This document shows positions 1-64,000 of a stretch of DNA of 64,000 bases, piece by piece. This DNA is from Gammaproteobacteria bacterium TMED78 (GTDB taxonomy: Bacteria > Pseudomonadota > Gammaproteobacteria > Steroidobacterales > Rariloculaceae), in the NCBI GenBank assembly GCA_002171615.1, contig NHEF01000010.1, positions 62,001 to 126,000 of the forward strand. The letters are read 5' to 3'. Within the stretch, counting starts at the first letter, position 1. Every line of letters starts with the position of its first letter. The translations under genes and the position numbers were made by a program. The notes beneath the pieces are model-generated. The model did not search any database and was not told the DNA's origin. It worked only from the letters and a program-made list of their open reading frames with translations.

Positions 1-569
1 CCAGAAACCTTGTAAGGCGTCTTATAATTTACTGAGTCATGAATTTCGGCTTCAAAAAGTAAAATATCACCCTCTCTACTATATCGCTCAATCACATATG
101 AATTTTTATCTCCTGAAAATGGCATACCATTAGTCCATACATAGTTGTCAGGAGACATATGAGTAGTTTTTATAACTAATGTCTTTTCTTCCCAATGACC
201 CACTGAATACCCAATAAGCGACACTGGCCAATCATCAGGAGCAATCCTTCCATCCATAAATATCCTTCTTACCATATGAAAATGTTCATATAAAAAAAGT
301 ATCTGATGATCTTGCATAACTATTTCTATTGGGTATGGATCGATAATACCAAGAGGAATGCCTGGCATTAAGCACTTTAATGTAGGATCAAGCTCTGGCA
401 AGAAGCTATCAAAAGATAATTTTCCTTCGGTAGTAAAATCAACTGAAGAAGATGGGGGATGGCCAATTCCGTGACCCGGCCAGGAAAAATCCCATATGCC
501 TTCTATATCATCATTAGAAAAGACCAATCTAGAGCAAAAAATTAAACATGTAAAAAATGTAAATCTGAT
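1..569 (-). CDS. Secreted DUF6152-like protein, 3' end cut by the window
   Basis: Not in the ORF track because it runs off the left edge. Read on the minus strand, the frame is open from a stop near 597 to base 1. It encodes a hydrophobic leader (RFTFFTCLIFCSRLVFS) followed by NDDIEGIWDFSWPGHG. The later part (LMPGIPLGIIDPYPIEI, then GYSVGHWEEKTLVIKT) aligns by eye with the C-terminal half of the DUF6152 protein at 9458-10510, so the two are paralogues. There is no ATG, GTG or TTG before the leader. A strong GAGGAG sits 6 nt before an ATC codon at 569-567, which I take as the start. The only in-frame alternative is a TTG at 527, which would remove the leader. Function unknown; probably periplasmic. 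Confidence 0.72.
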   Translation of the reverse strand, partial: MRFTFFTCLIFCSRLVFSNDDIEGIWDFSWPGHGIGHPPSSSVDFTTEGKLSFDSFLPELDPTLKCLMPGIPLGIIDPYPIEIVMQDHQILFLYEHFHMVRRIFMDGRIAPDDWPVSLIGYSVGHWEEKTLVIKTTHMSPDNYVWTNGMPFSGDKNSYVIERYSREGDILLFEAEIHDSVNYKTPYKVS

Positions 570-920
570 AGCAAGCTCCTCAAAATAAATATTTCATACT
601 ATTCATTCTAAAACAACACACAAGGGAACTTAAAAAACTGGTAGATTATAAAATAAAATAACTTTAATGCATCAACCAATCCCGCCTATTTGCTTTAAAT
701 ATTTAGTATCTTGTGCCATGATTACTTAAAGATCCTTGATTAGTAAATTGTAGAACAATCATATAGCAAATGTAAAATATATTGTCTGCTTTATAAAATA
801 GAATACTAATATGAATAAGGGATATAGGTAGAAAGATAGGTATTTCTAGCGTCTTCGAAGACTCCATCTCTTTCTGCCAGATTTATAGTGCTTTAAAATA
901 TTAAAAGTAAGGGGAATTTC
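570..920. other. Non-coding gap between divergent genes
   Basis: About 350 bases of very AT-rich sequence between the divergent DUF6152-like gene and the plus-strand operon starting at 921. I see no coding frame with a ribosome site, no tRNA and no terminator hairpin. It must hold promoters for both directions. Visible elements are a TATAGT near 884 (possible -10 for the operon, no good -35) and a 12-base perfect palindrome at 851-862. The plus-strand gene has a good AAGGGG ribosome site just before 921. Confidence 0.6.
851..862. promoter_or_regulatory. 12-bp perfect palindrome upstream of the operon
   Basis: GTCTTCGAAGAC is a perfect inverted repeat about 60 bases before the first operon gene and about 20 bases before a possible -10 (TATAGT). 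The position suits a dimeric regulator, but a single 12-bp palindrome may be chance. Confidence 0.2.
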
Positions 921-1886
921 ATGATTAGATTATCAATATTAATACTTTTTTGTTGTGCTCAAGGCTCTTTGATTGCTCAAACTCTTGTTCTATCAGATAT
1001 ACCTTGGATAAATTTAGATCAAGATTTTAAGAATGGGGATTCTTGGGAGCTCCAATTAGTTCCAACCCAAGATGAGATTTATGTTCCAATAGGCCTAGTA
1101 AAACCCGAAGGAGATGGTCCTTTTCCTATTATACTAATTGGCTCCGGACAAGGTATAAATGGAATCAAAAAAATACAAGATCAAATGGATATATCTCATG
1201 GCTTAATGATGCGTTTAGCTAATAGAGGCTATGCATCTGCTTTTGTAAATTTTAGAAATGAGGTTCCTGAGCTTTACAATGAAGTTGGTGATGCAGCCTT
1301 AATTGAAGATAATGTCAGTGGAGGTAGCCGCACTCTTCGTTCTAGAGGTAGCCTCGATTCTGATGACTTTATTTCTATTTTAAGACATGTTGGAAACCTG
1401 TCTTATATTGATGCTAATCGCATTGGTGCGATAGGAAGTAGCCATTCAGGGGAAATTATTATGAAAGCGGTATCAGATAGTGATTTATTAGCTGCTGCCG
1501 TTCCTGCAGAGGCCGCAGTTAGAGAATACCTACTTGTAAATGATGCTGATGCACCTCGAGATGAAACAGGCACAGAGCTTCAATTACAGGATGTAAATTA
1601 TGTAAGAAGCCTCTCTAATCGAGAGCGCGCAATGGAGCGGATTAACAGAATTAATACCCCTCTCCTAATTATGGGAAGAGATGGTGATCACTTACAAGGC
1701 TTATTTGAATTGTTGTTTGAATGGGTAAATGAATCCAAAAAAAATGTAAGGTGGTTATCTTACAGTCATCATGAACATGGATATGTTTTACTTCGTAACT
1801 TTCCTGATGGATCTTTTTCTCCAGACAGGATTCAGGAGCTAGCTTATAAAGAATATGCTGAATTTTTTGATAAGTATTTGAAATAA
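921..1886 (+). CDS. Exported alpha/beta hydrolase (dienelactone hydrolase/S9-like)
   Basis: A 321-residue protein with a signal peptide (MIRLSILILFCCAQGSLIAQ). The body has the alpha/beta-hydrolase layout: a strand and oxyanion region (PIILIGSGQG, about 69-78), a nucleophile elbow IGSSHSG with likely Ser174, an acid in MGRDGDH (about 251-257) and a late histidine in SHHEHGY (about 282-288). The elbow is GSSHS rather than textbook GxSxG, still small-x-Ser-x-small. Probably a periplasmic esterase or peptidase-like hydrolase. First gene of the plus-strand operon, with a clear AAGGGG ribosome site. Substrate unknown; the amidohydrolase and molybdenum hydroxylase downstream suggest catabolism of a cyclic or aromatic compound, which is inference. 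Confidence 0.75.
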   Translation: MIRLSILILFCCAQGSLIAQTLVLSDIPWINLDQDFKNGDSWELQLVPTQDEIYVPIGLVKPEGDGPFPIILIGSGQGINGIKKIQDQMDISHGLMMRLANRGYASAFVNFRNEVPELYNEVGDAALIEDNVSGGSRTLRSRGSLDSDDFISILRHVGNLSYIDANRIGAIGSSHSGEIIMKAVSDSDLLAAAVPAEAAVREYLLVNDADAPRDETGTELQLQDVNYVRSLSNRERAMERINRINTPLLIMGRDGDHLQGLFELLFEWVNESKKNVRWLSYSHHEHGYVLLRNFPDGSFSPDRIQELAYKEYAEFFDKYLK

Positions 1887-1947
1887 AGTAATTATCTAAA
1901 TTTTTTATATCTAATATGATCCAATAAACTTAAATAGGAGCCACTCG

Positions 1948-3009
1948 ATGAATAGAAGATTATTTTTAGAAAACGCAGTAAAAATATCAACTGGAACATT
2001 ACTTTCAAATGTAGCATTAAATACCTTCGCACAATCTAGAAAAGAAGTTTTCCTAAACGGTCAAAAAGTAACTATTATTGATATTCACGCGCATTGTCTT
2101 TTTCAAGAAGTGGCGCCATTAATTCAAGGTACTAAATTAGAAAATGCTTCTCTTGATGATATTCTTGTATTAGGCCCACATAGGATAGATGACCTAGACG
2201 AGAGGGGCATTGATATTGCTGCACTTAGCGTTAATCGTTTTTGGTGGTATGAAGGAGACAGCATAGATCAAGCAAAAGCAATAGTAAAACTAAATGATGA
2301 AGGTATTGCTGACTGGTGTAGTAGATATCCTAATAGATTTATAGGGCTGTCTTCTCCTGCTCTTCAATACCCAGAATTAGCTGCAGATCAAGTTGAGTAT
2401 GCTGTTAAAGAATTAGGTCATGTTGGAGTCTGTATAGGTGGCCATGCTCAAGGAGAAGTCCCATCTTCTGAAAAATATGATCCCTTTTGGAGGAAGGTCG
2501 AAGAACTAGGAGTACCAGTATTTATGCATCCTGACGGCTCTAGAAATATTATTCAACCAGGGGCTTTGGATGGGGCTGGTGGATTAGGTAATGTTATTGG
2601 AAACCCTCTTGAAACAACACTATTTCTATCAAGAATAATCTTTGATGGCACCTTAGATCGCTTCCCAAATGTTAAAGTAGTTGCCGCTCATGGAGGAGGT
2701 TATTTTCCTTCGTATCTTGGAAGGTCTGAAGTGGCTTGCATTAGAAATAACTCCAACTGTATTAATAAAAGGAATCCTAGTGAATACCTGAAAGATCAAA
2801 TTCTAATTGATACTATGATCTTCAATGAAGATGGTTTGCGCCACCTTGTCAATGTTGCTGGAATAGATCAATTAGTCTATGGATCCGATATGCCATTTAC
2901 TTGGCCAGACACAATAGACTTAGTTGCTAACGCTAATTTTTTGAGTAATGATGCAAAAAGAGCAATTCTTGGAGGAAATTTAATTAAATTACTTAACTTA
3001 AGTACTTAA
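1948..3009 (+). CDS. Tat-exported amidohydrolase (Amidohydrolase_2/ACMSD-like)
   Basis: 353 residues, metal-dependent TIM-barrel family. The N-terminus (MNRRLFLENAVKISTGTLLS) is a twin-arginine-type leader ending near FAQ. Metal-site motifs are present: IDIHAHC (about 44-50), FMHPDG in the middle, AHGGGY, and the late VYGSDMPF whose Asp is typical of this superfamily. ACMSD-like relatives perform hydrolysis or non-oxidative decarboxylation of cyclic acids. AGGAG lies 8 nt before the ATG. It sits 61 bases after the hydrolase and 52 before the molybdenum hydroxylase subunit, so co-transcription is likely. Substrate cannot be read from the sequence. Confidence 0.8.
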   Translation: MNRRLFLENAVKISTGTLLSNVALNTFAQSRKEVFLNGQKVTIIDIHAHCLFQEVAPLIQGTKLENASLDDILVLGPHRIDDLDERGIDIAALSVNRFWWYEGDSIDQAKAIVKLNDEGIADWCSRYPNRFIGLSSPALQYPELAADQVEYAVKELGHVGVCIGGHAQGEVPSSEKYDPFWRKVEELGVPVFMHPDGSRNIIQPGALDGAGGLGNVIGNPLETTLFLSRIIFDGTLDRFPNVKVVAAHGGGYFPSYLGRSEVACIRNNSNCINKRNPSEYLKDQILIDTMIFNEDGLRHLVNVAGIDQLVYGSDMPFTWPDTIDLVANANFLSNDAKRAILGGNLIKLLNLST

Positions 3010-3061
3010 TTTTTTTATCTAATGAATATAAGCTATAGATAAAAACTAGGGAGTGTATTTT

Positions 3062-3523
3062 ATGCCATTTGAATTAAAAGTTAATGGGGAATTGAAAATA
3101 TTAGATGTAGAGCCATCTTCGCTTTTGTTGTCCGTTCTTCGAGATGATCTTGAACTGAGTGGCCCAAGATTTGGATGTGGCGTTGCCCAATGCGGAGCTT
3201 GTACGGTCCTAGTAGATGGCCAGCCAATTAGGTCATGTGTTACTCCTATCTCTGCCCTATCTGGAAAAGAAATTACAACGATAGAGGGTCTAGGTAATCG
3301 AGAATCACCTCATCCATTACAAACTGCCTTTATTGAAGAGCAGGCTGCTCAATGTGGTTTTTGCTCTAGTGGAATGATAATGTCAGCAGCTAGCTTATTA
3401 GAAAAAAATCCAAAACCTACGGATCAAGATATTAAAGATGCTTTAAATGCAAATTTATGTAGATGCGGTACGCACACGAGAATACTCAAGGCTGTAAAAA
3501 AAGCTTCGGAGGATCTATCATGA
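3062..3523 (+). CDS. Molybdenum hydroxylase small subunit, [2Fe-2S] (IorA/CoxS-like)
   Basis: The track opens at a GTG at 3053, but the ATG at 3062 (MPFELKVNGE) has AGGGAG 8 nt upstream and fits family starts, giving 153 residues. It carries both iron-sulphur motifs: a ferredoxin-type set GCGVAQCGACTVLVDG...RSC in the first half and the second-domain set AQCGFCSSGM...NLCRCG near the end. It passes electrons from the molybdopterin subunit encoded next. The stop overlaps the next start as ATGA, indicating translational coupling. No FAD (CoxM-type) subunit is encoded nearby, which fits the two-subunit isoquinoline-oxidoreductase type. Confidence 0.93.
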   Translation: MPFELKVNGELKILDVEPSSLLLSVLRDDLELSGPRFGCGVAQCGACTVLVDGQPIRSCVTPISALSGKEITTIEGLGNRESPHPLQTAFIEEQAAQCGFCSSGMIMSAASLLEKNPKPTDQDIKDALNANLCRCGTHTRILKAVKKASEDLS

Positions 3524-5766
3524 AAAAGAATATTGAAATCTCAAGAAGAATTTTCCTTCAAAGTGTATCTGCTCTAGCAATCCAAGTTACAATTCCTGAT
3601 ACATCTTTTTCTCAAGCAAACTTACCGAGAAGCATTTCTGATAACCCTAGTCTTAATCTCTGGCTAAGAATAAATAGCGATAAAACAGTTTCTCTATCAA
3701 TGGGTAAAGCTGAATTAGGTCAGGGCATAAGAACATCTTTAGCTCAAATAGCAGCAGAAGAATTAGATATTCACTTCAATAGAATAAAAGTACAAGACCT
3801 TGATACAGATCACTCACCAACAGAAGGCAGGACAACAGGAAGTACATCTATCGAAAGAAGTGGAGTAGCTATAAGAATGGCGTCTTCAGAAGCTCGACAC
3901 CTTCTCCTTGAAAATGCTGCCGCAAAACTTTCTTCGCCTTCCGGAATAATTGATATAGATGAACTATCTGTAAATGATGGGCAAATACTCATTAATGGAA
4001 ATAGCTCTAGTCTGAGCTACTGGGATCTTCTTAGCAGTGAAGATTTTAACACAAAAATCTCTGGGCTAATCTCCCCTAAAGAACCAAAAAATCACAGTAT
4101 AGTTGGTTCTTCTCAAAAGAGACTTGATATCCCAGCTAAAGTTTTTGGGGAGCCAGCATATGTTCATGATATTAGAATGCCAAATATGCTCCATGCAAAA
4201 ATGGTGAGGCCAGAAATAGATAGTGCTAATCTAGTTTCTACTCAACCAAAGATAGTAGATGAAATTGAGGGAGTTATATCTGTTGTGCAAGATGGTTCTT
4301 TTCTTGCAGTTGTAGCTGAAAAAGAAGAGCAAGCAGTATCTGCAGCTGAAGCCTTAAGAAAAGTAACTATCTGGGAACAGTTTAGAGAAATACCTAGCCA
4401 AGATAGCTTCCCTAATGTGCTTAGAGAGTTAGAAGCACTTGACCCTGAAGTTATTTTTGATAATAAATCAAAATCTTCAAGTACAAAATCTGATAATGAT
4501 AGAGAATTATCAGCTGATTACTCTAGACCTTATATTGCTCATGCCGCTTTATCTCCATCTGCAGCTGTTGCAATGTGGGATGGAAATAGACTTACAGTAT
4601 GGAGCCATACTCAAGGCGTCTTCGAGCTAAAAGGAGCTATTTCCACCGCACTAGCCATAGAAGAATCAAAAGTTAGATGTATTCACGTAGAAGGTGCAGG
4701 CTGTTATGGACACAATGGCGCTGATGATGTGGCACTAGATGCAGCAATGATTGCTATGAGATTTGAGAGACAGCCAATTAAGCTTATCTGGTCAAGAGAA
4801 GATGAATTTAGACGAGAGCCATATGGTTCGGCTACAAGTATAAAGATTACTGCAGGACTTAATCCTTCTAATAAAATTTCTTACTGGGATTATGACCACT
4901 GGACCTGTACCCACTCAACAAGGCCATCTGGAGGAGTAGGAGCTGCTAATCTTCATGCATCTATTCAAAAAAATAATCCCTTACCTAATTCTGCTAGATA
5001 TTCACTTCAGAACCGCTTCAACGGTGGTGACCGAAATGCTGTAGCACTTTACGACTTACCCGAGCACAGGGTTACTAGACACTTTATCTCTGAAAATCCT
5101 CTAAGAGTTTCAGCACTGAGAGGCCTAGGGGCTCATGCAAATGTTTTTGCAATAGAGTCATTTATGGATGAGCTTGCCAAGGAAGCTGATGCAGATCCTA
5201 TTAGTTTTCGAATTGAACATCTTAAGGATTACCGTGCTAAAGCAGTTCTTGAAGAGGTAAAAAAATTGGCAGAGAGTAAAAAGAGGCTAGAAATCCCTGA
5301 AAACTTTGGGAGAGGTGTCGGTTTTGCTAGATATAAAAATACTAGTACCTATTTTGCTGTAATTATAGACTTAGGTGTTAACTTAAGTACTGGCGTTATT
5401 AATGTTCATAGAGCTTTTGCAGCTGTAGATGCAGGACAAATTATAAATCCTGACGGTGTTACCAATCAAATAGAGGGTGGTATAATACAAGCGACTAGCT
5501 GGACCCTAAAAGAATCAGTAAAGTTTTCAACTTCTGGCATAGAAAGTACCAACTGGGCTACCTATCCAATTCTCCGGTTCTCTGAAATTCCCTCGGTTGA
5601 GGTTAGCTTAATCAATAGGCCAGATTTAGCATCTTCTGGGCCTAGCGAATGTGCTCAAGGGCCTACATCTGCAGCAATTGCTAATGCAGTAGCAAACGCT
5701 ACAGAGCTTCGTATTAGAGACCTGCCTCTCACTCAAGAGAAAATAATCTTAAATCTAAACTCATAA
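3520..5766 (+). CDS. Molybdopterin-binding large subunit (IorB-like), Tat leader
   Basis: The track start at 3463 lies inside the small subunit. The ATG at 3520 overlaps its stop (ATGA) and has GGAGG 7 nt upstream, giving 748 residues, the usual IorB size. The leader contains SRRIFLQ, a twin-arginine motif, so the folded enzyme is probably exported. MGKAELGQGIRTSLAQIAAEEL is the typical first cofactor segment. LRGLGAHANVFAIESFMDELA lies in the substrate and cofactor domain. GPSECAQGPTSAAIANAV near the end holds the Glu expected as catalytic base. Isoquinoline, aldehyde or another heterocycle could be the substrate; family membership is sure, substrate is not. Confidence 0.9.
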   Translation: MKKNIEISRRIFLQSVSALAIQVTIPDTSFSQANLPRSISDNPSLNLWLRINSDKTVSLSMGKAELGQGIRTSLAQIAAEELDIHFNRIKVQDLDTDHSPTEGRTTGSTSIERSGVAIRMASSEARHLLLENAAAKLSSPSGIIDIDELSVNDGQILINGNSSSLSYWDLLSSEDFNTKISGLISPKEPKNHSIVGSSQKRLDIPAKVFGEPAYVHDIRMPNMLHAKMVRPEIDSANLVSTQPKIVDEIEGVISVVQDGSFLAVVAEKEEQAVSAAEALRKVTIWEQFREIPSQDSFPNVLRELEALDPEVIFDNKSKSSSTKSDNDRELSADYSRPYIAHAALSPSAAVAMWDGNRLTVWSHTQGVFELKGAISTALAIEESKVRCIHVEGAGCYGHNGADDVALDAAMIAMRFERQPIKLIWSREDEFRREPYGSATSIKITAGLNPSNKISYWDYDHWTCTHSTRPSGGVGAANLHASIQKNNPLPNSARYSLQNRFNGGDRNAVALYDLPEHRVTRHFISENPLRVSALRGLGAHANVFAIESFMDELAKEADADPISFRIEHLKDYRAKAVLEEVKKLAESKKRLEIPENFGRGVGFARYKNTSTYFAVIIDLGVNLSTGVINVHRAFAAVDAGQIINPDGVTNQIEGGIIQATSWTLKESVKFSTSGIESTNWATYPILRFSEIPSVEVSLINRPDLASSGPSECAQGPTSAAIANAVANATELRIRDLPLTQEKIILNLNS

Positions 5767-5783
5767 ACTGATAGGGGAAAATA

Positions 5784-7259
5784 ATGAAAAAATATCTAAT
5801 CTATCTCTTATTTATCCTAAGTATTATTTCCGGATGTAGTAATTTTGGTGGTGAAAAAAATATAAGTATGCAAAATAATACTGAAGAATCTTGGAATATG
5901 TCTTTAGTAGGATCAAATAACTTACAGGGAAGAAGCGCCTATCATGCAGTGCCTCATCGCTATGATGATAGATATATTTTATTTGTTGGTCATCATTCTG
6001 GTGAAAAAGTAAATAGTTTAAATGGAAAAATAGAAACTAATGGTATGTCTATTTTGGATATTACTGATGCTAGTAATCCAATATATCTTTATCACCAGCC
6101 GCCCACAGAAGGAGCAGAGAACAGACAACATGTTCAAATTTGTAATGGGGCTGATTTACCAAATGCTGATCCTGAAAAAGTGTACTTAATTAACACAAAT
6201 GGAAGTCTAGGCGCAGAACTATTAGATGTAACTGCTCCGGAAAATCCTCAAATCATTGGAATGATATATTACACTGGAGAAACCAATATAGGGGGAAAAC
6301 AAACTCATAAGATTTATTGGGATTGTGAATCAGGAATTGCATATTTAAACGGTACTCCTGAAGGATGGCGCATTCGAAGAGTTCTTCAATTATTTGATAT
6401 GAGTAATCCCCTTGAGCCACATCATATTCGTAACTTTGCATTAGATGGAAGCCAACCAGGCGCTAATGGTCCTATCTCGACCCCTCTTCATGCTCCTTTC
6501 GCTTCTGGTAATAGAGTGTATCTTGGATATGGGGCAAGTGATGATGGTGTTATGCAAATCTTAGATCGAGATAAACTAATTAATGGTAATCCAGAATCAA
6601 ACGATCCATTCTCACCTACTACAGAAAATCTTTTATATCCTCAAATCAGCCGTTTGGATATGCCAGAGTATTATGGAGCACATTCAGTAAAGCCATTATT
6701 TAACATAGAGGTTAAAGACTTTGCTGATACAGAAAAAAATAAATTCTTAAACATAGTATTACTTGCTTCAGAAGAGATCGGTATAGGTAATTGCTCAACA
6801 GATAGAGATATGTTATTTATTGTTGATATAACAGATGAAGATAAACCTTTTCCAATCTCTTCTTTTCAAGCAAAAGAAAATCTTGGTAATTTTTGTGAAC
6901 GTGGTCTCCGCTTCGGGCTTCATGCAGTACATGATAGCTATCATCCTAATTTTGATAATTCGCTAGTAGTAATGTCTTACTTCAATGGGGGTACAAGAGT
7001 TGCTGATATTCGTGACCCCTTCGATCCAGTTGAAGTAGCTTATTTTGTTCCTCAAATGAATGATTTTACTCAAGAGATTTGTAGTGCTGAGGGTGGATTA
7101 TTTATTACAGCTCAAACTGACGAAAATTGCTTCAGACAAGTACAAACTAACAATGTAGATATTGATGATCGTGGATTAATTTATTCAGTTGATAGAGCAG
7201 GAAGTGGTCTGCATATCCTAGAATTAACCGGAAAAGCAAAGGAAATAGCAGGTCTATAA
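5784..7259 (+). CDS. LVIVD-repeat beta-propeller lipoprotein
   Basis: 491 residues. The leader MKKYLIYLLFILSIISGCSN has a lipobox (ISGC), so it is probably anchored in a membrane. Repeated segments of the form SILDITDASNPI, ELLDVTAPENPQ, QLFDMSNPLEPH, FIVDITDEDKPF and RVADIRDPFDPV match LVIVD-type beta-propeller blades. Such proteins are usually of unknown role, often extracytoplasmic. The AGGGGA ribosome site is well placed. It starts 17 bases after the molybdenum hydroxylase large subunit and could be a partner or substrate-binding protein for the exported enzyme, which is inference. Confidence 0.75.
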   Translation: MKKYLIYLLFILSIISGCSNFGGEKNISMQNNTEESWNMSLVGSNNLQGRSAYHAVPHRYDDRYILFVGHHSGEKVNSLNGKIETNGMSILDITDASNPIYLYHQPPTEGAENRQHVQICNGADLPNADPEKVYLINTNGSLGAELLDVTAPENPQIIGMIYYTGETNIGGKQTHKIYWDCESGIAYLNGTPEGWRIRRVLQLFDMSNPLEPHHIRNFALDGSQPGANGPISTPLHAPFASGNRVYLGYGASDDGVMQILDRDKLINGNPESNDPFSPTTENLLYPQISRLDMPEYYGAHSVKPLFNIEVKDFADTEKNKFLNIVLLASEEIGIGNCSTDRDMLFIVDITDEDKPFPISSFQAKENLGNFCERGLRFGLHAVHDSYHPNFDNSLVVMSYFNGGTRVADIRDPFDPVEVAYFVPQMNDFTQEICSAEGGLFITAQTDENCFRQVQTNNVDIDDRGLIYSVDRAGSGLHILELTGKAKEIAGL

Positions 7260-7262
7260 TGT

Positions 7263-7688
7263 ATGAAAGTTTTATTAGGATTTTTCTCAACTTTTTTAGT
7301 AATTTCCATTATTTTTAATACTATAAGTTTTCTTAAAAAACCAACTACAGAGCAACAGATGGATTTTAAAATTGTAAATGTAACTGAATTAAATAAAATT
7401 AACCAAGCAAGCGAGGAGAATAATCTCTTACTTGATGTCAGAACTAAGGAAGAGTTCAATCTCGGGCACATACCTAATGCTATAAATATTTCGCACGATT
7501 TACTTTTGACCAATATAAATCTCTTGAGCGATCATAAGAAAAAAAATATCTATGTTTATTGCAGAAGTGGCCCAAGAGCTGGTCTAGTAATAAATGAATT
7601 GCTGAATAATGGCTTTAATAATATCATAGATGTTGAAGGTGATTTTTTATCTTGGGTAAATGCAGAATTACCAATAGAAAAAAATTAA
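7263..7688 (+). CDS. Membrane-anchored rhodanese-domain protein
   Basis: 141 residues. An N-terminal hydrophobic segment (about 3-24) is followed by a single rhodanese domain with LLLDVRTKEEFNLGHIPNA (about 55-73) and the active-site loop YCRSGPRAG, catalytic Cys100. The loop size fits sulphurtransferases. It starts 3 nt after the previous stop, so translation is probably coupled. It may carry persulphide sulphur outside the membrane, or serve as a sulphur donor for molybdenum cofactor sulphuration of the adjacent hydroxylase; the last idea is inference and would need cytoplasmic topology. Confidence 0.85.
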   Translation: MKVLLGFFSTFLVISIIFNTISFLKKPTTEQQMDFKIVNVTELNKINQASEENNLLLDVRTKEEFNLGHIPNAINISHDLLLTNINLLSDHKKKNIYVYCRSGPRAGLVINELLNNGFNNIIDVEGDFLSWVNAELPIEKN

Positions 7689-7701
7689 ATAGGAGAAATA
7701 G

Positions 7702-7941
7702 ATGAATGAAATTGATACTCAATTCTTTGCAGAGCAAATTGGCTTTTTAGTTATGAGTATTACTTGGTTTCTAACTGCAATCGCCTTTGCCATTATATTT
7801 GTCAATTTAAAAGGTGAAGAGAAGGGCTTAAGATACCCTAACCCGATTCTAAAGTTTTTAGGATTTACTACGCTTATATGGATAAGTGTTTGGATATTTC
7901 TAATTACTTTTTTTACTATTTTAGCTACTATATTTGCTTAG
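7702..7941 (+). CDS. Small membrane protein, two transmembrane helices
   Basis: 79 residues with two hydrophobic spans (about 10-33 and 50-75) separated by a short charged loop KGEEKGLRYPN. AGGAGA lies 5 nt before the ATG, supporting expression. I do not recognise the family. It lies 13 bases after the rhodanese gene and 9 before the thiolase gene, so it belongs to the operon. It could be a membrane anchor or accessory subunit for electron transfer from the molybdenum hydroxylase; nothing in the sequence proves this. Confidence 0.6.
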   Translation: MNEIDTQFFAEQIGFLVMSITWFLTAIAFAIIFVNLKGEEKGLRYPNPILKFLGFTTLIWISVWIFLITFFTILATIFA

Positions 7942-7950
7942 TAACTTATT

Positions 7951-9141
7951 ATGCTAGATCAAGCTGTAATTCTATCAACAGCTCGCACCCCAATAGGAAA
8001 AGCTTATAAAGGTGCCTTCAATCTCACCTATGGAGCTTCATTAGCTGGCCATGCTATTCAACATGCTATCAATAGAAGTGGCATTGAAACCAAAGAAGTA
8101 GAAGATGTTGTTATGGGCTGTGGCAGACCACAAGGAACAACTGGAAATAATATTGCAAGGCAAGCAGCTTTAAGAGCAGGGCTATCAACAAAAGTTTCTG
8201 GACTTACTGTTAGTAGGCACTGCTCATCAGGTTTACAAGCTATTGCTATAGCGGCACAAAACATAATTGCTGATGGAGCATCAGTGATTGTAGCAGGAGG
8301 AGTTGAATCAATATCCTTAGTTCAAAATAAACATACAAATACATATTTCACAGATGATCCCGAATTAATAAAATTACAACCAAATATCTATATGACTATG
8401 CTTGAAACTGCTGAAGTAGTAGCAAAAAAATATAAAATATCGAGAGAGCGGCAAGATGAATATGCACTGATTAGTCAAAAAAGAACTCATAATGCTCAAA
8501 CTAAAGGTATATTTGATAAAGAGATTGTCCCACTAGAAACTATAAAATTAGTAAAAAATAAAAATAATGACGAGATGAGTCAAAAAAAAGTTAAGCTATT
8601 AAAAGATGAAGGTAATCGCCCTTCTACTACAATAGAAGGCTTGGCAGAGCTAAAAACTGTTTTTGATGGAGATACAAAAACAGTCACTGCTGGTAATGCT
8701 TCTCAATTATCTGATGGGGCATCAGCATCTGTTCTAGTTAGTGAAAAATATGCAGAAAAAAATAACTTAGAACCAATAGCTGCCTATAAAGGCTTCGTAG
8801 TAGAAGGCTGTGATCCAGATGAAATGGGAATTGGTCCTGCTCTAGCTGTCCCTAAATTACTAAAAAAACATAGTTTGAGATTAAAGGATATTGACCTATG
8901 GGAGCTAAATGAAGCTTTTGCGGTTCAAACTCTTTATTGTAGAGATCGATTAGATTTACCAATGGAGATTACTAATGTAAATGGAGGTTCAATTTCTATA
9001 GGCCATCCTTATGGAATGACTGGAGCAAGGCTTGTTGGTCACGCAATCTTAGAGGGCAAAAGAAGAAAAGCGAAATATGTTGTTACCACTATGTGCATCG
9101 GAGGAGGCATGGGTGCCGCAGGTTTATTTGAAATTTTTTAA
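7951..9141 (+). CDS. Acetyl-CoA acyltransferase (thiolase)
   Basis: 396 residues, normal thiolase length. The acyl-accepting cysteine is in [12 protein letters not shown] (Cys91). The second and third catalytic regions are NEAFAVQ and [10 protein letters not shown]. The final cysteine lies in [13 protein letters not shown]. It catalyses cleavage of 3-ketoacyl-CoA or the reverse condensation. Cytoplasmic. No hydratase/dehydrogenase partner is next to it, so it does not look like part of a fad operon. The ribosome site is weak, so coupling to the upstream small gene (9 bases away) is likely. It may finish catabolism of the compound handled by the upstream enzymes. Confidence 0.9.
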
Positions 9142-9156
9142 TTTTAAGGATTCACA

Positions 9157-9441
9157 ATGTCAATGAAAAAAGTAAGAGAAGAAGTTGATGCTATTGATAA
9201 AGAGTTAGTAATTCTTTTAGCAAAAAGACAAAAATGTATCGAGAAAGCTGCTTTAGTTAAAAATGATGAAAGCCTAATATTTGATCAAGAAAGAATTGAT
9301 CAAGTTTTAAATAATATAAAAAATTTATCTAAGAGTTATGGTCTATCTTCAGAAATTTCTGATCCAATCTGGAGAAAATTAATAGAGCTTTCAATAGAGC
9401 ATGAATTTACAGAGCTTCAAAAAATACAACTAAGAGACTAA
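9157..9441 (+). CDS. Chorismate mutase, AroQ class
   Basis: 94 residues, all-helical monofunctional AroQ type. Start: VREEVDAIDKELVILLAKRQKCIEKAA contains the characteristic first-helix Asp/Leu/Arg pattern. A second Arg-rich segment is FDQERIDQVLNNI, and the third helix ends in WRKLIELSIEHE. It would convert chorismate to prephenate, though relatives of this size include isochorismate-pyruvate lyases. AAGGA precedes the ATG. Last gene of the plus-strand run; the next gene is convergent and only 16 bases away. No other aromatic amino-acid gene is near. Confidence 0.8.
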   Translation: MSMKKVREEVDAIDKELVILLAKRQKCIEKAALVKNDESLIFDQERIDQVLNNIKNLSKSYGLSSEISDPIWRKLIELSIEHEFTELQKIQLRD

Positions 9442-9457
9442 AAATATTTGAGAATAG

Positions 9458-10510
9458 CTAGGCCGTATCCTCAGCCACACACTGATAAGGCTCGACAGTT
9501 TCACCTGGCAAATTAACCCAATGAGCTTCCCAAACAAAAGGTTCTAACAAAGAAATAGGCTCATCAACAACTAGCTTATAATGCAAAACATCATCTGTAG
9601 CATTAAAATACTCAGTTATTTTTACATTTGTTGACTGAGGAACACCCACTCTATTGAGGTATGGCCAGTCAATCCTGTCTGTTTTAACTACTAAAGTAGA
9701 GTCTTGCCACTCTCCAATCGAGTATCCAGTATGAGAGTAGGGAATATCTTCTGCATCTAAAATATTTTCTCCCATAACAATTATTCTTTTAGCATCAAAC
9801 TCCTCAAAAATAATTTCTATATTTCCACCAGCCTGAAAAAATTGCATTGGATAGGGATTGCCCATCAATGATGGCATGCCGGGAGGTACGCATTCTAGCA
9901 AAGGGTTATCAAGAATATTATCAAAATTTGAGGCAGCAATAATAGCGGAGTCTGTCAAATTTTGTGATGTGTCTTGAAAAAACCAAGCTCTAACAGCCTG
10001 ACTCCAGACTTTAAAAATATTTTCTCTAGATAAAGAACTATCTATACCTGGGTTTTCACTATATCCGACATCAATTGCTAAACTACGATCATCACCTATA
10101 AAAGTATTAGACCATCTTGGCTCACTAGACGCTCCTAATAATAGTTCTAATTGTTGATCCTGAATAAGCATATGAGACACTTGAATGTAATTATCTCTTG
10201 CAGTTGAAGGATTGCCAGCTACTAGAACTCTATCTCCAATAGAAATCTCATCACCAGTAAATCCTCTTCGTCTTTGAGCGCTGATCGCTCCCCCTTCTAC
10301 AATCCAAGTTATAGTTGATGAATCTTCTCTCTTCTCTTCTATCTCAAACAATATGTGAGGGTTTCTCCAGCTTATTTTTGATACTAAGCCCTCAATCTCG
10401 CTAACAACAGTACGATCAAATTCAGCCATAGAGTGGTGCGATAATGAAAGAACTGGAAAAAGTAAAAAATATAGCGCTATAAAATTAAATCTATCAATCA
10501 ATTTAATCAT
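9458..10510 (-). CDS. Secreted DUF6152-family protein
   Basis: 350 residues. The leader MIKLIDRFNFIALYFLLFPVLSLS is followed by HHSMAEFD, the usual start of mature DUF6152 proteins. An OB-like N-terminal region (EIEGLVSKISWRNPHILFEI) precedes a second domain with CVPPGMPSLMGNPYPM and GYSIGEWQDSTLVVKT. This second domain is shared with the truncated protein at 1-569. A very strong GGAGG lies 5 nt before the ATG. It is convergent with the chorismate mutase gene and 64 bases downstream of cysK. Function unknown; export to the periplasm is likely. Confidence 0.75.
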   Translation of the reverse strand: MIKLIDRFNFIALYFLLFPVLSLSHHSMAEFDRTVVSEIEGLVSKISWRNPHILFEIEEKREDSSTITWIVEGGAISAQRRRGFTGDEISIGDRVLVAGNPSTARDNYIQVSHMLIQDQQLELLLGASSEPRWSNTFIGDDRSLAIDVGYSENPGIDSSLSRENIFKVWSQAVRAWFFQDTSQNLTDSAIIAASNFDNILDNPLLECVPPGMPSLMGNPYPMQFFQAGGNIEIIFEEFDAKRIIVMGENILDAEDIPYSHTGYSIGEWQDSTLVVKTDRIDWPYLNRVGVPQSTNVKITEYFNATDDVLHYKLVVDEPISLLEPFVWEAHWVNLPGETVEPYQCVAEDTA

Positions 10511-10531
10511 AATACCTCCCCCCTCACTTTC

Positions 10532-10552
10532 TTAATCATAAAAAATGATTAA
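10532..10552 (-). other. AT-rich hairpin between cysK and DUF6152 gene
   Basis: TTAATCAT, a 5-base A/T loop, then ATGATTAA: a perfect 8-bp stem after the cysK stop. There is no following U-run on the transcribed strand and the stem is AT-only apart from one G-C pair, so it is at best a weak terminator or a processing hairpin. Confidence 0.3.
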
Positions 10553-10574
10553 ATAATATAGCGCAGAAATTAAA

Positions 10575-11528
10575 TTATTGACTATCTAGCCAGTCGTCAT
10601 CTGATCCTTCATTCAAATCATCAAACAAATATGTACTAAGATATCTCTCTCCTGTGTCAGGGAGCATAACCAGCATAACCGAATCGGGCTCTGCAGTCTC
10701 AGCAACTCTTAAACCAGCAGCTAGAGTACCTCCGCCAGACAAACCAACAAAAATACCTTCTTGCGTAGCTAAATTTCTTGCAGTATTTTTTGACTCTTCA
10801 TCAGTTACTGGAATTAGATGATCATGAACCTTTAGGCTCATCACCTTAGGTAAAAAATCAGGAGTCCAGCCTTGAATCTTATGAGGTTCCCATTCTTTAC
10901 CTCCGATTAACTGCGCACCTTCAGGCTCAGTAGCCACTATCTGAACATTAGGTCTAGCAAGTTTGATAACCTCTCCGGCGCCAGTTAAAGTACCACCAGT
11001 ACCCCAACCTGTTACCCAATAATCTAGCTGTCTACCAGCAAAATCACTTAATATCTCTGCACCTGTTGTTTGTCTATGAAATTCTGGGTTAGCTAAATTC
11101 TCAAACTGTCTAGCTAAAAACCAACCGTGCTTTTTTGATAGCTCTTCTGCTTTCTTAACCATGCCTGTAGCTCTATCAGCAGCTGGTGTTAGTATAACTT
11201 TGGCTCCCAGAGCTCTCATTATTTTCCTTCTCTCTACTGAAAATGTTTCAACCATTGTAGCTACGAATTGATACCCCTTAGCAGCACAAACCATAGCTAA
11301 AGCAATTCCAGTATTGCCAGAAGTTGCCTCAACAACTGTTTGTCCTGGCTTCAATAAACCTTTCTTTTCTGCATCATCAATAATAGCAAAAGCAAGACGA
11401 TCCTTAACAGAGCTTAGCGGATTAAATGACTCTAGCTTAACAAAGATATCAATATCCTTTGGGCCAGTTCTTTGAAGCTTAACTACTGGCGTATTACCAA
11501 TAGTTTGAAGAATATTTTGATAGATCAT
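10575..11528 (-). CDS. cysK: Cysteine synthase (O-acetylserine sulphhydrylase)
   Basis: 317 residues, PLP-dependent. It joins sulphide to O-acetylserine to make cysteine. The PLP lysine is in LSSVKDRLA (about Lys42), the phosphate/substrate loop is EATSGNTGIALA, the second PLP loop is GWGTGGTLTGAG, and GLSGGG lies near the end. The usual TMPE substrate-loop motif reads TMVETFS here, a mild deviation. AGGGA precedes the ATG. It is divergent from a CysB-like regulator across a 116-base gap, matching the known CysB-cysK regulatory logic. CysM-type use of thiosulphate cannot be excluded. Confidence 0.92.
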   Translation of the reverse strand: MIYQNILQTIGNTPVVKLQRTGPKDIDIFVKLESFNPLSSVKDRLAFAIIDDAEKKGLLKPGQTVVEATSGNTGIALAMVCAAKGYQFVATMVETFSVERRKIMRALGAKVILTPAADRATGMVKKAEELSKKHGWFLARQFENLANPEFHRQTTGAEILSDFAGRQLDYWVTGWGTGGTLTGAGEVIKLARPNVQIVATEPEGAQLIGGKEWEPHKIQGWTPDFLPKVMSLKVHDHLIPVTDEESKNTARNLATQEGIFVGLSGGGTLAAGLRVAETAEPDSVMLVMLPDTGERYLSTYLFDDLNEGSDDDWLDSQ

Positions 11529-11629
11529 AAATCATTCCCTATTACTAATATATAAGATCCCAAAAGATACATGTTTTTTAAGTAGAATAGAAAGGTTTTG
11601 TTACTCTTCTTATATTCCATAAAGTTATA

Positions 11630-11638
11630 TGTTATACT
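11630..11638 (+). promoter_or_regulatory. Extended -10 element for cysB-like gene
   Basis: TGTTATACT is a full extended -10 (TGn plus TATACT). Its predicted start site, 6-7 bases downstream, falls at the ATG at 11645. No ribosome site is visible before that ATG, so the transcript may be leaderless. The same 116-base gap must also hold the cysK promoter. Confidence 0.45.
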
Positions 11639-11644
11639 TATGTT

Positions 11645-12652
11645 ATGACATTAAAACAACTCAGATACTTGATATGTATTGCTGACAATGGATTAAATAT
11701 TTCATCGGCAGCAGAGAAGCTATTTACAAGCCAGCCAGGGATAAGTAAGCAACTAAAATATCTAGAAGCAGAGCTTGGTATGCAGTTATTCAAAAGGAAA
11801 GGAAAAAGCCTCACTTCAATCACAAGCGCTGGTTTTGAAATAATTGAAAGAGCAAGAAATATTTTAAGAGAATCCGAGAATATTAAAAATTTAGCTGGGG
11901 ATCTTAGTGACGAAGAAGAGGGCAAATTATCTATTGCAACAACTCATACTCAAGCTAGATATATTTTGCCAGATGTTATAAAAAACTTCGTTAAAAAATA
12001 TCCTAAAGTTGATTTAGAGCTACATCAAGGAACTTCAGAACAAATAGCAGAATTAGTTAATACTCATCAAGTTGATTTTGCTATGGCAACAGGAGCTACT
12101 AAATATTTTCCTAGCTTAAAAATACTTCCAATCTTTAATTGGAATAGAATAATTTTAGCACCTAAAAATCATCCAATAACTAAATTACCCCTAAATTTAG
12201 ATTCACTTGCATCTTTTCCCTTAGTTACTTATATCTTTAGTCTTACAGGTGACTCATCATTCAAAGAAAGTTTTCAAAAAAAGGGGCTTAATCCTCGTGT
12301 TGTATTTACAGCTAGAGATGCAGATATAATTAAAACCTATGTCCGTATTGGTATGGGAGTAGGAGTAGTAGCATCAATGACATTTGAGATAGGAGATTCT
12401 AAAGATTTGGCTGCTTTAGATGCATCTGATTTATTTCCCGAAGTAACAACTTGGATAGGCTTTCCTAAAGACATGGTCCTAAGAAGCTATATGACAAAGT
12501 TTATCAATATGCTTTCTCCAATTTATAACAAGCACTTAATTAAAAAAATAATCAGTTGTGATGACCAGATTTCAATTGATAATTTGATAAGTAAAATTGA
12601 TTTTCCTGTATATAGATTTTCTTCAAAGGAAAATAGAGTAGATTTAGTTTAA
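11645..12652 (+). CDS. cysB: LysR-family regulator, CysB-like
   Basis: 335 residues. The N-terminal winged helix-turn-helix is MTLKQLRYLICIADNGLNISSAAEKLFTSQPGISKQLKYLE. The effector domain begins with LSIATTHTQARYILPDVI and QGTSEQIAELVN, the signature of CysB/Cbl, whose TTHTQARY loop binds sulphate or acetylserine. This suggests control of sulphur assimilation; divergent cysK is the obvious target. The C-terminus is somewhat longer than short LysR proteins, as in CysB. Its 3' end overlaps the convergent FAD-oxidase gene by 9 nt. Cbl or another paralogue is possible. Confidence 0.85.
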   Translation: MTLKQLRYLICIADNGLNISSAAEKLFTSQPGISKQLKYLEAELGMQLFKRKGKSLTSITSAGFEIIERARNILRESENIKNLAGDLSDEEEGKLSIATTHTQARYILPDVIKNFVKKYPKVDLELHQGTSEQIAELVNTHQVDFAMATGATKYFPSLKILPIFNWNRIILAPKNHPITKLPLNLDSLASFPLVTYIFSLTGDSSFKESFQKKGLNPRVVFTARDADIIKTYVRIGMGVGVVASMTFEIGDSKDLAALDASDLFPEVTTWIGFPKDMVLRSYMTKFINMLSPIYNKHLIKKIISCDDQISIDNLISKIDFPVYRFSSKENRVDLV

Positions 12653-14002
12653 TTTTTTTGCTGTCAGAATTCCAGATTCCATTGCGCCTTCCATGCCTCT
12701 ATTCTCTTTTGCTAAATGCTCGCCACAGAAATGAATATTATTATGAGACATCCCAATAATTGAAAAATACTTACTAATTTGACCTGGTTTGTAGTATGCC
12801 CATGCGCCTTTGGAAAATTTTTCATTACCCCAAGAAACAAGGTCAATGAATTCTAATTGTCCCTTTATTGCAGGCCTTAAGCTTTCAATAGTTTTAATTA
12901 TCAGCTCCCCTGCTTCTTTTTTTTGTAACTTATCAAGCTTATTTGCATTTTCTCCAAAGACCCATGAGGTAAAACTTGTGATCTCATCTGGGCTTTTACT
13001 ATCCCTTGATGCACTAAACATCCCAGCTAATGAATCTGTAAATAAACTAGGATTATATCCATCTAATTCCCAAAATTTTGATTTATAACTAAAATAAATT
13101 TGCGTCATTGGCTGATAAGGTATGTTATTTATTGCTTCATACTGTTTTGGGGGAAGAGTGGGTGTAAATATAATTCCTTTCAATACACTCAAAGGAACTG
13201 AACAGATCACATGAGTAGCTATATATTTGCTTCCATCCTCACAAAATATTTGTGCCTCATCTTTTCCTGAATTAATATTTAAAACATTTTTCTTAAAGTG
13301 AACTTCATTTTCTAACTGAGAGGACATAGCATCAGTAAAGGCACTGACTCCATTTAATGCTGTGTAACCAATTACTTTATCGTCTATAATTTTCTGATCT
13401 GAGGAAAATGCCGCTCTATACAATAATAAAAGTGTAGAAATATCTTTAGCATCTAAACCATAACTAACATTTATACCATAAACTAGCTTAATCTGATCTT
13501 CACTAAAACCTTTTCTCTTTAACCATTGATCAAATGGAATATCATAAATAAAATTCTTCTTATCTAACCACTCTCCAGCACTATTTAATGGGTTATATTT
13601 CTTAGTAAGCACTCTATATAATGACCATGGCATAATATTTCTAAACTTTTCAGGAAAAATATTTTTTTTACTACTAGGCCAATCTTTTTGTATAATTATT
13701 TCATTATCTAAAGCAAAGTCTTGCTCCTTAAAAAAAGAAAGCATATGAGAAACGTCAATCAGATCAATATTATTTCTTTTTGCAAATTCTATGACCATTT
13801 TATACTTAGCACCTATATAGGTTCCTCCTGCTTCTCTATTGCTACCAAAATGTTGCATAGAGTGAATTCTTCCACCAACTCTATTATTTGCCTCAATCAC
13901 TTGAACACTTAATCCCATTCTCTGTAATTCTAATGCAGCTGATAATCCAGATAATCCTGCACCAATAACAATAACTGATCGCTTTATTTTTTTTGATGAC
14001 AC
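12644..14002 (-). CDS. FAD-dependent amine-oxidase-family protein, last gene of heme operon
   Basis: The track ORF begins at 14080 inside hemH. I favour the GTG at 14002, which overlaps the hemH stop as TAGTG and yields SSKKIKRSVIVIGAG, 452 residues; an ATG at 14026 is the alternative. The Rossmann dinucleotide site is VIVIGAGLSGLSAALEL with VIEANNRVGGRIHS. The C-terminal FAD segment is NIHFCGEHLAKENRGMEGAMESG. Internal motifs (AGGTYIGAKY, WGNEKFSKGAWAYYKPGQ) look like monoamine oxidases rather than classic HemY. Its position at the end of a complete heme operon suggests it oxidises a porphyrinogen (CgoX/HemY role). That is inference; a plain amine oxidase remains possible. Confidence 0.75.
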   Translation of the reverse strand: MSSKKIKRSVIVIGAGLSGLSAALELQRMGLSVQVIEANNRVGGRIHSMQHFGSNREAGGTYIGAKYKMVIEFAKRNNIDLIDVSHMLSFFKEQDFALDNEIIIQKDWPSSKKNIFPEKFRNIMPWSLYRVLTKKYNPLNSAGEWLDKKNFIYDIPFDQWLKRKGFSEDQIKLVYGINVSYGLDAKDISTLLLLYRAAFSSDQKIIDDKVIGYTALNGVSAFTDAMSSQLENEVHFKKNVLNINSGKDEAQIFCEDGSKYIATHVICSVPLSVLKGIIFTPTLPPKQYEAINNIPYQPMTQIYFSYKSKFWELDGYNPSLFTDSLAGMFSASRDSKSPDEITSFTSWVFGENANKLDKLQKKEAGELIIKTIESLRPAIKGQLEFIDLVSWGNEKFSKGAWAYYKPGQISKYFSIIGMSHNNIHFCGEHLAKENRGMEGAMESGILTAKKLN

Positions 14003-15084
14003 TAATCTATTTCTTCCGCTTGGCATAAAGAGGGCTTTGTTGGTCCGGACCTTCCAGATAGACAGCAATCTGGAGGACAATAATTATGACTTGGGCCTAA
14101 AACTCCCAAACTAGGTCTATTGCTATCCCCCCTTAACCGCTCTTGAATTAAGCTTGTTACCATAGATATATAAGTTGGATGGTCTCCGACAGTATTAGCT
14201 CTAACCATATTTATATTTTTCTCTTTAGCTATTGCTTTTGCCTCTACATCAAGATCAAGAATCACCTCCATATGATCACAAACAAAACCTATAGGAACTA
14301 TAACTAAATTCTTATATCCTCTGCTTGGTAAGCCTTTGATAGCTTCTTCTATATCTGGTTCAAGCCATGGCTCTCCATAAGAGGCATTATTACTTTGGAA
14401 TATGAGTTCCCAATTTTTAGCTCTTAATGAACTTGCAACTAAAAAACTAGCTTCCTTTAATTGAGCTACATATTTAGTATTTTTAGCCATTGAAAGAGGT
14501 AAGCTATGTGCTGTAAAAAAAATAATCGTCTCTTTCTCATCAAATGACCCAAAGCCTTCAATAGCATCCTTGGCTCGAGAGGTAACTGCTTCTATGAAAC
14601 TAGGATGATTAAAGCCTAATCTCAGTTTATCCACTTTAAAAGGGCTGCCTAGAGTCTCATTAGCTACATATAGATCTTCTCGGTATTTCCTACAACCACT
14701 ATATGAACTAAAAGTGCTTGTAACGAAAGTTATAATATTTTTTACACCATCATCTTGCATAGCTTTAAATGTATCTTTAAGCATGGGATGCCAATTTCTA
14801 TTACCCCAATAAACAGGTAAATCAATATTATTCTTTAATAAATCTTTCTTTAGTGCAGTTATAAATTTTCTAGTTTCTTCATTTATTGGACTTATGCCAT
14901 CAAATTGTTGATATCTTTTAGCTATGGCATGTTTAGCTCTATCTGGAACATTTAATCCTTCTAGTACATTATCCAAAAATGGCAGAACGTCATCCATCCC
15001 CTCGGGCCCCCCAAAAGAAAGCACTAATAAAGCATCATAATTATTACTGCCGCCATCAATTAAATGTTGTAATTTACTTGCCAT
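14002..15084 (-). CDS. hemH: Ferrochelatase, actinobacterial-like Cys-rich type
   Basis: 360 residues. It inserts ferrous iron into a porphyrin. YDALLVLSFGGPEGMDDVLPFLDNV, GISPIN, VYWGNRNWHPML and SYSGCRKYREDL follow the actinobacterial ferrochelatase pattern closely, unlike typical gammaproteobacterial HemH. The catalytic His is in FFTAHSLPL (His193) and the acidic partner in DHMEVILDLD (Glu273). Cys131 (in YSGC) and a C-terminal NYCPPDCC cluster (Cys336, 340, 341) are candidate [2Fe-2S] ligands, as known for mycobacterial HemH. Such enzymes usually act on coproporphyrin III. It starts 3 nt after the hemQ-like stop. Confidence 0.92.
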   Translation of the reverse strand: MASKLQHLIDGGSNNYDALLVLSFGGPEGMDDVLPFLDNVLEGLNVPDRAKHAIAKRYQQFDGISPINEETRKFITALKKDLLKNNIDLPVYWGNRNWHPMLKDTFKAMQDDGVKNIITFVTSTFSSYSGCRKYREDLYVANETLGSPFKVDKLRLGFNHPSFIEAVTSRAKDAIEGFGSFDEKETIIFFTAHSLPLSMAKNTKYVAQLKEASFLVASSLRAKNWELIFQSNNASYGEPWLEPDIEEAIKGLPSRGYKNLVIVPIGFVCDHMEVILDLDVEAKAIAKEKNINMVRANTVGDHPTYISMVTSLIQERLRGDSNRPSLGVLGPSHNYCPPDCCLSGRSGPTKPSLCQAEEID

Positions 15085-15087
15085 TAC

Positions 15088-15852
15088 CTACTTAAGAGAA
15101 ACTCTATACTCATCTATACCTTGACTTTGATAATGCCAAATACTCTTTCCGACAAAGAAAGGTCCTAAGCTTTCTAAATATTGAGAGGTTTGTTCAGTTG
15201 TTCTCATTTCTTCAACGACAGCAGAAAGGGGATGTATATGAGAGCCTAATAATCCAATAACAAAATCATTATCATTTTTATCTAATCCATGACAAGCCAG
15301 TCTTATATCTGTAGCTAAGTTATCATGGCCATATCTTTTTGCTAAACTACCGTGTTCACCTAGAATTTTCTTTTGTTTAGCTTCTGGCAAAACATAAAAT
15401 TCCTTCTTTCTCCGAAGTGGATACCAAATTCCAAACTCATTATTTTTATCAAGAACCTTACGCAAAGGTCTGGCCAATAAGGTTTCTTCTAGGTCTTGCT
15501 CATAACCAATAGAATAAGTTCTTCCTAGCATATCAAATTCAGGCTTATGATTAAGTAGGGAAAAAGATTTTGATTGAAAAATTTTTCTTAAAGAATTTGA
15601 TCCAAGGCTAATATATTCATTTCTATACCAATTAATAATTCCTATACCTGTAGGATCATTAAGATCTTGATAAATAACAGCAGATATGTCACTTCTTTTA
15701 AAAGCCCTAGTAATATCCTTTAACATTTCATTATCTTTACAATTATTAAAGGCCGTAAATTTTATAAATAATCTTGTATCAAGGGAAATCTGCTTCCCAT
15801 CTTTCATGCCTTTTTCGCTTAGATCGAGTATATCCTCTTTTTTATCAGCCAT
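15088..15852 (-). CDS. hemQ: Chlorite-dismutase-family protein, HemQ/ChdC-like
   Basis: 254 residues. HemQ (ChdC) converts coproheme to heme b with peroxide. IWYPLRRKKEFYVLP...ILGEHGSLAKRY matches the family core; Tyr144 aligns with the reactive tyrosine and His167 (EHG) with the proximal heme ligand by spacing. GLDKNDNDFVIGLL, EEMRTTEQTSQYLESLG and PFFVG are further family signatures. The N-terminus (about 1-20) is charged and probably flexible. It lies between hemE (8 nt upstream) and hemH (3 nt downstream), which favours coproheme decarboxylase over chlorite dismutase. The function is inferred; key residues were aligned from memory. Confidence 0.8.
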   Translation of the reverse strand: MADKKEDILDLSEKGMKDGKQISLDTRLFIKFTAFNNCKDNEMLKDITRAFKRSDISAVIYQDLNDPTGIGIINWYRNEYISLGSNSLRKIFQSKSFSLLNHKPEFDMLGRTYSIGYEQDLEETLLARPLRKVLDKNNEFGIWYPLRRKKEFYVLPEAKQKKILGEHGSLAKRYGHDNLATDIRLACHGLDKNDNDFVIGLLGSHIHPLSAVVEEMRTTEQTSQYLESLGPFFVGKSIWHYQSQGIDEYRVSLK

Positions 15853-15860
15853 ATTATCTA

Positions 15861-16880
15861 TTACCTATTCTCTTCATTATGTATTTCATCAATTAAAGCA
15901 TCTACACTCTCTAAAGGAGTGCTTGGCATAATGCCATGTCCGAGATTCATAATATGGCCAACTGGGTCAACACTTTTAAGAATTTTTCTTGTCTCTTGGC
16001 GCGTTACTTCCGGGCCAGCAACAAGAATCGCAGGGTCTAAATTACCCTGAATTGCCCTATTCTTTCCATAAAGATTTTTTATCTCTGATAAATTAACCCT
16101 CCAATCAATAGCCAGCACCTCAGAAGGTAGAGCAGCATAAGAGCTAATTAAATGTGGAGCATTCTGTAGAAAGAGAATTCTAGGCACATTAGTTTTACCT
16201 ATTTCAGAAAGTAAAAATTCTAAATGGGGCTTAATGTGTCTCTGCCAACTATCTAGAGATAATAAACCAGCCCAAGAATCAAATATTTGTACTGCATCTA
16301 CACCTGCTTCTACCTGACTTTTAAGATAGCTAATCATATGTAATGTGATTTTTTCTAATAGTCGTTCCATAACTTCTGGCTCTGAAGCTAAGAAAGATCT
16401 TAATTTTGGAAAATCCTTATTACCTTTGCCTTCAACTAAATAAGCTGATAGTGTCCATGGAGCACCACAAAAGCCTAATAATGCTATTTCATTAGATAGC
16501 TCACTTCTTGTTTGAGCAATTGCCTTCATTACTTCTGGAGCAATTTCTTCTGATCCCGTCTCAATAAGCTTATCTACATCTTTATTGTCAGAGATAGGAT
16601 TAGTAATAACCGGGCCAGGGTCAAAATCAAAATCAATTCCTAAAGATGGAACAGGACTCATAATATCAGCAAAAATTATAGCTGCATCTAAATTAAATCT
16701 CTTAATAGGAAGAAGAGTCACCTCGGTAGCAAAATCAGGTGATCTAGATAAATCTTTAAAACTATGTGTTTTTCTCAGAGTTCTATATTCCGGCAAATAT
16801 CTTCCAGCTTGCCTCATAATCCATAAAGGCCTTCTACTAGTTTTTTTTCTATATATAGTTTCTAATAATATTTTCTTCAA
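15861..16880 (-). CDS. hemE: Uroporphyrinogen III decarboxylase
   Basis: 339 residues, normal size. It removes four acetate carboxyls from uroporphyrinogen III to give coproporphyrinogen III, the branch point between the two heme routes. The N-terminal signature RRPLWIMRQAGRYLPEYR carries the conserved Arg pair. IIFADIMSPVPSLGIDFDF holds the catalytic Asp. The C-terminal NLGHGIMPSTPLESVDALI is also typical. The start is TTG at 16880 with AAGGA 8 nt upstream. It is flanked by the response regulator gene (19 nt) and hemQ-like gene (8 nt). Confidence 0.96.
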   Translation of the reverse strand: MKKILLETIYRKKTSRRPLWIMRQAGRYLPEYRTLRKTHSFKDLSRSPDFATEVTLLPIKRFNLDAAIIFADIMSPVPSLGIDFDFDPGPVITNPISDNKDVDKLIETGSEEIAPEVMKAIAQTRSELSNEIALLGFCGAPWTLSAYLVEGKGNKDFPKLRSFLASEPEVMERLLEKITLHMISYLKSQVEAGVDAVQIFDSWAGLLSLDSWQRHIKPHLEFLLSEIGKTNVPRILFLQNAPHLISSYAALPSEVLAIDWRVNLSEIKNLYGKNRAIQGNLDPAILVAGPEVTRQETRKILKSVDPVGHIMNLGHGIMPSTPLESVDALIDEIHNEENR

Positions 16881-16899
16881 CTTATTATTCCTTTTAATC

Positions 16900-17610
16900 T
16901 TAATTATCTTCTGGAGAAATTGTAAATCTATAACCTACTCCTCTAATAGTATGAAAATATTGAGGTGATTCTGGATTAATTTCAAACCTTTTCCTTAGCC
17001 TAACTATAAAATTATCAATGGTTCTAGTAGATGGAAATACTTCATAGCCCCATACTTTATCCAGTATTTCTTCTCTTGGTATAACGTTTTCCTTATTCTC
17101 TGAAAAAAGCTTCAATATCATAACTTCCTTGTAAGTCAATATATGGTCAGCCCCATCCCATGATTTTGCCTGATAGGTTTTAAAATCAATAGAATTCTCA
17201 CCAAATTCAAAAATAGAATTTTTGCCATTTAGCCATTCAGTCCTTCTCAATATTGCCGAAATCCTCAATAATAACTCCTTCAAGTGAAAAGGTTTGCCCA
17301 GATAGTCATCTCCACCAACCTCAAGACCAGCAATTCTATCATCTAAGCTATTTTTAACTGTCAAAAAAAGTATTGGTACATTTAATCCTGCAGATCTAAT
17401 CCTATTACATACCTCAATGCCATCTAGCTTAGGCATCATTACATCGAGTAAAATTAGATCGTAGATGCCTTCTAGTGCCTTACGTAGCCCTTCTTCGCCA
17501 TCATGAGATATTTCAATATCATAACCCTCAGCTTCTAGGCTATCCCTTATTCCTTCAGCAATATTAATTTCATCATCAATAACTAAAATTTTATGCATCT
17601 TTTTATCCAT
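16900..17610 (-). CDS. OmpR-family response regulator in heme operon
   Basis: 236 residues. Receiver domain 5-120 has the acidic pair DDE, phosphoacceptor Asp in LILLDVMMPKLDG and Lys in GKPFHLKELL. The C-terminal winged helix has LTYKEVMILKLFSEN, VWGYEVFPSTRTIDNFIVRLRKRFE and RGVGYRF. It follows its kinase by 6 nt and precedes hemE by 19 nt. A second ATG at 17598 is also possible. Likely DNA-binding target unknown; autoregulation of the heme operon is a reasonable guess. Confidence 0.93.
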   Translation of the reverse strand: MDKKMHKILVIDDEINIAEGIRDSLEAEGYDIEISHDGEEGLRKALEGIYDLILLDVMMPKLDGIEVCNRIRSAGLNVPILFLTVKNSLDDRIAGLEVGGDDYLGKPFHLKELLLRISAILRRTEWLNGKNSIFEFGENSIDFKTYQAKSWDGADHILTYKEVMILKLFSENKENVIPREEILDKVWGYEVFPSTRTIDNFIVRLRKRFEINPESPQYFHTIRGVGYRFTISPEDN

Positions 17611-17616
17611 TACTGA

Positions 17617-18615
17617 TTATTTTTGCCAAGAAATAATAAATTTAGCCCCTTTATTCATTCCTTCACTTATAGCCTCTATCTTTCCTTCTGTTAAGTTAAC
17701 TAATTTATTAACAATATATAATCCCAATCCGCTACCAGGCATTGTTCTTACTAACTCATCACCAGATCTATAAAACTTCTCAAAAATCATTAGTTTATCT
17801 TCTTCTGGGAAGCCAATGCCATTATCCTTAAAAGTTAATTTTACTTCGTCATCTCTATACTCAGTCTTTATTTCAATATTAAAAGTATTTGCAGCTTTAC
17901 ATGCTTTAATTGAATTATCTATTACATTTCTAATTATAGACTCAAGAAGTATTCTATCTGAGTTAAGAGTTAAATTTTTATCTAAATCTAATGAAAAGTT
18001 CATTTTTTTTAATGAATCATCTGAGAAATCAGCTAAGCAAGACTCAACAATACTACTAATATAAATCTCTTCTCTTACGATCATAATCTTGCCTGATTCT
18101 ATCTTATTTGTATCTAATAAATTATCAACCATTCTTAAAAGTCTATCCACATCACTTAGAACTCTTATCGCTCCATCCTTATGCTCACCAGAAACTTTAT
18201 CAAACAAAATAGTCTCTGCTGTTAGCCTCATACTAGTTAAAGGTGTTTTTAATTCATGAGACACAGCTGCAAGAAAATTCTGCTGTCTTTTTCTCAGTTC
18301 ATATTCTCTTCTTATTGTCTTTGTCAGTATCCCAATACCTATAACTAAAACAAATAAAAAGAACGCTCCTTCCCAAATAACCCTATTTATTCTTCTTTCT
18401 GTAGTTTCATATAAAACTTCAATATACTCTTCATTATACCTAGCTGATTCTTCATTTGGATCAGTAGTAATAAGAACGGATAAAAACTCATCTCTAACTG
18501 ATTGTGCATAATCTATCTGATCAGTAATCCAAAATGTAACTTGTGCTATCGAGACAATAAGAAGAATTAATAACCCTATCTGCAAAACATGGATGGGATT
18601 AAATCTAGAAAACAT
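17617..18615 (-). CDS. Sensor histidine kinase in heme operon
   Basis: 332 residues. Two transmembrane helices (about 9-30 and 81-101) enclose a short periplasmic loop of about 50 residues, with no recognisable sensor fold. The H-box is AAVSHELKTPLTSMRLT, the N-box SIIRNVIDNSIKAC, then FKDNGIGFPEED (G1) and GSGLGLYIV (G2). It overlaps the hemL stop by 11 nt and the response regulator follows after 6 nt, so its expression is tied to heme synthesis. The small loop suggests sensing within or near the membrane. The signal is unknown; heme, iron, porphyrin or redox state are candidates. Confidence 0.92.
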   Translation of the reverse strand: MFSRFNPIHVLQIGLLILLIVSIAQVTFWITDQIDYAQSVRDEFLSVLITTDPNEESARYNEEYIEVLYETTERRINRVIWEGAFFLFVLVIGIGILTKTIRREYELRKRQQNFLAAVSHELKTPLTSMRLTAETILFDKVSGEHKDGAIRVLSDVDRLLRMVDNLLDTNKIESGKIMIVREEIYISSIVESCLADFSDDSLKKMNFSLDLDKNLTLNSDRILLESIIRNVIDNSIKACKAANTFNIEIKTEYRDDEVKLTFKDNGIGFPEEDKLMIFEKFYRSGDELVRTMPGSGLGLYIVNKLVNLTEGKIEAISEGMNKGAKFIISWQK

Positions 18616-19924
18616 TTATCTCACCGCTATTTTTGTTAAAACTACAGCTAGTAAATATTTTTTCTAACTTTTCTGAGAAAAAATCAATATGCTCTTTTGT
18701 GTGCTCAGATGATAGAAATCCTACTTCATAAGCAGATGGAGCAATAGATATTCCATTCTCAAGTAATGCATGGAATAATCCTGAAAAAGTTTTAGCAGAT
18801 CTTTCATCAATACTCTCAGAAGATCTTGGTTGAGTATTTGTATGAAGTGCTAACCAAAAAATTGAACCAACCCTAGAAAAATATAAGCCAAAAGGCGCTT
18901 TGCTTTTAATTGAATTTACAGAATTTTCTAAATATCTTCCTAAATCATCTAAATAATCCCAGACATTTTCATTCTTTAAGTGTCTAAGTGTTGCAAGTCC
19001 AGCTGACATTGCAACAGGATTGCCAGATAATGTACCGGCCTGATATACGCCTCCAGTAGGAGCAAGATTTTTCATTATCTCTTTACTTGAGGCAAACGCT
19101 CCAACTGGCAAACCTCCTCCAATAACTTTTCCAAAAGTTGCTATATCTGGCTCTATATTATAATAACTAGCCGCACCTCCTTTCCCTATCCTAAAGCCCG
19201 TTATTACCTCATCAAAAATTAAAATTGTTCCATACTTTTCACATAATTCTTTTAATAACTTAATAAATTCTTTTCTTTGGACTAGAAGTCCATTATTTGC
19301 AGGAATAGGCTCAATTATCACTGCAGCAATATCAGCGCCTTCATTTAAAAAAAGTTCAGTTAAGCTCTCCTCGTTATCTAATTCTAATACTCTAGTTAGA
19401 TCAGTATAATTATCGGGGATACCTTCTGAAGAAGGCTTACTAAAAGTTGCTAAACCCGAGCCAGCTGAAACTAATAATGAATCTACGTGTCCATGATAAC
19501 AGCCTGAGAACTTAACTATTAGATCTCTTTTTGTTGTTCCTCTAGCAAGTCTTATTGCGCTCATCACTGCTTCTGTCCCTGAGGAGACAAACCTAACTTG
19601 CTCAATACCAGGATAAGAAGATACCACTTCTTCAGCTAATATAATTTCAGGCTCGCAAGGGGCTCCGAATGAAGTACCCAAGCTAGCGGCCTCTTTAATT
19701 GAATCAATAATTACTGGGTTAGAATGACCAAGAATAAGAGGACCCCATGATCCCATAAAATCTAAATATTGATTCCCGTCCTGGTCATTAATATAAATAG
19801 AATTTCCTGATTTAATAACTATTGGATCTCCACCAACTGCCTGGAAGGCTCTTACGGGAGAATTAACTCCAGCAGGAAGGACATTCTGGGCTCTATCAAA
19901 TAAATCTTTAGATCTAGACCTCAT
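18605..19924 (-). CDS. hemL: Glutamate-1-semialdehyde 2,1-aminomutase
   Basis: About 439 residues, PLP enzyme. It converts glutamate-1-semialdehyde to 5-aminolevulinate. PAGVNSPVRAF at the N-terminus, FVSSGTEAVMSAIRLARG, the PLP Asp in LIFDEVITGFR and the Schiff-base Lys in TFGKVIGGGLPVGAFA are all present. The track opens at 19930. The ATG at 19924 overlaps the hemB stop as ATGA and has AAGG 9 nt upstream, so I prefer it. With hemA this marks the C5 route to aminolevulinate. Confidence 0.96.
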   Translation of the reverse strand: MRSRSKDLFDRAQNVLPAGVNSPVRAFQAVGGDPIVIKSGNSIYINDQDGNQYLDFMGSWGPLILGHSNPVIIDSIKEAASLGTSFGAPCEPEIILAEEVVSSYPGIEQVRFVSSGTEAVMSAIRLARGTTKRDLIVKFSGCYHGHVDSLLVSAGSGLATFSKPSSEGIPDNYTDLTRVLELDNEESLTELFLNEGADIAAVIIEPIPANNGLLVQRKEFIKLLKELCEKYGTILIFDEVITGFRIGKGGAASYYNIEPDIATFGKVIGGGLPVGAFASSKEIMKNLAPTGGVYQAGTLSGNPVAMSAGLATLRHLKNENVWDYLDDLGRYLENSVNSIKSKAPFGLYFSRVGSIFWLALHTNTQPRSSESIDERSAKTFSGLFHALLENGISIAPSAYEVGFLSSEHTKEHIDFFSEKLEKIFTSCSFNKNSGEINVF

Positions 19925-20904
19925 AACCATCTACCTTCTATTGCATCTCTAGCATGATAAGAAATTATCTGATTTGCACCAGCTCTTGCAATTGCATATA
20001 AATTCTCCCTCACAACTAATGCTTCATTTAGCCACCCTCTTTCAGCCGCTGCCTTAATTGATGCATACTCTCCAGAAACATTATAGGCTGATAAAGGTAA
20101 TGAAGATTCAGAACTTACTGCTTTAATAATATCAAGAAAAGCAAGTGCGGGCTTTACCATTAATATATCAGCACCTTCTTCTTCATCTATTTTTGCCTCT
20201 CTAATTGCTTCTTTGGTATTTCTTATATCCATTTGGTAAGTTTGCCTATCACCCCAAACAGGAGATGAATCTGCAGCCTCCCTAAATGGTCCATAATAAG
20301 CTGACGCATATTTAACTGCATAAGACATAATTCCTACATCTTCTAAATCTTCTTTATCAAGAGTAGTTCTAATCTTCTTAACTCTACCGTCCAACATATC
20401 TGAAGGGGCAACAATATCTACTCCTGCTTCAGCATGGCTCAAAGCTATTTTTGCTATGGCCTCTATAGACTTATCATTAACTATCTTCTCATTTTGAATG
20501 AAACCACAATGCCCATGATCGGTATATGCACAAAGACAAACATCAGTAATCACAACGACATCATCTCCGAAGTTAGCCTTGAGGCTCCTTATTGCACCCT
20601 GTAAGGTACCATTTGGATCCCATGCCTGCCTTCCATCACGAGACTTATCTTTTGCATCCTTTGTCTGTCCAAAAAGTAAAATAGCTTTAATACCTAACTT
20701 CAAATCAATATCTACCTCTTTTAAAAGTTTATCTATACCTAACCTATACCTACCAGGCATTGAAATAATTTCTTCTTTCGCATTTTTTTTAGCCAAAAGG
20801 AAATGGGGTATAATAAATTGCTTTGAGGATATACTTAGCTCAGAATTTAAATCTCTGATTGCTTTAGACCTTCTATTTCTCCTTGGTCTTTTAATAATAT
20901 TCAT
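19921..20904 (-). CDS. hemB: Delta-aminolevulinic acid dehydratase (porphobilinogen synthase)
   Basis: 327 residues. It condenses two aminolevulinates to porphobilinogen. The metal site DVCLCAYTDHGHCG has three cysteines, the zinc-type triad, not the Asp-rich magnesium form. Schiff-base lysines are expected in APSDMLDGRVKKIR and ILMVKPALAFLDI. The N-terminus RPRRNRRSKAIRDL is typical. The start overlaps the hemD stop as ATGA, and the end overlaps hemL likewise, so translation is coupled on both sides. Confidence 0.96.
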   Translation of the reverse strand: MNIIKRPRRNRRSKAIRDLNSELSISSKQFIIPHFLLAKKNAKEEIISMPGRYRLGIDKLLKEVDIDLKLGIKAILLFGQTKDAKDKSRDGRQAWDPNGTLQGAIRSLKANFGDDVVVITDVCLCAYTDHGHCGFIQNEKIVNDKSIEAIAKIALSHAEAGVDIVAPSDMLDGRVKKIRTTLDKEDLEDVGIMSYAVKYASAYYGPFREAADSSPVWGDRQTYQMDIRNTKEAIREAKIDEEEGADILMVKPALAFLDIIKAVSSESSLPLSAYNVSGEYASIKAAAERGWLNEALVVRENLYAIARAGANQIISYHARDAIEGRWL

Positions 20905-21617
20905 TTCATCACCTTAATTAATCCTGCCAAACTTGGCTCCCTTGACATACCTGTCACTTCAATACCTAAGCTCTTGGCCGTCTCATTAGTCGTTGGTCCA
21001 ATAGTATAAATATCTTTTTTAACATCAACTTCTACCTGATTAATAAAACCTATTATAGAAGAGGGGCTAGCAAAAAAAATAGTATTTATATTAAAGCTGG
21101 ATAATAACTTTTTATTTTCTAATTTCTCAAATGGAATAGTTCTGTATGTATTCACCCTTTCACAAAATATTTCTGCTGAATTTAGTCGAAATTCAATTAC
21201 ATCTGAAGCATTTTCTGCAACTACCAATAAAACGCTACTCCCTCTTTTGATGATTGAAAGAAGTTCTTCAGAAAAGGATCTTGAATCGCTCTTTTTTCCT
21301 ATATAATCGACTCTATTAAAATAATTTCTACATCTTTCTGCAGTGCTTTTTCCTATTGCTGCTATCTTGGTGTAAGAATCTATTTCACAATTTTTAATTT
21401 TATTAAAGCTTTCTACGCCATTTTTTGATGTAAAAATAATCCATTCTTTTTTATTTATATTATATGAGCTATCAAGTAGAGAATTCTCAATAGATTCTAA
21501 ATATATACAAGGAAAAATAGTGCTACCAATACCTAGTTTATCTAGTTCGTCTGACCACTCAAAACTATCTTCACTACTCCTAGTCACTAATACTCTATAA
21601 TCAGATTTTTTACTCAT
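20901..21617 (-). CDS. hemD: Uroporphyrinogen III synthase
   Basis: 238 residues. It closes hydroxymethylbilane to uroporphyrinogen III with inversion of ring D. The family is poorly conserved; support comes from YRVLVTRSSEDSFEWSDELDKLG at the start, IIFTSKNGVESF, TKIAAIGKSTAE, the late FFASPSSIIGFI and YTIGPTTNETAKSLG, and from position directly after hemC (8-nt overlap) and before hemB (ATGA overlap). Confidence 0.88.
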   Translation of the reverse strand: MSKKSDYRVLVTRSSEDSFEWSDELDKLGIGSTIFPCIYLESIENSLLDSSYNINKKEWIIFTSKNGVESFNKIKNCEIDSYTKIAAIGKSTAERCRNYFNRVDYIGKKSDSRSFSEELLSIIKRGSSVLLVVAENASDVIEFRLNSAEIFCERVNTYRTIPFEKLENKKLLSSFNINTIFFASPSSIIGFINQVEVDVKKDIYTIGPTTNETAKSLGIEVTGMSREPSLAGLIKVMK

Positions 21618-22524
21618 AATTTGTTAATATTTCCATAGCTTTTTTAAATATTATCTGTCTATTTTTTCCACTCACTCTCGCCTCTATCAACTCTTTATCT
21701 AATTCTAATCTAGCGAATAAATTAATATCGCCAGTATCTCCTTTTGGAGATCTACAATATGCACCAAATGGTAACTCACAACCTCCTTCAAACTGAGCTA
21801 ACAAAAGCCTTTCTAAGTTTATATCTTTTGTTGAATCTATATCTGCAATATTTTTTATAACCTTGCTTAAATTTTTATTTCCTTTAAGGCATTGGAGCGC
21901 GATCGCGCCTTGTGCTGGGGCAGGTATAAATTCCTCAGGATCTAATCTAGTTACAGAAAATTCATCAAGATTTAAATCAAAACCATCATCTAAAAGCCTT
22001 TTAACTCCTGCATTGGCTAGAACTATTGCATCATAACCCTGATTAATTTTTTTTATCCTTGTAGGAACATTACCTCTTATAGGCTTAATTTTTAAATCTT
22101 TTCGGAAATGTCTTAGCCAGGATTTACGACGAGCAGATGAAGTACCAACTACTGATCCTTCTTTCAATGGTATAAGCCCAAGTGAGTTATCATAATAATT
22201 TTTGTTTGAAATAATAATATCAGCAGGATCTACTCTTTCGCTAATTGCTGCTATGGTAAGCTCTTTAGGTGAGACTGTTGGCAAATCTTTTAAAGAATGG
22301 ACAGCTAAATCAATTTCACCATCAATCAATGCATTTTCTATTTCTTTTACAAAAACACCTATTGGCCCAATATTGCTAAAAGTAGTTTCATCAGAAAGAT
22401 CTCCAGCAGTATCTATAGTTATTAGCTGAGATTGATAGCCCATATCCAATAAGCTATTGGCTACAGTCTTAGATTGGCTTATAGCTAAATCAGAACTTCG
22501 AGTGCCTATTCTTATCTTCATCAT
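21610..22524 (-). CDS. hemC: Hydroxymethylbilane synthase (porphobilinogen deaminase)
   Basis: 304 residues. It polymerises four porphobilinogens on a dipyrromethane cofactor. IRIGTRSSDLAISQSK opens domain 1; AVHSLKDLPT is the catalytic Asp region; GTSSARRKSWLRHFR and IRGNVPTRIKKI bind substrate carboxyls; FEGGCELPFGAYC contains the cofactor-bearing cysteine. The start overlaps the hemA stop (ATGA). Confidence 0.96.
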   Translation of the reverse strand: MMKIRIGTRSSDLAISQSKTVANSLLDMGYQSQLITIDTAGDLSDETTFSNIGPIGVFVKEIENALIDGEIDLAVHSLKDLPTVSPKELTIAAISERVDPADIIISNKNYYDNSLGLIPLKEGSVVGTSSARRKSWLRHFRKDLKIKPIRGNVPTRIKKINQGYDAIVLANAGVKRLLDDGFDLNLDEFSVTRLDPEEFIPAPAQGAIALQCLKGNKNLSKVIKNIADIDSTKDINLERLLLAQFEGGCELPFGAYCRSPKGDTGDINLFARLELDKELIEARVSGKNRQIIFKKAMEILTNYE

Positions 22525-23855
22525 CTTACTTTCTCATTTCTCTTCTCAGGCACTAATCTCATAGCATTTTTTAATTCTTTAGAAAAATCATCATCGATGC
22601 CTTCTAAAAAAGCTTCTAGTGAGCCCTCGGGGCCCTTTTGCATAAGACCTCTTAACCCAACAGATGGAATATGAGCAAAGCGTTTAGCAAGAGCATTACA
22701 CCAAACCTTTATTGCATCTTTTTCTTTATGGCCTATACCTTTTAATTCTTTTTTCATTAGCTTTTTAAGTCCTTCATTTGCAGTAAAAAGATACTTATCT
22801 TGCAAAATAGAAAAAACAGGAGCATAAATTCTTTCTGCATATTTTCCAGAAAGATCTTCTAGCGATTTATCAATAATTTCTCTAGCTATAGCTGCTTCTC
22901 TTTTTCTTACCTCTTGATTTAATTTAGCTTCGTTATTTATTTGGTCTAAACTCACTCTTTTAATACCAAAAATATTACATGCTTCGGGACTAATATCAGA
23001 AGTTAAAGACATATCAATAAACAACTTATCACCCACTGATTTTTTTTCGTTACATATAGTATTTAAAAAATTTTTATCAAAAATATAGTTACTAGAGCTA
23101 GTAGATGATAGAAGACTTGAAAATCTACTTGGTGAAGATAAAAAATTATCTAAGGAATAATGCTCAGTATTATACTTTTTAGAAAGTGAAAAAAATTTAC
23201 TTTTAGTTCTATTTACAAAGAAAAATGGAATTTTTAAATCGTAAAGAGATTGTGCTAACCTTGTTGTAAAATCTGAAAAACCAACTATAGCAACAGGCTC
23301 TTTATGAGTATTGAAATGTTTCTCAATATGTTTGATAGCTAACTCTGATAAAGAAGTTTTACCCTTACCTATCCCTGTTACTTTTCTAACATTTGCTGAA
23401 ACCTTTAATGCCTGTTCAAATAGTAACTCTAATTTTTTATCTAAAAAATTATTTTTTAGATGATAATCTCTACACTTTCTCACTTGACCCGTTATCTCTA
23501 CTTCTCCTAAGGCCGCAGAATCAAGACCTGAAGTGACTAAAAAAATATGCTCACAGGCTCCCTCAGAATGCCAAGCCTTAAGTTTTCTTATTGCTTCACC
23601 TGGCAAGGCTATATTTCCTGTTAATAACTCATAAATGAAAGGTCTTAAATCATTATATTTAGTATCTTTAGTAGTAGAATAAATAACTTCAACTCTATTA
23701 CAAGTTGATAAGTAAGCAATACCTGAAAGACTATATTTGGCTTTAAAATTATTTAATTGCTTTGCTAGGTTTTTCTCAGATAGAAGATAATTCTGTAGAT
23801 CAGCACTTTTACTTTGCTTCCATGAAATCCCCACAACATTTAGATCATTAAACAT
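22521..23855 (-). CDS. hemA: Glutamyl-tRNA reductase
   Basis: 444 residues. First enzyme of the C5 pathway, reducing glutamyl-tRNA to glutamate-1-semialdehyde. The catalytic cysteine is in AYLSTCNRVEV. LGEVEITGQVRKC replaces the more usual GExQILGQV motif. The NADPH domain has VAIVGFSDFTTRLAQSL, with GFSDF instead of GxGxM, a divergent nucleotide motif. The C-terminal dimerisation helix is present. Many residues differ from enterobacterial HemA. First gene of the ten-gene heme operon; promoter proposed at 23885-23914; no clear ribosome site. Confidence 0.92.
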   Translation of the reverse strand: MFNDLNVVGISWKQSKSADLQNYLLSEKNLAKQLNNFKAKYSLSGIAYLSTCNRVEVIYSTTKDTKYNDLRPFIYELLTGNIALPGEAIRKLKAWHSEGACEHIFLVTSGLDSAALGEVEITGQVRKCRDYHLKNNFLDKKLELLFEQALKVSANVRKVTGIGKGKTSLSELAIKHIEKHFNTHKEPVAIVGFSDFTTRLAQSLYDLKIPFFFVNRTKSKFFSLSKKYNTEHYSLDNFLSSPSRFSSLLSSTSSSNYIFDKNFLNTICNEKKSVGDKLFIDMSLTSDISPEACNIFGIKRVSLDQINNEAKLNQEVRKREAAIAREIIDKSLEDLSGKYAERIYAPVFSILQDKYLFTANEGLKKLMKKELKGIGHKEKDAIKVWCNALAKRFAHIPSVGLRGLMQKGPEGSLEAFLEGIDDDFSKELKNAMRLVPEKRNEKVR

Positions 23856-23884
23856 AATTATTTGAATATATAAAATGTGATGAT

Positions 23885-23914
23885 AATATATTTAAATATC
23901 AGCTAAATTGTCAT
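23885..23914 (-). promoter_or_regulatory. Candidate sigma-70 promoter of the heme operon
   Basis: On the minus strand: -35 ATGACA (5 of 6 to consensus, 23914-23909), 18-base spacer, -10 TATATT (5 of 6, 23890-23885). The predicted start is about 23878, giving a leader of about 23 bases before hemA. It lies in the 71-base gap after the phosphotransferase gene, the largest gap ahead of the operon. Confidence 0.5.
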
Positions 23915-23926
23915 GAATATGTAATT

Positions 23927-24970
23927 TTACTTCTGCATAAATGCTTTTAAGGTATGATTATTTAAAAAATCAAGGTTTTTTTCAATCTGAATAGCTAAAT
24001 TTAACTGGCCCTTTGATCTAATAATATTATGGTCACTAGCACTACTAAAAGATGTATCATCCCAATGAAAATAAGATTCATTTAAAGCATCTATACAGAA
24101 TCTTGCTGACAATTCTAATGTAATCATAAAAAATGATAATGAGATATGCTTGTATTCATATTCAGATAGAAGTCCTTTACTTCCTTCTACATATCCTTCA
24201 ATTATATTGGTAAAAAAAGATAATGATAAAGCAGAATCTTTACTGTCTTCACTTCTAAGATTACACCATGAACGTAATGCATCTCCAATTTCATGATATA
24301 TAGGCATCTCGCCTAAAGTATCTAGATCTATAAATGAAACTGCATCATCACCATTAAAAATTATATTTGTAATTTTTGGGTCACCATGGGTCTTTTTTTT
24401 CTGAATTACCTTTATATCTGGTACTTTAGAAGATATTTGAATAATTTGATCAGATATTTCTTTAATTTCATAAATATTTCTATGGTCCTTTTTAGTCTTT
24501 AAAGTCTCTTTTAGCTGTTCAATACGAATAAAAACATCATGAGAAATATTTTTTTCAACACAGAACTCATAATCAAAATTATTTAGAATTTTGTGAAAAT
24601 TCCCAAGTAAACTTCCTGCGCTTCTAGCTTGTTTTTCATTTTTAATCGAATTATATGTATTGCCATTAATATAAGATAGCTGCCTCCAAATACATTCATC
24701 TAGTTTACTAAAAAGCTCGCCATTAATGTTTGGTATAATTTTTGGGGTAGTAAAATCATTATTAATAAAATACTTAGTTACATTATCTATATCTTCATTA
24801 ATATCTGCTGGAAAAATTTTATTTAATCTTTGGATTACAGATTTAGGCTTTCCTTTTTTTCTCACTAACCATGTATGATTAATTAAGCCTTCATTAATAA
24901 ATTCAAAATCACATCCATTTAAACCGAACAAATCTAAAACTCTAATATCAAATAATTTATCTTCACTCAT
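23927..24970 (-). CDS. Phosphotransferase (aminoglycoside-phosphotransferase fold)
   Basis: 347 residues, kinase-like APH family. The catalytic loop is THGDPKITNIIF (HxDxxxxN), and the metal-binding Asp follows in SFIDLDTLGEM. The N-lobe has FINEGLINHTWLV and SVIQRLNKIFP, resembling sugar or N-acetylhexosamine kinases (NahK-like). It probably phosphorylates a small hydroxylated metabolite rather than an antibiotic. The start overlaps recX by 8 nt, making it the last gene of the recA unit. Substrate not determinable. Confidence 0.8.
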   Translation of the reverse strand: MSEDKLFDIRVLDLFGLNGCDFEFINEGLINHTWLVRKKGKPKSVIQRLNKIFPADINEDIDNVTKYFINNDFTTPKIIPNINGELFSKLDECIWRQLSYINGNTYNSIKNEKQARSAGSLLGNFHKILNNFDYEFCVEKNISHDVFIRIEQLKETLKTKKDHRNIYEIKEISDQIIQISSKVPDIKVIQKKKTHGDPKITNIIFNGDDAVSFIDLDTLGEMPIYHEIGDALRSWCNLRSEDSKDSALSLSFFTNIIEGYVEGSKGLLSEYEYKHISLSFFMITLELSARFCIDALNESYFHWDDTSFSSASDHNIIRSKGQLNLAIQIEKNLDFLNNHTLKAFMQK

Positions 24971-25415
24971 AAGGAGATCCTAATACATTTAAGATATGCT
25001 CAGCCTTAAAACCTCTTGATACTAGATATCTTGATCTCTTAGCATAATCTTTAGTATCGTTAATGACTTCTTTACCAAATCTCTTATCTAATACTTGCTT
25101 AGCTAAAGCTATCCAATCTTGATCAGAGCCCTCTATCACTGCATCTATTGACTGACTTTTGATGCCTTTCTGCTGGAGTTGAGATTTAATTTTAACAGGG
25201 CCTTGTCCTTTAGCTGATTTAAAATAGAGAAATTCTTTGGCATATCTCTCATCATTCAAAATGCCTTCTTCAACTAAAGAATCTAAAACATTTGCTACTA
25301 AATCTTCTGAAAAATCTCTCTCTAGAAGTTTACTAGTAAGCTCTAGTACACTATGTTCTCTTCTAGCGAGTAAATCTAAAGATTTTTTCTTACAGGCTAT
25401 TTTTTCTTTAGTCAA
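24963..25415 (-). CDS. recX: Regulatory protein RecX
   Basis: 150 residues, made of three-helix repeats. RREHSVLELTSKLLERDF and LVEEGILNDERYAKEFLYFKSAKGQGPVKIKSQL are characteristic; YLVSRGFKAEHILNVL forms the end. RecX modulates RecA filaments. The start is TTG at 25415, five bases after the recA stop. Confidence 0.92.
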   Translation of the reverse strand: MTKEKIACKKKSLDLLARREHSVLELTSKLLERDFSEDLVANVLDSLVEEGILNDERYAKEFLYFKSAKGQGPVKIKSQLQQKGIKSQSIDAVIEGSDQDWIALAKQVLDKRFGKEVINDTKDYAKRSRYLVSRGFKAEHILNVLGSPYE

Positions 25416-25420
25416 ACTTT

Positions 25421-26458
25421 TTAAGAGCTACTATCTTCTTTTTTGGCTACTGGAGTCTGCTCCGAACTATCAGGCATAAGCTTGGCTTTAATGTTCCTCT
25501 CTATCTCTTCTGCAATTTTAGGATTATCTTTAAGGTATTCTCTAGTGTTATCCTTACCTTGACCAATTCGATTTCCTTGGTAGCTATACCATGAGCCTGC
25601 TTTATCTACAATTCCTTGATCTACCCCTAGATCGATTAGCTCTCCTTCTCTTGAAATACCTAACCCATAAAGAATCTCAAACTCTGCTTGTCTAAAAGGA
25701 GGCGATAGTTTATTTTTTAGAACCTTTACTCTAGTTTCGTTTCCAAGAATAGTATCGCCCTTCTTGATTGCACCAATTCTTCTTATATCAAGTCTCACAG
25801 ATGAATAGAATTTAAGAGCATTTCCACCAGTTGTAGTTTCAGGACTCCCAAACATAACCCCTATCTTCATACGAATTTGATTTATAAAAATAACCATACA
25901 ATTTGATCTCTTGATATTACCCGTAAGCTTTCTCAAAGCTTGTGACATCAGACGAGCATGAAGTCCCATATGAGAATCTCCCATATCTCCCTCAATTTCT
26001 GCCTTAGGGGTTAAGGCTGCTACAGAGTCTACAACAATTACATCTACTGCTCCTGAGCTAACAAATCTATCTGTAATCTCTAGGGCCTGCTCGCCTGTAT
26101 CTGGCTGTGACAATAAAAGTTCATCTACTTTTACTCCCAACCTCTCTGCATATACTGGATCTAAGGCATGCTCTGCATCTACAAATACAGCAGTTCCTCC
26201 CATTTTTTGAGCTTCTGCCACTACCTGCAAAGTAAGAGTAGTCTTACCAGAGGCCTCAGGTCCATATATTTCAACAATTCTTCCTTTTGGCAAACCTCCG
26301 ATGCCTAAAGCAATATCCAATCCAAGGGAGCCTGTAGAAATCACATCAATATCATTTGCAGATGATGAGTCTCCAAGCCTCATTACTGAGCCCTTACCAA
26401 ACTGTTTTTCTATTTGATCCAAGGCTGCGTTAAGAGCCTTACCTTTACTTTCATCCAT
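25421..26458 (-). CDS. recA: Recombinase RecA
   Basis: 345-348 residues. Strand-exchange ATPase and SOS co-protease. Walker A is [10 protein letters not shown], Walker [26 protein letters not shown] and [31 protein letters not shown] are signatures. Two in-frame ATGs exist: 26467 (MKFMDESK) and 26458 (MDESKGKAL). GGA lies 9 nt before the second and abuts the first, so I prefer 26458. Upstream I see no CTG-N10-CAG LexA box within the 37-base gap. The acidic C-terminus is short. Confidence 0.97.
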
Positions 26459-26504
26459 AAATTTCATTCCAATAAGATATAATTTATATTAAGTGTCTAA
26501 AGTA

Positions 26505-27020
26505 TCATTGAGACTCAAGATTAGCAATCTGAATAAGTCCATATAGTGCCCTCTCTACACTAGCCGAGCGTATAGAGTCTCTATTACCAGAGAAATAGCA
26601 TGTTTCAGACAAAAAATTATTCTTAGTTGCCCATCCAAAACAGACTGTACCAACGGGTTTTTTATCTGTTCCCCCTCCAGGACCAGCAATACCGCTTACT
26701 GCTACTGATATATCAACTTTACTAATCCTTAAAACATTTTTAGCCATTGCTTTCACAACAGGTTCACTTACTACGCCTTCATCATCAATTAGTTTTTCAC
26801 TTAACTCTAATAAGTTTATTTTAGATAAATTGCTATAACTGATAAGCCCATTAGAAAACCAATTTGAGCTCCCAGGAATATCTGTCATGGTTTTAGATAT
26901 CCAGCCACCTGTGCATGATTCAGCAGTAGCAACATACCATTTAGCCTTAATGAGTATGTGACTAAGCTGTTTTGCGAATAATTTTGATTTATTTCTAATT
27001 GGGGGAAAGCTTATATACAT
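26505..27020 (-). CDS. pncC: Nicotinamide-nucleotide amidase (CinA C-terminal domain)
   Basis: 171 residues, only the CinA C-terminal domain. It deamidates NMN in pyridine nucleotide recycling. Motifs: VATAESCTGGWISKTMTDIPGSS with the catalytic Ser, FSNGLISYSN, VAVSGIAGPGGGTDKKPVGTVCF. It shares one base with the preceding glycosyltransferase stop (TAATG). Position before recA is conserved in gammaproteobacteria. Confidence 0.95.
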   Translation of the reverse strand: MYISFPPIRNKSKLFAKQLSHILIKAKWYVATAESCTGGWISKTMTDIPGSSNWFSNGLISYSNLSKINLLELSEKLIDDEGVVSEPVVKAMAKNVLRISKVDISVAVSGIAGPGGGTDKKPVGTVCFGWATKNNFLSETCYFSGNRDSIRSASVERALYGLIQIANLESQ

Positions 27021-28120
27021 TAGCTGTCTCTCATAATTTTATTATATATTTCTAAATTTCCTTTAATCATAGTGTTGACTGAAAATTTTTCTTTTATAGA
27101 ATCACGACTATTATTAGCTAAAAAAAATCTTAAAGATGGAATAGATATTAACTCATCAATAGAATTTATAAATTTTATTTTATCAAATGGAGGGACTAAT
27201 ATTCCATTAACACGATCTAAGACTACATCTTTTACCCCGCCAACTGAAAAAGCGACTACAGGAACACCTAAGCTTAAACTCTCCAATATACTTAAACCTA
27301 GACCTTCTTTCTTAGCAGGGTGAATCACTAAATCTAGCTTAGGGATTAATTTAATCATATCCGAACGAAACCCTACAAGATGTACATTCTTCTCCAAATT
27401 CAATTTTTTTATCCTAGATAATATTTTTTTCCTTAAACGTCCATCACCAAAACAAATTATTTGTACCTTTGGATGCAAATTAATTAATTTACTTAAAGAA
27501 TGAAATATATCTATATGACCTTTTCTTTTAATTAATTGTGAAATAATTCCAATAATAAAAGTCGTATCCTTTGGTAAATTAAATATATCTTTGAGCGAAT
27601 CATCTTTATTATCTTCAAGAAGGCTATCAAAACTAACTCCAGAAGGAACATAATCAACACAAGAACTACTAAGCCCTATATTATCGATCAAATGTTCTTG
27701 TATAGATTTAGAGATAGCGATAACTCTATCATAAGGAGAATATTTAAATTTTGCTAATTCTTTTATTTCGCTTGAATCCACCCTCCTCGTTAGTACTGAT
27801 TTAATTCCTAAGGATTTAGCACACCAACCAGAATAATAATCAACACCTCTCCTAGAATGAACATGTAAAATTTGCGGGCTATAAAACTTAAGAATTTTTT
27901 TTAACCTTTTAAAGAAAAAAATATCAATATCGCCAGCCATAGGCATCTCAATAATATTTACCTTCTTATTAAGCTCTTGAGCTTTTCTCTTAATAATACT
28001 TCTTGGTCTACATAATAAATAATTATCTATTTTTTTCTCTTTTAAGCCTGAAATTAACTCTAAAACTTGCTTTGCTCCACCATAAAATCTATTACCTGAC
28101 TCTAAATGCATCACTTTCAT
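27020..28120 (-). CDS. GT4-type glycosyltransferase
   Basis: 366 residues, GT-B fold. The N-terminal half has ESGNRFYGGAKQVLELISGL and ILHVHSRRGVDYYSG. The C-terminal half has IGIISQLIKRKGHIDIFHSL, VHLVGFRSDM and the nucleotide-sugar site PAKKEGLGLSILESLSLGVPVVAFSVGG. It resembles WaaG-like LPS-core enzymes and would act at the cytoplasmic membrane face. No other LPS gene is adjacent. Donor and acceptor are unknown. Confidence 0.88.
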   Translation of the reverse strand: MKVMHLESGNRFYGGAKQVLELISGLKEKKIDNYLLCRPRSIIKRKAQELNKKVNIIEMPMAGDIDIFFFKRLKKILKFYSPQILHVHSRRGVDYYSGWCAKSLGIKSVLTRRVDSSEIKELAKFKYSPYDRVIAISKSIQEHLIDNIGLSSSCVDYVPSGVSFDSLLEDNKDDSLKDIFNLPKDTTFIIGIISQLIKRKGHIDIFHSLSKLINLHPKVQIICFGDGRLRKKILSRIKKLNLEKNVHLVGFRSDMIKLIPKLDLVIHPAKKEGLGLSILESLSLGVPVVAFSVGGVKDVVLDRVNGILVPPFDKIKFINSIDELISIPSLRFFLANNSRDSIKEKFSVNTMIKGNLEIYNKIMRDS

Positions 28121-28135
28121 TTTTTTAAATCCAAT

Positions 28136-28768
28136 TTATTTCTTCTTATGAATAAAGTGATTATATTTTAAAAAATTAATAATTTGTTTGAGTACCCTCT
28201 TGCTGTATAGCATCCCAACATGGTTAACTGAGATTAATACACTATCAGTTATTCCATCAATCAGCGATTCATCCATCGTAATCGTTCCATCATGAGGCCT
28301 TGCTAATCTGCATACTATTCTTCCTAAACCAAATGGAAAATCTCCACAAATCACCCCAACCTTTTGAGTGCCCTGCCAAGCCATCATAGGCTCATTATCA
28401 AGTAAAGCAGTCATAGTTTTACCAAGCATAGCTTCACCTAACGGGATCATTCGCAAAGTTTCAGCAGAAATGCTTCCTTTTAAAGGAGATCCTAAACATA
28501 CAACACTTCCATCAAATAAATCTTGATTAGTCATAAGCATATTAAGAGCTAAGGCGCCCCCCATGCTATGAGCAACTATATGTAACTTACTCTTCTCTAA
28601 ACTTAGGATAAATTTCTTAAGATCGTCAATATTTTTTTCTAGACTATTAGCCATCGTTGGATAATCAAAAAATTCTATCTTATAGCCTTGCTTTGATAGG
28701 CCCTCTCCAATAGCCTCCATACTCTGCTTCCTTCGCCAGAGCCCACTAATTAATAATACAGTTTCCAT
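28136..28768 (-). CDS. Alpha/beta hydrolase, lipase/PGAP1-like
   Basis: 210 residues. VLLISGLWRRKQSMEAIGEGL opens the fold. The nucleophile elbow is IVAHSMGGALALN (AHSMGG). A likely acid is in RPHDGTITMDE and a late His in SVNHVGMLYS. It resembles short cytoplasmic lipase-like hydrolases. It lies 15 bases before the glycosyltransferase and 13 after nudB. Substrate unknown. Confidence 0.82.
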   Translation of the reverse strand: METVLLISGLWRRKQSMEAIGEGLSKQGYKIEFFDYPTMANSLEKNIDDLKKFILSLEKSKLHIVAHSMGGALALNMLMTNQDLFDGSVVCLGSPLKGSISAETLRMIPLGEAMLGKTMTALLDNEPMMAWQGTQKVGVICGDFPFGLGRIVCRLARPHDGTITMDESLIDGITDSVLISVNHVGMLYSKRVLKQIINFLKYNHFIHKKK

Positions 28769-28781
28769 AACTAAAAAAGAT

Positions 28782-29213
28782 TTAAAGTAATCCTTTAATA
28801 GCCTCCTTATTTGTCCATGAATTAACTATTTTTGAAGCCTCTACTAAATTTACCCATTTATAATCACTATGCTCTTTATTGGATAAATTTATAGATTTTT
28901 TTTTTGGAATATTTAGATACCATAAATGCTCAAGATTATACTTATCTTCTGGATGATAACGCTCCTTCCACTCAGGTAAGATACGAAACTTTCTTTGCTG
29001 CTCACTATCAACTATAGATTTAGCAACAATGCCAGTCTCCTCTCTAACCTCTCTAATAGCTGCCTGACGTGGATTTTCGTCCCAGCGAATAGTCCCTGTA
29101 ACTGACTGCCAAAAATTTAATGGCTTTAATCTTTTTAATAAAAGAACATCTAAATCAAAAGTATACACAACAACTAAAACAGATTCTGGGCGGCTATATA
29201 ATCTTTTGGTCAT
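28782..29213 (-). CDS. nudB: Dihydroneopterin triphosphate diphosphatase (Nudix)
   Basis: 143 residues. The Nudix box is GTIRWDENPRQAAIREVREETGI. The lead SRPESVLVVVYTFDLDVLLLKR and PLNFWQSVTG, with WKERYHPEDKYNLEHLWYL later, match NudB, which removes pyrophosphate from dihydroneopterin triphosphate in folate synthesis. The start shares one base with the aspS stop (TAATG), the same neighbour as in E. coli. Confidence 0.92.
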   Translation of the reverse strand: MTKRLYSRPESVLVVVYTFDLDVLLLKRLKPLNFWQSVTGTIRWDENPRQAAIREVREETGIVAKSIVDSEQQRKFRILPEWKERYHPEDKYNLEHLWYLNIPKKKSINLSNKEHSDYKWVNLVEASKIVNSWTNKEAIKGLL

Positions 29214-30979
29214 TAATTTTTTTCAGGGTTTTTTACTCTTATTCCTAGCTCTTGTAACTGAGATCGGTTTGCTGTGCTTGGTGCGCCCATTAAGATATCA
29301 CTAGCAGCCTGAGTCTTAGGAAATGCAATTACATCCCTTATACTATCTGCACCACACATAAGCATTACTATCCGATCTAAGCCAAAAGCAATTCCACCAT
29401 GAGGTGGGCAACCATACTGCATTGCATCAAGAAAAAAGCCAAACTTTTCACTAGCCTCTTCCTCAGTTATACCAAGCACTTTAAATACCGCCGACTGCAT
29501 CTTAGTATTATGAATTCTTATAGACCCTCCCCCAATTTCTGAGCCATTCAAAACCATATCATATGCTTTAGAGTAAATATCTCCTGGTTTTTTCAATAGT
29601 TCTTCACTAGAATTAGTATTAGGTGAAGTAAATGGGTGATGGGTAGAAGTCCATCCGCTTTTACTTTTTTCAAAAAGCGGAAAATCCGTTATCCATAAGG
29701 GTTTCCAGTTGCTATCTAACAAGCCTAGATCTAATGCTATCTTATCTCTTAAGGAGCCCAAACTCTCATTAACAACTTTATTTTTATCTGCTCCAAAGAA
29801 AATTAAATCGCCATTTTTAACATCCAATTTATTTAATAACAATACTAAAGAGTCTTTAGATAAAAACTTAATAATTGGTGACTGAAGTCCTATAGGAATA
29901 TTATTTACATCATTGACTTTAATATATGCCAGCCCTTTGGCACCATAATTAGATACAAAAACAGTATAATCATCAATTTCCTTTCTTGTTAACCTATTTC
30001 CATCTGGAATTACCATAGCGGCCACTCTATATCCTTCCATATTTGAAGGCTCCGAGAAAACTTTAAAGTTAACCTCTTTAAATAAATCTGACACTTCAAT
30101 TAGCTTTATTGGATTCCTCAAATCAGGACTATCTTGGCCATAGGTCTCAATAGCACTAGAATGTGTCATCCTGGGGAAAGGATTAGGTAAATCTACATCC
30201 ATTATCACTTTAAAAGTTTCTCTTATCAGAGACTCCATTAATGTCATAATCTGCTCTTCGTTTAAAAAAGAGGTTTCTATATCTATTTGAGTAAACTCAG
30301 GCTGTCTATCAGCCCTTAAATCTTCATCTCTAAAACATTTAACTATCTGGTAATAGCGATCAAATCCTGACATCATTAAAAGTTGCTTCATGAGCTGAGG
30401 AGATTGTGGTAAAGCAAAAAAATTACCTAGTTGGGTTCTGCTAGGAACAAGATAATCTCTTGCACCTTCAGGTGTTGTTTTGGCTAAAATAGGTGTCTCA
30501 ATCTCGATAAAATCTGCTACATCAAGAAACGCCCGAATAGTTTTAGTTACCTGATGACGAAGACGAATATTTCTTTGCATCTCTTCTCTTCTTAAATCTA
30601 AATATCTATAGCGTAATCTCATTTCCTCACTAGCACTCTCTTCATGATGAAAAGGTGGGGTTTTAGACTTATTTATTACTTCAATATTTTTTGCTAAAAG
30701 CTCAACCTCTCCTGATGCTAAATCTAGGTTAATTGTCCCCTCAGGACGCTCTCTAAGAGTTCCCGTAATAGAAAGAACAAACTCCCCTCTAACTTTCTCA
30801 GCCTGTGAAAAAATAGAAGCATCGCTTGGATCAAAGACTACTTGAAGAAGCCCCTCCCTATCTCTCAGATCTATAAAAATTACTCCACCATGGTCGCGTC
30901 TTCTATGGACCCAACCAGCAACAGTAATATCTTGACCTAAAAAAGACTTACTAACTTGACCACAATAGTGTGTCCTCAT
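29213..30979 (-). CDS. aspS: Aspartyl-tRNA synthetase
   Basis: 588 residues, class II bacterial type. Anticodon-binding OB fold at the N-terminus ([22 protein letters not shown]), motif 2 region [25 protein letters not shown], inserted GAD domain about 290-410, motif 3 [13 protein letters not shown]. Whether it is discriminating or charges Asn-tRNA too cannot be said. Cytoplasmic; operon with nudB. Confidence 0.97.
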
Positions 30980-31022
30980 ATTTTCAATTCCTATTTTAAA
31001 ATTAGTACTCTAATAATTAATG

Positions 31023-31673
31023 CTAAGGCTTATAAGAAGATGAAGCAACATCATTCTTTGGATTAATCGGATGCCACTCTGGCACCACAACTCCTAATGA
31101 AATAATCATCTTTAAAGCATCTTCAACGGGCATCTCTAACTCAGTTACATTCTCTTTTGGTATCATTAACATAAAACCAGAAGTAGGATTTGGAGTTGTT
31201 GGTAAAAATACTGTTACAAGATCCTTACCTACCCTATACTCCGCTTCTTTTGGGTTATCAGATGTTTGAAAACATATGCTATAAATACCCTTACTTGGAT
31301 ATTGAATTAATAAAACGCGTTCAAATGCTGAATGTGAATCACCAAAAACTAACTCTAAGAATTTCTTTATTCCTGCATATATTGTACTTACTAGAGGAAT
31401 CTTAGATAAAAGAGACTCAAAAAATCTTACCATACTTTTGCCAATAAAATTTGCTACCACCACTCCTGTCACCATAAGAACAAGTAAAGCCAAGATTGCA
31501 CCTAAACCCGGAACGCTAAAACCAATTAAATACTCTGGGCGCCATTTTTCTGGTAGTAAAAATAATAGCCTATCCATTAGATCTAAAAGGAAAAGAAAAA
31601 CTATAATCGTTGCCCCAATAGGAGCCCAAACTAGTAAACCAGCTATTAAATAACGTCTTATTCTAGCTATCAT
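31023..31673 (-). CDS. DUF502 inner-membrane protein
   Basis: 216 residues. Two transmembrane helices (about 9-33 and 53-80) around a short loop are followed by a soluble domain with PLVSTIYAGIKKFLELVFG, TVFLPTTPNPTSGFMLMIP and ALKMIISLGVV, all DUF502 hallmarks. Function unknown. The start overlaps the FmdB-like gene by 11 nt. The FmdB-DUF502-aspS arrangement recurs in gammaproteobacteria, to my knowledge. Confidence 0.88.
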   Translation of the reverse strand: MIARIRRYLIAGLLVWAPIGATIIVFLFLLDLMDRLLFLLPEKWRPEYLIGFSVPGLGAILALLVLMVTGVVVANFIGKSMVRFFESLLSKIPLVSTIYAGIKKFLELVFGDSHSAFERVLLIQYPSKGIYSICFQTSDNPKEAEYRVGKDLVTVFLPTTPNPTSGFMLMIPKENVTELEMPVEDALKMIISLGVVVPEWHPINPKNDVASSSYKP

Positions 31674-32007
31674 TATTTTGTTTCATTTTTTTCTTTTTTG
31701 GGATGGATTCTTCAGATTTATTGCTTGCTAATTTACTTTTCCCTTCCTTATCTTTGTCTAGCTTTTTTTCCTTATTTACATTATTCACTTCAGAAGTATC
31801 AGCTAAGTTCCTTTTCTTGTCTTTGCCTGACTTAAAATCAGTTTCATACCAACCACTTCCTTTAAGGCGAAATACAGGCGCTGATATAAGACGTCTTAAA
31901 GATTTTGATTTACATTTAGGACAAACTATTAAATGCTTATCATTAATTTTTTGTAATTCGCTTAAATGATGCTCACAAGCATCACATCGATATTCATATA
32001 TAGGCAT
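31663..32007 (-). CDS. FmdB-family zinc-ribbon protein
   Basis: The track start at 32013 adds two residues; MPIYEYRC at 32007 is the usual family start, giving 114 residues. The N-terminal zinc ribbon has CDAC and, about 20 residues on, CPKC. The rest, from about 55, is a lysine-rich low-complexity tail. Possible nucleic-acid or regulatory role; unknown. Confidence 0.85.
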   Translation of the reverse strand: MPIYEYRCDACEHHLSELQKINDKHLIVCPKCKSKSLRRLISAPVFRLKGSGWYETDFKSGKDKKRNLADTSEVNNVNKEKKLDKDKEGKSKLASNKSEESIPKKKKMKQNNDS

Positions 32008-32030
32008 TACCAATCCTCTTAGATAATAAA

Positions 32031-34616
32031 TTAGTGTTTCAAGTATTTTTCAAAACAAAAGCTATCTTTCTTTATCTTAACCTGAATCATATCACCAGGT
32101 AAAAACTCTCCTTTCAGAATGGCTTCAGCGATAGGATTTTCTAATTTAATCTGTAAAATCCTTTTTAAAGGCCTGGCTCCATACGCTTTATCATAGCCCA
32201 AATCAGATAGTTTATCTAAGGCCTCATCAGTTAGCTTTAAAGTCATATCTTTCTCTTCTAGTTTTTTATACAGGTCTTGGATCTGTATATCTACTATCTT
32301 CCTTATATGCTGCTTATCTAAAGAGTGGAAAACTACTATATCATCTATTCTATTAATAAATTCAGGCTTAAAACTTTCTGTAACAGTATTCATAACCGCT
32401 TTTTTCATTAGATCATAATCTTTATTATTCAATTCTTGAATAAGGTTACTACCAAGATTAGAGGTCATTACGATAACTGAATTTCTAAAATCAACCGTTC
32501 TTCCATGGCCATCTGTTAATCTTCCTTCATCTAAAACCTGAAGTAATATATTAAAAATATCTACATGAGCTTTCTCTATCTCATCAATTAAAATCACAGA
32601 ATAAGGCCTTCTTCTAACAGCTTCTGTCAAATAACCTCCCTCTTCATAGCCAATATAACCTGGAGGAGCACCTATCAATTTTGCTACAGAATGCTTTTCC
32701 ATAAATTCTGACATATCTATTCGAATCATTGAATCTAAGGATTCAAATAGAAAACTAGATAAAGATTTTGTTAATTCTGTCTTCCCTACTCCAGTTGGTC
32801 CAAGAAAAAGAAAAGATCCATATGGCTTATTTAAATCAGAAAGACCAGCTCTTGATCGTCTAACTGCATTTGAAACAGCACTAACTGCCTCCTCTTGACC
32901 TATCACTCTCGATCCTAAAGAATCCTCCATAGATACAAGCTTATCTTTTTCACTCTCAAGCATTTTATTGACTGGTATACCTGTCCATTTAGAGACTATT
33001 TCTGCTACTTCTTCTTCAGTAACCCTATTTCTTACTAAACTAAAACTTTTACTTTCAGAGGCTATAGCCTCTTCTAGTTGCTTCTCTAGCTCAGGGATCT
33101 TTCCATATTGAAGCTCAGACATCTTACCGAGGTCTCCAGACCTATTGGCTTGTACTAGCTCAATCTTAGCTTTTTCTAGCTGCTCTTTAGCAAATGATGT
33201 GCCCTGCATTATAGCCTTTTCAGATTTCCAGAGATCATCCAGCTTCATGAACTGCTTTTCTATCTCATCAATCTCAATCTTAAGGTCATAGAGTCTTTTT
33301 TTAGATACTTCATCAGTTTCTTTATTGAGAGCTTCAAATTCTATCTTTCTCTTTATTAATTTTCTTTCTAATTTATCTATCTCTTCTGGTTTAGAATCAA
33401 TCTCCATCCTAATGAGTGATGCAGCTTCATCAATGAGATCTATAGCCTTATCTGGTAACTGCCTATCACTAATATATCTGTTAGATAACACTGATGCTGA
33501 TACAATTGCTGGATCGGTTATCTCTACGCCATGATGTATTTCATACTTCTCCTTAAGTCCTCTTAATATAGCTATACTATCTTCAACATCTGGCTGTTCC
33601 ACTAATATCTTCTGGAAACGTCTCTCTAGAGCAGCATCTTTTTCTAAGTACTGTCGATATTCATCTAATGTAGTAGCACCAACGCAATGAAGATCTCCTC
33701 TAGCAAGGGCCGGTTTAAGCATATTTCCTGCATCCATAGCTCCTTCAGCTTTACCAGCACCAACAACCATATGTAACTCATCTATAAATAAGATAACTTG
33801 TCCATCCTGCTTAGCTAAATCATTAAGCAACGCCTTTAGCCTCTCTTCAAACTCTCCTCTAAACTTAGCTCCTGCAATTAAAGAGCCTAAATCTAAAGAA
33901 AGAACTTTTTTAGATTTCAAGCCCTCTGGTACTTCTGAATTTACTATTCTTTGAGCAAGTCCTTCAATTATTGCTGTCTTTCCAACGCCAGGCTCCCCAA
34001 TTAATACTGGATTATTTTTAGTCCTTCTTTGTAATACCTGAATTGTCCTTCTTATTTCGTCATCTCTTCCAATAACAGGATCAAGTTTTCCATACTCTGC
34101 CATCTCTGTTAAATCAATTGTATATTTTTTTAGAGCATTTCTAGCCTCTTCGGCATTTGAGTCATGAACATTGGAACCAGATCTTAAATCTTTAACTGCT
34201 TTTTCCAATACCTCAACGTCTAAACTATTTTTTTTGAGAAGCCTGCCCAGATCACTCTTATCATTAGCAGCAGCTAAAACAAAAAATTCGCTAGAAACAT
34301 AGGTATCCCCATAATCTTTAGAAATTTTATCAGCTTTGCTCAGTAGCCTTTCTAGACCATTAGAAATATGCACTTCTCCAGGCTCATTACCAGTCACCTT
34401 AGGTAATTGATTAATTATTTTTCTGAGTCCACTAGTGAATTGGGCAATATTTACTCCAGTTTTTAACAACAACCCTCTAACAGTACTTGTCTCCTGATCT
34501 AATAAAGAGGTCATAAGATGAACGGGCTCGATGAACTGATTATCATTATCTAATGCAAGATTTTGTGCATTAGAAATTGCAATTTCAAGGCTACTTGTAA
34601 ACTTATCTATTCTCAT
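32031..34616 (-). CDS. clpB: Disaggregase ClpB
   Basis: 861 residues, full length. It extracts proteins from aggregates with DnaK. N-terminal repeat domain (about 1-145), AAA-1 with Walker [11 protein letters not shown] and [11 protein letters not shown], a coiled-coil middle domain of about 120 residues (about 400-520), AAA-2 with Walker [11 protein letters not shown] and [13 protein letters not shown]. The coiled coil separates it from ClpA/ClpC. It is preceded by an RpoH-like promoter and 11-bp repeats. Confidence 0.97.
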
Positions 34617-34628
34617 TAGTTTAATATT

Positions 34629-34661
34629 TAAAATTAATGTTTAATTAATGTTTAATTAATG
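34629..34661. repeat. Three tandem 11-bp repeats before clpB
   Basis: Plus-strand units TAAAATTAATG, TTTAATTAATG, TTTAATTAATG lie head to tail immediately upstream of clpB and overlap the -10 of the proposed heat-shock promoter. They fall in the promoter/5' leader; the 11-base period is close to one DNA helical turn. Confidence 0.8.
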
Positions 34662-34684
34662 GGGATCACTCAAGAAATATCAAC
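34655..34684 (-). promoter_or_regulatory. RpoH (sigma-32) type promoter of clpB
   Basis: Minus strand: -35 GTTGATA (34684-34678), a 13-base spacer, then CCCCATTAAT (34664-34655). Known RpoH promoters read CTTGAA-N13-17-CCCCATnT, so the -10 is near perfect and the -35 keeps TTGA. Predicted start about 34648, giving a leader of about 30 bases. It fits heat-shock control of ClpB. Confidence 0.7.
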
Positions 34685-34704
34685 TCGCATAGCCTTAAAA
34701 CTCT

Positions 34705-35424
34705 CTATTCTAGCCATAATAAAGTAGCTATTCTTTCAGATATATCACCTCTCCTATAGGAAAAAAATCGATCTTTTTGCATGAAAGTACAAAAATTACC
34801 CCCATAAACTGAATAAATTTGATAATTATTAAATATTGTACGGGCAATCCCATAAAGATCTAAGTGCCAAGAATTCTTTCTAATAGCTTTAAAATTCGCT
34901 TTGACTGAAAAATCGTAATCGTCAAAAGTCTCATAAACTTCATTGCTAACCTCATAGGCAGTCTGACTTATACCTGGGCCCAACCAAACAACTATATCTT
35001 TTGGATTAGAATCCATTAGACTAATAGCATTTTGGATAATCCCATTAGACAGTCCTCGCCATCCTGCGTGTAAGGCACAAATTTTATCTTCCACAAGGGA
35101 AGAAATGAGAATTGGTAAGCAATCAGCAGTTAAAATTGCACATACGTTTTTCTTATTCTTAGTAAACAAACCATCAAATTTTATATCATTTGATGAGAAG
35201 TTATCTAAATCTAAAATTAAAGAGCTATGAGTTTGATTTAGCCATATAGGCTCACTTGGTAAATCAAGCTGTATAGAAAGCCTTTCTCTATTATGAAATA
35301 CACTATCTTTGCCTCTACTAGAATAAGTTGAGAAATTGTTTTCAGAAAATCTTCCTTTTTCAGTAGTCAAAGCTTTTACATTCTTTTTGGCAGGCCAATT
35401 TGGTTCTATTGTTTTAATTTTCAT
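34705..35424 (-). CDS. yfiH: YfiH/PgeF-family protein (laccase domain, CNF1-like)
   Basis: 239 residues. The metal/catalytic residues are in ILTADCLPILI (Cys) and ICALHAGWRGLSNGI (His), with WLGPGIS later. Known members correct amino-acid misincorporation in peptidoglycan (PgeF) or act on nucleosides. The start overlaps rluD by 11 nt, and rluD-yfiH-clpB matches the E. coli order. Confidence 0.92.
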   Translation of the reverse strand: MKIKTIEPNWPAKKNVKALTTEKGRFSENNFSTYSSRGKDSVFHNRERLSIQLDLPSEPIWLNQTHSSLILDLDNFSSNDIKFDGLFTKNKKNVCAILTADCLPILISSLVEDKICALHAGWRGLSNGIIQNAISLMDSNPKDIVVWLGPGISQTAYEVSNEVYETFDDYDFSVKANFKAIRKNSWHLDLYGIARTIFNNYQIYSVYGGNFCTFMQKDRFFSYRRGDISERIATLLWLE

Positions 35425-36379
35425 TTAAACTAAATTTCTTATCTCTAGCTAATATTGAAAGCATATCCTGGATATCTTTAGGTAAAGAAGATTTGAAAAC
35501 AACCCTCTTTCCTGATGAAGGATGCAAAAATGATAAACAGCTTGAATGAAGAGCCTGTCTTTTTAGCTTAGAAATTGACTCTTTTAATTCTTCTGAAGGG
35601 GATGTAGGTAATCGTGGTCTTCCTCCATACAAAGGATCGCCTAAAAGTGGATATTTTTTATGAGATAAGTGAACCCTTATCTGATGAGTCCTACCAGTCT
35701 CTATTTGAATTTCTAAAAGGCTATGAGCTCTATAACGCTCAAGTACTTTATAGGAGGTGGTAGCTGGTTTGCCATTTCTACTAACTGACATCTTCAACCT
35801 ATCGCGAGAACTTCTTCCAATAGGAAGATCAATCTTTCCTCCTGAGATAGGAATATCATTACAAATGCCAAAATAAATTTTTGTGACTGTCTTCTGCTTC
35901 ATTTGGCTAATTAGATTTAAGTAACTGGCCGAATTTCTTGCTACAACTAAAAGCCCGCTCGTTCCTTTATCTAAGCGGTGAACAATACCTGCCCTGGGTA
36001 ATATTGCTTGGCTAGGATCTAAATAGAGCAATCCATTCTGTAAAGTACCTGATCTATTTCCTGCCCCTGGATGGATAACTAACCCATTAGGTTTATTTAT
36101 TATGAAAAAATCACTATCTTCATGAACTATGTCTAAAGGGATATCTTCAGGAACAACAGCAACTACTGGCTCTAGGCTTACATCAAGATTTATAATTTGT
36201 CCCTCTATAATTTTTGTTTTTGGCTGTACCTTATTATAATCTAATGTCAGATTACCAGATTTAATCCAGCCTTTAAGCTGATTTCTAGAAAATCTTTTCA
36301 ACGACTTAGCTACAGCTTGGTCAAATCGCATCCCAGATAAGTCCTCTGTAACTATAAAATTTTCTTTAACTTTTTCCAA
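35414..36379 (-). CDS. rluD: 23S rRNA pseudouridine synthase RluD
   Basis: 321 residues. An N-terminal S4 RNA-binding domain (MRFDQAVAKSLKRFSRNQLKGWIKSG) is followed by the RluA-type catalytic domain; the catalytic Asp is in VHRLDKGTSGLLVVAR, with GRTHQIRVHLSH later. It modifies helix 69 of 23S rRNA. Divergent from bamD as in E. coli. Confidence 0.95.
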   Translation of the reverse strand: MEKVKENFIVTEDLSGMRFDQAVAKSLKRFSRNQLKGWIKSGNLTLDYNKVQPKTKIIEGQIINLDVSLEPVVAVVPEDIPLDIVHEDSDFFIINKPNGLVIHPGAGNRSGTLQNGLLYLDPSQAILPRAGIVHRLDKGTSGLLVVARNSASYLNLISQMKQKTVTKIYFGICNDIPISGGKIDLPIGRSSRDRLKMSVSRNGKPATTSYKVLERYRAHSLLEIQIETGRTHQIRVHLSHKKYPLLGDPLYGGRPRLPTSPSEELKESISKLKRQALHSSCLSFLHPSSGKRVVFKSSLPKDIQDMLSILARDKKFSLNEN

Positions 36380-36480
36380 ATTTCCATTACCCAGAAGAAT
36401 GTTTAAAAATATGTTAATATTTTATAAGATAAAAAAAATATTTACATTAGTATATTCAAATTAAACTTAACCAACTATTT

Positions 36481-37221
36481 ATGGTAATAATATATAAAAA
36501 AATATTTACTTCTATTTTTCTAATTTTTTTGCTTTCTTCGTGTAGTAATAGTGAAAATAATATTTTAGAAGGAGGAGCTGAAGATTTCTATCAAAGAGGA
36601 ATAGATGCCATGTCTGATGGTAATTATCCAAATTCTTTAGCATATTTTCAGGCACTTGAGGCAAACTATCCATTTAGTAACTTAACTAGACAAGCAAAGC
36701 TAGATATAATTTACGTCTACTACAAAAGTAGACAACCCGAACTTGCAATTGATGCTGCTGAGGAATTTGAAAGAGAAAACCCTACTCACCCCAGAGTAGA
36801 TTACTCTCTTTATATGGTAGGTCTAGCATATTTCGATCAGACTCCAAATATCATTGAAAGATGGTTTAATGTAAATCTTGATGTTCGCCCGCCTAAAGAT
36901 ACCTTGCAATCTTTCTTAAGTTTTCAAGAATTGCTTAGACGCTTTCCAGAAAGTCAATATGCCCCAGATGCTAGAGAGAGAATGATTTTTCTAAGAAATA
37001 GATTAGCTGCTTATGAAAATCACGTTGCTGATTACTACATAAGAAGAGGTGCATATCCTGCCGCTATAAATAGAACTAAATATGCCTTAGAGCATTACTC
37101 TGGTTCGCCCGAATTAGAACTGTCTTTAAATCTTATGATTAATGCTTATGAAATGATGGGAATGAACAATCTTGCTTCTGATACAAAAAGAATTCTAGAG
37201 GAAAACTTTCCTAATCAATAA
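36481..37221 (+). CDS. bamD: Outer-membrane assembly lipoprotein BamD
   Basis: 246 residues. Lipoprotein signal ending LLSSCSNS (lipobox LSSC). TPR-like repeats start at DFYQRGIDAMSDGNYPNSLAYFQALEANYPFS and continue to the end; HPRVDYSLYMVGLAYFDQ is a BamD signature. Essential part of the BAM complex at the outer membrane. No Shine-Dalgarno sequence is visible before the ATG. The 3' end overlaps the convergent nadE gene by 7 nt. Confidence 0.94.
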   Translation: MVIIYKKIFTSIFLIFLLSSCSNSENNILEGGAEDFYQRGIDAMSDGNYPNSLAYFQALEANYPFSNLTRQAKLDIIYVYYKSRQPELAIDAAEEFERENPTHPRVDYSLYMVGLAYFDQTPNIIERWFNVNLDVRPPKDTLQSFLSFQELLRRFPESQYAPDARERMIFLRNRLAAYENHVADYYIRRGAYPAAINRTKYALEHYSGSPELELSLNLMINAYEMMGMNNLASDTKRILEENFPNQ

Positions 37222-38822
37222 TCAGATGTAATTGGATATCTCCAATCTCGCCCGAAGGCTCTTTGACTTATTTTTACTCCAGGTGGAGCTTGTTTTCTCT
37301 TATATTCGTTCTTTTTTACTAAATCTATAATTTTTTTAACAACCTCACTATCAAAACCAAGTTTCACAATCTGTTCGATAGAAAAGTCTTTTTCTACAAA
37401 TGCCTCAAGAATTTTATCTAATATCTGGTAATCCGGTAAGCTATCACTATCTTTTTGATTTTCTCTAAGCTCAGCAGTAGGCTCTCGGGTGATAACTCTT
37501 TCAGGAATAGCTAAGCTGATGCCATTCCTATAATCTGCTAGTTGATACACTAACGTCTTACTACAATCTTTCAATGGAGCAAAACCACCTGCCATATCTC
37601 CATATAAGGTTCCATAACCTACAGCTATTTCACTTTTATTGCTCGTAGCTAAAACCAGGCTTCCCATCTTATTCGAAATAGCCATCAAAATTATACTCCT
37701 GCATCTAGCCTGTATATTTTCTTCAGTAATATCTTCATCTAGCTCTGAAAATATATATTTTAAGGACTTAAGTATAGATTGGAATATACTCTCTATAGAA
37801 ATTTCTTCAAAATCAACACCTAAAATTTTAGCTTGTAATTTAGAATCTTCTTTACTAATTTTCGAAGTAAATCTGGAGGGCATCATAACAGCCTTAACTT
37901 TATCTTTTCCAAGTGCATCATGAGCAACACATAAAGTTAAAGCTGAATCTATACCTCCAGACAAACCTAAAACAACGTGATTAAAATTATTTTTTTTCAC
38001 GTAGTCTCTTACACCAAGTACTAATGCATCATATATACTCTTAATAGAGGATGGCTCTGAGAGCAAAGAGTCAGAATTAAACTCTATTACTGGATGATTA
38101 TTCTTTATTTGAATATAAGAAACCTGCTCAGAAAATCTTGCTGCTCTATAAATTATATCTCCACCCGAATCTAACACAAATGATGCGCCATCAAAAACTA
38201 GCTCGTCTTGACCTCCTATCATATTTACATAAATAACAGGTACTTTATTTCTTCTAGATTTTAGGGAGAAAATTTTCTCCCTCATAGAGTGTTTATCTAT
38301 ATGAAAAGGAGAGGCATTTATAATAATAACAATATTAGCACCTTGCATACATGCAAGATCAAAAGTCCTATCCTCCCAAGCATCCTCGCAAATTAATGTA
38401 CTAAATTTTATTCCTTTAAAATCAAAAACTGAGACTTTCTTTCCAGGATTAAAATATCTTTTTTCATCAAAAACAGAGTAATTTGGAAGAATCAATTTTC
38501 TATGTCGAGCTAATTCTTTACCATTAGAAATAAATAAAGCTGAATTAAAAATAGAATCTTTTTTATATTCAGGAAAGCCTATACAAATACTTATACCCTT
38601 TGTTTCCGATTTTAGGCATTCAATAGATGCATTTATCCTGCTGCTCATATCATTACGAAATAAAAGATCTTCTGGGGGATATCCAGAAATTACTAGCTCA
38701 GGAAAAACTAGCAAATCACACTTTTCTTTATCACGAGCACTTTCTATAATAGAAAGTACTTTACTGGTATTAGACTCTATTGCACCTACATGTGTATTTA
38801 TCTGAGCAATTCCTATCCTCAC
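37215..38822 (-). CDS. nadE: Glutamine-dependent NAD+ synthetase
   Basis: 535 residues, two domains. The N-terminal nitrilase-type glutaminase has Glu in [15 protein letters not shown], Lys in [13 protein letters not shown] and Cys in LICEDAWED. The C-terminal synthetase has the pyrophosphate loop [13 protein letters not shown]. It turns nicotinate adenine dinucleotide into NAD+. The start overlaps the sucD stop by 4 nt (ATGA). Confidence 0.95.
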
Positions 38823-39688
38823 TCTAATGCCTTACTCATTGCAACTCCTAGATCTGCTGGAGACTGAACCGTATGAACACCAGCTTTGTTCAATGCATTA
38901 TACTTCTCTAATGCCGTGCCTTTACCTCCAGAAATAATTGCACCTGCATGCCCCATTCTCTTTCCTTTTGGGGCAGTTACTCCAGCTATATAAGCAACTA
39001 CTGGTTTTGTAATATTACTACTTATATATTCAGCTGCCTCCTCCTCATCAGTTCCTCCAATTTCTCCTACCAATATAATTCCCTTAGTCTCTGAATCATT
39101 TTGGAATAGCTCTAGACAGTCAATAAAATTCATACCTCTTATAGGATCACCACCAATTCCTATACAAGTTGTCTGTCCAAGTCCTTCATTTGATGTTTGA
39201 AAAACTGCTTCATAAGTTAGAGTTCCTGAGCGAGATATTATTCCTATTGAGCCAGCAGAATGAATAAAGCCAGGCATTATTCCTATTTTACAACTACCAG
39301 GTGTGATAATGCCCGGACAATTAGGCCCAATCAGTCTAGAGCCAGAACTCTTTATGGCTGATTTAACATTAACCATATCTAAGACTGGCAGACCTTCTGT
39401 GATACATACAATAAGCTCTATCCCACTCTCTGCAGCTTCTATAATCGCATTAGCAGCAAATGCTGCAGGAACATAGATCATACTAACTTTGGCATCCGTA
39501 TTATCTACTGCCTCCTGCATATTATTAAAAACTGGTAAATCTAAGTGAGTTTGCCCCCCCTTGCCCGGAGTAACGCCAGCTACAATAGATGTTCCATATG
39601 CAAGACATTGTTCAGCATGAAAACTTCCTTGTCTACCAGTCAACCCCTGACAAATAACTTTTGTTTCTTTATCAACTAAAATACTCAT
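38819..39688 (-). CDS. sucD: Succinyl-CoA synthetase, alpha subunit
   Basis: 289 residues. CoA-binding N-terminus ([17 protein letters not shown]), [12 protein letters not shown], and the phosphohistidine in [17 protein letters not shown]. It interconverts succinyl-CoA and succinate with nucleotide triphosphate in the citric-acid cycle. Overlaps sucC by 4 nt. Confidence 0.97.
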
Positions 39689-40857
39689 TTAGGCCGTCCT
39701 TTAGCAAGTGAAATTATTTTTTTAGCGGCATCTGTCAAAGATTCAGCTGCAGTTATCTTGAGATCACTATCTTTAAGTAATTGTTTTCCTTTCTGAACGT
39801 TTGTCCCTTCTAGCCTAACAACTACTGGAACCTCTACACCAACTTCCTTAACAGCCATAATTATTCCTTCAGCAATTAAATCGCACCTAACAATTCCTCC
39901 AAATATATTTACTAAGATTGCCTCTACATTTTCATTAGCTAAAATAATCTTGAATGCCTCTGTGACCCTCTCGGCTGTCGCCCCTCCACCAACATCAAGA
40001 AAATTAGCAGGTTCACCGCCATGGAGCTTGATCAAATCCATGGTAGCCATAGCCAATCCAGCACCATTTACCATACACGCAATATTTCCATCCAACGAAA
40101 CATAATTTAGATCGTGAGTGGTTGCTAATCTTTCTTGTTCATCCTCCTGAGAGTCGTCCCTAAGATCACTTAAGCTAGGCTGTCTAAATAAAGCGTTATC
40201 CTCAATATTAATCTTAGCATCTAAAGCTAAAATATTGCCATTCTTAGCAACGATGAGAGGATTAATCTCTATTAGGCTAGCATCTGATTGTTGGAATAAA
40301 TTAATCAGCTTTTTCAAGATATCTGAAAAATCATCAAATTGAGAGCTATCTAATGAAAGATTTATCGCAAGATTTTTTATATCACTATCTTTCATTCCAT
40401 TTTTCTGATCAACTTCTGCTGTAAAAATCTTCTCAGGAGTCTCTGAGGCAACTTTTTCGATATCCATACCTCCACACTCAGAGCACATTACAACAACCTT
40501 CTCCCTTGACCTGTCAACTAGAAGACTTAAATAGAGCTCTCTCTGTATTTCAGAGCCTTCCTCTATATAAACAGAGTTTATTGGGAGTCCATCTGTTCCA
40601 GTCTGGTGAGTAATAAGTTTTTTGCCTATTAAAGTACTTGTATATTCAGCGACTTCATCTATAGAGTGGGCTAGCTTTACGCCACCAGCCTTGCCTCTCC
40701 CACCAGCATGGACCTGAGCCTTTACAACCCATACATTTCCACCTATAGCACTAGCTGCATCTATTGCTTCCTTGACATTATAAGCAATAACCCCTTTCGG
40801 AACTGATATGCCAAAATCCCTAAAAATAGTCTTTGATTGATATTCGTGAAGATTCAA
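39685..40857 (-). CDS. sucC: Succinyl-CoA synthetase, beta subunit
   Basis: 390 residues from the chosen start. The track begins at a TTG at 40872, but a second TTG at 40857 gives NLHEYQSK, the family N-terminus, with GAGAG 8 nt upstream. ATP-grasp domain with [20 protein letters not shown], and [13 protein letters not shown] and [14 protein letters not shown] in the C-terminal part. No sucA/sucB genes follow or precede, unlike E. coli. Confidence 0.95.
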
Positions 40858-40937
40858 TTTAAATGCTCTCAAATGTTTTAATTATATATTTTATCATTTA
40901 TTAACATTAATTTAAGCTTTTAGGAACACTTTAGGAA

Positions 40938-40943
40938 TATAAT
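40938..40943 (+). promoter_or_regulatory. Candidate -10 element for pilD-coaE
   Basis: A perfect TATAAT 30 bases before the TTG start of pilD, in the 116-base divergent gap with sucC. No good -35 is seen. Two copies of TTTAGGAA (40919-40926 and 40930-40937) sit just upstream, spaced 11 bases apart, and could be an activator site. Confidence 0.35.
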
Positions 40944-40973
40944 TAAACCTAATCAATAATTAAGGTATACATA

Positions 40974-41804
40974 TTGGATAGTAATCATTATCTCTTTACT
41001 GTAATTTTTATCGTTAGCTTAATAATTGGAAGTTTTCTTGGGTTAGCTAGCTTTAGAATACCAATTATTTTAAAAAAGCTCTATAACGAAGAAAATGAAT
41101 TTAATAATTATAAAAAAAGAACCTACAACCTAGCAATACCTCGGTCGCAGTGCCCAAATTGTCTAAATACTATCTCTTTTCACCAAAATATCCCATTAAT
41201 AAGTTATATTTTCCTTTTTGGTAAATGTAGTTATTGTAAAAAATCTATTTCGCCTAGATACCCAATAATTGAAATCACTACGTTAATAGTTTTTATTTTT
41301 ATTTTTTATAACTCTGGTATAAATCTTAGTACTTTGCCTGTATATGCTTTAGCTTGTCTTTTAATTGTAGCTTCAGTGATTGATCTTGAGCATGGTTTAC
41401 TCCCAAATGTGATTACCATACCTATCTTAGTTTTAGGATTAACTGTTAATGCCTTAGAAATGAATTCAATAAAGATTTATTCTAGTATTATTGGAGCTAT
41501 TTTTGGTTACTATAGTCTCTGGATAATTTATAAAATTCATAAATTTTTTACTAAAAAAGATGGGATGGGTTATGGTGATTTTAAACTTATGGCAGCTATG
41601 GGATCATGGACAGGATGGCAAATAATTCCATTAATTATCTTCTTTTCATCGCTATTTGGAATAATTTTTTCATTATTTCCAAGTAATTTTAAAAAATACT
41701 CAGTTCGAACCTCTATACCATTTGGCCCTTTCATAGCTATCACTGGCTTTATTGCTTTTCTATACAGAGAAGAATTGTTACTATTTTATATTTTATATTT
41801 ATGA
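40974..41804 (+). CDS. pilD: Prepilin peptidase/N-methyltransferase
   Basis: 276 residues, polytopic membrane protein with about seven or eight helices. A zinc-binding CPNC...CSYC loop (about 58-90) lies in the N-terminal methylase part. Catalytic aspartates are in DLEHGLLPN and GMGYGDFKLMAAMG. It cleaves and methylates type IV pilin-like signal peptides. The start is TTG with AAGG 8 nt upstream. No pilin, pilB or pilC genes are in the window, but pilD-coaE is a common gammaproteobacterial pair. Confidence 0.93.
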   Translation: MDSNHYLFTVIFIVSLIIGSFLGLASFRIPIILKKLYNEENEFNNYKKRTYNLAIPRSQCPNCLNTISFHQNIPLISYIFLFGKCSYCKKSISPRYPIIEITTLIVFIFIFYNSGINLSTLPVYALACLLIVASVIDLEHGLLPNVITIPILVLGLTVNALEMNSIKIYSSIIGAIFGYYSLWIIYKIHKFFTKKDGMGYGDFKLMAAMGSWTGWQIIPLIIFFSSLFGIIFSLFPSNFKKYSVRTSIPFGPFIAITGFIAFLYREELLLFYILYL

Positions 41805-42397
41805 AAAATAATTTATTTAAAATAGGCCTGACAGGTGGAATAGCTACTGGCAAAACAACAGTAGCAAATATGTTCTCAAGCCTAGGTATAGAGATCATAG
41901 ATACTGATAAGATAGCAAGAGAAATTGTAATGCCAGGTCAGCCTGCTCTTGAATCAATTATTAAAATATTCGGCAAAGATATAATCGATCAGATCTCAGG
42001 TAAGCTTGAACGCCATAAATTAAGGAAAATAATTTTTGATAATAATATTTATAAAAAAAAATTAGAATCTATTCTTCATCCTTTAATCAGAGAAAAAACA
42101 CTTTTTTATCTAAATAATGTTAAATCTAGAAATGTAATTATTATAGTACCATTATTAGTAGAGACTGGATTTATTAAAATTATTGACTATGTGATAGTTG
42201 TAGACTGTCCAAAAGATCTTCAGCTAAAAAGATTAATTGATAGAGATAAAATAAATAAAGAAGATGCAGAAAAAATAATTATGGCCCAAGTAGATAGGAA
42301 AGATAGACTTAAAAAAGCTGATATAGTAATAGATACTTCAAAAAATTTAGAATCAGTTATGAACCAAATAAAAGGTATATATAGAAATCTTATTTAA
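41801..42397 (+). CDS. coaE: Dephospho-CoA kinase
   Basis: 198 residues. P-loop GLTGGIATGKTTVANMF, DTDKIAREIV, and LVETGFIKIIDYVIVV. It phosphorylates dephospho-CoA, the last step of CoA synthesis. The start overlaps the pilD stop as ATGA. The convergent COQ4-like gene ends on the very next base. Confidence 0.95.
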   Translation: MKNNLFKIGLTGGIATGKTTVANMFSSLGIEIIDTDKIAREIVMPGQPALESIIKIFGKDIIDQISGKLERHKLRKIIFDNNIYKKKLESILHPLIREKTLFYLNNVKSRNVIIIVPLLVETGFIKIIDYVIVVDCPKDLQLKRLIDRDKINKEDAEKIIMAQVDRKDRLKKADIVIDTSKNLESVMNQIKGIYRNLI

Positions 42398-42928
42398 CTA
42401 GTCCAACCATTCAACCTTTTTTACCAATCGATCTCTATCATTTAAAATTTTTATACCATAATCGTTTCTCAAATCACAAATTTTTTGATTAAAAAGATCT
42501 TTGGAGCAATTATATGGCCATTTTTTTTTCATCATCTTTGTTCTTTTTCTAATTTTATTTTTTACTGGCCGAACGTTTTTATATAATTGAATAAAACCTT
42601 TTAATCCTAATTTTTTAAAAAATACAATATATAATCTTCTTAGATCTTTATTTGCAATAGAATACTTTAAAATTGAAATCCAATTAAACTTAGTGCCATA
42701 TATAGTCCAAGTATCTAACATTGCCTCTTGCTCAAGTGATGTGTCAAGACCAAAAATGACATGAGTACAGTCATGATCTCTCATCGTAGTTGATCCATCA
42801 TTATCAATAATTCTATCAATTCTAATACTTTTATCTTCATACGAATCTAAAAGAGAATAATATATATCTAGCCCTTCCTGGAGGGTTAGACTGCAATCTT
42901 GTTCTTGATAAGCAATTGCTCTGTTCAT
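42398..42928 (-). CDS. COQ4-like protein
   Basis: 176 residues. It carries HDCTHVIFGLDTSLEQE, an exact HDxxH-x11-E motif, the zinc site of COQ4. The surrounding helical pattern and the C-terminal region (FKKLGLKGFIQLYKNV) also suit the family. In eukaryotes COQ4 is needed for coenzyme Q synthesis, recently linked to oxidative decarboxylation at ring C1. No ubi genes are next to it. The C-terminal half is very Lys/Arg-rich. Family call is good; function in this bacterium is inferred. Confidence 0.65.
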   Translation of the reverse strand: MNRAIAYQEQDCSLTLQEGLDIYYSLLDSYEDKSIRIDRIIDNDGSTTMRDHDCTHVIFGLDTSLEQEAMLDTWTIYGTKFNWISILKYSIANKDLRRLYIVFFKKLGLKGFIQLYKNVRPVKNKIRKRTKMMKKKWPYNCSKDLFNQKICDLRNDYGIKILNDRDRLVKKVEWLD

Positions 42929-42986
42929 AGATATTAAATTATTTTAATATGTTATATTAAACAATATCTTATAAGGATATCATATT

Positions 42987-43025
42987 AATAATAGTAATTT
43001 ATAATTATAAGATTATACTATTATT
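42987..43025. promoter_or_regulatory. Nested inverted repeats upstream of zapD
   Basis: 10-bp arms AATAATAGTA (42987-42996) and TACTATTATT (43016-43025) enclose a perfect 12-bp palindrome TTATAATTATAA (42999-43010). The set lies 6 bases before the zapD ATG, in the divergent gap with the COQ4-like gene. It could be an operator or a leader hairpin; the local AT content raises the chance of coincidence. Confidence 0.4.
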
Positions 43026-43031
43026 TTAAAA

Positions 43032-43844
43032 ATGATAATAAATAAAATGGCGATATCAAGTGAGCTTCTACTAGAGAGCAAGGAAAAAATTAATTTCGAT
43101 CAGCCTCTAAATGAAATTATGAGAACATTCTTGCGAACAGAATTTCTTTATAAGCAGCTCTTATACCATCAGAGTAATCTTACTGATTATAGTGTTAGGG
43201 CTGCTATATCTACTATTATTGAGATAGTGAATATTATAAGTAGGTCAGGATTAAAAAATGACCTAATAAAACAATTTGAGAAACAAGAAAATATTTTATT
43301 ATCTTATAAAAAACAACCCCAAGTAGATCTAGAAAGAGTTGATAAGTTGTTTCATGAGATAAAGAAAACAAAAGACGAATTAAATAGCGAAGGAAGTGAA
43401 CTATCAAGAAATATAAAAGAATGTGAATTTCTTAATGCCATAAAACATAGAAGTACTATCCCAGGAGGAACATGTATATTTGATTTGCCAGATCTTGCTT
43501 ATTGGACAAATCAATCAAAGGAAGATCTTTCGGATGGTCTAGAAGAGTGGCTAAAAGAAATTAGACCAATCTGTGAGTCAATAATTCATATTCTATGGCT
43601 AATAAGGAATAGCAATATCTCCAATAATGAAGTAGCAAAAGGAGGTATGTTTTTACATGAATTAAAAAAAAATAATAATATAATAATGATTACTGTATCT
43701 ATAAATAAAGGTAATAACTTTTATCCGGAAATAAGTGCAGGTAAGCATAGGTTTACAGTGAGATTCCTAGAGTGGATCAATACAAAAAATCACGCCAGCC
43801 AAGTTATGGATGATATTAATTTTGAGCTATTTCTTTGCCAGTAA
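43032..43844 (+). CDS. zapD: Cell division protein ZapD
   Basis: 270 residues. INFDQPLNEIMRTFLRTEFLYKQL is the ZapD/YacF signature, followed by an all-alpha then beta-rich fold, with CEFLNAIKHRSTIPGGTCIFDLPDLAYW in the middle. ZapD bundles FtsZ filaments. Another ATG at 43047 is possible. The 3' end overlaps convergent mutT by 18 nt. The coaE/zapD/mutT/secA neighbourhood matches E. coli, though yacG is missing. Confidence 0.9.
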   Translation: MIINKMAISSELLLESKEKINFDQPLNEIMRTFLRTEFLYKQLLYHQSNLTDYSVRAAISTIIEIVNIISRSGLKNDLIKQFEKQENILLSYKKQPQVDLERVDKLFHEIKKTKDELNSEGSELSRNIKECEFLNAIKHRSTIPGGTCIFDLPDLAYWTNQSKEDLSDGLEEWLKEIRPICESIIHILWLIRNSNISNNEVAKGGMFLHELKKNNNIIMITVSINKGNNFYPEISAGKHRFTVRFLEWINTKNHASQVMDDINFELFLCQ

Positions 43845-44231
43845 AAAATCCTGTATCTTTTTATCAGAGGGTAACATTTTAAACTTATACAACTCTTCGG
43901 GCTTAGTCCATACTATCTCTTGACTTTCTTTTGAGCTAGGCTGACCAAGAAAATACTCAACAATCCAAATATCTAGATCAACAGAATACTTAGCATAATG
44001 GTAGCTATAATTCATTAGAGATTTAGCTTTTTTAACAATAATTCCTAGCTCCTCCTTTAATTCTCTAGAAAGCGCAGTAAAGCTTTCTTCTTTTTCTAAA
44101 ATTTTACCGCCAGGAAATTCCCAATAACCCTCCATATACTTTCCAGAGACTCTTTTATTAATTAGAACATTGCTTTCTTCATCAAATACAAGTCCTATTA
44201 CAACTTGCAAAAAACTTTTGTCTTTAGACAT
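43827..44231 (-). CDS. mutT: 8-oxo-dGTP diphosphatase MutT
   Basis: The track starts at 44252 inside secA; MSKDKSFLQVV at 44231, 5 bases after the secA stop, fits the family, giving 134 residues. Nudix box GGKILEKEESFTALSRELKEELGI, preceded by YMEGYWEFPGGK. It cleans oxidised guanine nucleotides. No clear ribosome site, so it may depend on secA translation. Confidence 0.92.
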   Translation of the reverse strand: MSKDKSFLQVVIGLVFDEESNVLINKRVSGKYMEGYWEFPGGKILEKEESFTALSRELKEELGIIVKKAKSLMNYSYHYAKYSVDLDIWIVEYFLGQPSSKESQEIVWTKPEELYKFKMLPSDKKIQDFLLAKK

Positions 44232-44236
44232 ATTTA

Positions 44237-47095
44237 TTATTTGCCACAACAATGCTTATATTTTTTTCCTGAATCGCATTCAGGACAAATCTCATTCCTA
44301 CCTACTTTTGGATTTTTCCTTATAAAAGGAGATTTATTATCAACAGTATCTCTAGAAGAACGATTTTTCTGAGAAGCTATTACAGGCGCTTTAGCATGAT
44401 TAAAATTCATATTTTTTAATGGTTTTCCAGAAGATCTGACAGCATCAACGTCTTCTGGCTTCCTTATCTGAACCTTAGATAAGGTCGAAACAGTATCAAT
44501 TTTTACCCTATCCAACATATCACTAAACATCTCAAATGCCTCTCTCTTATACTCTTGCTTAGGATTTTTTTGAGCATACCCTCTTAGATGTATCCCCTGC
44601 CTCAGATATTCAAGAGCTCCTATATGCTCCTTCCAATGAGTATCTAGATTTCTTAACATCAGATTTTTCTCTAGATTTTGCATAACTTCTAATCCAATTT
44701 TTTCTGTCTTCTCTCTATACTCTTCTTCAGCTCTATCAATACAGTACTCTCTTATATCTGTTTCAGTTAGTGAATGATCGGACTCTAATAAGGAATGGAT
44801 ACTAACTTGAATACCAAAATTTTGATCAAGTGCCTTAGTCAGGCCTTTCTTGTCCCAAGTTTCCTCAATACTCTGAGGCTCAATAAAGTCATCTATAACT
44901 TGATTTACCACCTCTACTCTTATTGAAGTAATTGCATCGCTTATATTTTCTGAGCTCATAAGTTCAGTTCGCTGTTTATAAACTACCTTTCTTTGATCGT
45001 TTGTAACATCATCGTACTCCAAGAGTTGTTTTCTAATATCAAAATTATGTGCCTCTACTTTCCTCTGCGCTCTTTCTATCTGTCTAGATAATATTTTACT
45101 TTCAATAGCCTCATCTTCCTGCATTCCTGCTCTAGATAATAAATTTTTTGTTTTCTCTGGATCGCCGAATACTCTCATTAAGTTATCCTCCATTGAAAGA
45201 TAAAATCTACTTGATCCAGGATCACCTTGCCTTCCTGACCTTCCTCTTAATTGGTTATCTATTCTTCTAGAGTCGTGTCTTTCTGTGCCTATTATGTGTA
45301 ATCCTCCTGCTCTAATCACTTCTTGATTAAGCTTTTCCCATTCAGATTTATCATTATCTGAAGAAAGCAAAGAATTAAATTTACCTCCTAAAACTATATC
45401 AGTCCCTCTTCCTGCCATATTTGTAGCTATAGTAACTGTTCCAGGCTTACCAGCCTGCTCAACTATTTCAGCCTCTTGTTCATGATATTTAGCATTAAGT
45501 ACTCTATGAATAATATTTTTCTTTTTAAGTAAAGATGATAAATACTCTGAGGTCTCTATAGAGGTAGTACCAACTAAAATAGGCTGGCCTTTAACTTTAG
45601 ATTCATTTATATCTTTAATTATAGAATCAAATTTCCCTTTTTGAGTTAAATATACTAAATCAGGCAGATCCTTTCTTGCCATTGGTAAATTAGTAGGAAT
45701 AACCGCAACCTCTAATCCATAAATCTGTTGAAACTCAAAAGCTTCAGTATCGGCCGTTCCAGTCATCCCAGAAAGCTTTTCGTATAACCTAAAATAATTT
45801 TGAAATGTTATTGATGCAACAGTCTGATTTTCTTCTTTAATATTTAATCCTTCTTTTGCCTCAATTGCTTGATGAAGGCCATCGGACCATCTTCTACCAG
45901 CCATTGTTCTTCCCGTAAACTCATCAACTATGACAACCTCTCCCTGCTTAACAATATAATCAACCTCTTTTTTAAATAATGCATGTGCTCTTAAAGCAGA
46001 ATTAAGGTGATGCATCAATCTAATATTTCCTGCATCATATAAACTCTCTCCAGATGAAAGTAATCCTGCTCTCTCTAATAACTTTTCTGATTTTTCATGT
46101 CCTTCTTCTGTTAAATGTGCTTGCTTAGATTTTTCATCAACTGTAAAGTCTCCTGGGATAATTAATTGACATGTAGAAGGATTAGTAGTTGTGTCTATCT
46201 CTACAAGATGACAATTAGCTTCTTTACTAATATCTAACGCCTCATCTATTTTTTTTATACCTAAAGAATTTCCCTTAATATCTAATAGAGATAAACGAGT
46301 AGCATCAATATCATCATTGACTTTTCCTATTGGTATCTCATGGATATTTAGATTTGGGACCAAGCTATTAATGCTTCCGTAAAGATTTGTACTCTCATCA
46401 GATTTTCCTGAAATAATCAATGGAGTTCTAGCTTCATCAACTAAAATAGAGTCAACCTCATCAACAATAGCAAATGAAAGATTATTTTGAAACTTATCCT
46501 CTACTCTAAAAGCCAAATTATCTCTTAAATAGTCAAAGCCTAACTCATTATTGGTAGCATAAGTTATATCAGCTTTATACGCCTCTCTCTTATCAAGAGG
46601 ATCTTGCCCACCTTTCACTACACCTACACTTAAACCTAGAAACTTATAAACTGGTCCCATCCAATCCGAATCCCTCTGAGCAAGATAATCATTAACGGTT
46701 ACTATATGTACGCCATTTCCAGTTAATGAATTTAAATACGCAGGAAGAGTAGCAACTAAAGTCTTTCCTTCTCCAGTTCTCATTTCAGCAATCTTTCCAT
46801 TATGCAAAGCCATGCCGCCAATTAATTGAACGTCAAAAAGTCTTAGGCCCAATACTCTAACAGCAGCTTCTCTAACCATCGCAAAAGCTTCTGGTAATAA
46901 ATCTTCTAGTGATTCTCCATTAGAACACCTAAGACGCAATTCATTTGTCTTTTGGAGTATATCTTCATCTGTTAATAGCTTAATTTCACTTTCTAATAAA
47001 TTTATTCTTGAAACTGATTTACTATAGGACTTTAATAATCGCTTATTACGACTACCTAACAATTCTATGAAAAAATTATAAAAAAAATTAAACAA
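44237..47095 (-). CDS. secA: Preprotein translocase ATPase SecA, with insertion
   Basis: 952 residues against 901 in E. coli. Walker A is [16 protein letters not shown], the DEAD-like box [20 protein letters not shown], and [14 protein letters not shown] and [20 protein letters not shown] follow. The extra length is mostly an insertion of about 50 residues (about 252-315) in the preprotein-crosslinking domain, just before [16 protein letters not shown]. The C-terminal zinc motif reads [16 protein letters not shown], with one more residue than the usual CPCGSGKKYKxC. Start is TTG with AAGGA 8 nt upstream. Confidence 0.97.
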
Positions 47096-47140
47096 GAGTA
47101 AATTCCTTAAAAAAAAATTAAGCTATGTTATTTTAATGCC

Positions 47141-47146
47141 TATAAT
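47141..47146 (+). promoter_or_regulatory. Candidate -10 element for the DUF721 gene
   Basis: A perfect TATAAT 18 bases before the ATG at 47164. With a start near 47153 the leader would be only about 11 bases and has no ribosome site. The -35 is poor. Confidence 0.35.
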
Positions 47147-47163
47147 AATAAAATAGATTCATT

Positions 47164-47448
47164 ATGGCTCGAAAAAAACCTTTATCAATATCAAAAATTT
47201 TACACTCCAAATCAGGAGAATTACCTGATTTAATGAGAGAAATTAAACGTCGAGAAGAAATAACTAATAAAATCAAAGACTTATTACCTAAGGAAGATGC
47301 CGTACATCTAGTAAACTCAAATATAACAGAAGATGGCATAATAATCCTAGTTGTCGACTCTTCTGAATGGGCCGCACGTATTCGCTATATAGCTTCTGAG
47401 ATAATTAGAAAAAAAATTATAGTAAAAGTTTTACCGCAAAATATCTAA
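47164..47448 (+). CDS. DUF721 family protein (DciA-like)
   Basis: 94 residues. The compact pattern [35 protein letters not shown] resembles DUF721, with the conserved Trp and Arg (SSEWAARIR). The family includes DciA, which loads DnaB helicase in bacteria lacking DnaC. It is shorter than many DciA proteins. Divergent from secA, where E. coli has secM. The 3' end overlaps convergent lpxC by 4 nt. Confidence 0.78.
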
Positions 47449-48356
47449 TCGGGAATACTTGGAATTAACCTATAGGAAGCAGGTAGATCAACTTCATTAT
47501 CAAAAACAACCTCTTCATAACTATCTGGGGAGCTTAAAACTTTCCTTAACAGTAAGTTATTTAAGTTATGTCCAGATTTATATCCTACAAATTTGCCTAT
47601 TAATGATGCTCCCATCAAATATAAGTCACCTATAGCATCTAGGGTCTTATGCCTAACAAACTCATCCCTAAATCTTAGTCCATCTTCATTCAACACTCGG
47701 AACTCGTCCATTACAATAGCATTATCCATACCACCACCTAGAGTTAAGTCTTTCTCTCTTAAAATTTCTAAATCACGAAGAAATCCAAATGTTCTAGCAC
47801 GACTAATTTCTTTTAAAAAGCTAGTCACAGAAAAGTCTATCATAACTGATTGGCTATTCATCTTAAAAACAGGATGTTCAAAATCTATTTCCATGTTTAA
47901 TCTAAATCCATCATAAGGAGAAAGGCTAGCTACTTTATCGCCGTCTTTAACTTCAATAAATTTCTTTATTTTTATAAATTTCTTTTTAGCTTTTTGTTTT
48001 TCAATGCCGGCAGATTGCAACAAGAAAACAAAAGGCGCCGCGCTACCATCCATAATAGGCACCTCCGCAGCTGTTAATTCCACAAATGCATTATCAATAC
48101 CTAATCCAGCCATTGCGGATAGAAGATGTTCTACTGTAGCAACTTTAGCATTCTTATACTCTATTGTAGTTCCAAGAGTAGTTTGAGATACATTGTTTGC
48201 TTTAGCTTGAATATCGACTGGATCATCTAAATCAATCCTTCTGAAGACAATACCAGTATTTTGAGGAGCAGGTCTTATAGTCATATAAACCTTTTCTCCA
48301 CTATGCAATCCTATACCAGTAGCCCGGATTGACTCTTTAATCGTACGCTGTCTCAC
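47445..48356 (-). CDS. lpxC: UDP-3-O-acyl-N-acetylglucosamine deacetylase
   Basis: 303 residues. First committed step of lipid A. Zinc ligands in [16 protein letters not shown] and [15 protein letters not shown]; catalytic His in [10 protein letters not shown]. It shows the cell makes lipopolysaccharide-type lipid A, so it is Gram-negative. Start is GTG. It follows ftsZ by 82 bases containing a hairpin. Confidence 0.97.
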
Positions 48357-48401
48357 AACAAAATAAGCCCGATATCTTTATTATTGAGCGATACTATCAT
48401 A

Positions 48402-48420
48402 TTGCACTAAAAAAGTGCAA
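48402..48420. other. Hairpin between ftsZ and lpxC
   Basis: TTGCACT, five A/T, AGTGCAA: a perfect 7-bp stem with a 5-base loop in the 82-base gap. On the transcribed (minus) strand it is not followed by a U-run, so it is not a classic terminator. It could be an attenuator, an RNA-processing site or an operator for lpxC. Confidence 0.45.
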
Positions 48421-48438
48421 AAATTACAAAGAATTAAA

Positions 48439-49569
48439 TTAGTCTGCTTGCCTCCTTAGAAATGCAGGTATATCTAACATTTCCTCTTGGTTTTTTTGTA
48501 CTTCGCCCTCTTCACTATTTCTTTTTATGGTAGGTATCTCTAATTTATCATAATTTGGATTATCAATAATATTAGTATCTGGTGAAACTACCTTTATTTC
48601 TTTTGCCTTAGATTCTTTACCTAGACCCGTTGCGACAATCGTTACTCTTATCTCTTCATTCATATCTGGCTCTATAACGGTTCCAAGAATTACTTCAGCA
48701 TCATCTGCAGCAAATTGTTTCACCGTTTCACCAACTTCTTGGAACTCACCAATCGATAAATCCATTCCAGCAGTAACATTAACGAGTACGCCATTAGCTC
48801 CGGAGAGGTTAATATCCTCAAGAAGTGGGCTAGAAATTGCTGCTTCAGTTGCCTCTCCAGCTCTACCCATGCCAGTAGCGCTTCCAGTTCCCATCATGGC
48901 CATTCCCATTTCAGACATAACAGTTCTAACATCAGCAAAATCAACATTAACTAATCCCGGCTTAGTAATTAATTCCGCTATTCCCTGAACAGCACCTTTC
49001 AGAACTTCATTTGCCGATTTAAACGCATCCAAAAGAGTAGTTTCTGGCCCAAGCACACTCAGAAGTTTTTCGTTAGGTATAGTTATAAGAGAATCAACAT
49101 GTCTTGCTAACTCAGCTATCCCGTGATCAGCAAAGCTCTTACGCTTCTTCCCTTCCATTTCAAAAGGTCTTGTAACAACAGCAACTGTTAAAATACCCAG
49201 CTCTTTAGCTAATTGGGCTATAACAGGAGCTGCACCTGTTCCAGTTCCTCCGCCCAAGCCAGCAGTTATAAATAGCATATCAGTACCACTTATAACCTCT
49301 TGAAGTCTATCTCTATCCTCCATTGCCGCCTGCCGGCCTATATCTGGATCAGCTCCAGCTCCTAAGCCTTTAGTGATATTACAACCTATCTGGATATTAG
49401 TTTTAGCATTATTCCCTCTCAAAGCCTGTGCATCAGTGTTGGCGCATATAAAATGAACCCCTTCGATACCTGATGAGAGCATGTGTGAGACAGCATTACC
49501 CCCACCTCCACCAATACCTATTACCTTAATAATTGCTGTTTCGTTATTATTATCCATTAGCTCAAACAT
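48439..49569 (-). CDS. ftsZ: Cell division GTPase FtsZ
   Basis: 376 residues. Forms the division ring. Tubulin signature GGGTGTGAAPVIA, IGIGGGGGNAVSHM at the start, and the catalytic T7 loop GLVNVDFADVRTVM. A linker is followed by the C-terminal peptide EMLDIPAFLRRQAD that binds FtsA and ZipA. It follows ftsA by 30 bases. Confidence 0.98.
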   Translation of the reverse strand: MFELMDNNNETAIIKVIGIGGGGGNAVSHMLSSGIEGVHFICANTDAQALRGNNAKTNIQIGCNITKGLGAGADPDIGRQAAMEDRDRLQEVISGTDMLFITAGLGGGTGTGAAPVIAQLAKELGILTVAVVTRPFEMEGKKRKSFADHGIAELARHVDSLITIPNEKLLSVLGPETTLLDAFKSANEVLKGAVQGIAELITKPGLVNVDFADVRTVMSEMGMAMMGTGSATGMGRAGEATEAAISSPLLEDINLSGANGVLVNVTAGMDLSIGEFQEVGETVKQFAADDAEVILGTVIEPDMNEEIRVTIVATGLGKESKAKEIKVVSPDTNIIDNPNYDKLEIPTIKRNSEEGEVQKNQEEMLDIPAFLRRQAD

Positions 49570-49599
49570 ATTTCACTCCTTGTTATTAATAATTAATTT

Positions 49600-50823
49600 T
49601 TACCAACCCTGGAACCAAGTTTTCATTCGATCAAATAACCTAGATCCCCTTCCTAATCCTTCAGAACTTGTAACATCTACTTCCTTGCCAAAGATTAATA
49701 ATCCCACTCCTGTAGCATGGATTGGGTTTCTGACTACATCTACTAGACCATCTACATACTGAGGAATACCTAATCTAACGGGCATATGGAATATTTCTTC
49801 AGCTAACTCAACAGCTCCCTCCATTTTCGAGCAACCACCAGTTAAAACTATGCCAGCTGCTACTAAGTCCTCAAAGCCAGATCTTCTAAGCTCATCCCTA
49901 ACAAGAGAAAATAACTCTTCATATCTTGGTTCTACTACCTCAGCTAGTGTCTGCCTTGACAATCTCCTAGATGGTCGATCACCAACACTAGGCACCTCAA
50001 TAGTTTCGTCTTGGTTTGCTAACTGAGAAAGCGCGCAAGCATATTTAATCTTAATTTCTTCAGCATATTGTGTTGGGGTTCTCAATGAAACTGCTATATC
50101 ATTAGTTACCTGGTCACCAGCAATAGGTATTACTGCAGTATGCTGTATAGCTCCTCCTCCACATACTGCAATATCAGTTGTGCCCCCTCCCATATCTATC
50201 AAACAAACTCCTAGTTCTTTTTCATCCTCGGTTAGTACTGAGTAACTAGAAGCAAGTTGCTCGAGAACAATATCATTAACCTCAAGACCACACCTTTGAA
50301 TACATTTAACGATATTCTGAGCTGCGCTCACAGCACCCGTAACAAGGTGAACTTTAGCTTCTAGCCTAACACCCGACATTCCTATTGGTTCACGAATACC
50401 TTCTTGGTGGTCAATCAAAAATTCTTGTGGCAAAACATGTAAAATTCTTTGGTCAGATGGGATAGCTACTGCTCTTGCAGCATCTATAACTCTCTCTACG
50501 TCTCCTGAGCTGACCTCTCTATCAAGAATTGCAACTATTCCATGAGAATTTATACTTTTAACATGGCTTCCTGCGATGCCAGCAAATACAGTATCTATTT
50601 CACATCCCGCCATAAGCTCAGCTTCTTCGACAGATCTTTGGATAGATTGGACAGTAGATTCAATATTTACTACTACGCCTCTTTTTAAGCCTCTTGAAGG
50701 GTGTGATCCTATCCCTATAACTTCCAGATTATTTTCTTCAGACATCTCTCCTACAATTGTCACAACTTTTGAAGTACCAATATCTAATCCAACTACAAGA
50801 TTCCTTTCTTCTTTTTTAGCCAA
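49600..50823 (-). CDS. ftsA: Cell division protein FtsA
   Basis: 407 residues, actin-like. VVGLDIGTSKVVTIVG (phosphate 1), LIDMGGGTTDIAV (phosphate 2) and IVLTGGCSKMEG (adenosine). The C-terminal amphipathic helix LFDRMKTWFQGW anchors FtsZ to the membrane. Follows ftsQ by 28 bases. Confidence 0.97.
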   Translation of the reverse strand: MAKKEERNLVVGLDIGTSKVVTIVGEMSEENNLEVIGIGSHPSRGLKRGVVVNIESTVQSIQRSVEEAELMAGCEIDTVFAGIAGSHVKSINSHGIVAILDREVSSGDVERVIDAARAVAIPSDQRILHVLPQEFLIDHQEGIREPIGMSGVRLEAKVHLVTGAVSAAQNIVKCIQRCGLEVNDIVLEQLASSYSVLTEDEKELGVCLIDMGGGTTDIAVCGGGAIQHTAVIPIAGDQVTNDIAVSLRTPTQYAEEIKIKYACALSQLANQDETIEVPSVGDRPSRRLSRQTLAEVVEPRYEELFSLVRDELRRSGFEDLVAAGIVLTGGCSKMEGAVELAEEIFHMPVRLGIPQYVDGLVDVVRNPIHATGVGLLIFGKEVDVTSSEGLGRGSRLFDRMKTWFQGW

Positions 50824-50851
50824 TTATAATCACCTCTCTAATTTACATTTT

Positions 50852-51592
50852 TCAAAATTTTGCTAAATGGTTAACTTGAGTACTTTCCCAACCAACAGAA
50901 AAGCCACTTTCATATCTCATATCAATATATGAGATACGACTTAAGTCGTTCTTAAAATTTGGTATAACTAAATCAAATAACCGAATAGTCCTACTATCTA
51001 TATCTTTTCTCCCAAGACGAATCTTAGGGCCGCCATTAAAGGAAATTATCCACGACGATCTTTCATCTATAGAAATAAACTCTAAATCAAGATTAGCTTT
51101 TTCTAGAAAATCTTTTAACTCAAAATACTTTTTAGCAATTTTTAGTTCTGATCCATTTGGACCAAAAAGATTTGGTAGCTCTGGGAAATTATAATTTTTC
51201 CTACTTAAAAATATCTCTCCTCTACTATTGAGAAGGCTATCATTATTCCATATTGCAGAAGGAACCTGCTCATATATTCTAACTGAGATTTTATTTGGCC
51301 ATCTTCTAGCAATCTCTACATTATCAACCCAGTTAAGCTTCTCTAAATCTTTTTCTAGTGATCTTATTTCAATACTAAAAAACCCTTTTCCTAGCGCTTG
51401 AGAAAATATTTCCTCTACTTGTATTGGGTTTACTCTTTGAAATACACCAACTAGCTCTAATTTTTGAATTGGTGTATCAACAAATATTTTGGAAAATAAA
51501 AAAATAGATACTATTAATATAGTTACTAATGAAGAATTAATTAACCATCTTAAATTGTATGATTTTTTTCGTTTTTTAATAATATTAATCAC
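50852..51592 (-). CDS. ftsQ: Cell division protein FtsQ
   Basis: 246 residues from the chosen start. The track starts at a TTG at 51631 inside murB. The GTG at 51592 has GGGA 8 nt upstream, lies after the murB stop, and gives INIIKKRKKSYNLRW before the single transmembrane helix. POTRA domain: IQKLELVGVFQRVNPIQVEEIFSQALGKGFFSIEI; WVDNVEIARRWPNKISVRIYEQVPSAIW. Periplasmic organiser of FtsB/FtsL. Confidence 0.92.
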   Translation of the reverse strand: MINIIKKRKKSYNLRWLINSSLVTILIVSIFLFSKIFVDTPIQKLELVGVFQRVNPIQVEEIFSQALGKGFFSIEIRSLEKDLEKLNWVDNVEIARRWPNKISVRIYEQVPSAIWNNDSLLNSRGEIFLSRKNYNFPELPNLFGPNGSELKIAKKYFELKDFLEKANLDLEFISIDERSSWIISFNGGPKIRLGRKDIDSRTIRLFDLVIPNFKNDLSRISYIDMRYESGFSVGWESTQVNHLAKF

Positions 51593-51605
51593 TAGTCTAT
51601 TCCCA

Positions 51606-52514
51606 TTAAGTATTAATATGATGTTGGCCAATAATTTTTACTTCTAATTCTAGCTCTATACCAAATTTATCTTTTACTTTTTCTTTAATTCTAAAAATTA
51701 ATTCTTCAATATCTGAAGCTTTAGCTGATCCTAAGTTAATAATAAAATTTGCATGCTTTTTTGAAACTTCGGCATCTCCTATTCTCAAGCCCTTTAATCC
51801 CGCTTCATCAATTAATTTCGCTGCAAAGCTATTTTCAGGATTCCTAAAGACAGATCCACAGCTTCTTAGGCCTATAGGTTGTGTTTTCCCTCTTTTATTC
51901 AACATTTTTTTCGTTTGACTTATATTTACTTTTTCATTTCTCGTCAAATTAAAAGTGGCCCCTATAAACCACTCTTCTTGTTTGCTTTCAACAGACCTAT
52001 AATTAACTTCATACTCTTGAGGGGTTCTTTCTCTAATCTCTCCCTTTCTATCTATAGTTTCTACAGATTCAATATACTCCCAAGTCTCTTTTCCAAATGC
52101 ACCGGCATTCATTGCTAGAGCCCCTCCTAATGTTCCTGGAATACCCGCAAAAAAAGATGTTGGTGATAGCTTTAATCTCACACATTTTTTAGAAAAAATA
52201 GCGCAAGGCAAACCTGAACTAACTTTTATTCTATTATTATCTAGTTCTTCAAATTCTCTAGGCAAGTCTAAAGTACATATCATTACTCCTTTGAAACCAC
52301 CATCTCTTACCAGTAAATTTGATCCCAATCCTACCCAATAGATTTCTACATCTTGATCTAAATCTTTTAGAAATCTAGCAAGGATAGAGATTTTATTAGG
52401 CTTAAAGAATAAATCTACATTGCCCCCAACCTTCCATGATGTATGTTTAAACATAGGCTCATCTTTCATCAATAGAGAAGGATCTATAGTGTAATTTTTT
52501 TCAACTTTATTCAT
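51606..52514 (-). CDS. murB: UDP-N-acetylenolpyruvoylglucosamine reductase
   Basis: 302 residues from the ATG at 52514, which overlaps the murC stop as ATGA; the track start at 52556 lies inside murC. FAD-binding motifs HTSWKVGGNVDLFFKP, GLGSNLLVRDGGF, GIPGTLGGALAMNAGAFG; catalytic Ser in GLRSCGSVFRNP. The pattern with the YRSVES loop suggests the type IIa/b distinction needs alignment. Located in dcw between murC and ftsQ. Confidence 0.95.
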   Translation of the reverse strand: MNKVEKNYTIDPSLLMKDEPMFKHTSWKVGGNVDLFFKPNKISILARFLKDLDQDVEIYWVGLGSNLLVRDGGFKGVMICTLDLPREFEELDNNRIKVSSGLPCAIFSKKCVRLKLSPTSFFAGIPGTLGGALAMNAGAFGKETWEYIESVETIDRKGEIRERTPQEYEVNYRSVESKQEEWFIGATFNLTRNEKVNISQTKKMLNKRGKTQPIGLRSCGSVFRNPENSFAAKLIDEAGLKGLRIGDAEVSKKHANFIINLGSAKASDIEELIFRIKEKVKDKFGIELELEVKIIGQHHINT

Positions 52515-53932
52515 GAAACCAATCCAACTGGCTTTTTCACCTGCAAAGAAAAACATAAATTCTTTGAAGTATCTCCTATGCTTCCAGCACCTATAGTTAA
52601 TAATATATCTTTAGGATGAATAATTTTTTTTAGGATTTTTGGTAATAACTGAATATCATTAAGAAAAATAGGCTCTAGATTGCTACTTAGCCTGACTGCT
52701 CTTGTTAAAGATTTGCTATTAATTCCACTTATAGGTTTTTCTCCAGCAGAAAATATCTCTGTAATAATAAGAAAATCTACCTTAGAAAGACTCTCAACAA
52801 AATCATCAAATAGATCTTTCGTTCTAGAGTATCTATGTGGTTGGAAAATAGTTAAAAGCCTTCGGTTCGGCCAAATATCTCTAATTGCATTTATAGTAGA
52901 ATCTATTTCTGTAGGGTGGTGAGCATAATCGTCAATTAGATTAATTATGCCATTTTCAGTAACTATATTTTCAGTAATGCAGAACCTTCTATCAATTCCT
53001 GAGAAACTATTTAATGATTTTTTTATAATATCTTCTTTTATATCCAACTCAAGACCAATAGCTATAGAAGCTAAAGTATTTTGTATATTGTGAGAACCGG
53101 GTAGAGTTGATTTTATATCCAATAAAAATTTATTTTTTCGGTAAACTTTAAATGAAGTGCATATTCCTTCTCTTCTAATCTCTTTTACTCTTATTTCAGC
53201 ATCCTGATTAAAACCATATGTAATAACCCTCCTATTTATTTTATTTAGAATACTTCTAACATTTTCATCATCAATACACATAACAGCCATTCCATCAAAT
53301 GGCAGATTATGTATAAAATCAATAAATCCTAATTTCAATTTTTCAATACTATTCTCATAACTATCTAAATGATCATTATCTATATTTGTCACTACTGCTA
53401 TTTTTGGCTGAAGATGCAAAAAAGATGTATCGCTTTCATCAGCTTCGGCAACAAGAAATTTACCTAATCCTAGTCTTGCATTAGTATTTGTTCCATGAAG
53501 CTTTCCCCCTATTACAAATGTTGGATCTAGATTGCCTTCTGCAAGCATATTTGCTATTAAACTAGTTGTTGTTGTCTTCCCATGAGTGCCCGAAATTGCT
53601 ATACCAAATCTAAACCTCATAAGCTCTGCCAACATTTCTGCTCTTTTCATAATTGGAATTTTTATTTTTTTTGCTTCTTTTATTTCTATGTTATTTCTAG
53701 GCACTGCACTTGAAGCAACTAATAACTCTGCATTAATAATATTTTCTTTTTTATGCCCTCTAAATATCTTTATTCCTAATTTACTCAATCTCTTAGTTGT
53801 ATCAGTTAAGCTTAAATCAGAGCCTTGTACTATAAATCCTAAATTATGTAGTACTTCGGCTATCCCACTCATGCCTGATCCACCGATACCAACAAAATGA
53901 ATTACATTAAAATTTTTAGATTTTCTATCCAT
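52511..53932 (-). CDS. murC: UDP-N-acetylmuramate-L-alanine ligase
   Basis: 473 residues. FVGIGGSGMSGIAEVLHNLG (UDP site), ISGTHGKTTTTSLIANML (ATP loop), EADESDTSF, DDYAHHPTEI. Adds L-Ala to UDP-MurNAc. Starts 3 bases after murG stop. Confidence 0.97.
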   Translation of the reverse strand: MDRKSKNFNVIHFVGIGGSGMSGIAEVLHNLGFIVQGSDLSLTDTTKRLSKLGIKIFRGHKKENIINAELLVASSAVPRNNIEIKEAKKIKIPIMKRAEMLAELMRFRFGIAISGTHGKTTTTSLIANMLAEGNLDPTFVIGGKLHGTNTNARLGLGKFLVAEADESDTSFLHLQPKIAVVTNIDNDHLDSYENSIEKLKLGFIDFIHNLPFDGMAVMCIDDENVRSILNKINRRVITYGFNQDAEIRVKEIRREGICTSFKVYRKNKFLLDIKSTLPGSHNIQNTLASIAIGLELDIKEDIIKKSLNSFSGIDRRFCITENIVTENGIINLIDDYAHHPTEIDSTINAIRDIWPNRRLLTIFQPHRYSRTKDLFDDFVESLSKVDFLIITEIFSAGEKPISGINSKSLTRAVRLSSNLEPIFLNDIQLLPKILKKIIHPKDILLTIGAGSIGDTSKNLCFSLQVKKPVGLVS

Positions 53933-53935
53933 AAT

Positions 53936-55030
53936 TTATATACGATTAGCAAATTTAATACATGTATCTGCTAATATCTTTGTTGCTCCTCTTTTAGCGT
54001 TTTTTCTTGCGTTATTGGCTAAATTAATTAGTTCTTTTTTATTTTTACACAAATTTATAATTTTCTTTCTTGATAATTTAAGCCCTAGCTCATTTTCTAA
54101 TATAATCAAACCTGCCCCATTCGAACAAAAACTAATTGCATTCTTATATTGATGATTGTCTATTGAATTAGGCAATGGAATTAAAATTGCACCAATGCCA
54201 ACAATTTCTAACTCTGAAATAGTTAGTGCACCTGCTCTACATACTACGATATCAGCCCATTTATAAGCATCAGCAATATTAAAAATAAAATTCTCTACCT
54301 TAGCCTTTACTTCATAATTTTTATATATATCTTCTATAGAAGACTTATCCTTACCTACTTGATGCCAAACATTTAAATCTATATCTCTTTTTACCTCTTT
54401 CAGGATCTTAGGTATCTTAAAGTTTAAAGCTCTAGATCCTTGGCTCCCACCTAAAACAAGTATATTTATGACTAATTTTTTTTCTAATCTTTCAAAAAAT
54501 CGCTCTTCCGGTGACAAAATATTTAAAATAGATTTTCTTATTGGATTGCCAATTATTTTAGATTCAACCTTATCTGGAAAGCTATTTGGGAAAGCTGCAA
54601 AAATTTCGCTTGCAAATTTAGCCAGTATTTTATTTGATGACCCAGCTATGGCATTTTGCTCATGAATCAATAACGGTCTTCTGGTTAACCAGGCAACAAA
54701 TCCACCAGGACCAGAAACGAAGCCCCCAAATCCGACTACAACTGAAGGATTACATTTATAAAATATAACTAAAGTCTGAATAATAGAAATCAATAATCTA
54801 AAAGGAGATAAAAGCCACGCCAGATATCCCAAGCCTCTTAAACGAGGTACAGAAATCCAATTAATTTCTATGTTTGCCTCACTGACCAACTCTGCTTCTA
54901 AGCCTTTCTTTGTTCCTAACCAAACTACATCCTGAGATCTTTCCTTCAATTCTCTAGCTAATGCTAATCCTGGATATATATGCCCACCTGTGCCGCCAGC
55001 TACTATCATGATAGGTCTTTTTATCTTCAT
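53936..55030 (-). CDS. murG: Lipid I N-acetylglucosaminyltransferase
   Basis: 364 residues, GT28. IMIVAGGTGGHIYPGLALA, VVGFGGFVSGPGGF, and LGGSQGSRALNFKIP are the glycine loops; VCRAGALTISELEIVG binds UDP-GlcNAc. Makes lipid II at the inner membrane face. Overlaps ftsW by 4 nt. Confidence 0.97.
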   Translation of the reverse strand: MKIKRPIMIVAGGTGGHIYPGLALARELKERSQDVVWLGTKKGLEAELVSEANIEINWISVPRLRGLGYLAWLLSPFRLLISIIQTLVIFYKCNPSVVVGFGGFVSGPGGFVAWLTRRPLLIHEQNAIAGSSNKILAKFASEIFAAFPNSFPDKVESKIIGNPIRKSILNILSPEERFFERLEKKLVINILVLGGSQGSRALNFKIPKILKEVKRDIDLNVWHQVGKDKSSIEDIYKNYEVKAKVENFIFNIADAYKWADIVVCRAGALTISELEIVGIGAILIPLPNSIDNHQYKNAISFCSNGAGLIILENELGLKLSRKKIINLCKNKKELINLANNARKNAKRGATKILADTCIKFANRI

Positions 55031-56184
55031 CTTCTTTTACCTTTTATTTTTATTTTTTTATCGCATGTAATTACTTCATGATGAATCCTGATTAAGATTG
55101 CCAAGGATATAAGAGTAATAATAATGCTCATTCGTCCATAGCTAAATAAAGGAAGAGTTAGTCCCTTGGTAGGTAAAAGGCCTGCGCTTACTCCCATATT
55201 TATAAACACTTGAACTCCTAATGCCATACCTATACCAGATGAAAGAAGAGCCTGAAATAGCATACCTTTTTCAATTGCTTTATTACTATTTGAAATAGCC
55301 TTGTAAACTAGAATACCAAATAAAATTATTGTTATCGTTACCCCTACTAATCCAAACTCCTCTGATAAAACAGCAAAAATAAAATCAGTATGTGCTTCGG
55401 GCAAATAAAATAATTTCTGAACACTAGAGCCTAAACCTACTCCAAAAAAATCGCCTCTTCCTATTGCTATTAATGATTGAGTTAACTGATAGCCACTATT
55501 TTCTGAGTCAGCCCATGGATCTAAGAATCCAGTAAGTCTTGCTAATCTATAAGGCTCGGAAAATGCTGCTAATAATAATGATGAAAAGACAATTAGAAAT
55601 GAGAATAGAAAATCTCTTATCCTCGCTCCTCCAATAAATAATAATCCTAAGCTAGTAATCATTAAAACAACAGTTGCACCAAAATCAGGTTCAGATAATA
55701 ATAAAAATGAAGCTAAAGCTATTAAAAATAATGGCTTAAGAAAACCAGATAAACTTTCCCTAAGTGTAGATTGGTGACGTACTATATATCCCGATAAATA
55801 AATTATTAAACATAATCTTGCTGGCTCTGAAGGCTGAAGTCTCAGTGGACCCAGTACTATCCACCTAGTACTTCCGTTTACTGTATAGCCAATACTAGGG
55901 ATAAATACTGAAATCAATAAAGCAAATGCAATTATTAAAAAAATCCAATTTAATTTAAGCCAGTATTCAGTTGGCATGTACATACATATTAAGCCTAATA
56001 TAAGGCCAATAGAAATCGCAGTCATTTGTCTATATAAATAATAAAATGGTTCTGCAAAATCTCTATCAGCAATAGCAATAGAAGATGATGTAACCATAAT
56101 TATTCCTAACACTAGTAGAAAAAAAATAGCTACTATCATGACTACATCAAAATGGAATTTATTTATCTTTTCTCTAAAGATCAT
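55027..56184 (-). CDS. ftsW: SEDS peptidoglycan polymerase FtsW
   Basis: 385 residues, ten predicted membrane helices. NGSTRWIVLGPLRLQPSEPARL is a family hallmark, with LSEPDFGATVVL, PWADSENSGYQLTQSLIAIGRG and LPEAHTDFIFAVLSEEFGLVG. Works with FtsI at the septum. Overlaps murD by 4 nt. Confidence 0.96.
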   Translation of the reverse strand: MIFREKINKFHFDVVMIVAIFFLLVLGIIMVTSSSIAIADRDFAEPFYYLYRQMTAISIGLILGLICMYMPTEYWLKLNWIFLIIAFALLISVFIPSIGYTVNGSTRWIVLGPLRLQPSEPARLCLIIYLSGYIVRHQSTLRESLSGFLKPLFLIALASFLLLSEPDFGATVVLMITSLGLLFIGGARIRDFLFSFLIVFSSLLLAAFSEPYRLARLTGFLDPWADSENSGYQLTQSLIAIGRGDFFGVGLGSSVQKLFYLPEAHTDFIFAVLSEEFGLVGVTITIILFGILVYKAISNSNKAIEKGMLFQALLSSGIGMALGVQVFINMGVSAGLLPTKGLTLPLFSYGRMSIIITLISLAILIRIHHEVITCDKKIKIKGKRR

Positions 56185-57536
56185 TGTAAAAATTCCTCTA
56201 CATATCGAATATAGTTATCTCCCCTTTCAACATAATTACTGTACATATCAAAACTAGAGCAAGCGGGTGAAAGAATAATTGAGGCTCCATTAGAAGAAAG
56301 TTCCCATGCTCTCTCCACAGCATCTTTCATGGATGAAGCATGCTTAACTGGACAAATACTACTTAGAGAATATTCTATATCTTTAGCAGACTCTCCTAGT
56401 ACAACAGCTCCAATTAACTTACCATTTGATGCCTTGCTCAATTCATTAAAATTAGCGCCCTTACTCCTCCCCCCAGCAATTAAAACTATAGGTTTTTTAT
56501 AGCTGTTAATTGCTGCAATAGTTGAGCTAACATTTGTAGATTTAGAATCATTAATAAAAGATATACTCTGCTTTTCTCCTACTAATTCGCAACGATGAGG
56601 TAATCCCTTAAAACTTCTGAGACTTTTAAAATTAATCTCCCTATCTAATGAACTTGCTAACGCAATTGCTGCTAACACGTTTGACTCATTATGAGGCCCT
56701 TTAATATTTAAAGAATCTACTGGCAGAATTTTTCTACCGAAACCTGAATACCAACGGATACCATCTATTATTTTTATACTAAAACCATCTTTAATATAAC
56801 TCGCTTGAGAAAAAGGTAGACTATTTCTATCTTTTTCAACCATTTCCCTAACTGAAATATCATCATAGTTATAAACAGCTAGTTCAGAGAAATTAAATAC
56901 TTTCTTTTTAATATTTTTATAATTTTGTAGAGTAATATGTCTATCTAAATGATCAGGATATATATTCAAAATAGCTGCTGCTTTAGAATAAGGGTTATCA
57001 GTAATATCTAATTGAAAACTTGATAACTCTAGGATATAAATCTCAATATCTTTATTAATCAGATCTAAAGCTGGTATGCCTAAATTTCCACCGGCAGCTA
57101 CTTTTATCCCATTTTCTGTGAATAGGTGCTCTAATAAGGAAACAACTGTACTCTTACCATTAGTGCCTGTAATCGCTAATATTGGTTTAGAAACTTTTTT
57201 AATAAAAATTTCTATATCGCTCACGATTGGTATTTCATTATTTTTTGCTTCAGTAAGTATCGGTGCATTCTTTTCTATGCCTGGAGAAACAATAACCAGA
57301 TCTTTATCTCTTAACCAAGAAATATCTAAAGTTTCTAGGTAAATACCAACTTTCTTTGATAGCTCTTTTTTACCATTGAGACCAGGAGGGTTAGCTCTAC
57401 TATCAATTGCAGTTACATTATGTCCCTTTTTAGAAAAATAATTTGCGGCAGAAACACCTGTAACTCCTAGACCAAGGATTAGAGTTTCTAATCTCTTAGA
57501 ATTAGACCTTATATTTTTAAATATATTTGTTTGCAT
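56181..57536 (-). CDS. murD: UDP-N-acetylmuramoyl-L-alanine-D-glutamate ligase
   Basis: 451 residues. LILGLGVTGVSAANYF (UDP site), AITGTNGKSTVVSLLEHL (ATP loop), ILNIYPDHLDRH, and FINDSKSTNVSSTIAAI. Adds D-Glu. A 20-residue N-terminal extension before LETLILGLG is slightly long. Confidence 0.96.
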   Translation of the reverse strand: MQTNIFKNIRSNSKRLETLILGLGVTGVSAANYFSKKGHNVTAIDSRANPPGLNGKKELSKKVGIYLETLDISWLRDKDLVIVSPGIEKNAPILTEAKNNEIPIVSDIEIFIKKVSKPILAITGTNGKSTVVSLLEHLFTENGIKVAAGGNLGIPALDLINKDIEIYILELSSFQLDITDNPYSKAAAILNIYPDHLDRHITLQNYKNIKKKVFNFSELAVYNYDDISVREMVEKDRNSLPFSQASYIKDGFSIKIIDGIRWYSGFGRKILPVDSLNIKGPHNESNVLAAIALASSLDREINFKSLRSFKGLPHRCELVGEKQSISFINDSKSTNVSSTIAAINSYKKPIVLIAGGRSKGANFNELSKASNGKLIGAVVLGESAKDIEYSLSSICPVKHASSMKDAVERAWELSSNGASIILSPACSSFDMYSNYVERGDNYIRYVEEFLQ

Positions 57537-57542
57537 TATAGT

Positions 57543-58631
57543 TTATCTTATCTTAAGACTGGCTAAACCAATCAATACGAGGATTACTGTTATTATCCAA
57601 AACCTTACAATAACTTTTGGCTCTGCCCATCCTTTTAATTCATAATGATGATGGAGTGGGGCCATTCGAAAAACTCTACGGCCAGTAATTTTAAAAGATA
57701 AAACCTGAACAATAACTGATAAGGTTTCAACTACAAATACCCCTCCCATGATAAAAAGTACTAGCTCTTGTCTCACTATAACTGCTACTAACCCTATAGC
57801 AGCCCCAATACCTAAGGACCCTATATCTCCCATAAAGACCTGGGCAGGATAGGTGTTAAACCATAAGAAACCCAGGCCTGCCCCAGCCAAGGCTGCACAA
57901 AAAATTAATAATTCTCCAGTTCCAGCAATATAAGGGATATCAAGATAAGTCGAAAAATTTACATTCCCAGTAGCATAAGCAAATATGCCTAAAGCACTAA
58001 TTATCATTACAGAAGGCATTATTGCTAACCCATCTAAGCCATCAGTTAAATTAACCGCATTTGATGTTCCAACGATAACCAAAGAAGAAAAAATAATATA
58101 AGAATAAAATCCTAGAGGAATAGATAAGCTTTTTAAATATGGTATAAGAAGAGCTCTTTCGGCATCAGGATTCTCAGCTAAAATATAGATAAATGAAGAG
58201 CTAATTAATGCCAATAAAGACTGAAAAATAAATTTTTTGTATGCACCTAAGCCTTTAGAGTTTTTATAATAAAGCTTTTTATAATCATCTACAAATCCTA
58301 TAACACTAAAAAGAATAGTAGTAAATAACATAATCCAAATAAAGCGATTACTTAAATCTGACCACAGTAAAGTACTTACTACTATAGACAATAAGATCAG
58401 AACACCACCCATTGTAGGAGTTCCAGATTTAACTAAATGAGATTTTGGACCGAGCTCCCTAACAGGCTGACCCAAACTTCCTATTGATAGCTTTCTTATA
58501 AAAAAAGGGCCTAAAATCAAAGAAAATAATAATGATGTTAGAGAAGCAAGTATACCTCTCAATGTAGAATAATTTAACACGCTAAAATTATCGTTAAATT
58601 GAGATAAGTAATCTGCTAGCAATATCATCAT
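57543..58631 (-). CDS. mraY: Phospho-N-acetylmuramoyl-pentapeptide transferase
   Basis: 362 residues, ten membrane helices. [14 protein letters not shown], the catalytic [40 protein letters not shown] and the C-terminal [13 protein letters not shown]. Makes lipid I. Confidence 0.97.
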
Positions 58632-58646
58632 AATTATTTCTCTTTT

Positions 58647-60005
58647 CTATCCATCATTTTTTTGAACTAACTCATCAATTATGCTTTCCATTTTCATAAA
58701 TCTAGAACCCTTTACTAAAACCATTACGTCTTTATCAAGATAGCTTTCTATTCTAGATATTAGTTTTGTCTTATTATCAAAAGATTCTGAACCACTACCA
58801 AATTCAATAGATGCTAATTTAGCTAAATCTCCAATTGTAAAAAAAATATCGCATTTTCCAATTGCATACCTACCTATCTCAGAATGAAACTTTTCTTTAG
58901 AGCTACCTAGCTCTGCCATATCTCCAAATATGAATATTCTTTTTCCTTCAAAACTTGAAAGATAATCGATAGCAGCTTTAGTTGAAATAGGATTAGCATT
59001 ATATGTATCATCTAATATAGTTGATTTTTTCTTCCCTAAAAGAGGACAAAGCCTCCCTTTAACTTTTTTGACACTAGATAAACCACTAACAATATCTTTT
59101 GGCTTGATTCCACTAATATAGCCTACTAAACTAGCGGCTAATGCATTTAGAATATTATGACTACCTAGCAAGGGTAGATCTACATCAATTAAAGTTTTGT
59201 CTGGTAGGCAAATTTTAAAAAGAGAATTGCCATTGATATATTCTATCTGGCTAGCAATAAAACAATCAGCATTCTCATCAGTACCGAATGTTATAGTATT
59301 TCTTGCTTTGCTTTTATTTTTCCAATAACTATAGAAAGAGTCATCAGCGTTAATTATTGCTGTGCCATCAATAGGCGATAAGTAATCTAAAATCTCTCCC
59401 TTAGCTTTAGCTACATCATTCACTGATCCAAATCCCTCTAAGTGTGAGGGGCCTACATTTGTAATCAATCCTATTGTTGGCTCAGCTATTGAGCTAAGAT
59501 AGGAAATCTCTCCAGGATGATTTGCTCCTAACTCTAAAACTAGCACTTCATCTTTTTCTTCTAAATCTATTAGAGTCATTGGTAAGCCAACTTCATTATT
59601 ATTATTTTCTCTAGTTATACAAATTTTATATGTTTGTTTAAAAATACTTGATATCAATTCCTTTACAGTTGTCTTGCCGTTACTCCCAGTTATTGCTATC
59701 ACTGGTAATTTAAAATTACTTCTCCAAGATTTAGCCAAAATCCCTAATGCTATTTTTGTGTCTTCAACTTCGATTTGAGGTAAATTACTTTTTAATTTTT
59801 TAGATACTATTGCCGCAATAGCACCTTTCCTCTCTGCTTCAGAAATAAATTCATTACCATCAAAATTCTTCCCCTCTAGGGCGACAAAAAGAGCCCCTTT
59901 AGCTATGCTTCTAGTATCGGTACTTATTGACTTAAAGTTTAAGTTCTCTCCAGTGAAATCTTTACTTAACTTTTGAGCTACTGATAATATTCTTCCTGAC
60001 ATCAT
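58647..60005 (-). CDS. murF: UDP-MurNAc-tripeptide-D-Ala-D-Ala ligase
   Basis: 452 residues. STDTRSIAKGALFVALEG opens domain 1, AITGSNGKTTVKELISSIF is the ATP loop, NNEVGLPMTLI and TYNANPISTKAAIDYL follow. Its D-Ala-D-Ala substrate needs a Ddl that is not encoded in this cluster. Overlaps murE by 4 nt. Confidence 0.97.
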   Translation of the reverse strand: MMSGRILSVAQKLSKDFTGENLNFKSISTDTRSIAKGALFVALEGKNFDGNEFISEAERKGAIAAIVSKKLKSNLPQIEVEDTKIALGILAKSWRSNFKLPVIAITGSNGKTTVKELISSIFKQTYKICITRENNNNEVGLPMTLIDLEEKDEVLVLELGANHPGEISYLSSIAEPTIGLITNVGPSHLEGFGSVNDVAKAKGEILDYLSPIDGTAIINADDSFYSYWKNKSKARNTITFGTDENADCFIASQIEYINGNSLFKICLPDKTLIDVDLPLLGSHNILNALAASLVGYISGIKPKDIVSGLSSVKKVKGRLCPLLGKKKSTILDDTYNANPISTKAAIDYLSSFEGKRIFIFGDMAELGSSKEKFHSEIGRYAIGKCDIFFTIGDLAKLASIEFGSGSESFDNKTKLISRIESYLDKDVMVLVKGSRFMKMESIIDELVQKNDG

Positions 60006-61468
60006 AATAAATCTCCTAGAGCATTCTTCACTATAGATAAATCACTAGAATTAATTATTTCTTTATCAAAAAATTGTTGATTTTCATGACCTTTGCCAGC
60101 TACTAGAATAATATCTTCATGATTAGCTATTTTAATAGCCCCGGAGATTGCATTAGCCCTATCTCTTTCAATCAGTAGATTTGGATAATCTTTAATACCT
60201 AAACATATATCTGAAATTATTTTCTCAGGATCTTCATTACGAGGGTTATCGTCTGTAAGGATAATATAATCTGATAGCTTCGCGGCTATATTGCCCATAA
60301 TAGATCTCTTTGATGAGTCTCTAGAACCGCCACAGCCAAATATACACCATAACTTACTTTTTTTAATATTAGATAAAAATTTTAATACTCTCTCTAATGC
60401 AGCTGGGGTGTGAGCATAATCAACAACTACAAAAGGCTTTCCCTCTTCTCCTCCAAAAGTATGCATTCTTCCTGTAATATTTGAACATTGGCTTAACAAA
60501 CTTGATGCTTCATCTAGGTTAATACCTAATGCCTTAAGTATGCCCAAAGATACAATTAAATTTTCAGCATTAAAATCACCTAAAAGAGGAGAGAAAATCT
60601 TACTACTTATTTTTGAATCTTTTACCTCCAAAACAATTCCATCCAGATCACATCTAAGAATCTTTCCAGTTATGTCAGCATCTTTTTTTAGACTAGTTGT
60701 AATTATCTCTACATTTTTAGAAATTTTATTTATAATTTTTTTACTAAACTTATCATCGACAAAAATAATAGCTTTTTGTAAAGTAGGTGTTTTAAAAAAA
60801 TCTGATTTTACCTCTTTATACTCTTCTAAGGTTTTATGATAATCAATATGATCATGGGATAGGTTTGTAAAAGCTGCTATATTAAAATCTAGTCCATCTA
60901 TTCTATTTTGAGCTAAAGAATGTGAGGACACTTCCATAATCACGTCTTCAGCATCTAAATCTCTTATCTGTTTATGTAAAGTAAAACAATCAGGTGTTGT
61001 TAAGCTAGATTCTTGATAAATCTCTGGAGGCACACCTTTACCAATAGTACCAATATATGCTGATGAATTACCCCCATACACTCTAGCTAATGCCGAAATA
61101 TAAGCAACTGTACTTTTTCCATTAGTGCCAGTAACGCCAACTAAATTAAGGTTCTTATTTTTACTAAAGAAAATATTAGCATAACTTCCTAACTTACTTC
61201 TTAAATCCTGAATACCTACAGCTGGACCTATAATATCTTTATAATTAGAGTCTTGCTCATAAATAATTACAACTGCTCCTCTTGATAAAGCTTCATCCTT
61301 AAAATCTAAACCATGATCTTTAGATCCTTTAAGTGCAAAAAAAGCTGCTCCTGGATTAACCTGTCGGCTATCTAGGACAATATCATTAATCTTTATATCA
61401 CCTAGTCCTTTTGAATCTGAACCAATTAGCTCAAATAAACTTACTTCTCTTGATTGATTCATCATCAT
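60002..61468 (-). CDS. murE: UDP-MurNAc-L-Ala-D-Glu meso-diaminopimelate ligase
   Basis: 488 residues. VLDSRQVNPGAAFFALKG, GVTGTNGKSTVAYI (ATP loop), MEVSSHSLAQNR, and DDNPRNEDPEKII. The DNPR motif selects meso-diaminopimelate rather than lysine, as expected in a Gram-negative. Overlaps ftsI by 4 nt. Confidence 0.97.
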   Translation of the reverse strand: MMMNQSREVSLFELIGSDSKGLGDIKINDIVLDSRQVNPGAAFFALKGSKDHGLDFKDEALSRGAVVIIYEQDSNYKDIIGPAVGIQDLRSKLGSYANIFFSKNKNLNLVGVTGTNGKSTVAYISALARVYGGNSSAYIGTIGKGVPPEIYQESSLTTPDCFTLHKQIRDLDAEDVIMEVSSHSLAQNRIDGLDFNIAAFTNLSHDHIDYHKTLEEYKEVKSDFFKTPTLQKAIIFVDDKFSKKIINKISKNVEIITTSLKKDADITGKILRCDLDGIVLEVKDSKISSKIFSPLLGDFNAENLIVSLGILKALGINLDEASSLLSQCSNITGRMHTFGGEEGKPFVVVDYAHTPAALERVLKFLSNIKKSKLWCIFGCGGSRDSSKRSIMGNIAAKLSDYIILTDDNPRNEDPEKIISDICLGIKDYPNLLIERDRANAISGAIKIANHEDIILVAGKGHENQQFFDKEIINSSDLSIVKNALGDLL

Positions 61469-63183
61469 TTTGATACTTTGGCAATTTTGTTTTGAGTAGT
61501 CATTTCTATTCCATCAGGCCTTATAGAAGAGATCCTTAAAGCACCATCCATAACTTTAGAAAAAATTGGCGCTGCTACTTCACCACCATAATAAGAGGTA
61601 GCATTAGGTTCATCAATTACGACAACGATTGCAAATTGTGGTTCAGATGCTGGTGCAAATCCAGCAAATACAGAGGTATACTTATCATCTGTATAAGATC
61701 CTGATTCTGATTTTTTTGCTGTCCCAGTTTTGCCAGCTACTCTATAGTTCTTTACTGATGCAAGAGTACCTGTTCCTCCTGGAGAAACTACACCCTCCAT
61801 CATCTTTATTACATGATTAGCAGTCTTCTCAGAAATAATCCTTTTTGGGCTACTAGCTATATCTGAAGATAATATAGATACTGACTTCATCATGCCTCGA
61901 TTTGCTATGACACTATAAGCTTGAGCTAACTGCAAAGGTGTAACTGATAATCCATATCCATAAGACAAAGTAGCTTGTGAAGTAGGATTCCAATTTTGAG
62001 GAATATTAAATATACCAGCTGATTCGCCTTGTAAGCCTACCCCCGTTAATCTACCAAAGCCAAAATTAGATAAAGAAGACCATAACTGATTCTCTTCAAG
62101 TCCTAAGCCGATAATTGCAGATCCTACATTACTAGATTTGGCCAATATTGTTGAAATATCTACTTCACCTAAATTAGTGTAATCCTCAGTTATGACCCTA
62201 TCATTAACTTTTAAATAACCAGGTGATGTATCAATAATAGAATCAATATCATATATGCCTGACTCTAAAGCCGCTGCTAATATAAAGGGCTTGATGCTAG
62301 AGCCTGGTTCAAAAACATCTGTTATCGCTCTATTCCTGTAAGCACCTATATCAAACTTAGACCTATTATTTGGATTATAGAATGGCTGATTAACCATTGC
62401 TAAAATCTCTCCACTTTTTATATCTAGTATTACAATAGAACCAGAAATGGCACTATTATCTTCAACTGCTTGTTTTAACTCTCGATACGCAAAATATTGA
62501 AGCCTCAAATCAATACTCAAAACTAGCTCCTTACCTGGCTTCTCTTTATTGATTAATTCTATATCTTGAATAATTCTCTCTTCCCTATCTCTTAAAACTC
62601 TTTTTTTTCCAGGCTCACCCTGTAACCAGCCGTTATATGCAAGCTCTACCCCCTCTAAGCCTTTATCATCTATATCTGTAAAACCGAGAAGATGGCTTGT
62701 TACCTCTCCAGATGGATAATATCTTCGATACTCTCTTCTAACTTCTATGCCTGGTAAGCTAAGATTTAGAACCTGAAGTGTTAGCTCTGGATTCAAGTGC
62801 CTCCGAAGATAAATAAAATCTTTATCTTTGTTACTCGTTATTTTTCTTATCAAAAAACTGGACTCTAATCCTAAAATCTCTGCCAGTGTTCTTATTTTCT
62901 CAAGCTCTGTAGGTAATTTTTTTGGATTAGCACCAATGCTATCGACAGGCGTACTAACAGCTAACGGCTCACCTGCCCTATCCAAAATTCTTCCTCTATT
63001 TGAAAGTATTGGAACAGTTCTGATTTGCCTCAAATCCCCTTGATCAACAAGAAAATCTTTTTCTATTACTTGTAGATAGATAAATCTACCTTCTAATAGT
63101 ATAGCCCCTATAAAAAAAGAACCTAAAATAAAAAAAGATCTCCACCTTGTCCAAAATAGTTCTATTTTATTTTTTTTTGTCAT
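61465..63183 (-). CDS. ftsI: Septal peptidoglycan transpeptidase FtsI (PBP3)
   Basis: 572 residues, class B penicillin-binding protein. One transmembrane helix (about 15-33), a PBP dimer domain (GRILDRAGEPLAVS), then the transpeptidase: active Ser in FEPGSSIKPF (SxxK), SSNVG (SxN) and KTGTAKK (KTG). Overlaps ftsL by 4 nt. Confidence 0.97.
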   Translation of the reverse strand: MTKKNKIELFWTRWRSFFILGSFFIGAILLEGRFIYLQVIEKDFLVDQGDLRQIRTVPILSNRGRILDRAGEPLAVSTPVDSIGANPKKLPTELEKIRTLAEILGLESSFLIRKITSNKDKDFIYLRRHLNPELTLQVLNLSLPGIEVRREYRRYYPSGEVTSHLLGFTDIDDKGLEGVELAYNGWLQGEPGKKRVLRDREERIIQDIELINKEKPGKELVLSIDLRLQYFAYRELKQAVEDNSAISGSIVILDIKSGEILAMVNQPFYNPNNRSKFDIGAYRNRAITDVFEPGSSIKPFILAAALESGIYDIDSIIDTSPGYLKVNDRVITEDYTNLGEVDISTILAKSSNVGSAIIGLGLEENQLWSSLSNFGFGRLTGVGLQGESAGIFNIPQNWNPTSQATLSYGYGLSVTPLQLAQAYSVIANRGMMKSVSILSSDIASSPKRIISEKTANHVIKMMEGVVSPGGTGTLASVKNYRVAGKTGTAKKSESGSYTDDKYTSVFAGFAPASEPQFAIVVVIDEPNATSYYGGEVAAPIFSKVMDGALRISSIRPDGIEMTTQNKIAKVSK

Positions 63184-63473
63184 TGCTTTATATCAAATAA
63201 CATAATTACTTTATCTTGATCAGGAAGAGCTAGTTTTAACTCTTCTCTTGCTATACTCTCTACTCTTGGATGATTGCCCCAAGTGCTCTCCTCTAATTGC
63301 AATCTTCCCCACTCTACTTGTAATCTATCCCTCTCCCTATTTAAAGACTCTAGCTCTATAAAGCTCTGTCTTGAAAAATGCTTAGTCTGAATAATCCATA
63401 TACCAGAAAGACATAAAAGAAATGCCAAGAAAATAAATATAAAAATTTCATTTATTTCCTTATTAAACTTCAT
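63180..63473 (-). CDS. ftsL: Cell division protein FtsL
   Basis: 97 residues from the ATG at 63473, overlapping the rsmH stop by 11 nt, with GAGAGG about 9 nt upstream; the track start at 63509 lies inside rsmH. One transmembrane helix (about 10-32), then a coiled coil with SFIELESLNRERDRLQVEWGRLQLEES and the end motif HPRVESIAREELKLALPD. Part of the FtsQBL complex. Confidence 0.92.
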   Translation of the reverse strand: MKFNKEINEIFIFIFLAFLLCLSGIWIIQTKHFSRQSFIELESLNRERDRLQVEWGRLQLEESTWGNHPRVESIAREELKLALPDQDKVIMLFDIKQ

Positions 63474-64000
63474 TAAAAGATAACCTCTCGCAAACACGTA
63501 ATTTTGCACTCCTAGATCTTGGATTCACTAAAACCTCCTCCTTTTTTGGGATGATTAAATTGCTAACTTTAGTAAGCTTTGGTCTAGCAGCTGGGGGCAT
63601 TTCTGGCAATCCAGAATAAACAGGGTCTTCTTTTGACATTTTAGATATAAATCTTTTAACTATTCTATCTTCTAACGAATGAAAACTTATAACACAGAGT
63701 CTCCCTTTATTTTCCAGCAAACCAATAGATTGATTAAGCATTTTCTCTAAATATTCTAATTCTGAGTTTACCTTTATTCTTATTGCTTGAAATATCCTTG
63801 TGGCAGGGTGTGTTTTGCTTTTTTTATACCCAGAAGCCTTTTCTACTATTTGAGAGAGATGTATTGTCTCTGTTATATCTTTTTTTTCTCTCTCCCTTAT
63901 AATTGCTCTAGCTATTTGCTTTGATCTTGGCTCTTCCCCAAACTTATAAAAAACGCTTATTAGCTCAGATTCCTTTGTCTCCCTTAACCAATCTGCAGCA
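63463..64000 (-). CDS. rsmH: 16S rRNA m4C1402 methyltransferase, 5' end cut by the window
   Basis: The track shows only 92 residues from an internal Met, but the frame is open to the window edge: AADWLRETKESELISVFYKFGEEPRSKQIARAI, then HPATRIFQAIRIKVNSELEYLEKML and LCVISFHSLEDRIVKRF. These are RsmH (MraW) C-terminal signatures. The N-terminal SAM-binding part is outside the window. First visible gene of the dcw cluster. Confidence 0.95.
   Translation of the reverse strand, partial: AADWLRETKESELISVFYKFGEEPRSKQIARAIIREREKKDITETIHLSQIVEKASGYKKSKTHPATRIFQAIRIKVNSELEYLEKMLNQSIGLLENKGRLCVISFHSLEDRIVKRFISKMSKEDPVYSGLPEMPPAARPKLTKVSNLIIPKKEEVLVNPRSRSAKLRVCERLSFNEV

Follow-up and report, generated by a model that had tools for sequence, protein, structure and literature searches.

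A probable single-operon coproporphyrin-dependent (CPD) heme pathway with an apparently laterally acquired ferrochelatase in a gammaproteobacterial lineage

The window analysed here, a stretch of 64,000 nucleotides from a contig of Gammaproteobacteria bacterium TMED78, contains an operon of 11 genes on the minus strand with the order hemA-C-D-B-L-HK-RR-hemE-chdC-hemH-oxidase, in which hemH is gene 10. HK and RR are a histidine kinase and a response regulator. By coordinate, the genes are as follows:

12644..14002, minus strand: flavin amine-oxidase-like protein, candidate coproporphyrinogen III oxidase (PF01593, 196 bits)
14002..15084, minus strand: hemH (cpfC), probable coproporphyrin-type ferrochelatase of 360 aa, with F24, H193, E273, Cys131, a CX3CC motif and C354
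15088..15852, minus strand: chdC/hemQ-like gene, putative divergent coproheme decarboxylase of the chlorite-dismutase superfamily, 254 aa (PF06778, 57 bits)
15861..16880, minus strand: hemE, uroporphyrinogen decarboxylase (TIGR01464, 386 bits, above cut-off)
16900..17610, minus strand: OmpR-family response regulator, inside the operon (profile match and synteny)
17617..18615, minus strand: histidine kinase, inside the operon (HisKA and HATPase_c)
18605..19930, minus strand: hemL, glutamate-1-semialdehyde aminomutase (NF000818, 564 bits, above cut-off)
19921..20904, minus strand: hemB, ALA dehydratase (PF00490, 443 bits)
20901..21617, minus strand: hemD, uroporphyrinogen-III synthase (PF02602, 120 bits)
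21610..22524, minus strand: hemC, porphobilinogen deaminase (PF01379, 224 bits)
22521..23855, minus strand: hemA, glutamyl-tRNA reductase (PF05201, 93 bits; PF01488 and PF00745)

The genes are tightly packed, with gaps ranging from -11 to +19 bp, and most of them overlap. The chdC-like gene is located 3 bp upstream of hemH, and the hemH stop overlaps the likely start of the oxidase gene, probably GTG at 14002, in the sequence TAGTG. The hemH reading frame (14002-15084) has no internal stop, while the plus strand of the same region is full of stops. A search of Rfam detected no RNA regulatory elements around the operon. The gene order is largely kept across the host family, in the relatives designated L002 to L012 and in further family genomes. 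Two of these relatives (L009 and L012) lack the two-component pair at this position, and the oxidase gene directly follows hemH in every family member whose sequence reaches that far. For the histidine kinase, two transmembrane segments were predicted by eye, and alignment revealed a variable extracytoplasmic loop. UBA6522, the lineage of the host family, has been termed a gammaproteobacterial order or lineage (PMC13234336, PMC9262712). Three relatives (L004, L005 and L012) were labelled Rhodospirillales or Rhodospirillaceae by their depositors, and at least L005 belongs to the host family. The window also encodes ZapD (PF07072, 191 bits) and a CysB-type regulator, both of which fit Gammaproteobacteria.

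The distribution of heme genes was compared among genomes. All 22 host-family genomes carry the ChdC-like family PF06778, which did not turn up in any of the 17 genomes sampled from the order's other families. It was found in only two of 369 sampled Gammaproteobacteria, and in 29 of the 33 genomes of other phyla that carry the nearest relatives of HemH. Neither HemN nor canonical HemY was detected above cut-off in any of the 22 host-family genomes, and HemF is missing from 21 of them, including the genome studied here. In the exception, G019, the hemF gene is situated near a contig end, and this genome shows about 5% contamination. HemJ and HemG are likewise absent from this genome; within the family, HemJ has a weak presence in three genomes and HemG exceeds the cut-off in two. 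Most sister families possess the standard HemF/HemN together with HemJ or HemG. By known routes, protoporphyrin IX could therefore not be made in this organism, which lacks HemF, HemN, canonical HemY, HemG and HemJ, but coproporphyrin III could. The genome thus displays the combination expected around a coproporphyrin ferrochelatase (CpfC), a ChdC partner and no HemF or HemN. Since the ChdC-like gene occurs in all 22 genomes while HemN and HemY are missing from 22 and HemF from 21, coproporphyrin III is the likely substrate of HemH, as had been proposed in the original prediction from the protein itself.

The operon would then encode an entire pathway, swapped in across the whole family, which goes beyond what the original prediction had recognised. 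HemA, HemL, HemB, HemC, HemD and HemE would yield coproporphyrinogen III, which the amine-oxidase-like flavoprotein would convert to coproporphyrin III. HemH would insert Fe2+ to give coproheme, and the ChdC-like protein, using peroxide, would remove two propionate carboxyls to produce heme b. Our main reading, to which we give a probability of about 0.8, is that a complete CPD heme pathway is encoded in one operon of 11 genes in a gammaproteobacterium of the UBA6522 lineage with a reduced genome, and that its HemH is a CpfC. Gene content, synteny, the tree, the conserved residues and the lack of alternative genes are observations, while the substrate, the cluster and the role of the oxidase are deduced from them. 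The CPD heme operon of Cutibacterium acnes (PMC10427985) similarly covers the way from glutamyl-tRNA to heme in a single locus. The operon described here differs in belonging to a Gram-negative gammaproteobacterium, in enclosing a two-component system and in its non-HemY oxidase, and it does not contain the CpfC-ChdC fusion of the C. acnes locus (PMC10427985).

The oxidation of coproporphyrinogen III is assigned to the flavoprotein by position and elimination. The flavoprotein scored 43 bits against the HemY model TIGR00562, whose cut-off is 97.85, and the match was confined to the N-terminal FAD region. Blast comparisons with true HemY proteins produced short and weak matches of 50-92 residues, and a canonical HemY/CgoX identity was rejected on these grounds. 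The best relatives of solved structure are MAO-B and L-amino-acid oxidases. In MAO-B, a catalytic Lys lies near N5 of the flavin, and a Cys holds the flavin covalently. The Lys position is occupied by Gln in all 13 host-family oxidases compared (MAO-B, GSVIKCIVYYKEPFW; L004, QPMTQVYFRHKSNFW). When the protein is aligned to MAO-B, the Cys that holds the flavin has no counterpart either, so that neither of the two features by which a flavin monoamine oxidase is recognised was found. Because the Lys is an invariant Gln and the Cys is missing, ordinary amine oxidation is unlikely. With CgoX/HemY the protein shares the flavin amine-oxidase superfamily, the operon position and the expected reaction; it differs from them in falling below the HemY model cut-off and in being closest to MAO-B. 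Three independent flavin porphyrinogen oxidases, CgoN included, have been counted (PMC10965808), and the enzyme of the window could therefore represent another lineage. It is the best candidate for a coproporphyrinogen III oxidase replacing CgoX/HemY, an assignment that we consider possible, with nearly even chances.

A serious alternative, whose chances are somewhat short of even, is that this protein does not oxidise porphyrinogens. Air, a CgoN-type enzyme or some unrecognised enzyme encoded elsewhere would then oxidise coproporphyrinogen III, and the flavoprotein might, for example, modify heme or act on an amine. CgoN is a further oxidase, known from Bacillaceae and also from a small number of Gram-negative strains (PMC10965808), and the resemblance to MAO-B and L-amino-acid oxidases rather than to HemY, with Blast matches to the latter so short and weak, agrees with such a role. 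The position directly behind hemH, maintained across the family as far as the sequences extend, is difficult to reconcile with it, as is the absence of canonical HemY, HemF, HemN, HemG and HemJ from this genome, and the replaced Lys and missing Cys argue against a function in amine oxidation.

HemH, the only ferrochelatase detected by Pfam search in the 1.57-Mb genome, scored 258 bits against PF00762 (cut-off 27), and the catalytic residues H193 and E273 are conserved, as expected for a member of the ferrochelatase family. The protein contains, exactly as quoted, every motif on which the original prediction was based: LSFGGPEG, VYWGNRNW and SYSGCRKYRED, as well as Cys131 and the CPPDCC sequence. 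CPPDCC (C336-X3-C340-C341), described there as terminal, is not at the very end of the protein, since 19 residues including Cys354 come after it. The proximal residue, F24, is neither Met nor Leu, as is characteristic of CpfC, and in the alignment of 85 sequences it is Phe in all members of the clade to which HemH belongs except one, which has Tyr. Actinobacterial CpfCs have a proximal Phe and those of Firmicutes a Tyr (PMC10427985). The AF2 model of HemH has a mean pLDDT of 93, with 88 for tail residues 331-340, and coproporphyrin ferrochelatases of Listeria were the top matches in a fold search.

A maximum-likelihood tree of 85 ferrochelatases was calculated (quick search, SH-aLRT support only). 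The 17 host-family sequences form one clade (SH-aLRT 100), nested in a larger clade of 64 sequences (SH-aLRT 100, stem 2.02), which includes Acidobacteriota, Planctomycetota, Chloroflexota, Melainabacteria, Myxococcota and some Actinomycetota. At the far side of the tree stand ten ferrochelatases from sister families, nine of them on a branch of 3.26 changes. Where tblastn detects the ferrochelatases of the host's own order at all, HemH is only about 22% identical to them. HemH is therefore not of the gammaproteobacterial type, and the phylogeny agrees with lateral transfer, one of the two origins originally suggested. The label "actinobacterial" proved too narrow: the style of the motifs fits, but the protein is not placed inside Actinomycetota. 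Identity searches and the tree agree on Acidobacteriota, Planctomycetota and Chloroflexota as the nearest relatives, and Actinomycetota sequences fall outside the subgroup formed by these and the host family, although with weak support (88). An actinobacterial origin as such was therefore rejected. Because placement within the clade of 64 is weakly resolved, no donor phylum is named. Acquisition of HemH by the ancestor of the host family from outside the Gammaproteobacteria is well supported, with the direction and the donor being what we infer. The gene would have come from a pool comprising Acidobacteriota, Planctomycetota, Chloroflexota and Actinomycetota, would have displaced a protoporphyrin-type HemH once, and would have been inherited vertically afterwards. 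The base composition carries no sign of a recent transfer, the GC content of the operon (33.2%) being like that of the surrounding DNA (33-36%), and a recent event visible in composition was rejected.

The cysteines named as candidate ligands of a [2Fe-2S] cluster, Cys131 and those of CPPDCC, turned out to be the right ones to consider. All 54 aligned relatives, which share 45-59% identity with the protein of the window, carry C131, C336, C340 and C341, although invariance of the tail could be slightly inflated, because one of the six patterns used to gather these sequences (HNYCPPDC) included the tail motif; Cys131 was part of none. Such invariance in 54 sequences indicates that the pattern did not arise by chance. 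Among the 85 sequences of the tree, Cys131 is found in 64 of 64 inside the clade and in none of 21 outside. As all carriers form one clade, the joint occurrence of Cys131 and the tail reflects one evolutionary event and not many. One clade member, the related actinobacterial-phylum sequence L167, has no C341 but keeps C131, C336 and C340. C354, in CCLSGRPG...LCG, is almost restricted to the host family, where 14 of 17 members have it and three have lost it.

Whether these residues would be classed as a cluster site depends on the definition applied. Four conserved cysteines potentially able to ligate a cluster are present. The strict motif for [2Fe-2S] ferrochelatases, CX(1,11)CX(1,11)C at the C-terminus or in an insertion (Weerth 2021, PMC8529089), is missed by one residue, the spacing being C336-X4-C341-X12-C354. 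CX3CC tails have been classed as incomplete motifs, and those of Planctomycetes are said to miss the fourth cysteine (PMC8529089). Judged from the alignments, the internal Cys131 would be the obvious candidate for it. C336 and C341 align with the human cluster ligands C406 and C411; Cys131 is not in the column of the fourth human ligand, C196, but three columns later, approximately one helix turn away. Mycobacterial and human [2Fe-2S] ferrochelatases likewise have one internal and three C-terminal cysteines; their tail is CX2CX4C as opposed to CX3CC in the HemH described here, whose cluster is predicted. The structure of a CpfC with a CX3CC tail (PDB 28wn), a type occurring in Planctomycetes, Acidobacteria and Actinobacteria, has the clade, the proximal Phe and the catalytic His and Glu in common with HemH, and the same four cysteines as far as the alignment reaches. 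HemH differs from the other CX3CC enzymes in being gammaproteobacterial and in its additional Cys354.

From these comparisons a [2Fe-2S] cluster in HemH appears probable. Cys131, Cys336, Cys340 and Cys341 would bind it and thereby dock the C-terminal tail on the core of the enzyme. The CPD pathway could also operate with a clusterless tail serving as a zinc site, a disulfide or redox switch, or persisting as a remnant. Palmitoylation, disulfides and redox switches have been listed as alternatives for such incomplete cysteine tails, and the cluster is dispensable for activity in bacterial ferrochelatases (PMC8529089), which together with the deviation from the strict motif lends this explanation some weight. 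We regard it as unlikely, since it is four cysteines, not three, that are invariant in the 54 sequences from many phyla, since Cys131 occurs exactly where the tail does, and since C336 and C341 match C406 and C411, with C131 about one turn from the C196 column.

The ChdC-like protein is highly divergent. Its Pfam match covers the C-terminal half only, it reached 39.8 bits against a cut-off of 235 for the NCBIfam HemQ equivalog, and its identity to other sampled ChdCs is only about 16-17%. The AF2 model (pLDDT 70) nevertheless matched coproheme decarboxylases along its full length (E ~6e-12), and also gave matches to chlorite dismutases (E ~3e-10). Tyr144 aligns with the catalytic Tyr135 of C. 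diphtheriae ChdC. Together with His167, the axial ligand, and Arg217, it is invariant in 22 sequences of the type found in the window and in 28 others. A catalytic Tyr and an axial His (Y144 and H167, 22 of 22) in a protein matching the chlorite-dismutase fold would be consistent with a ChdC. In all 22 sequences of this type the distal position is occupied by Asp182, followed two residues on by an invariant Arg184. The Asp182 column is that of the distal Arg of chlorite dismutases. A by-eye alignment had suggested Arg184 for this role, which was rejected because the profile alignment places Asp182 there. With ChdC/HemQ the protein has in common the fold, the operon neighbours, and the catalytic Tyr, the axial His and the Arg named above, whereas the distal residue of other ChdCs is mostly Gln or Leu (Gln in Listeria). 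In actinobacterial ChdC the loop residue His118 acts as base, a role played by Asp in DyP peroxidases. By analogy, and as speculation, the distal Asp could serve as base for H2O2. A single Myxococcota MAG (L148) encodes a protein of the same type, with 42% identity to that of the window, and among 399 Pseudomonadota genomes sampled it appeared in no other. The protein looks like a divergent coproheme decarboxylase with a distal Asp and seems to be new.

The divergence of this protein and the match of its model to chlorite dismutases (E ~3e-10) would also suit a different scheme, in which HemH is a transferred protoporphyrin IX ferrochelatase and its neighbour acts as a chlorite dismutase or is a peroxidase unrelated to the pathway. 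Some ferrochelatases do accept either porphyrin in vitro. This scheme is nevertheless very unlikely, as the genome lacks HemF, HemN and canonical HemY, HemG and HemJ for producing protoporphyrin IX, and a profile search of the PDB returned coproheme decarboxylase/HemQ-type entries and no true chlorite dismutase. The Tyr of ChdC corresponds to Ile in chlorite dismutases, whose distal Arg is catalytically important (PMC7611857); the protein of the window has the Tyr, as do all 22 of its type, and Asp at the distal Arg position, and a chlorite dismutase identity was rejected. That the heme cluster is contaminating DNA binned into a gammaproteobacterial MAG is scarcely credible even though many of the genomes are MAGs and three were deposited as Rhodospirillales/Rhodospirillaceae, for the operon lies on a 394-kb contig beside recA and the dcw cluster with zapD, its GC equals that of its surroundings (33.2 vs 33-36%), and the gene set occurs in 22 of 22 host-family genomes.

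Within the CPD reading of the operon, the oxidase and the ChdC-like protein are the two parts that look new. A wider proposal combines a family-wide swap to the coproporphyrin route, using a MAO-derived, Lys-less flavin porphyrinogen oxidase and a distal-Asp ChdC, with the view that CX3CC tails across phyla are true [2Fe-2S] sites completed by an internal Cys; taken as a whole it is tentative, with odds somewhat less than even. The CPD route has been described as almost exclusively Gram-positive (PMC10427985), and a complete version in a single operon of a gammaproteobacterial family bears on the question why two heme routes exist. The operon supplies two concrete enzymes: one is a candidate for a porphyrinogen oxidase class of its own, the other a putative ChdC whose distal residue departs from the usual. 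With its invariant set of four cysteines, HemH offers a single protein in which the debated function of CX3CC tails can be addressed directly. If the interpretation is true, one heme route can be exchanged entirely for the other in bacteria that have an outer membrane.

The same divergent ChdC type as that encoded in the heme operon is present in the Myxococcota MAG IP29b_bin.34 (L148, 1441-2292, and L077), where its gene is adjoined by aroC. At a separate genomic site the MAG also encodes a HemH from the clade to which the window's HemH belongs, and this MAG is a possible link to the donor. Among 369 Gammaproteobacteria, the only other PF06778 match was G201:C41:38011-38382 (locus L119), and this Pfam family was missing from G049, a genome of the same genus. 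Since the catalytic Tyr is absent from L119 at the aligned place, which reads IPI, this sequence may represent a chlorite dismutase or contamination.

The following features belong to the operon or lie elsewhere in the window:

3053-5766 (+), as read from the translation, [2Fe-2S] small subunit, then large molybdopterin-type oxidoreductase subunit (xanthine/isoquinoline oxidoreductase-like); gene boundaries overlapping
12644-14002 (-), flavin oxidase behind hemH; invariant Thr-Gln replaces the catalytic Lys of MAO-type enzymes
16900-18615 (-), histidine kinase and OmpR-type response regulator, between hemL and hemE
40974-63183, long mur/fts (dcw) cluster, then lpxC, secA, mutT-like gene, zapD, coaE, prepilin peptidase; order similar to that of Gammaproteobacteria

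The position of the two-component pair is kept in most family members, and the extracytoplasmic loop of the kinase is variable. Regulation responsive to heme or porphyrin is possible for this pair.

Follow-up and report, generated by a model that had tools for sequence, protein, structure and literature searches.

The coproporphyrin-dependent (CPD) route to heme and its coproheme decarboxylase, ChdC (HemQ), are already known. The route occurs almost exclusively in Gram-positive bacteria, the diderm exceptions being Planctomycetota and Acidobacteria (PMC10991733, PMC10427985, PMC10740692), and we found no description of it in Gammaproteobacteria in the literature searched. ChdC and the chlorite dismutases (Cld) differ at two active-site positions: Clds carry an isoleucine at the position of the catalytic tyrosine of ChdC (PMC7611857), and the position occupied by Gln187 in the Listeria ChdC is that of the catalytic arginine in Cld (PMC5157759). 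The stretch of gammaproteobacterial DNA analysed here (64,000 nucleotides, hereafter the window) carries a gene, chd (15088..15852, minus strand), with an ATG start codon and a 254-residue product. The original prediction that this product is HemQ-like is supported by the analysis, which points to a larger finding, a switch of pathway with a probable, unorthodox coproporphyrinogen oxidase (CgoX). We estimate at about 0.88 the probability that Chd, as a member of a divergent clade, is a coproheme decarboxylase acting within a complete CPD pathway encoded by one operon.

This operon is an unbroken series of 11 genes on the minus strand (23855-12644), in the order hemA-C-D-B-L, histidine kinase, response regulator, hemE-chd-hemH, FAD oxidase. 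From hemA to hemH, the genes overlap or are separated by fewer than 20 bases. Library matches identify hemA (glutamyl-tRNA reductase, 22521..23855), hemD (uroporphyrinogen-III synthase, 20901..21617), hemB (porphobilinogen synthase, 19921..20904) and hemL (glutamate-1-semialdehyde aminomutase, 18605..19930), while hemC (hydroxymethylbilane synthase, 21610..22524) was assigned from its sequence, its position in the operon and tblastn matches to the equivalent slot in related loci. As had been predicted, chd is flanked by hemE upstream (uroporphyrinogen decarboxylase, 15861..16880, TTG start; TIGR01464, 386 bits) and by hemH downstream (ferrochelatase, 14002..15084; PF00762, 258 bits). The last gene (12644..14026) encodes a monoamine oxidase (MAO)-like FAD oxidase, a candidate non-canonical CgoX; it begins with an ATG at 14026, within the final bases of hemH. 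The order hemE-chd-hemH-FAD oxidase was found in 28 loci. Library matches also identify a sensor histidine kinase (17617..18615) and a response regulator of the PhoB/OmpR type (16900..17610), which form a pair (16900-18615) between hemL and hemE and have counterparts in the equivalent place in 21 related loci. By analogy with HrrSA of Corynebacterium, this pair may sense heme, porphyrin or peroxide.

The only Pfam family given for Chd is PF06778 (chlorite dismutase), with a match of 57 bits against a cut-off of 25 that is confined to the C-terminal half (residues 136-237). No library profile matches the N-terminal half, which is also kept across the clade of the protein. The curated NCBIfam HemQ models give scores far below their cut-offs (39.8 against 235 bits for NF042928, and 28.4 against 253 for NF008913). 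Since these models describe known subgroups only, such scores reflect the divergence of Chd and do not exclude it from the family; an NCBIfam cut-off is a rule for naming, not a defining property of an enzyme. The ChdC clade to which the window protein belongs is thus overlooked by the curated annotation models. The protein is conserved in each of the 22 genomes of the GTDB family to which the window belongs, which rules out a chance open reading frame.

The genome from which the window comes (1.57 Mb, 98.8% completeness, one chd gene) and its relatives lack the enzymes that lead to protoporphyrinogen. HemF scores above its cut-off in 28 of 36 genomes of the sister families, compared to only one of the 22 genomes of the window's own family. 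This sole match (genome G019, positions 279-1157) lies on a contig of 3,356 bases in an assembly with 5% contamination and is therefore likely to result from binning contamination, so that a hidden HemF in the family was set aside. HemN is above its cut-off (325 bits) in none of the 22 genomes; the matches to this model reach 131-144 bits in the family and 18.6 bits in the window's genome, and we take these proteins to be HemW-like or to belong elsewhere among the radical-SAM enzymes. Neither HemJ nor HemG was found in the window's genome; three relatives show weak HemJ matches (about 60 bits) and two a flavodoxin-type HemG match above cut-off. The HemY cut-off is reached by no member of the family. 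The same holds for HemF and HemN far beyond it, as neither was found above cut-off in any of 33 Chd-bearing genomes from many phyla. Thus, the genomic signature of ChdC, namely the presence of a CpfC-type ferrochelatase (see below) together with the absence of HemF and HemN, is found here. Without HemF or HemN, the known enzymes yield no protoporphyrinogen, and heme must therefore arise via coproheme. Four genomes of other families of the order (G032, G033, G035 and G048, from families f12, f13 and f15) are devoid of true HemN, HemJ and Chd, with HemF weakly matched or absent and a good HemH present in f12 and absent in f13 and f15; these organisms may be auxotrophic for heme or may obtain it by another route.

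The CgoX of the pathway is none of HemY, HemG and HemJ, and the FAD oxidase is a candidate for this step. Its gene adjoins hemH in 29 loci, and the copies encoded in heme operons group together in one clade (100/100). The protein, present as a single copy, is the best match of the window's genome to the HemY model (TIGR00562), with 43 bits for a cut-off of 97.9. Like HemY, which acts as CgoX or PgoX, it has an FAD-binding Rossmann region and a place in the pathway next to hemH, but its predicted structure (pLDDT 89) is nearest to monoamine and putrescine oxidases and also matches L-amino-acid oxidases, and no porphyrinogen oxidase appears among the top 50 fold matches. It could be held, on the strength of this resemblance, that the protein is an amine oxidase unrelated to heme, coproporphyrinogen being oxidized non-enzymatically or by some other enzyme. 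The relatives of the FAD oxidase in the sister families f12, f13 and f15 point the same way: they have no hem gene within about 7 kb, for which reason they were not retained as heme genes, and this means that the wider family has other work to do. We nevertheless consider this explanation rather unlikely, given that the heme-operon copies are fixed beside hemH as a single clade and that the one copy in the window's genome is found there without HemY, HemG or HemJ. It would in any case concern the CgoX step only, and is compatible with Chd being a ChdC. From its position and the lack of alternatives, the FAD oxidase is likely to be a coproporphyrinogen oxidase recruited from the amine oxidases.

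The ferrochelatase, too, departs from those of the neighbouring families. The best match of the window HemH in the PDB is a coproporphyrin III ferrochelatase (CpfC; entry 28wn, 231 bits, the others not exceeding 122). The two proteins are 39% identical and share the catalytic His/Glu pair (His193 and Glu273 in the window), the proximal phenylalanine (Phe24) and a similar C-terminal cysteine motif, although the window HemH is encoded in a proteobacterial operon. A proximal phenylalanine has been described for actinobacterial CpfC (PMC10427985). Its nearest relatives outside Proteobacteria are the HemHs of Chd-bearing Caldilineaceae and Phycisphaeraceae (46-48% identity), as against about 22% identity with the alignable HemHs of the window's own order. 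In a tree rooted at its midpoint only, 12 HemHs of the sister families fall on one side (100/100), and the window protein and eight other HemHs from Chd operons form one clade (100/100), nested in a group that contains all the PDB CpfCs used (100/99). The window HemH thus groups with the CpfCs, apart from the PpfCs of the sister families. Taken together, the PDB match, the identities, the tree and the conserved residues indicate that the ferrochelatase was exchanged as well. In addition, an SGC sequence and a C-terminal C-x3-CC motif are common to the window HemH and 28wn, and are also present at three related loci (L027, L032 and L047), which suggests that a CpfC-type HemH of Proteobacteria carries a [2Fe-2S] cluster.

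The original prediction had pointed to Tyr144 (in GIWYPL) and His167 (in GEHG) as having the arrangement expected of a ChdC, and had asked for a comparison of structures; the alignment of residues and the ranking of predicted folds agree with it. In an alignment of 40 relatives, from which the conservation profile was derived, both residues are invariant (40/40). Tyr144 (15421..15423, minus strand), the predicted radical tyrosine, aligns with Tyr135 of the Corynebacterium diphtheriae enzyme (CdChdC) and Tyr147 of the Listeria enzyme (LmChdC); His167 (15352..15354, minus strand), the predicted proximal heme ligand, aligns with His158 and His174, respectively. The spacing between the two residues, 23, is identical to that in CdChdC, a feature shared with actinobacterial ChdC. 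Three further residues are invariant in 40/40: Arg148 aligns with a conserved Lys/Arg that follows the tyrosine in the solved ChdCs and, counted along the alignment, Arg217 falls on LmChdC Arg220 and Thr222 on Ser225, so that all three can be proposed as equivalents of residues acting in catalysis or propionate binding. At the distal position, corresponding to LmChdC Gln187 and to the catalytic arginine of Cld, stands an aspartate, Asp182 (15307..15309, minus strand), again in 40/40, where ChdC has a glutamine in Firmicutes and an alanine in Actinobacteria. The distal His118 of the actinobacterial enzymes has no counterpart among the invariant residues of Chd.

A search of the PDB with the profile of 40 relatives returned mainly ChdC and ChdC-like entries, and a single Cld (E = 1.3). 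The AlphaFold (AF2) model of Chd (pLDDT 92, pTM 0.87) has the two-domain alpha+beta barrel subunit of ChdC, and in a fold search of the PDB with this model ranks 1-42 are occupied by ChdC or ChdC-like structures, Clds appearing from rank 43. The fold, the catalytic tyrosine, the proximal histidine and the equivalents of Arg148, Arg217 and Thr222 are all found in the ChdC structures compared (Listeria 5loq and 6fxj, Geobacillus 5t2k, C. diphtheriae 6xuc, Streptomyces coelicolor 9miq), but identity with the characterized enzymes is only 13-18%, with TM-scores of about 0.65, and the N-terminal half escapes the family profiles. Such values denote a deep divergence of Chd.

This very low identity could be taken to mean that Chd only binds coproheme, as a regulatory protein or a heme chaperone, and that decarboxylation is carried out by AhbD or another enzyme. 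Several radical-SAM proteins with weak matches to the HemN model do occur in other Chd-bearing genomes, but the window's own genome offers nothing beyond the 18.6-bit match; moreover, the residues equivalent to those of catalysis and propionate binding, Tyr144 and His167 included, are all invariant, and Chd co-occurs completely with the loss of HemF and HemN across phyla, which makes this explanation very improbable. Slightly weaker still is the case for a chlorite dismutase, or for a heme peroxidase of a general kind, co-transcribed with heme genes by chance, a reading in line with the Pfam name and with the common fold of Cld and ChdC, with its proximal histidine: the distal arginine required in Cld is replaced by the invariant Asp182 and the ChdC tyrosine stands where Clds have isoleucine, on which grounds a chlorite dismutase was rejected, and the loss of HemF/HemN together with a CpfC-type HemH leaves coproheme as the product of the ferrochelatase, so that a decarboxylase is needed. 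The identification of Chd as a ChdC accords with the alignment of residues, the ranking of folds, the absence of HemF, HemN, HemJ and HemG, and the type of HemH.

Within its order, chd is restricted to the window's family: it is present in 22/22 genomes of the family and in 0/36 genomes from 15 other families. In an even sample of the class (n=274 genomes), the protein was found in the window's own genome only. In public genomes, whose taxa are those of the deposited titles, some of the names given to metagenome-assembled genomes (MAGs) being clearly unreliable, the Chd clade extends to other Proteobacteria, Chloroflexota, Elusimicrobia, Acidobacteria, Dadabacteria, Thermodesulfobacteriota and Phycisphaerae. 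The Chloroflexota copies likewise lie in heme operons (hemA-C-D-B-chd-E-H). In Elusimicrobia, Acidobacteria, Dadabacteria, Phycisphaerae and Thermodesulfobacteriota, chd has no adjoining hem genes, and some of these genomes (mostly MAGs of unknown completeness) have no HemH match; both observations count against the identification as ChdC. At eight loci of Thermodesulfobacteriota and Dadabacteria (L042, L053, L061, L062, L065, L085, L099 and L102), a gene for a hemL-like aminotransferase (about 30% identity) lies in the opposite orientation about 2 kb from chd, which adjoins no other hem genes there. In a tree built by a quick method, the 33 proteobacterial heme-operon copies of Chd form one clade (SH-aLRT 99) among those of other phyla. 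This is consistent with lateral acquisition. On balance, we favour mixed origins for the CPD module, which would combine a distal-Asp ChdC clade, an imported CpfC and a CgoX of the MAO type that is not HemY.

The pathway can be envisaged as follows. HemA, HemL, HemB, HemC, HemD and HemE would lead to coproporphyrinogen III, which the flavin oxidase encoded beside hemH probably converts, with O2, into coproporphyrin III and H2O2. The CpfC-type HemH would then insert iron into coproporphyrin III, giving coproheme, which Chd would hold through His167. We infer that the H2O2 is handed over to Chd and oxidizes it, and that a radical on Tyr144 decarboxylates propionates p2 and p4 to vinyls, yielding heme b. 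The invariant Asp182 may aid the activation of peroxide or help to place p2. The CPD module would have displaced HemF/HemN, HemJ/HemG/HemY and the ancestral PpfC in the window's family.

We conclude that the terminal heme pathway of the family has been switched from the protoporphyrin- to the coproporphyrin-dependent route. Three points are new within the literature searched: the replacement across an entire gammaproteobacterial family, a ChdC clade with a distal aspartate, and a candidate CgoX of the MAO type. A gammaproteobacterial family with a CPD operon that has lost HemF and HemN bears on the idea that the type of envelope decides the heme pathway. It is a natural experiment in which an essential pathway was replaced in a whole family, and it offers a test case of whether a flavoenzyme of the amine-oxidase type can fill the CgoX step.
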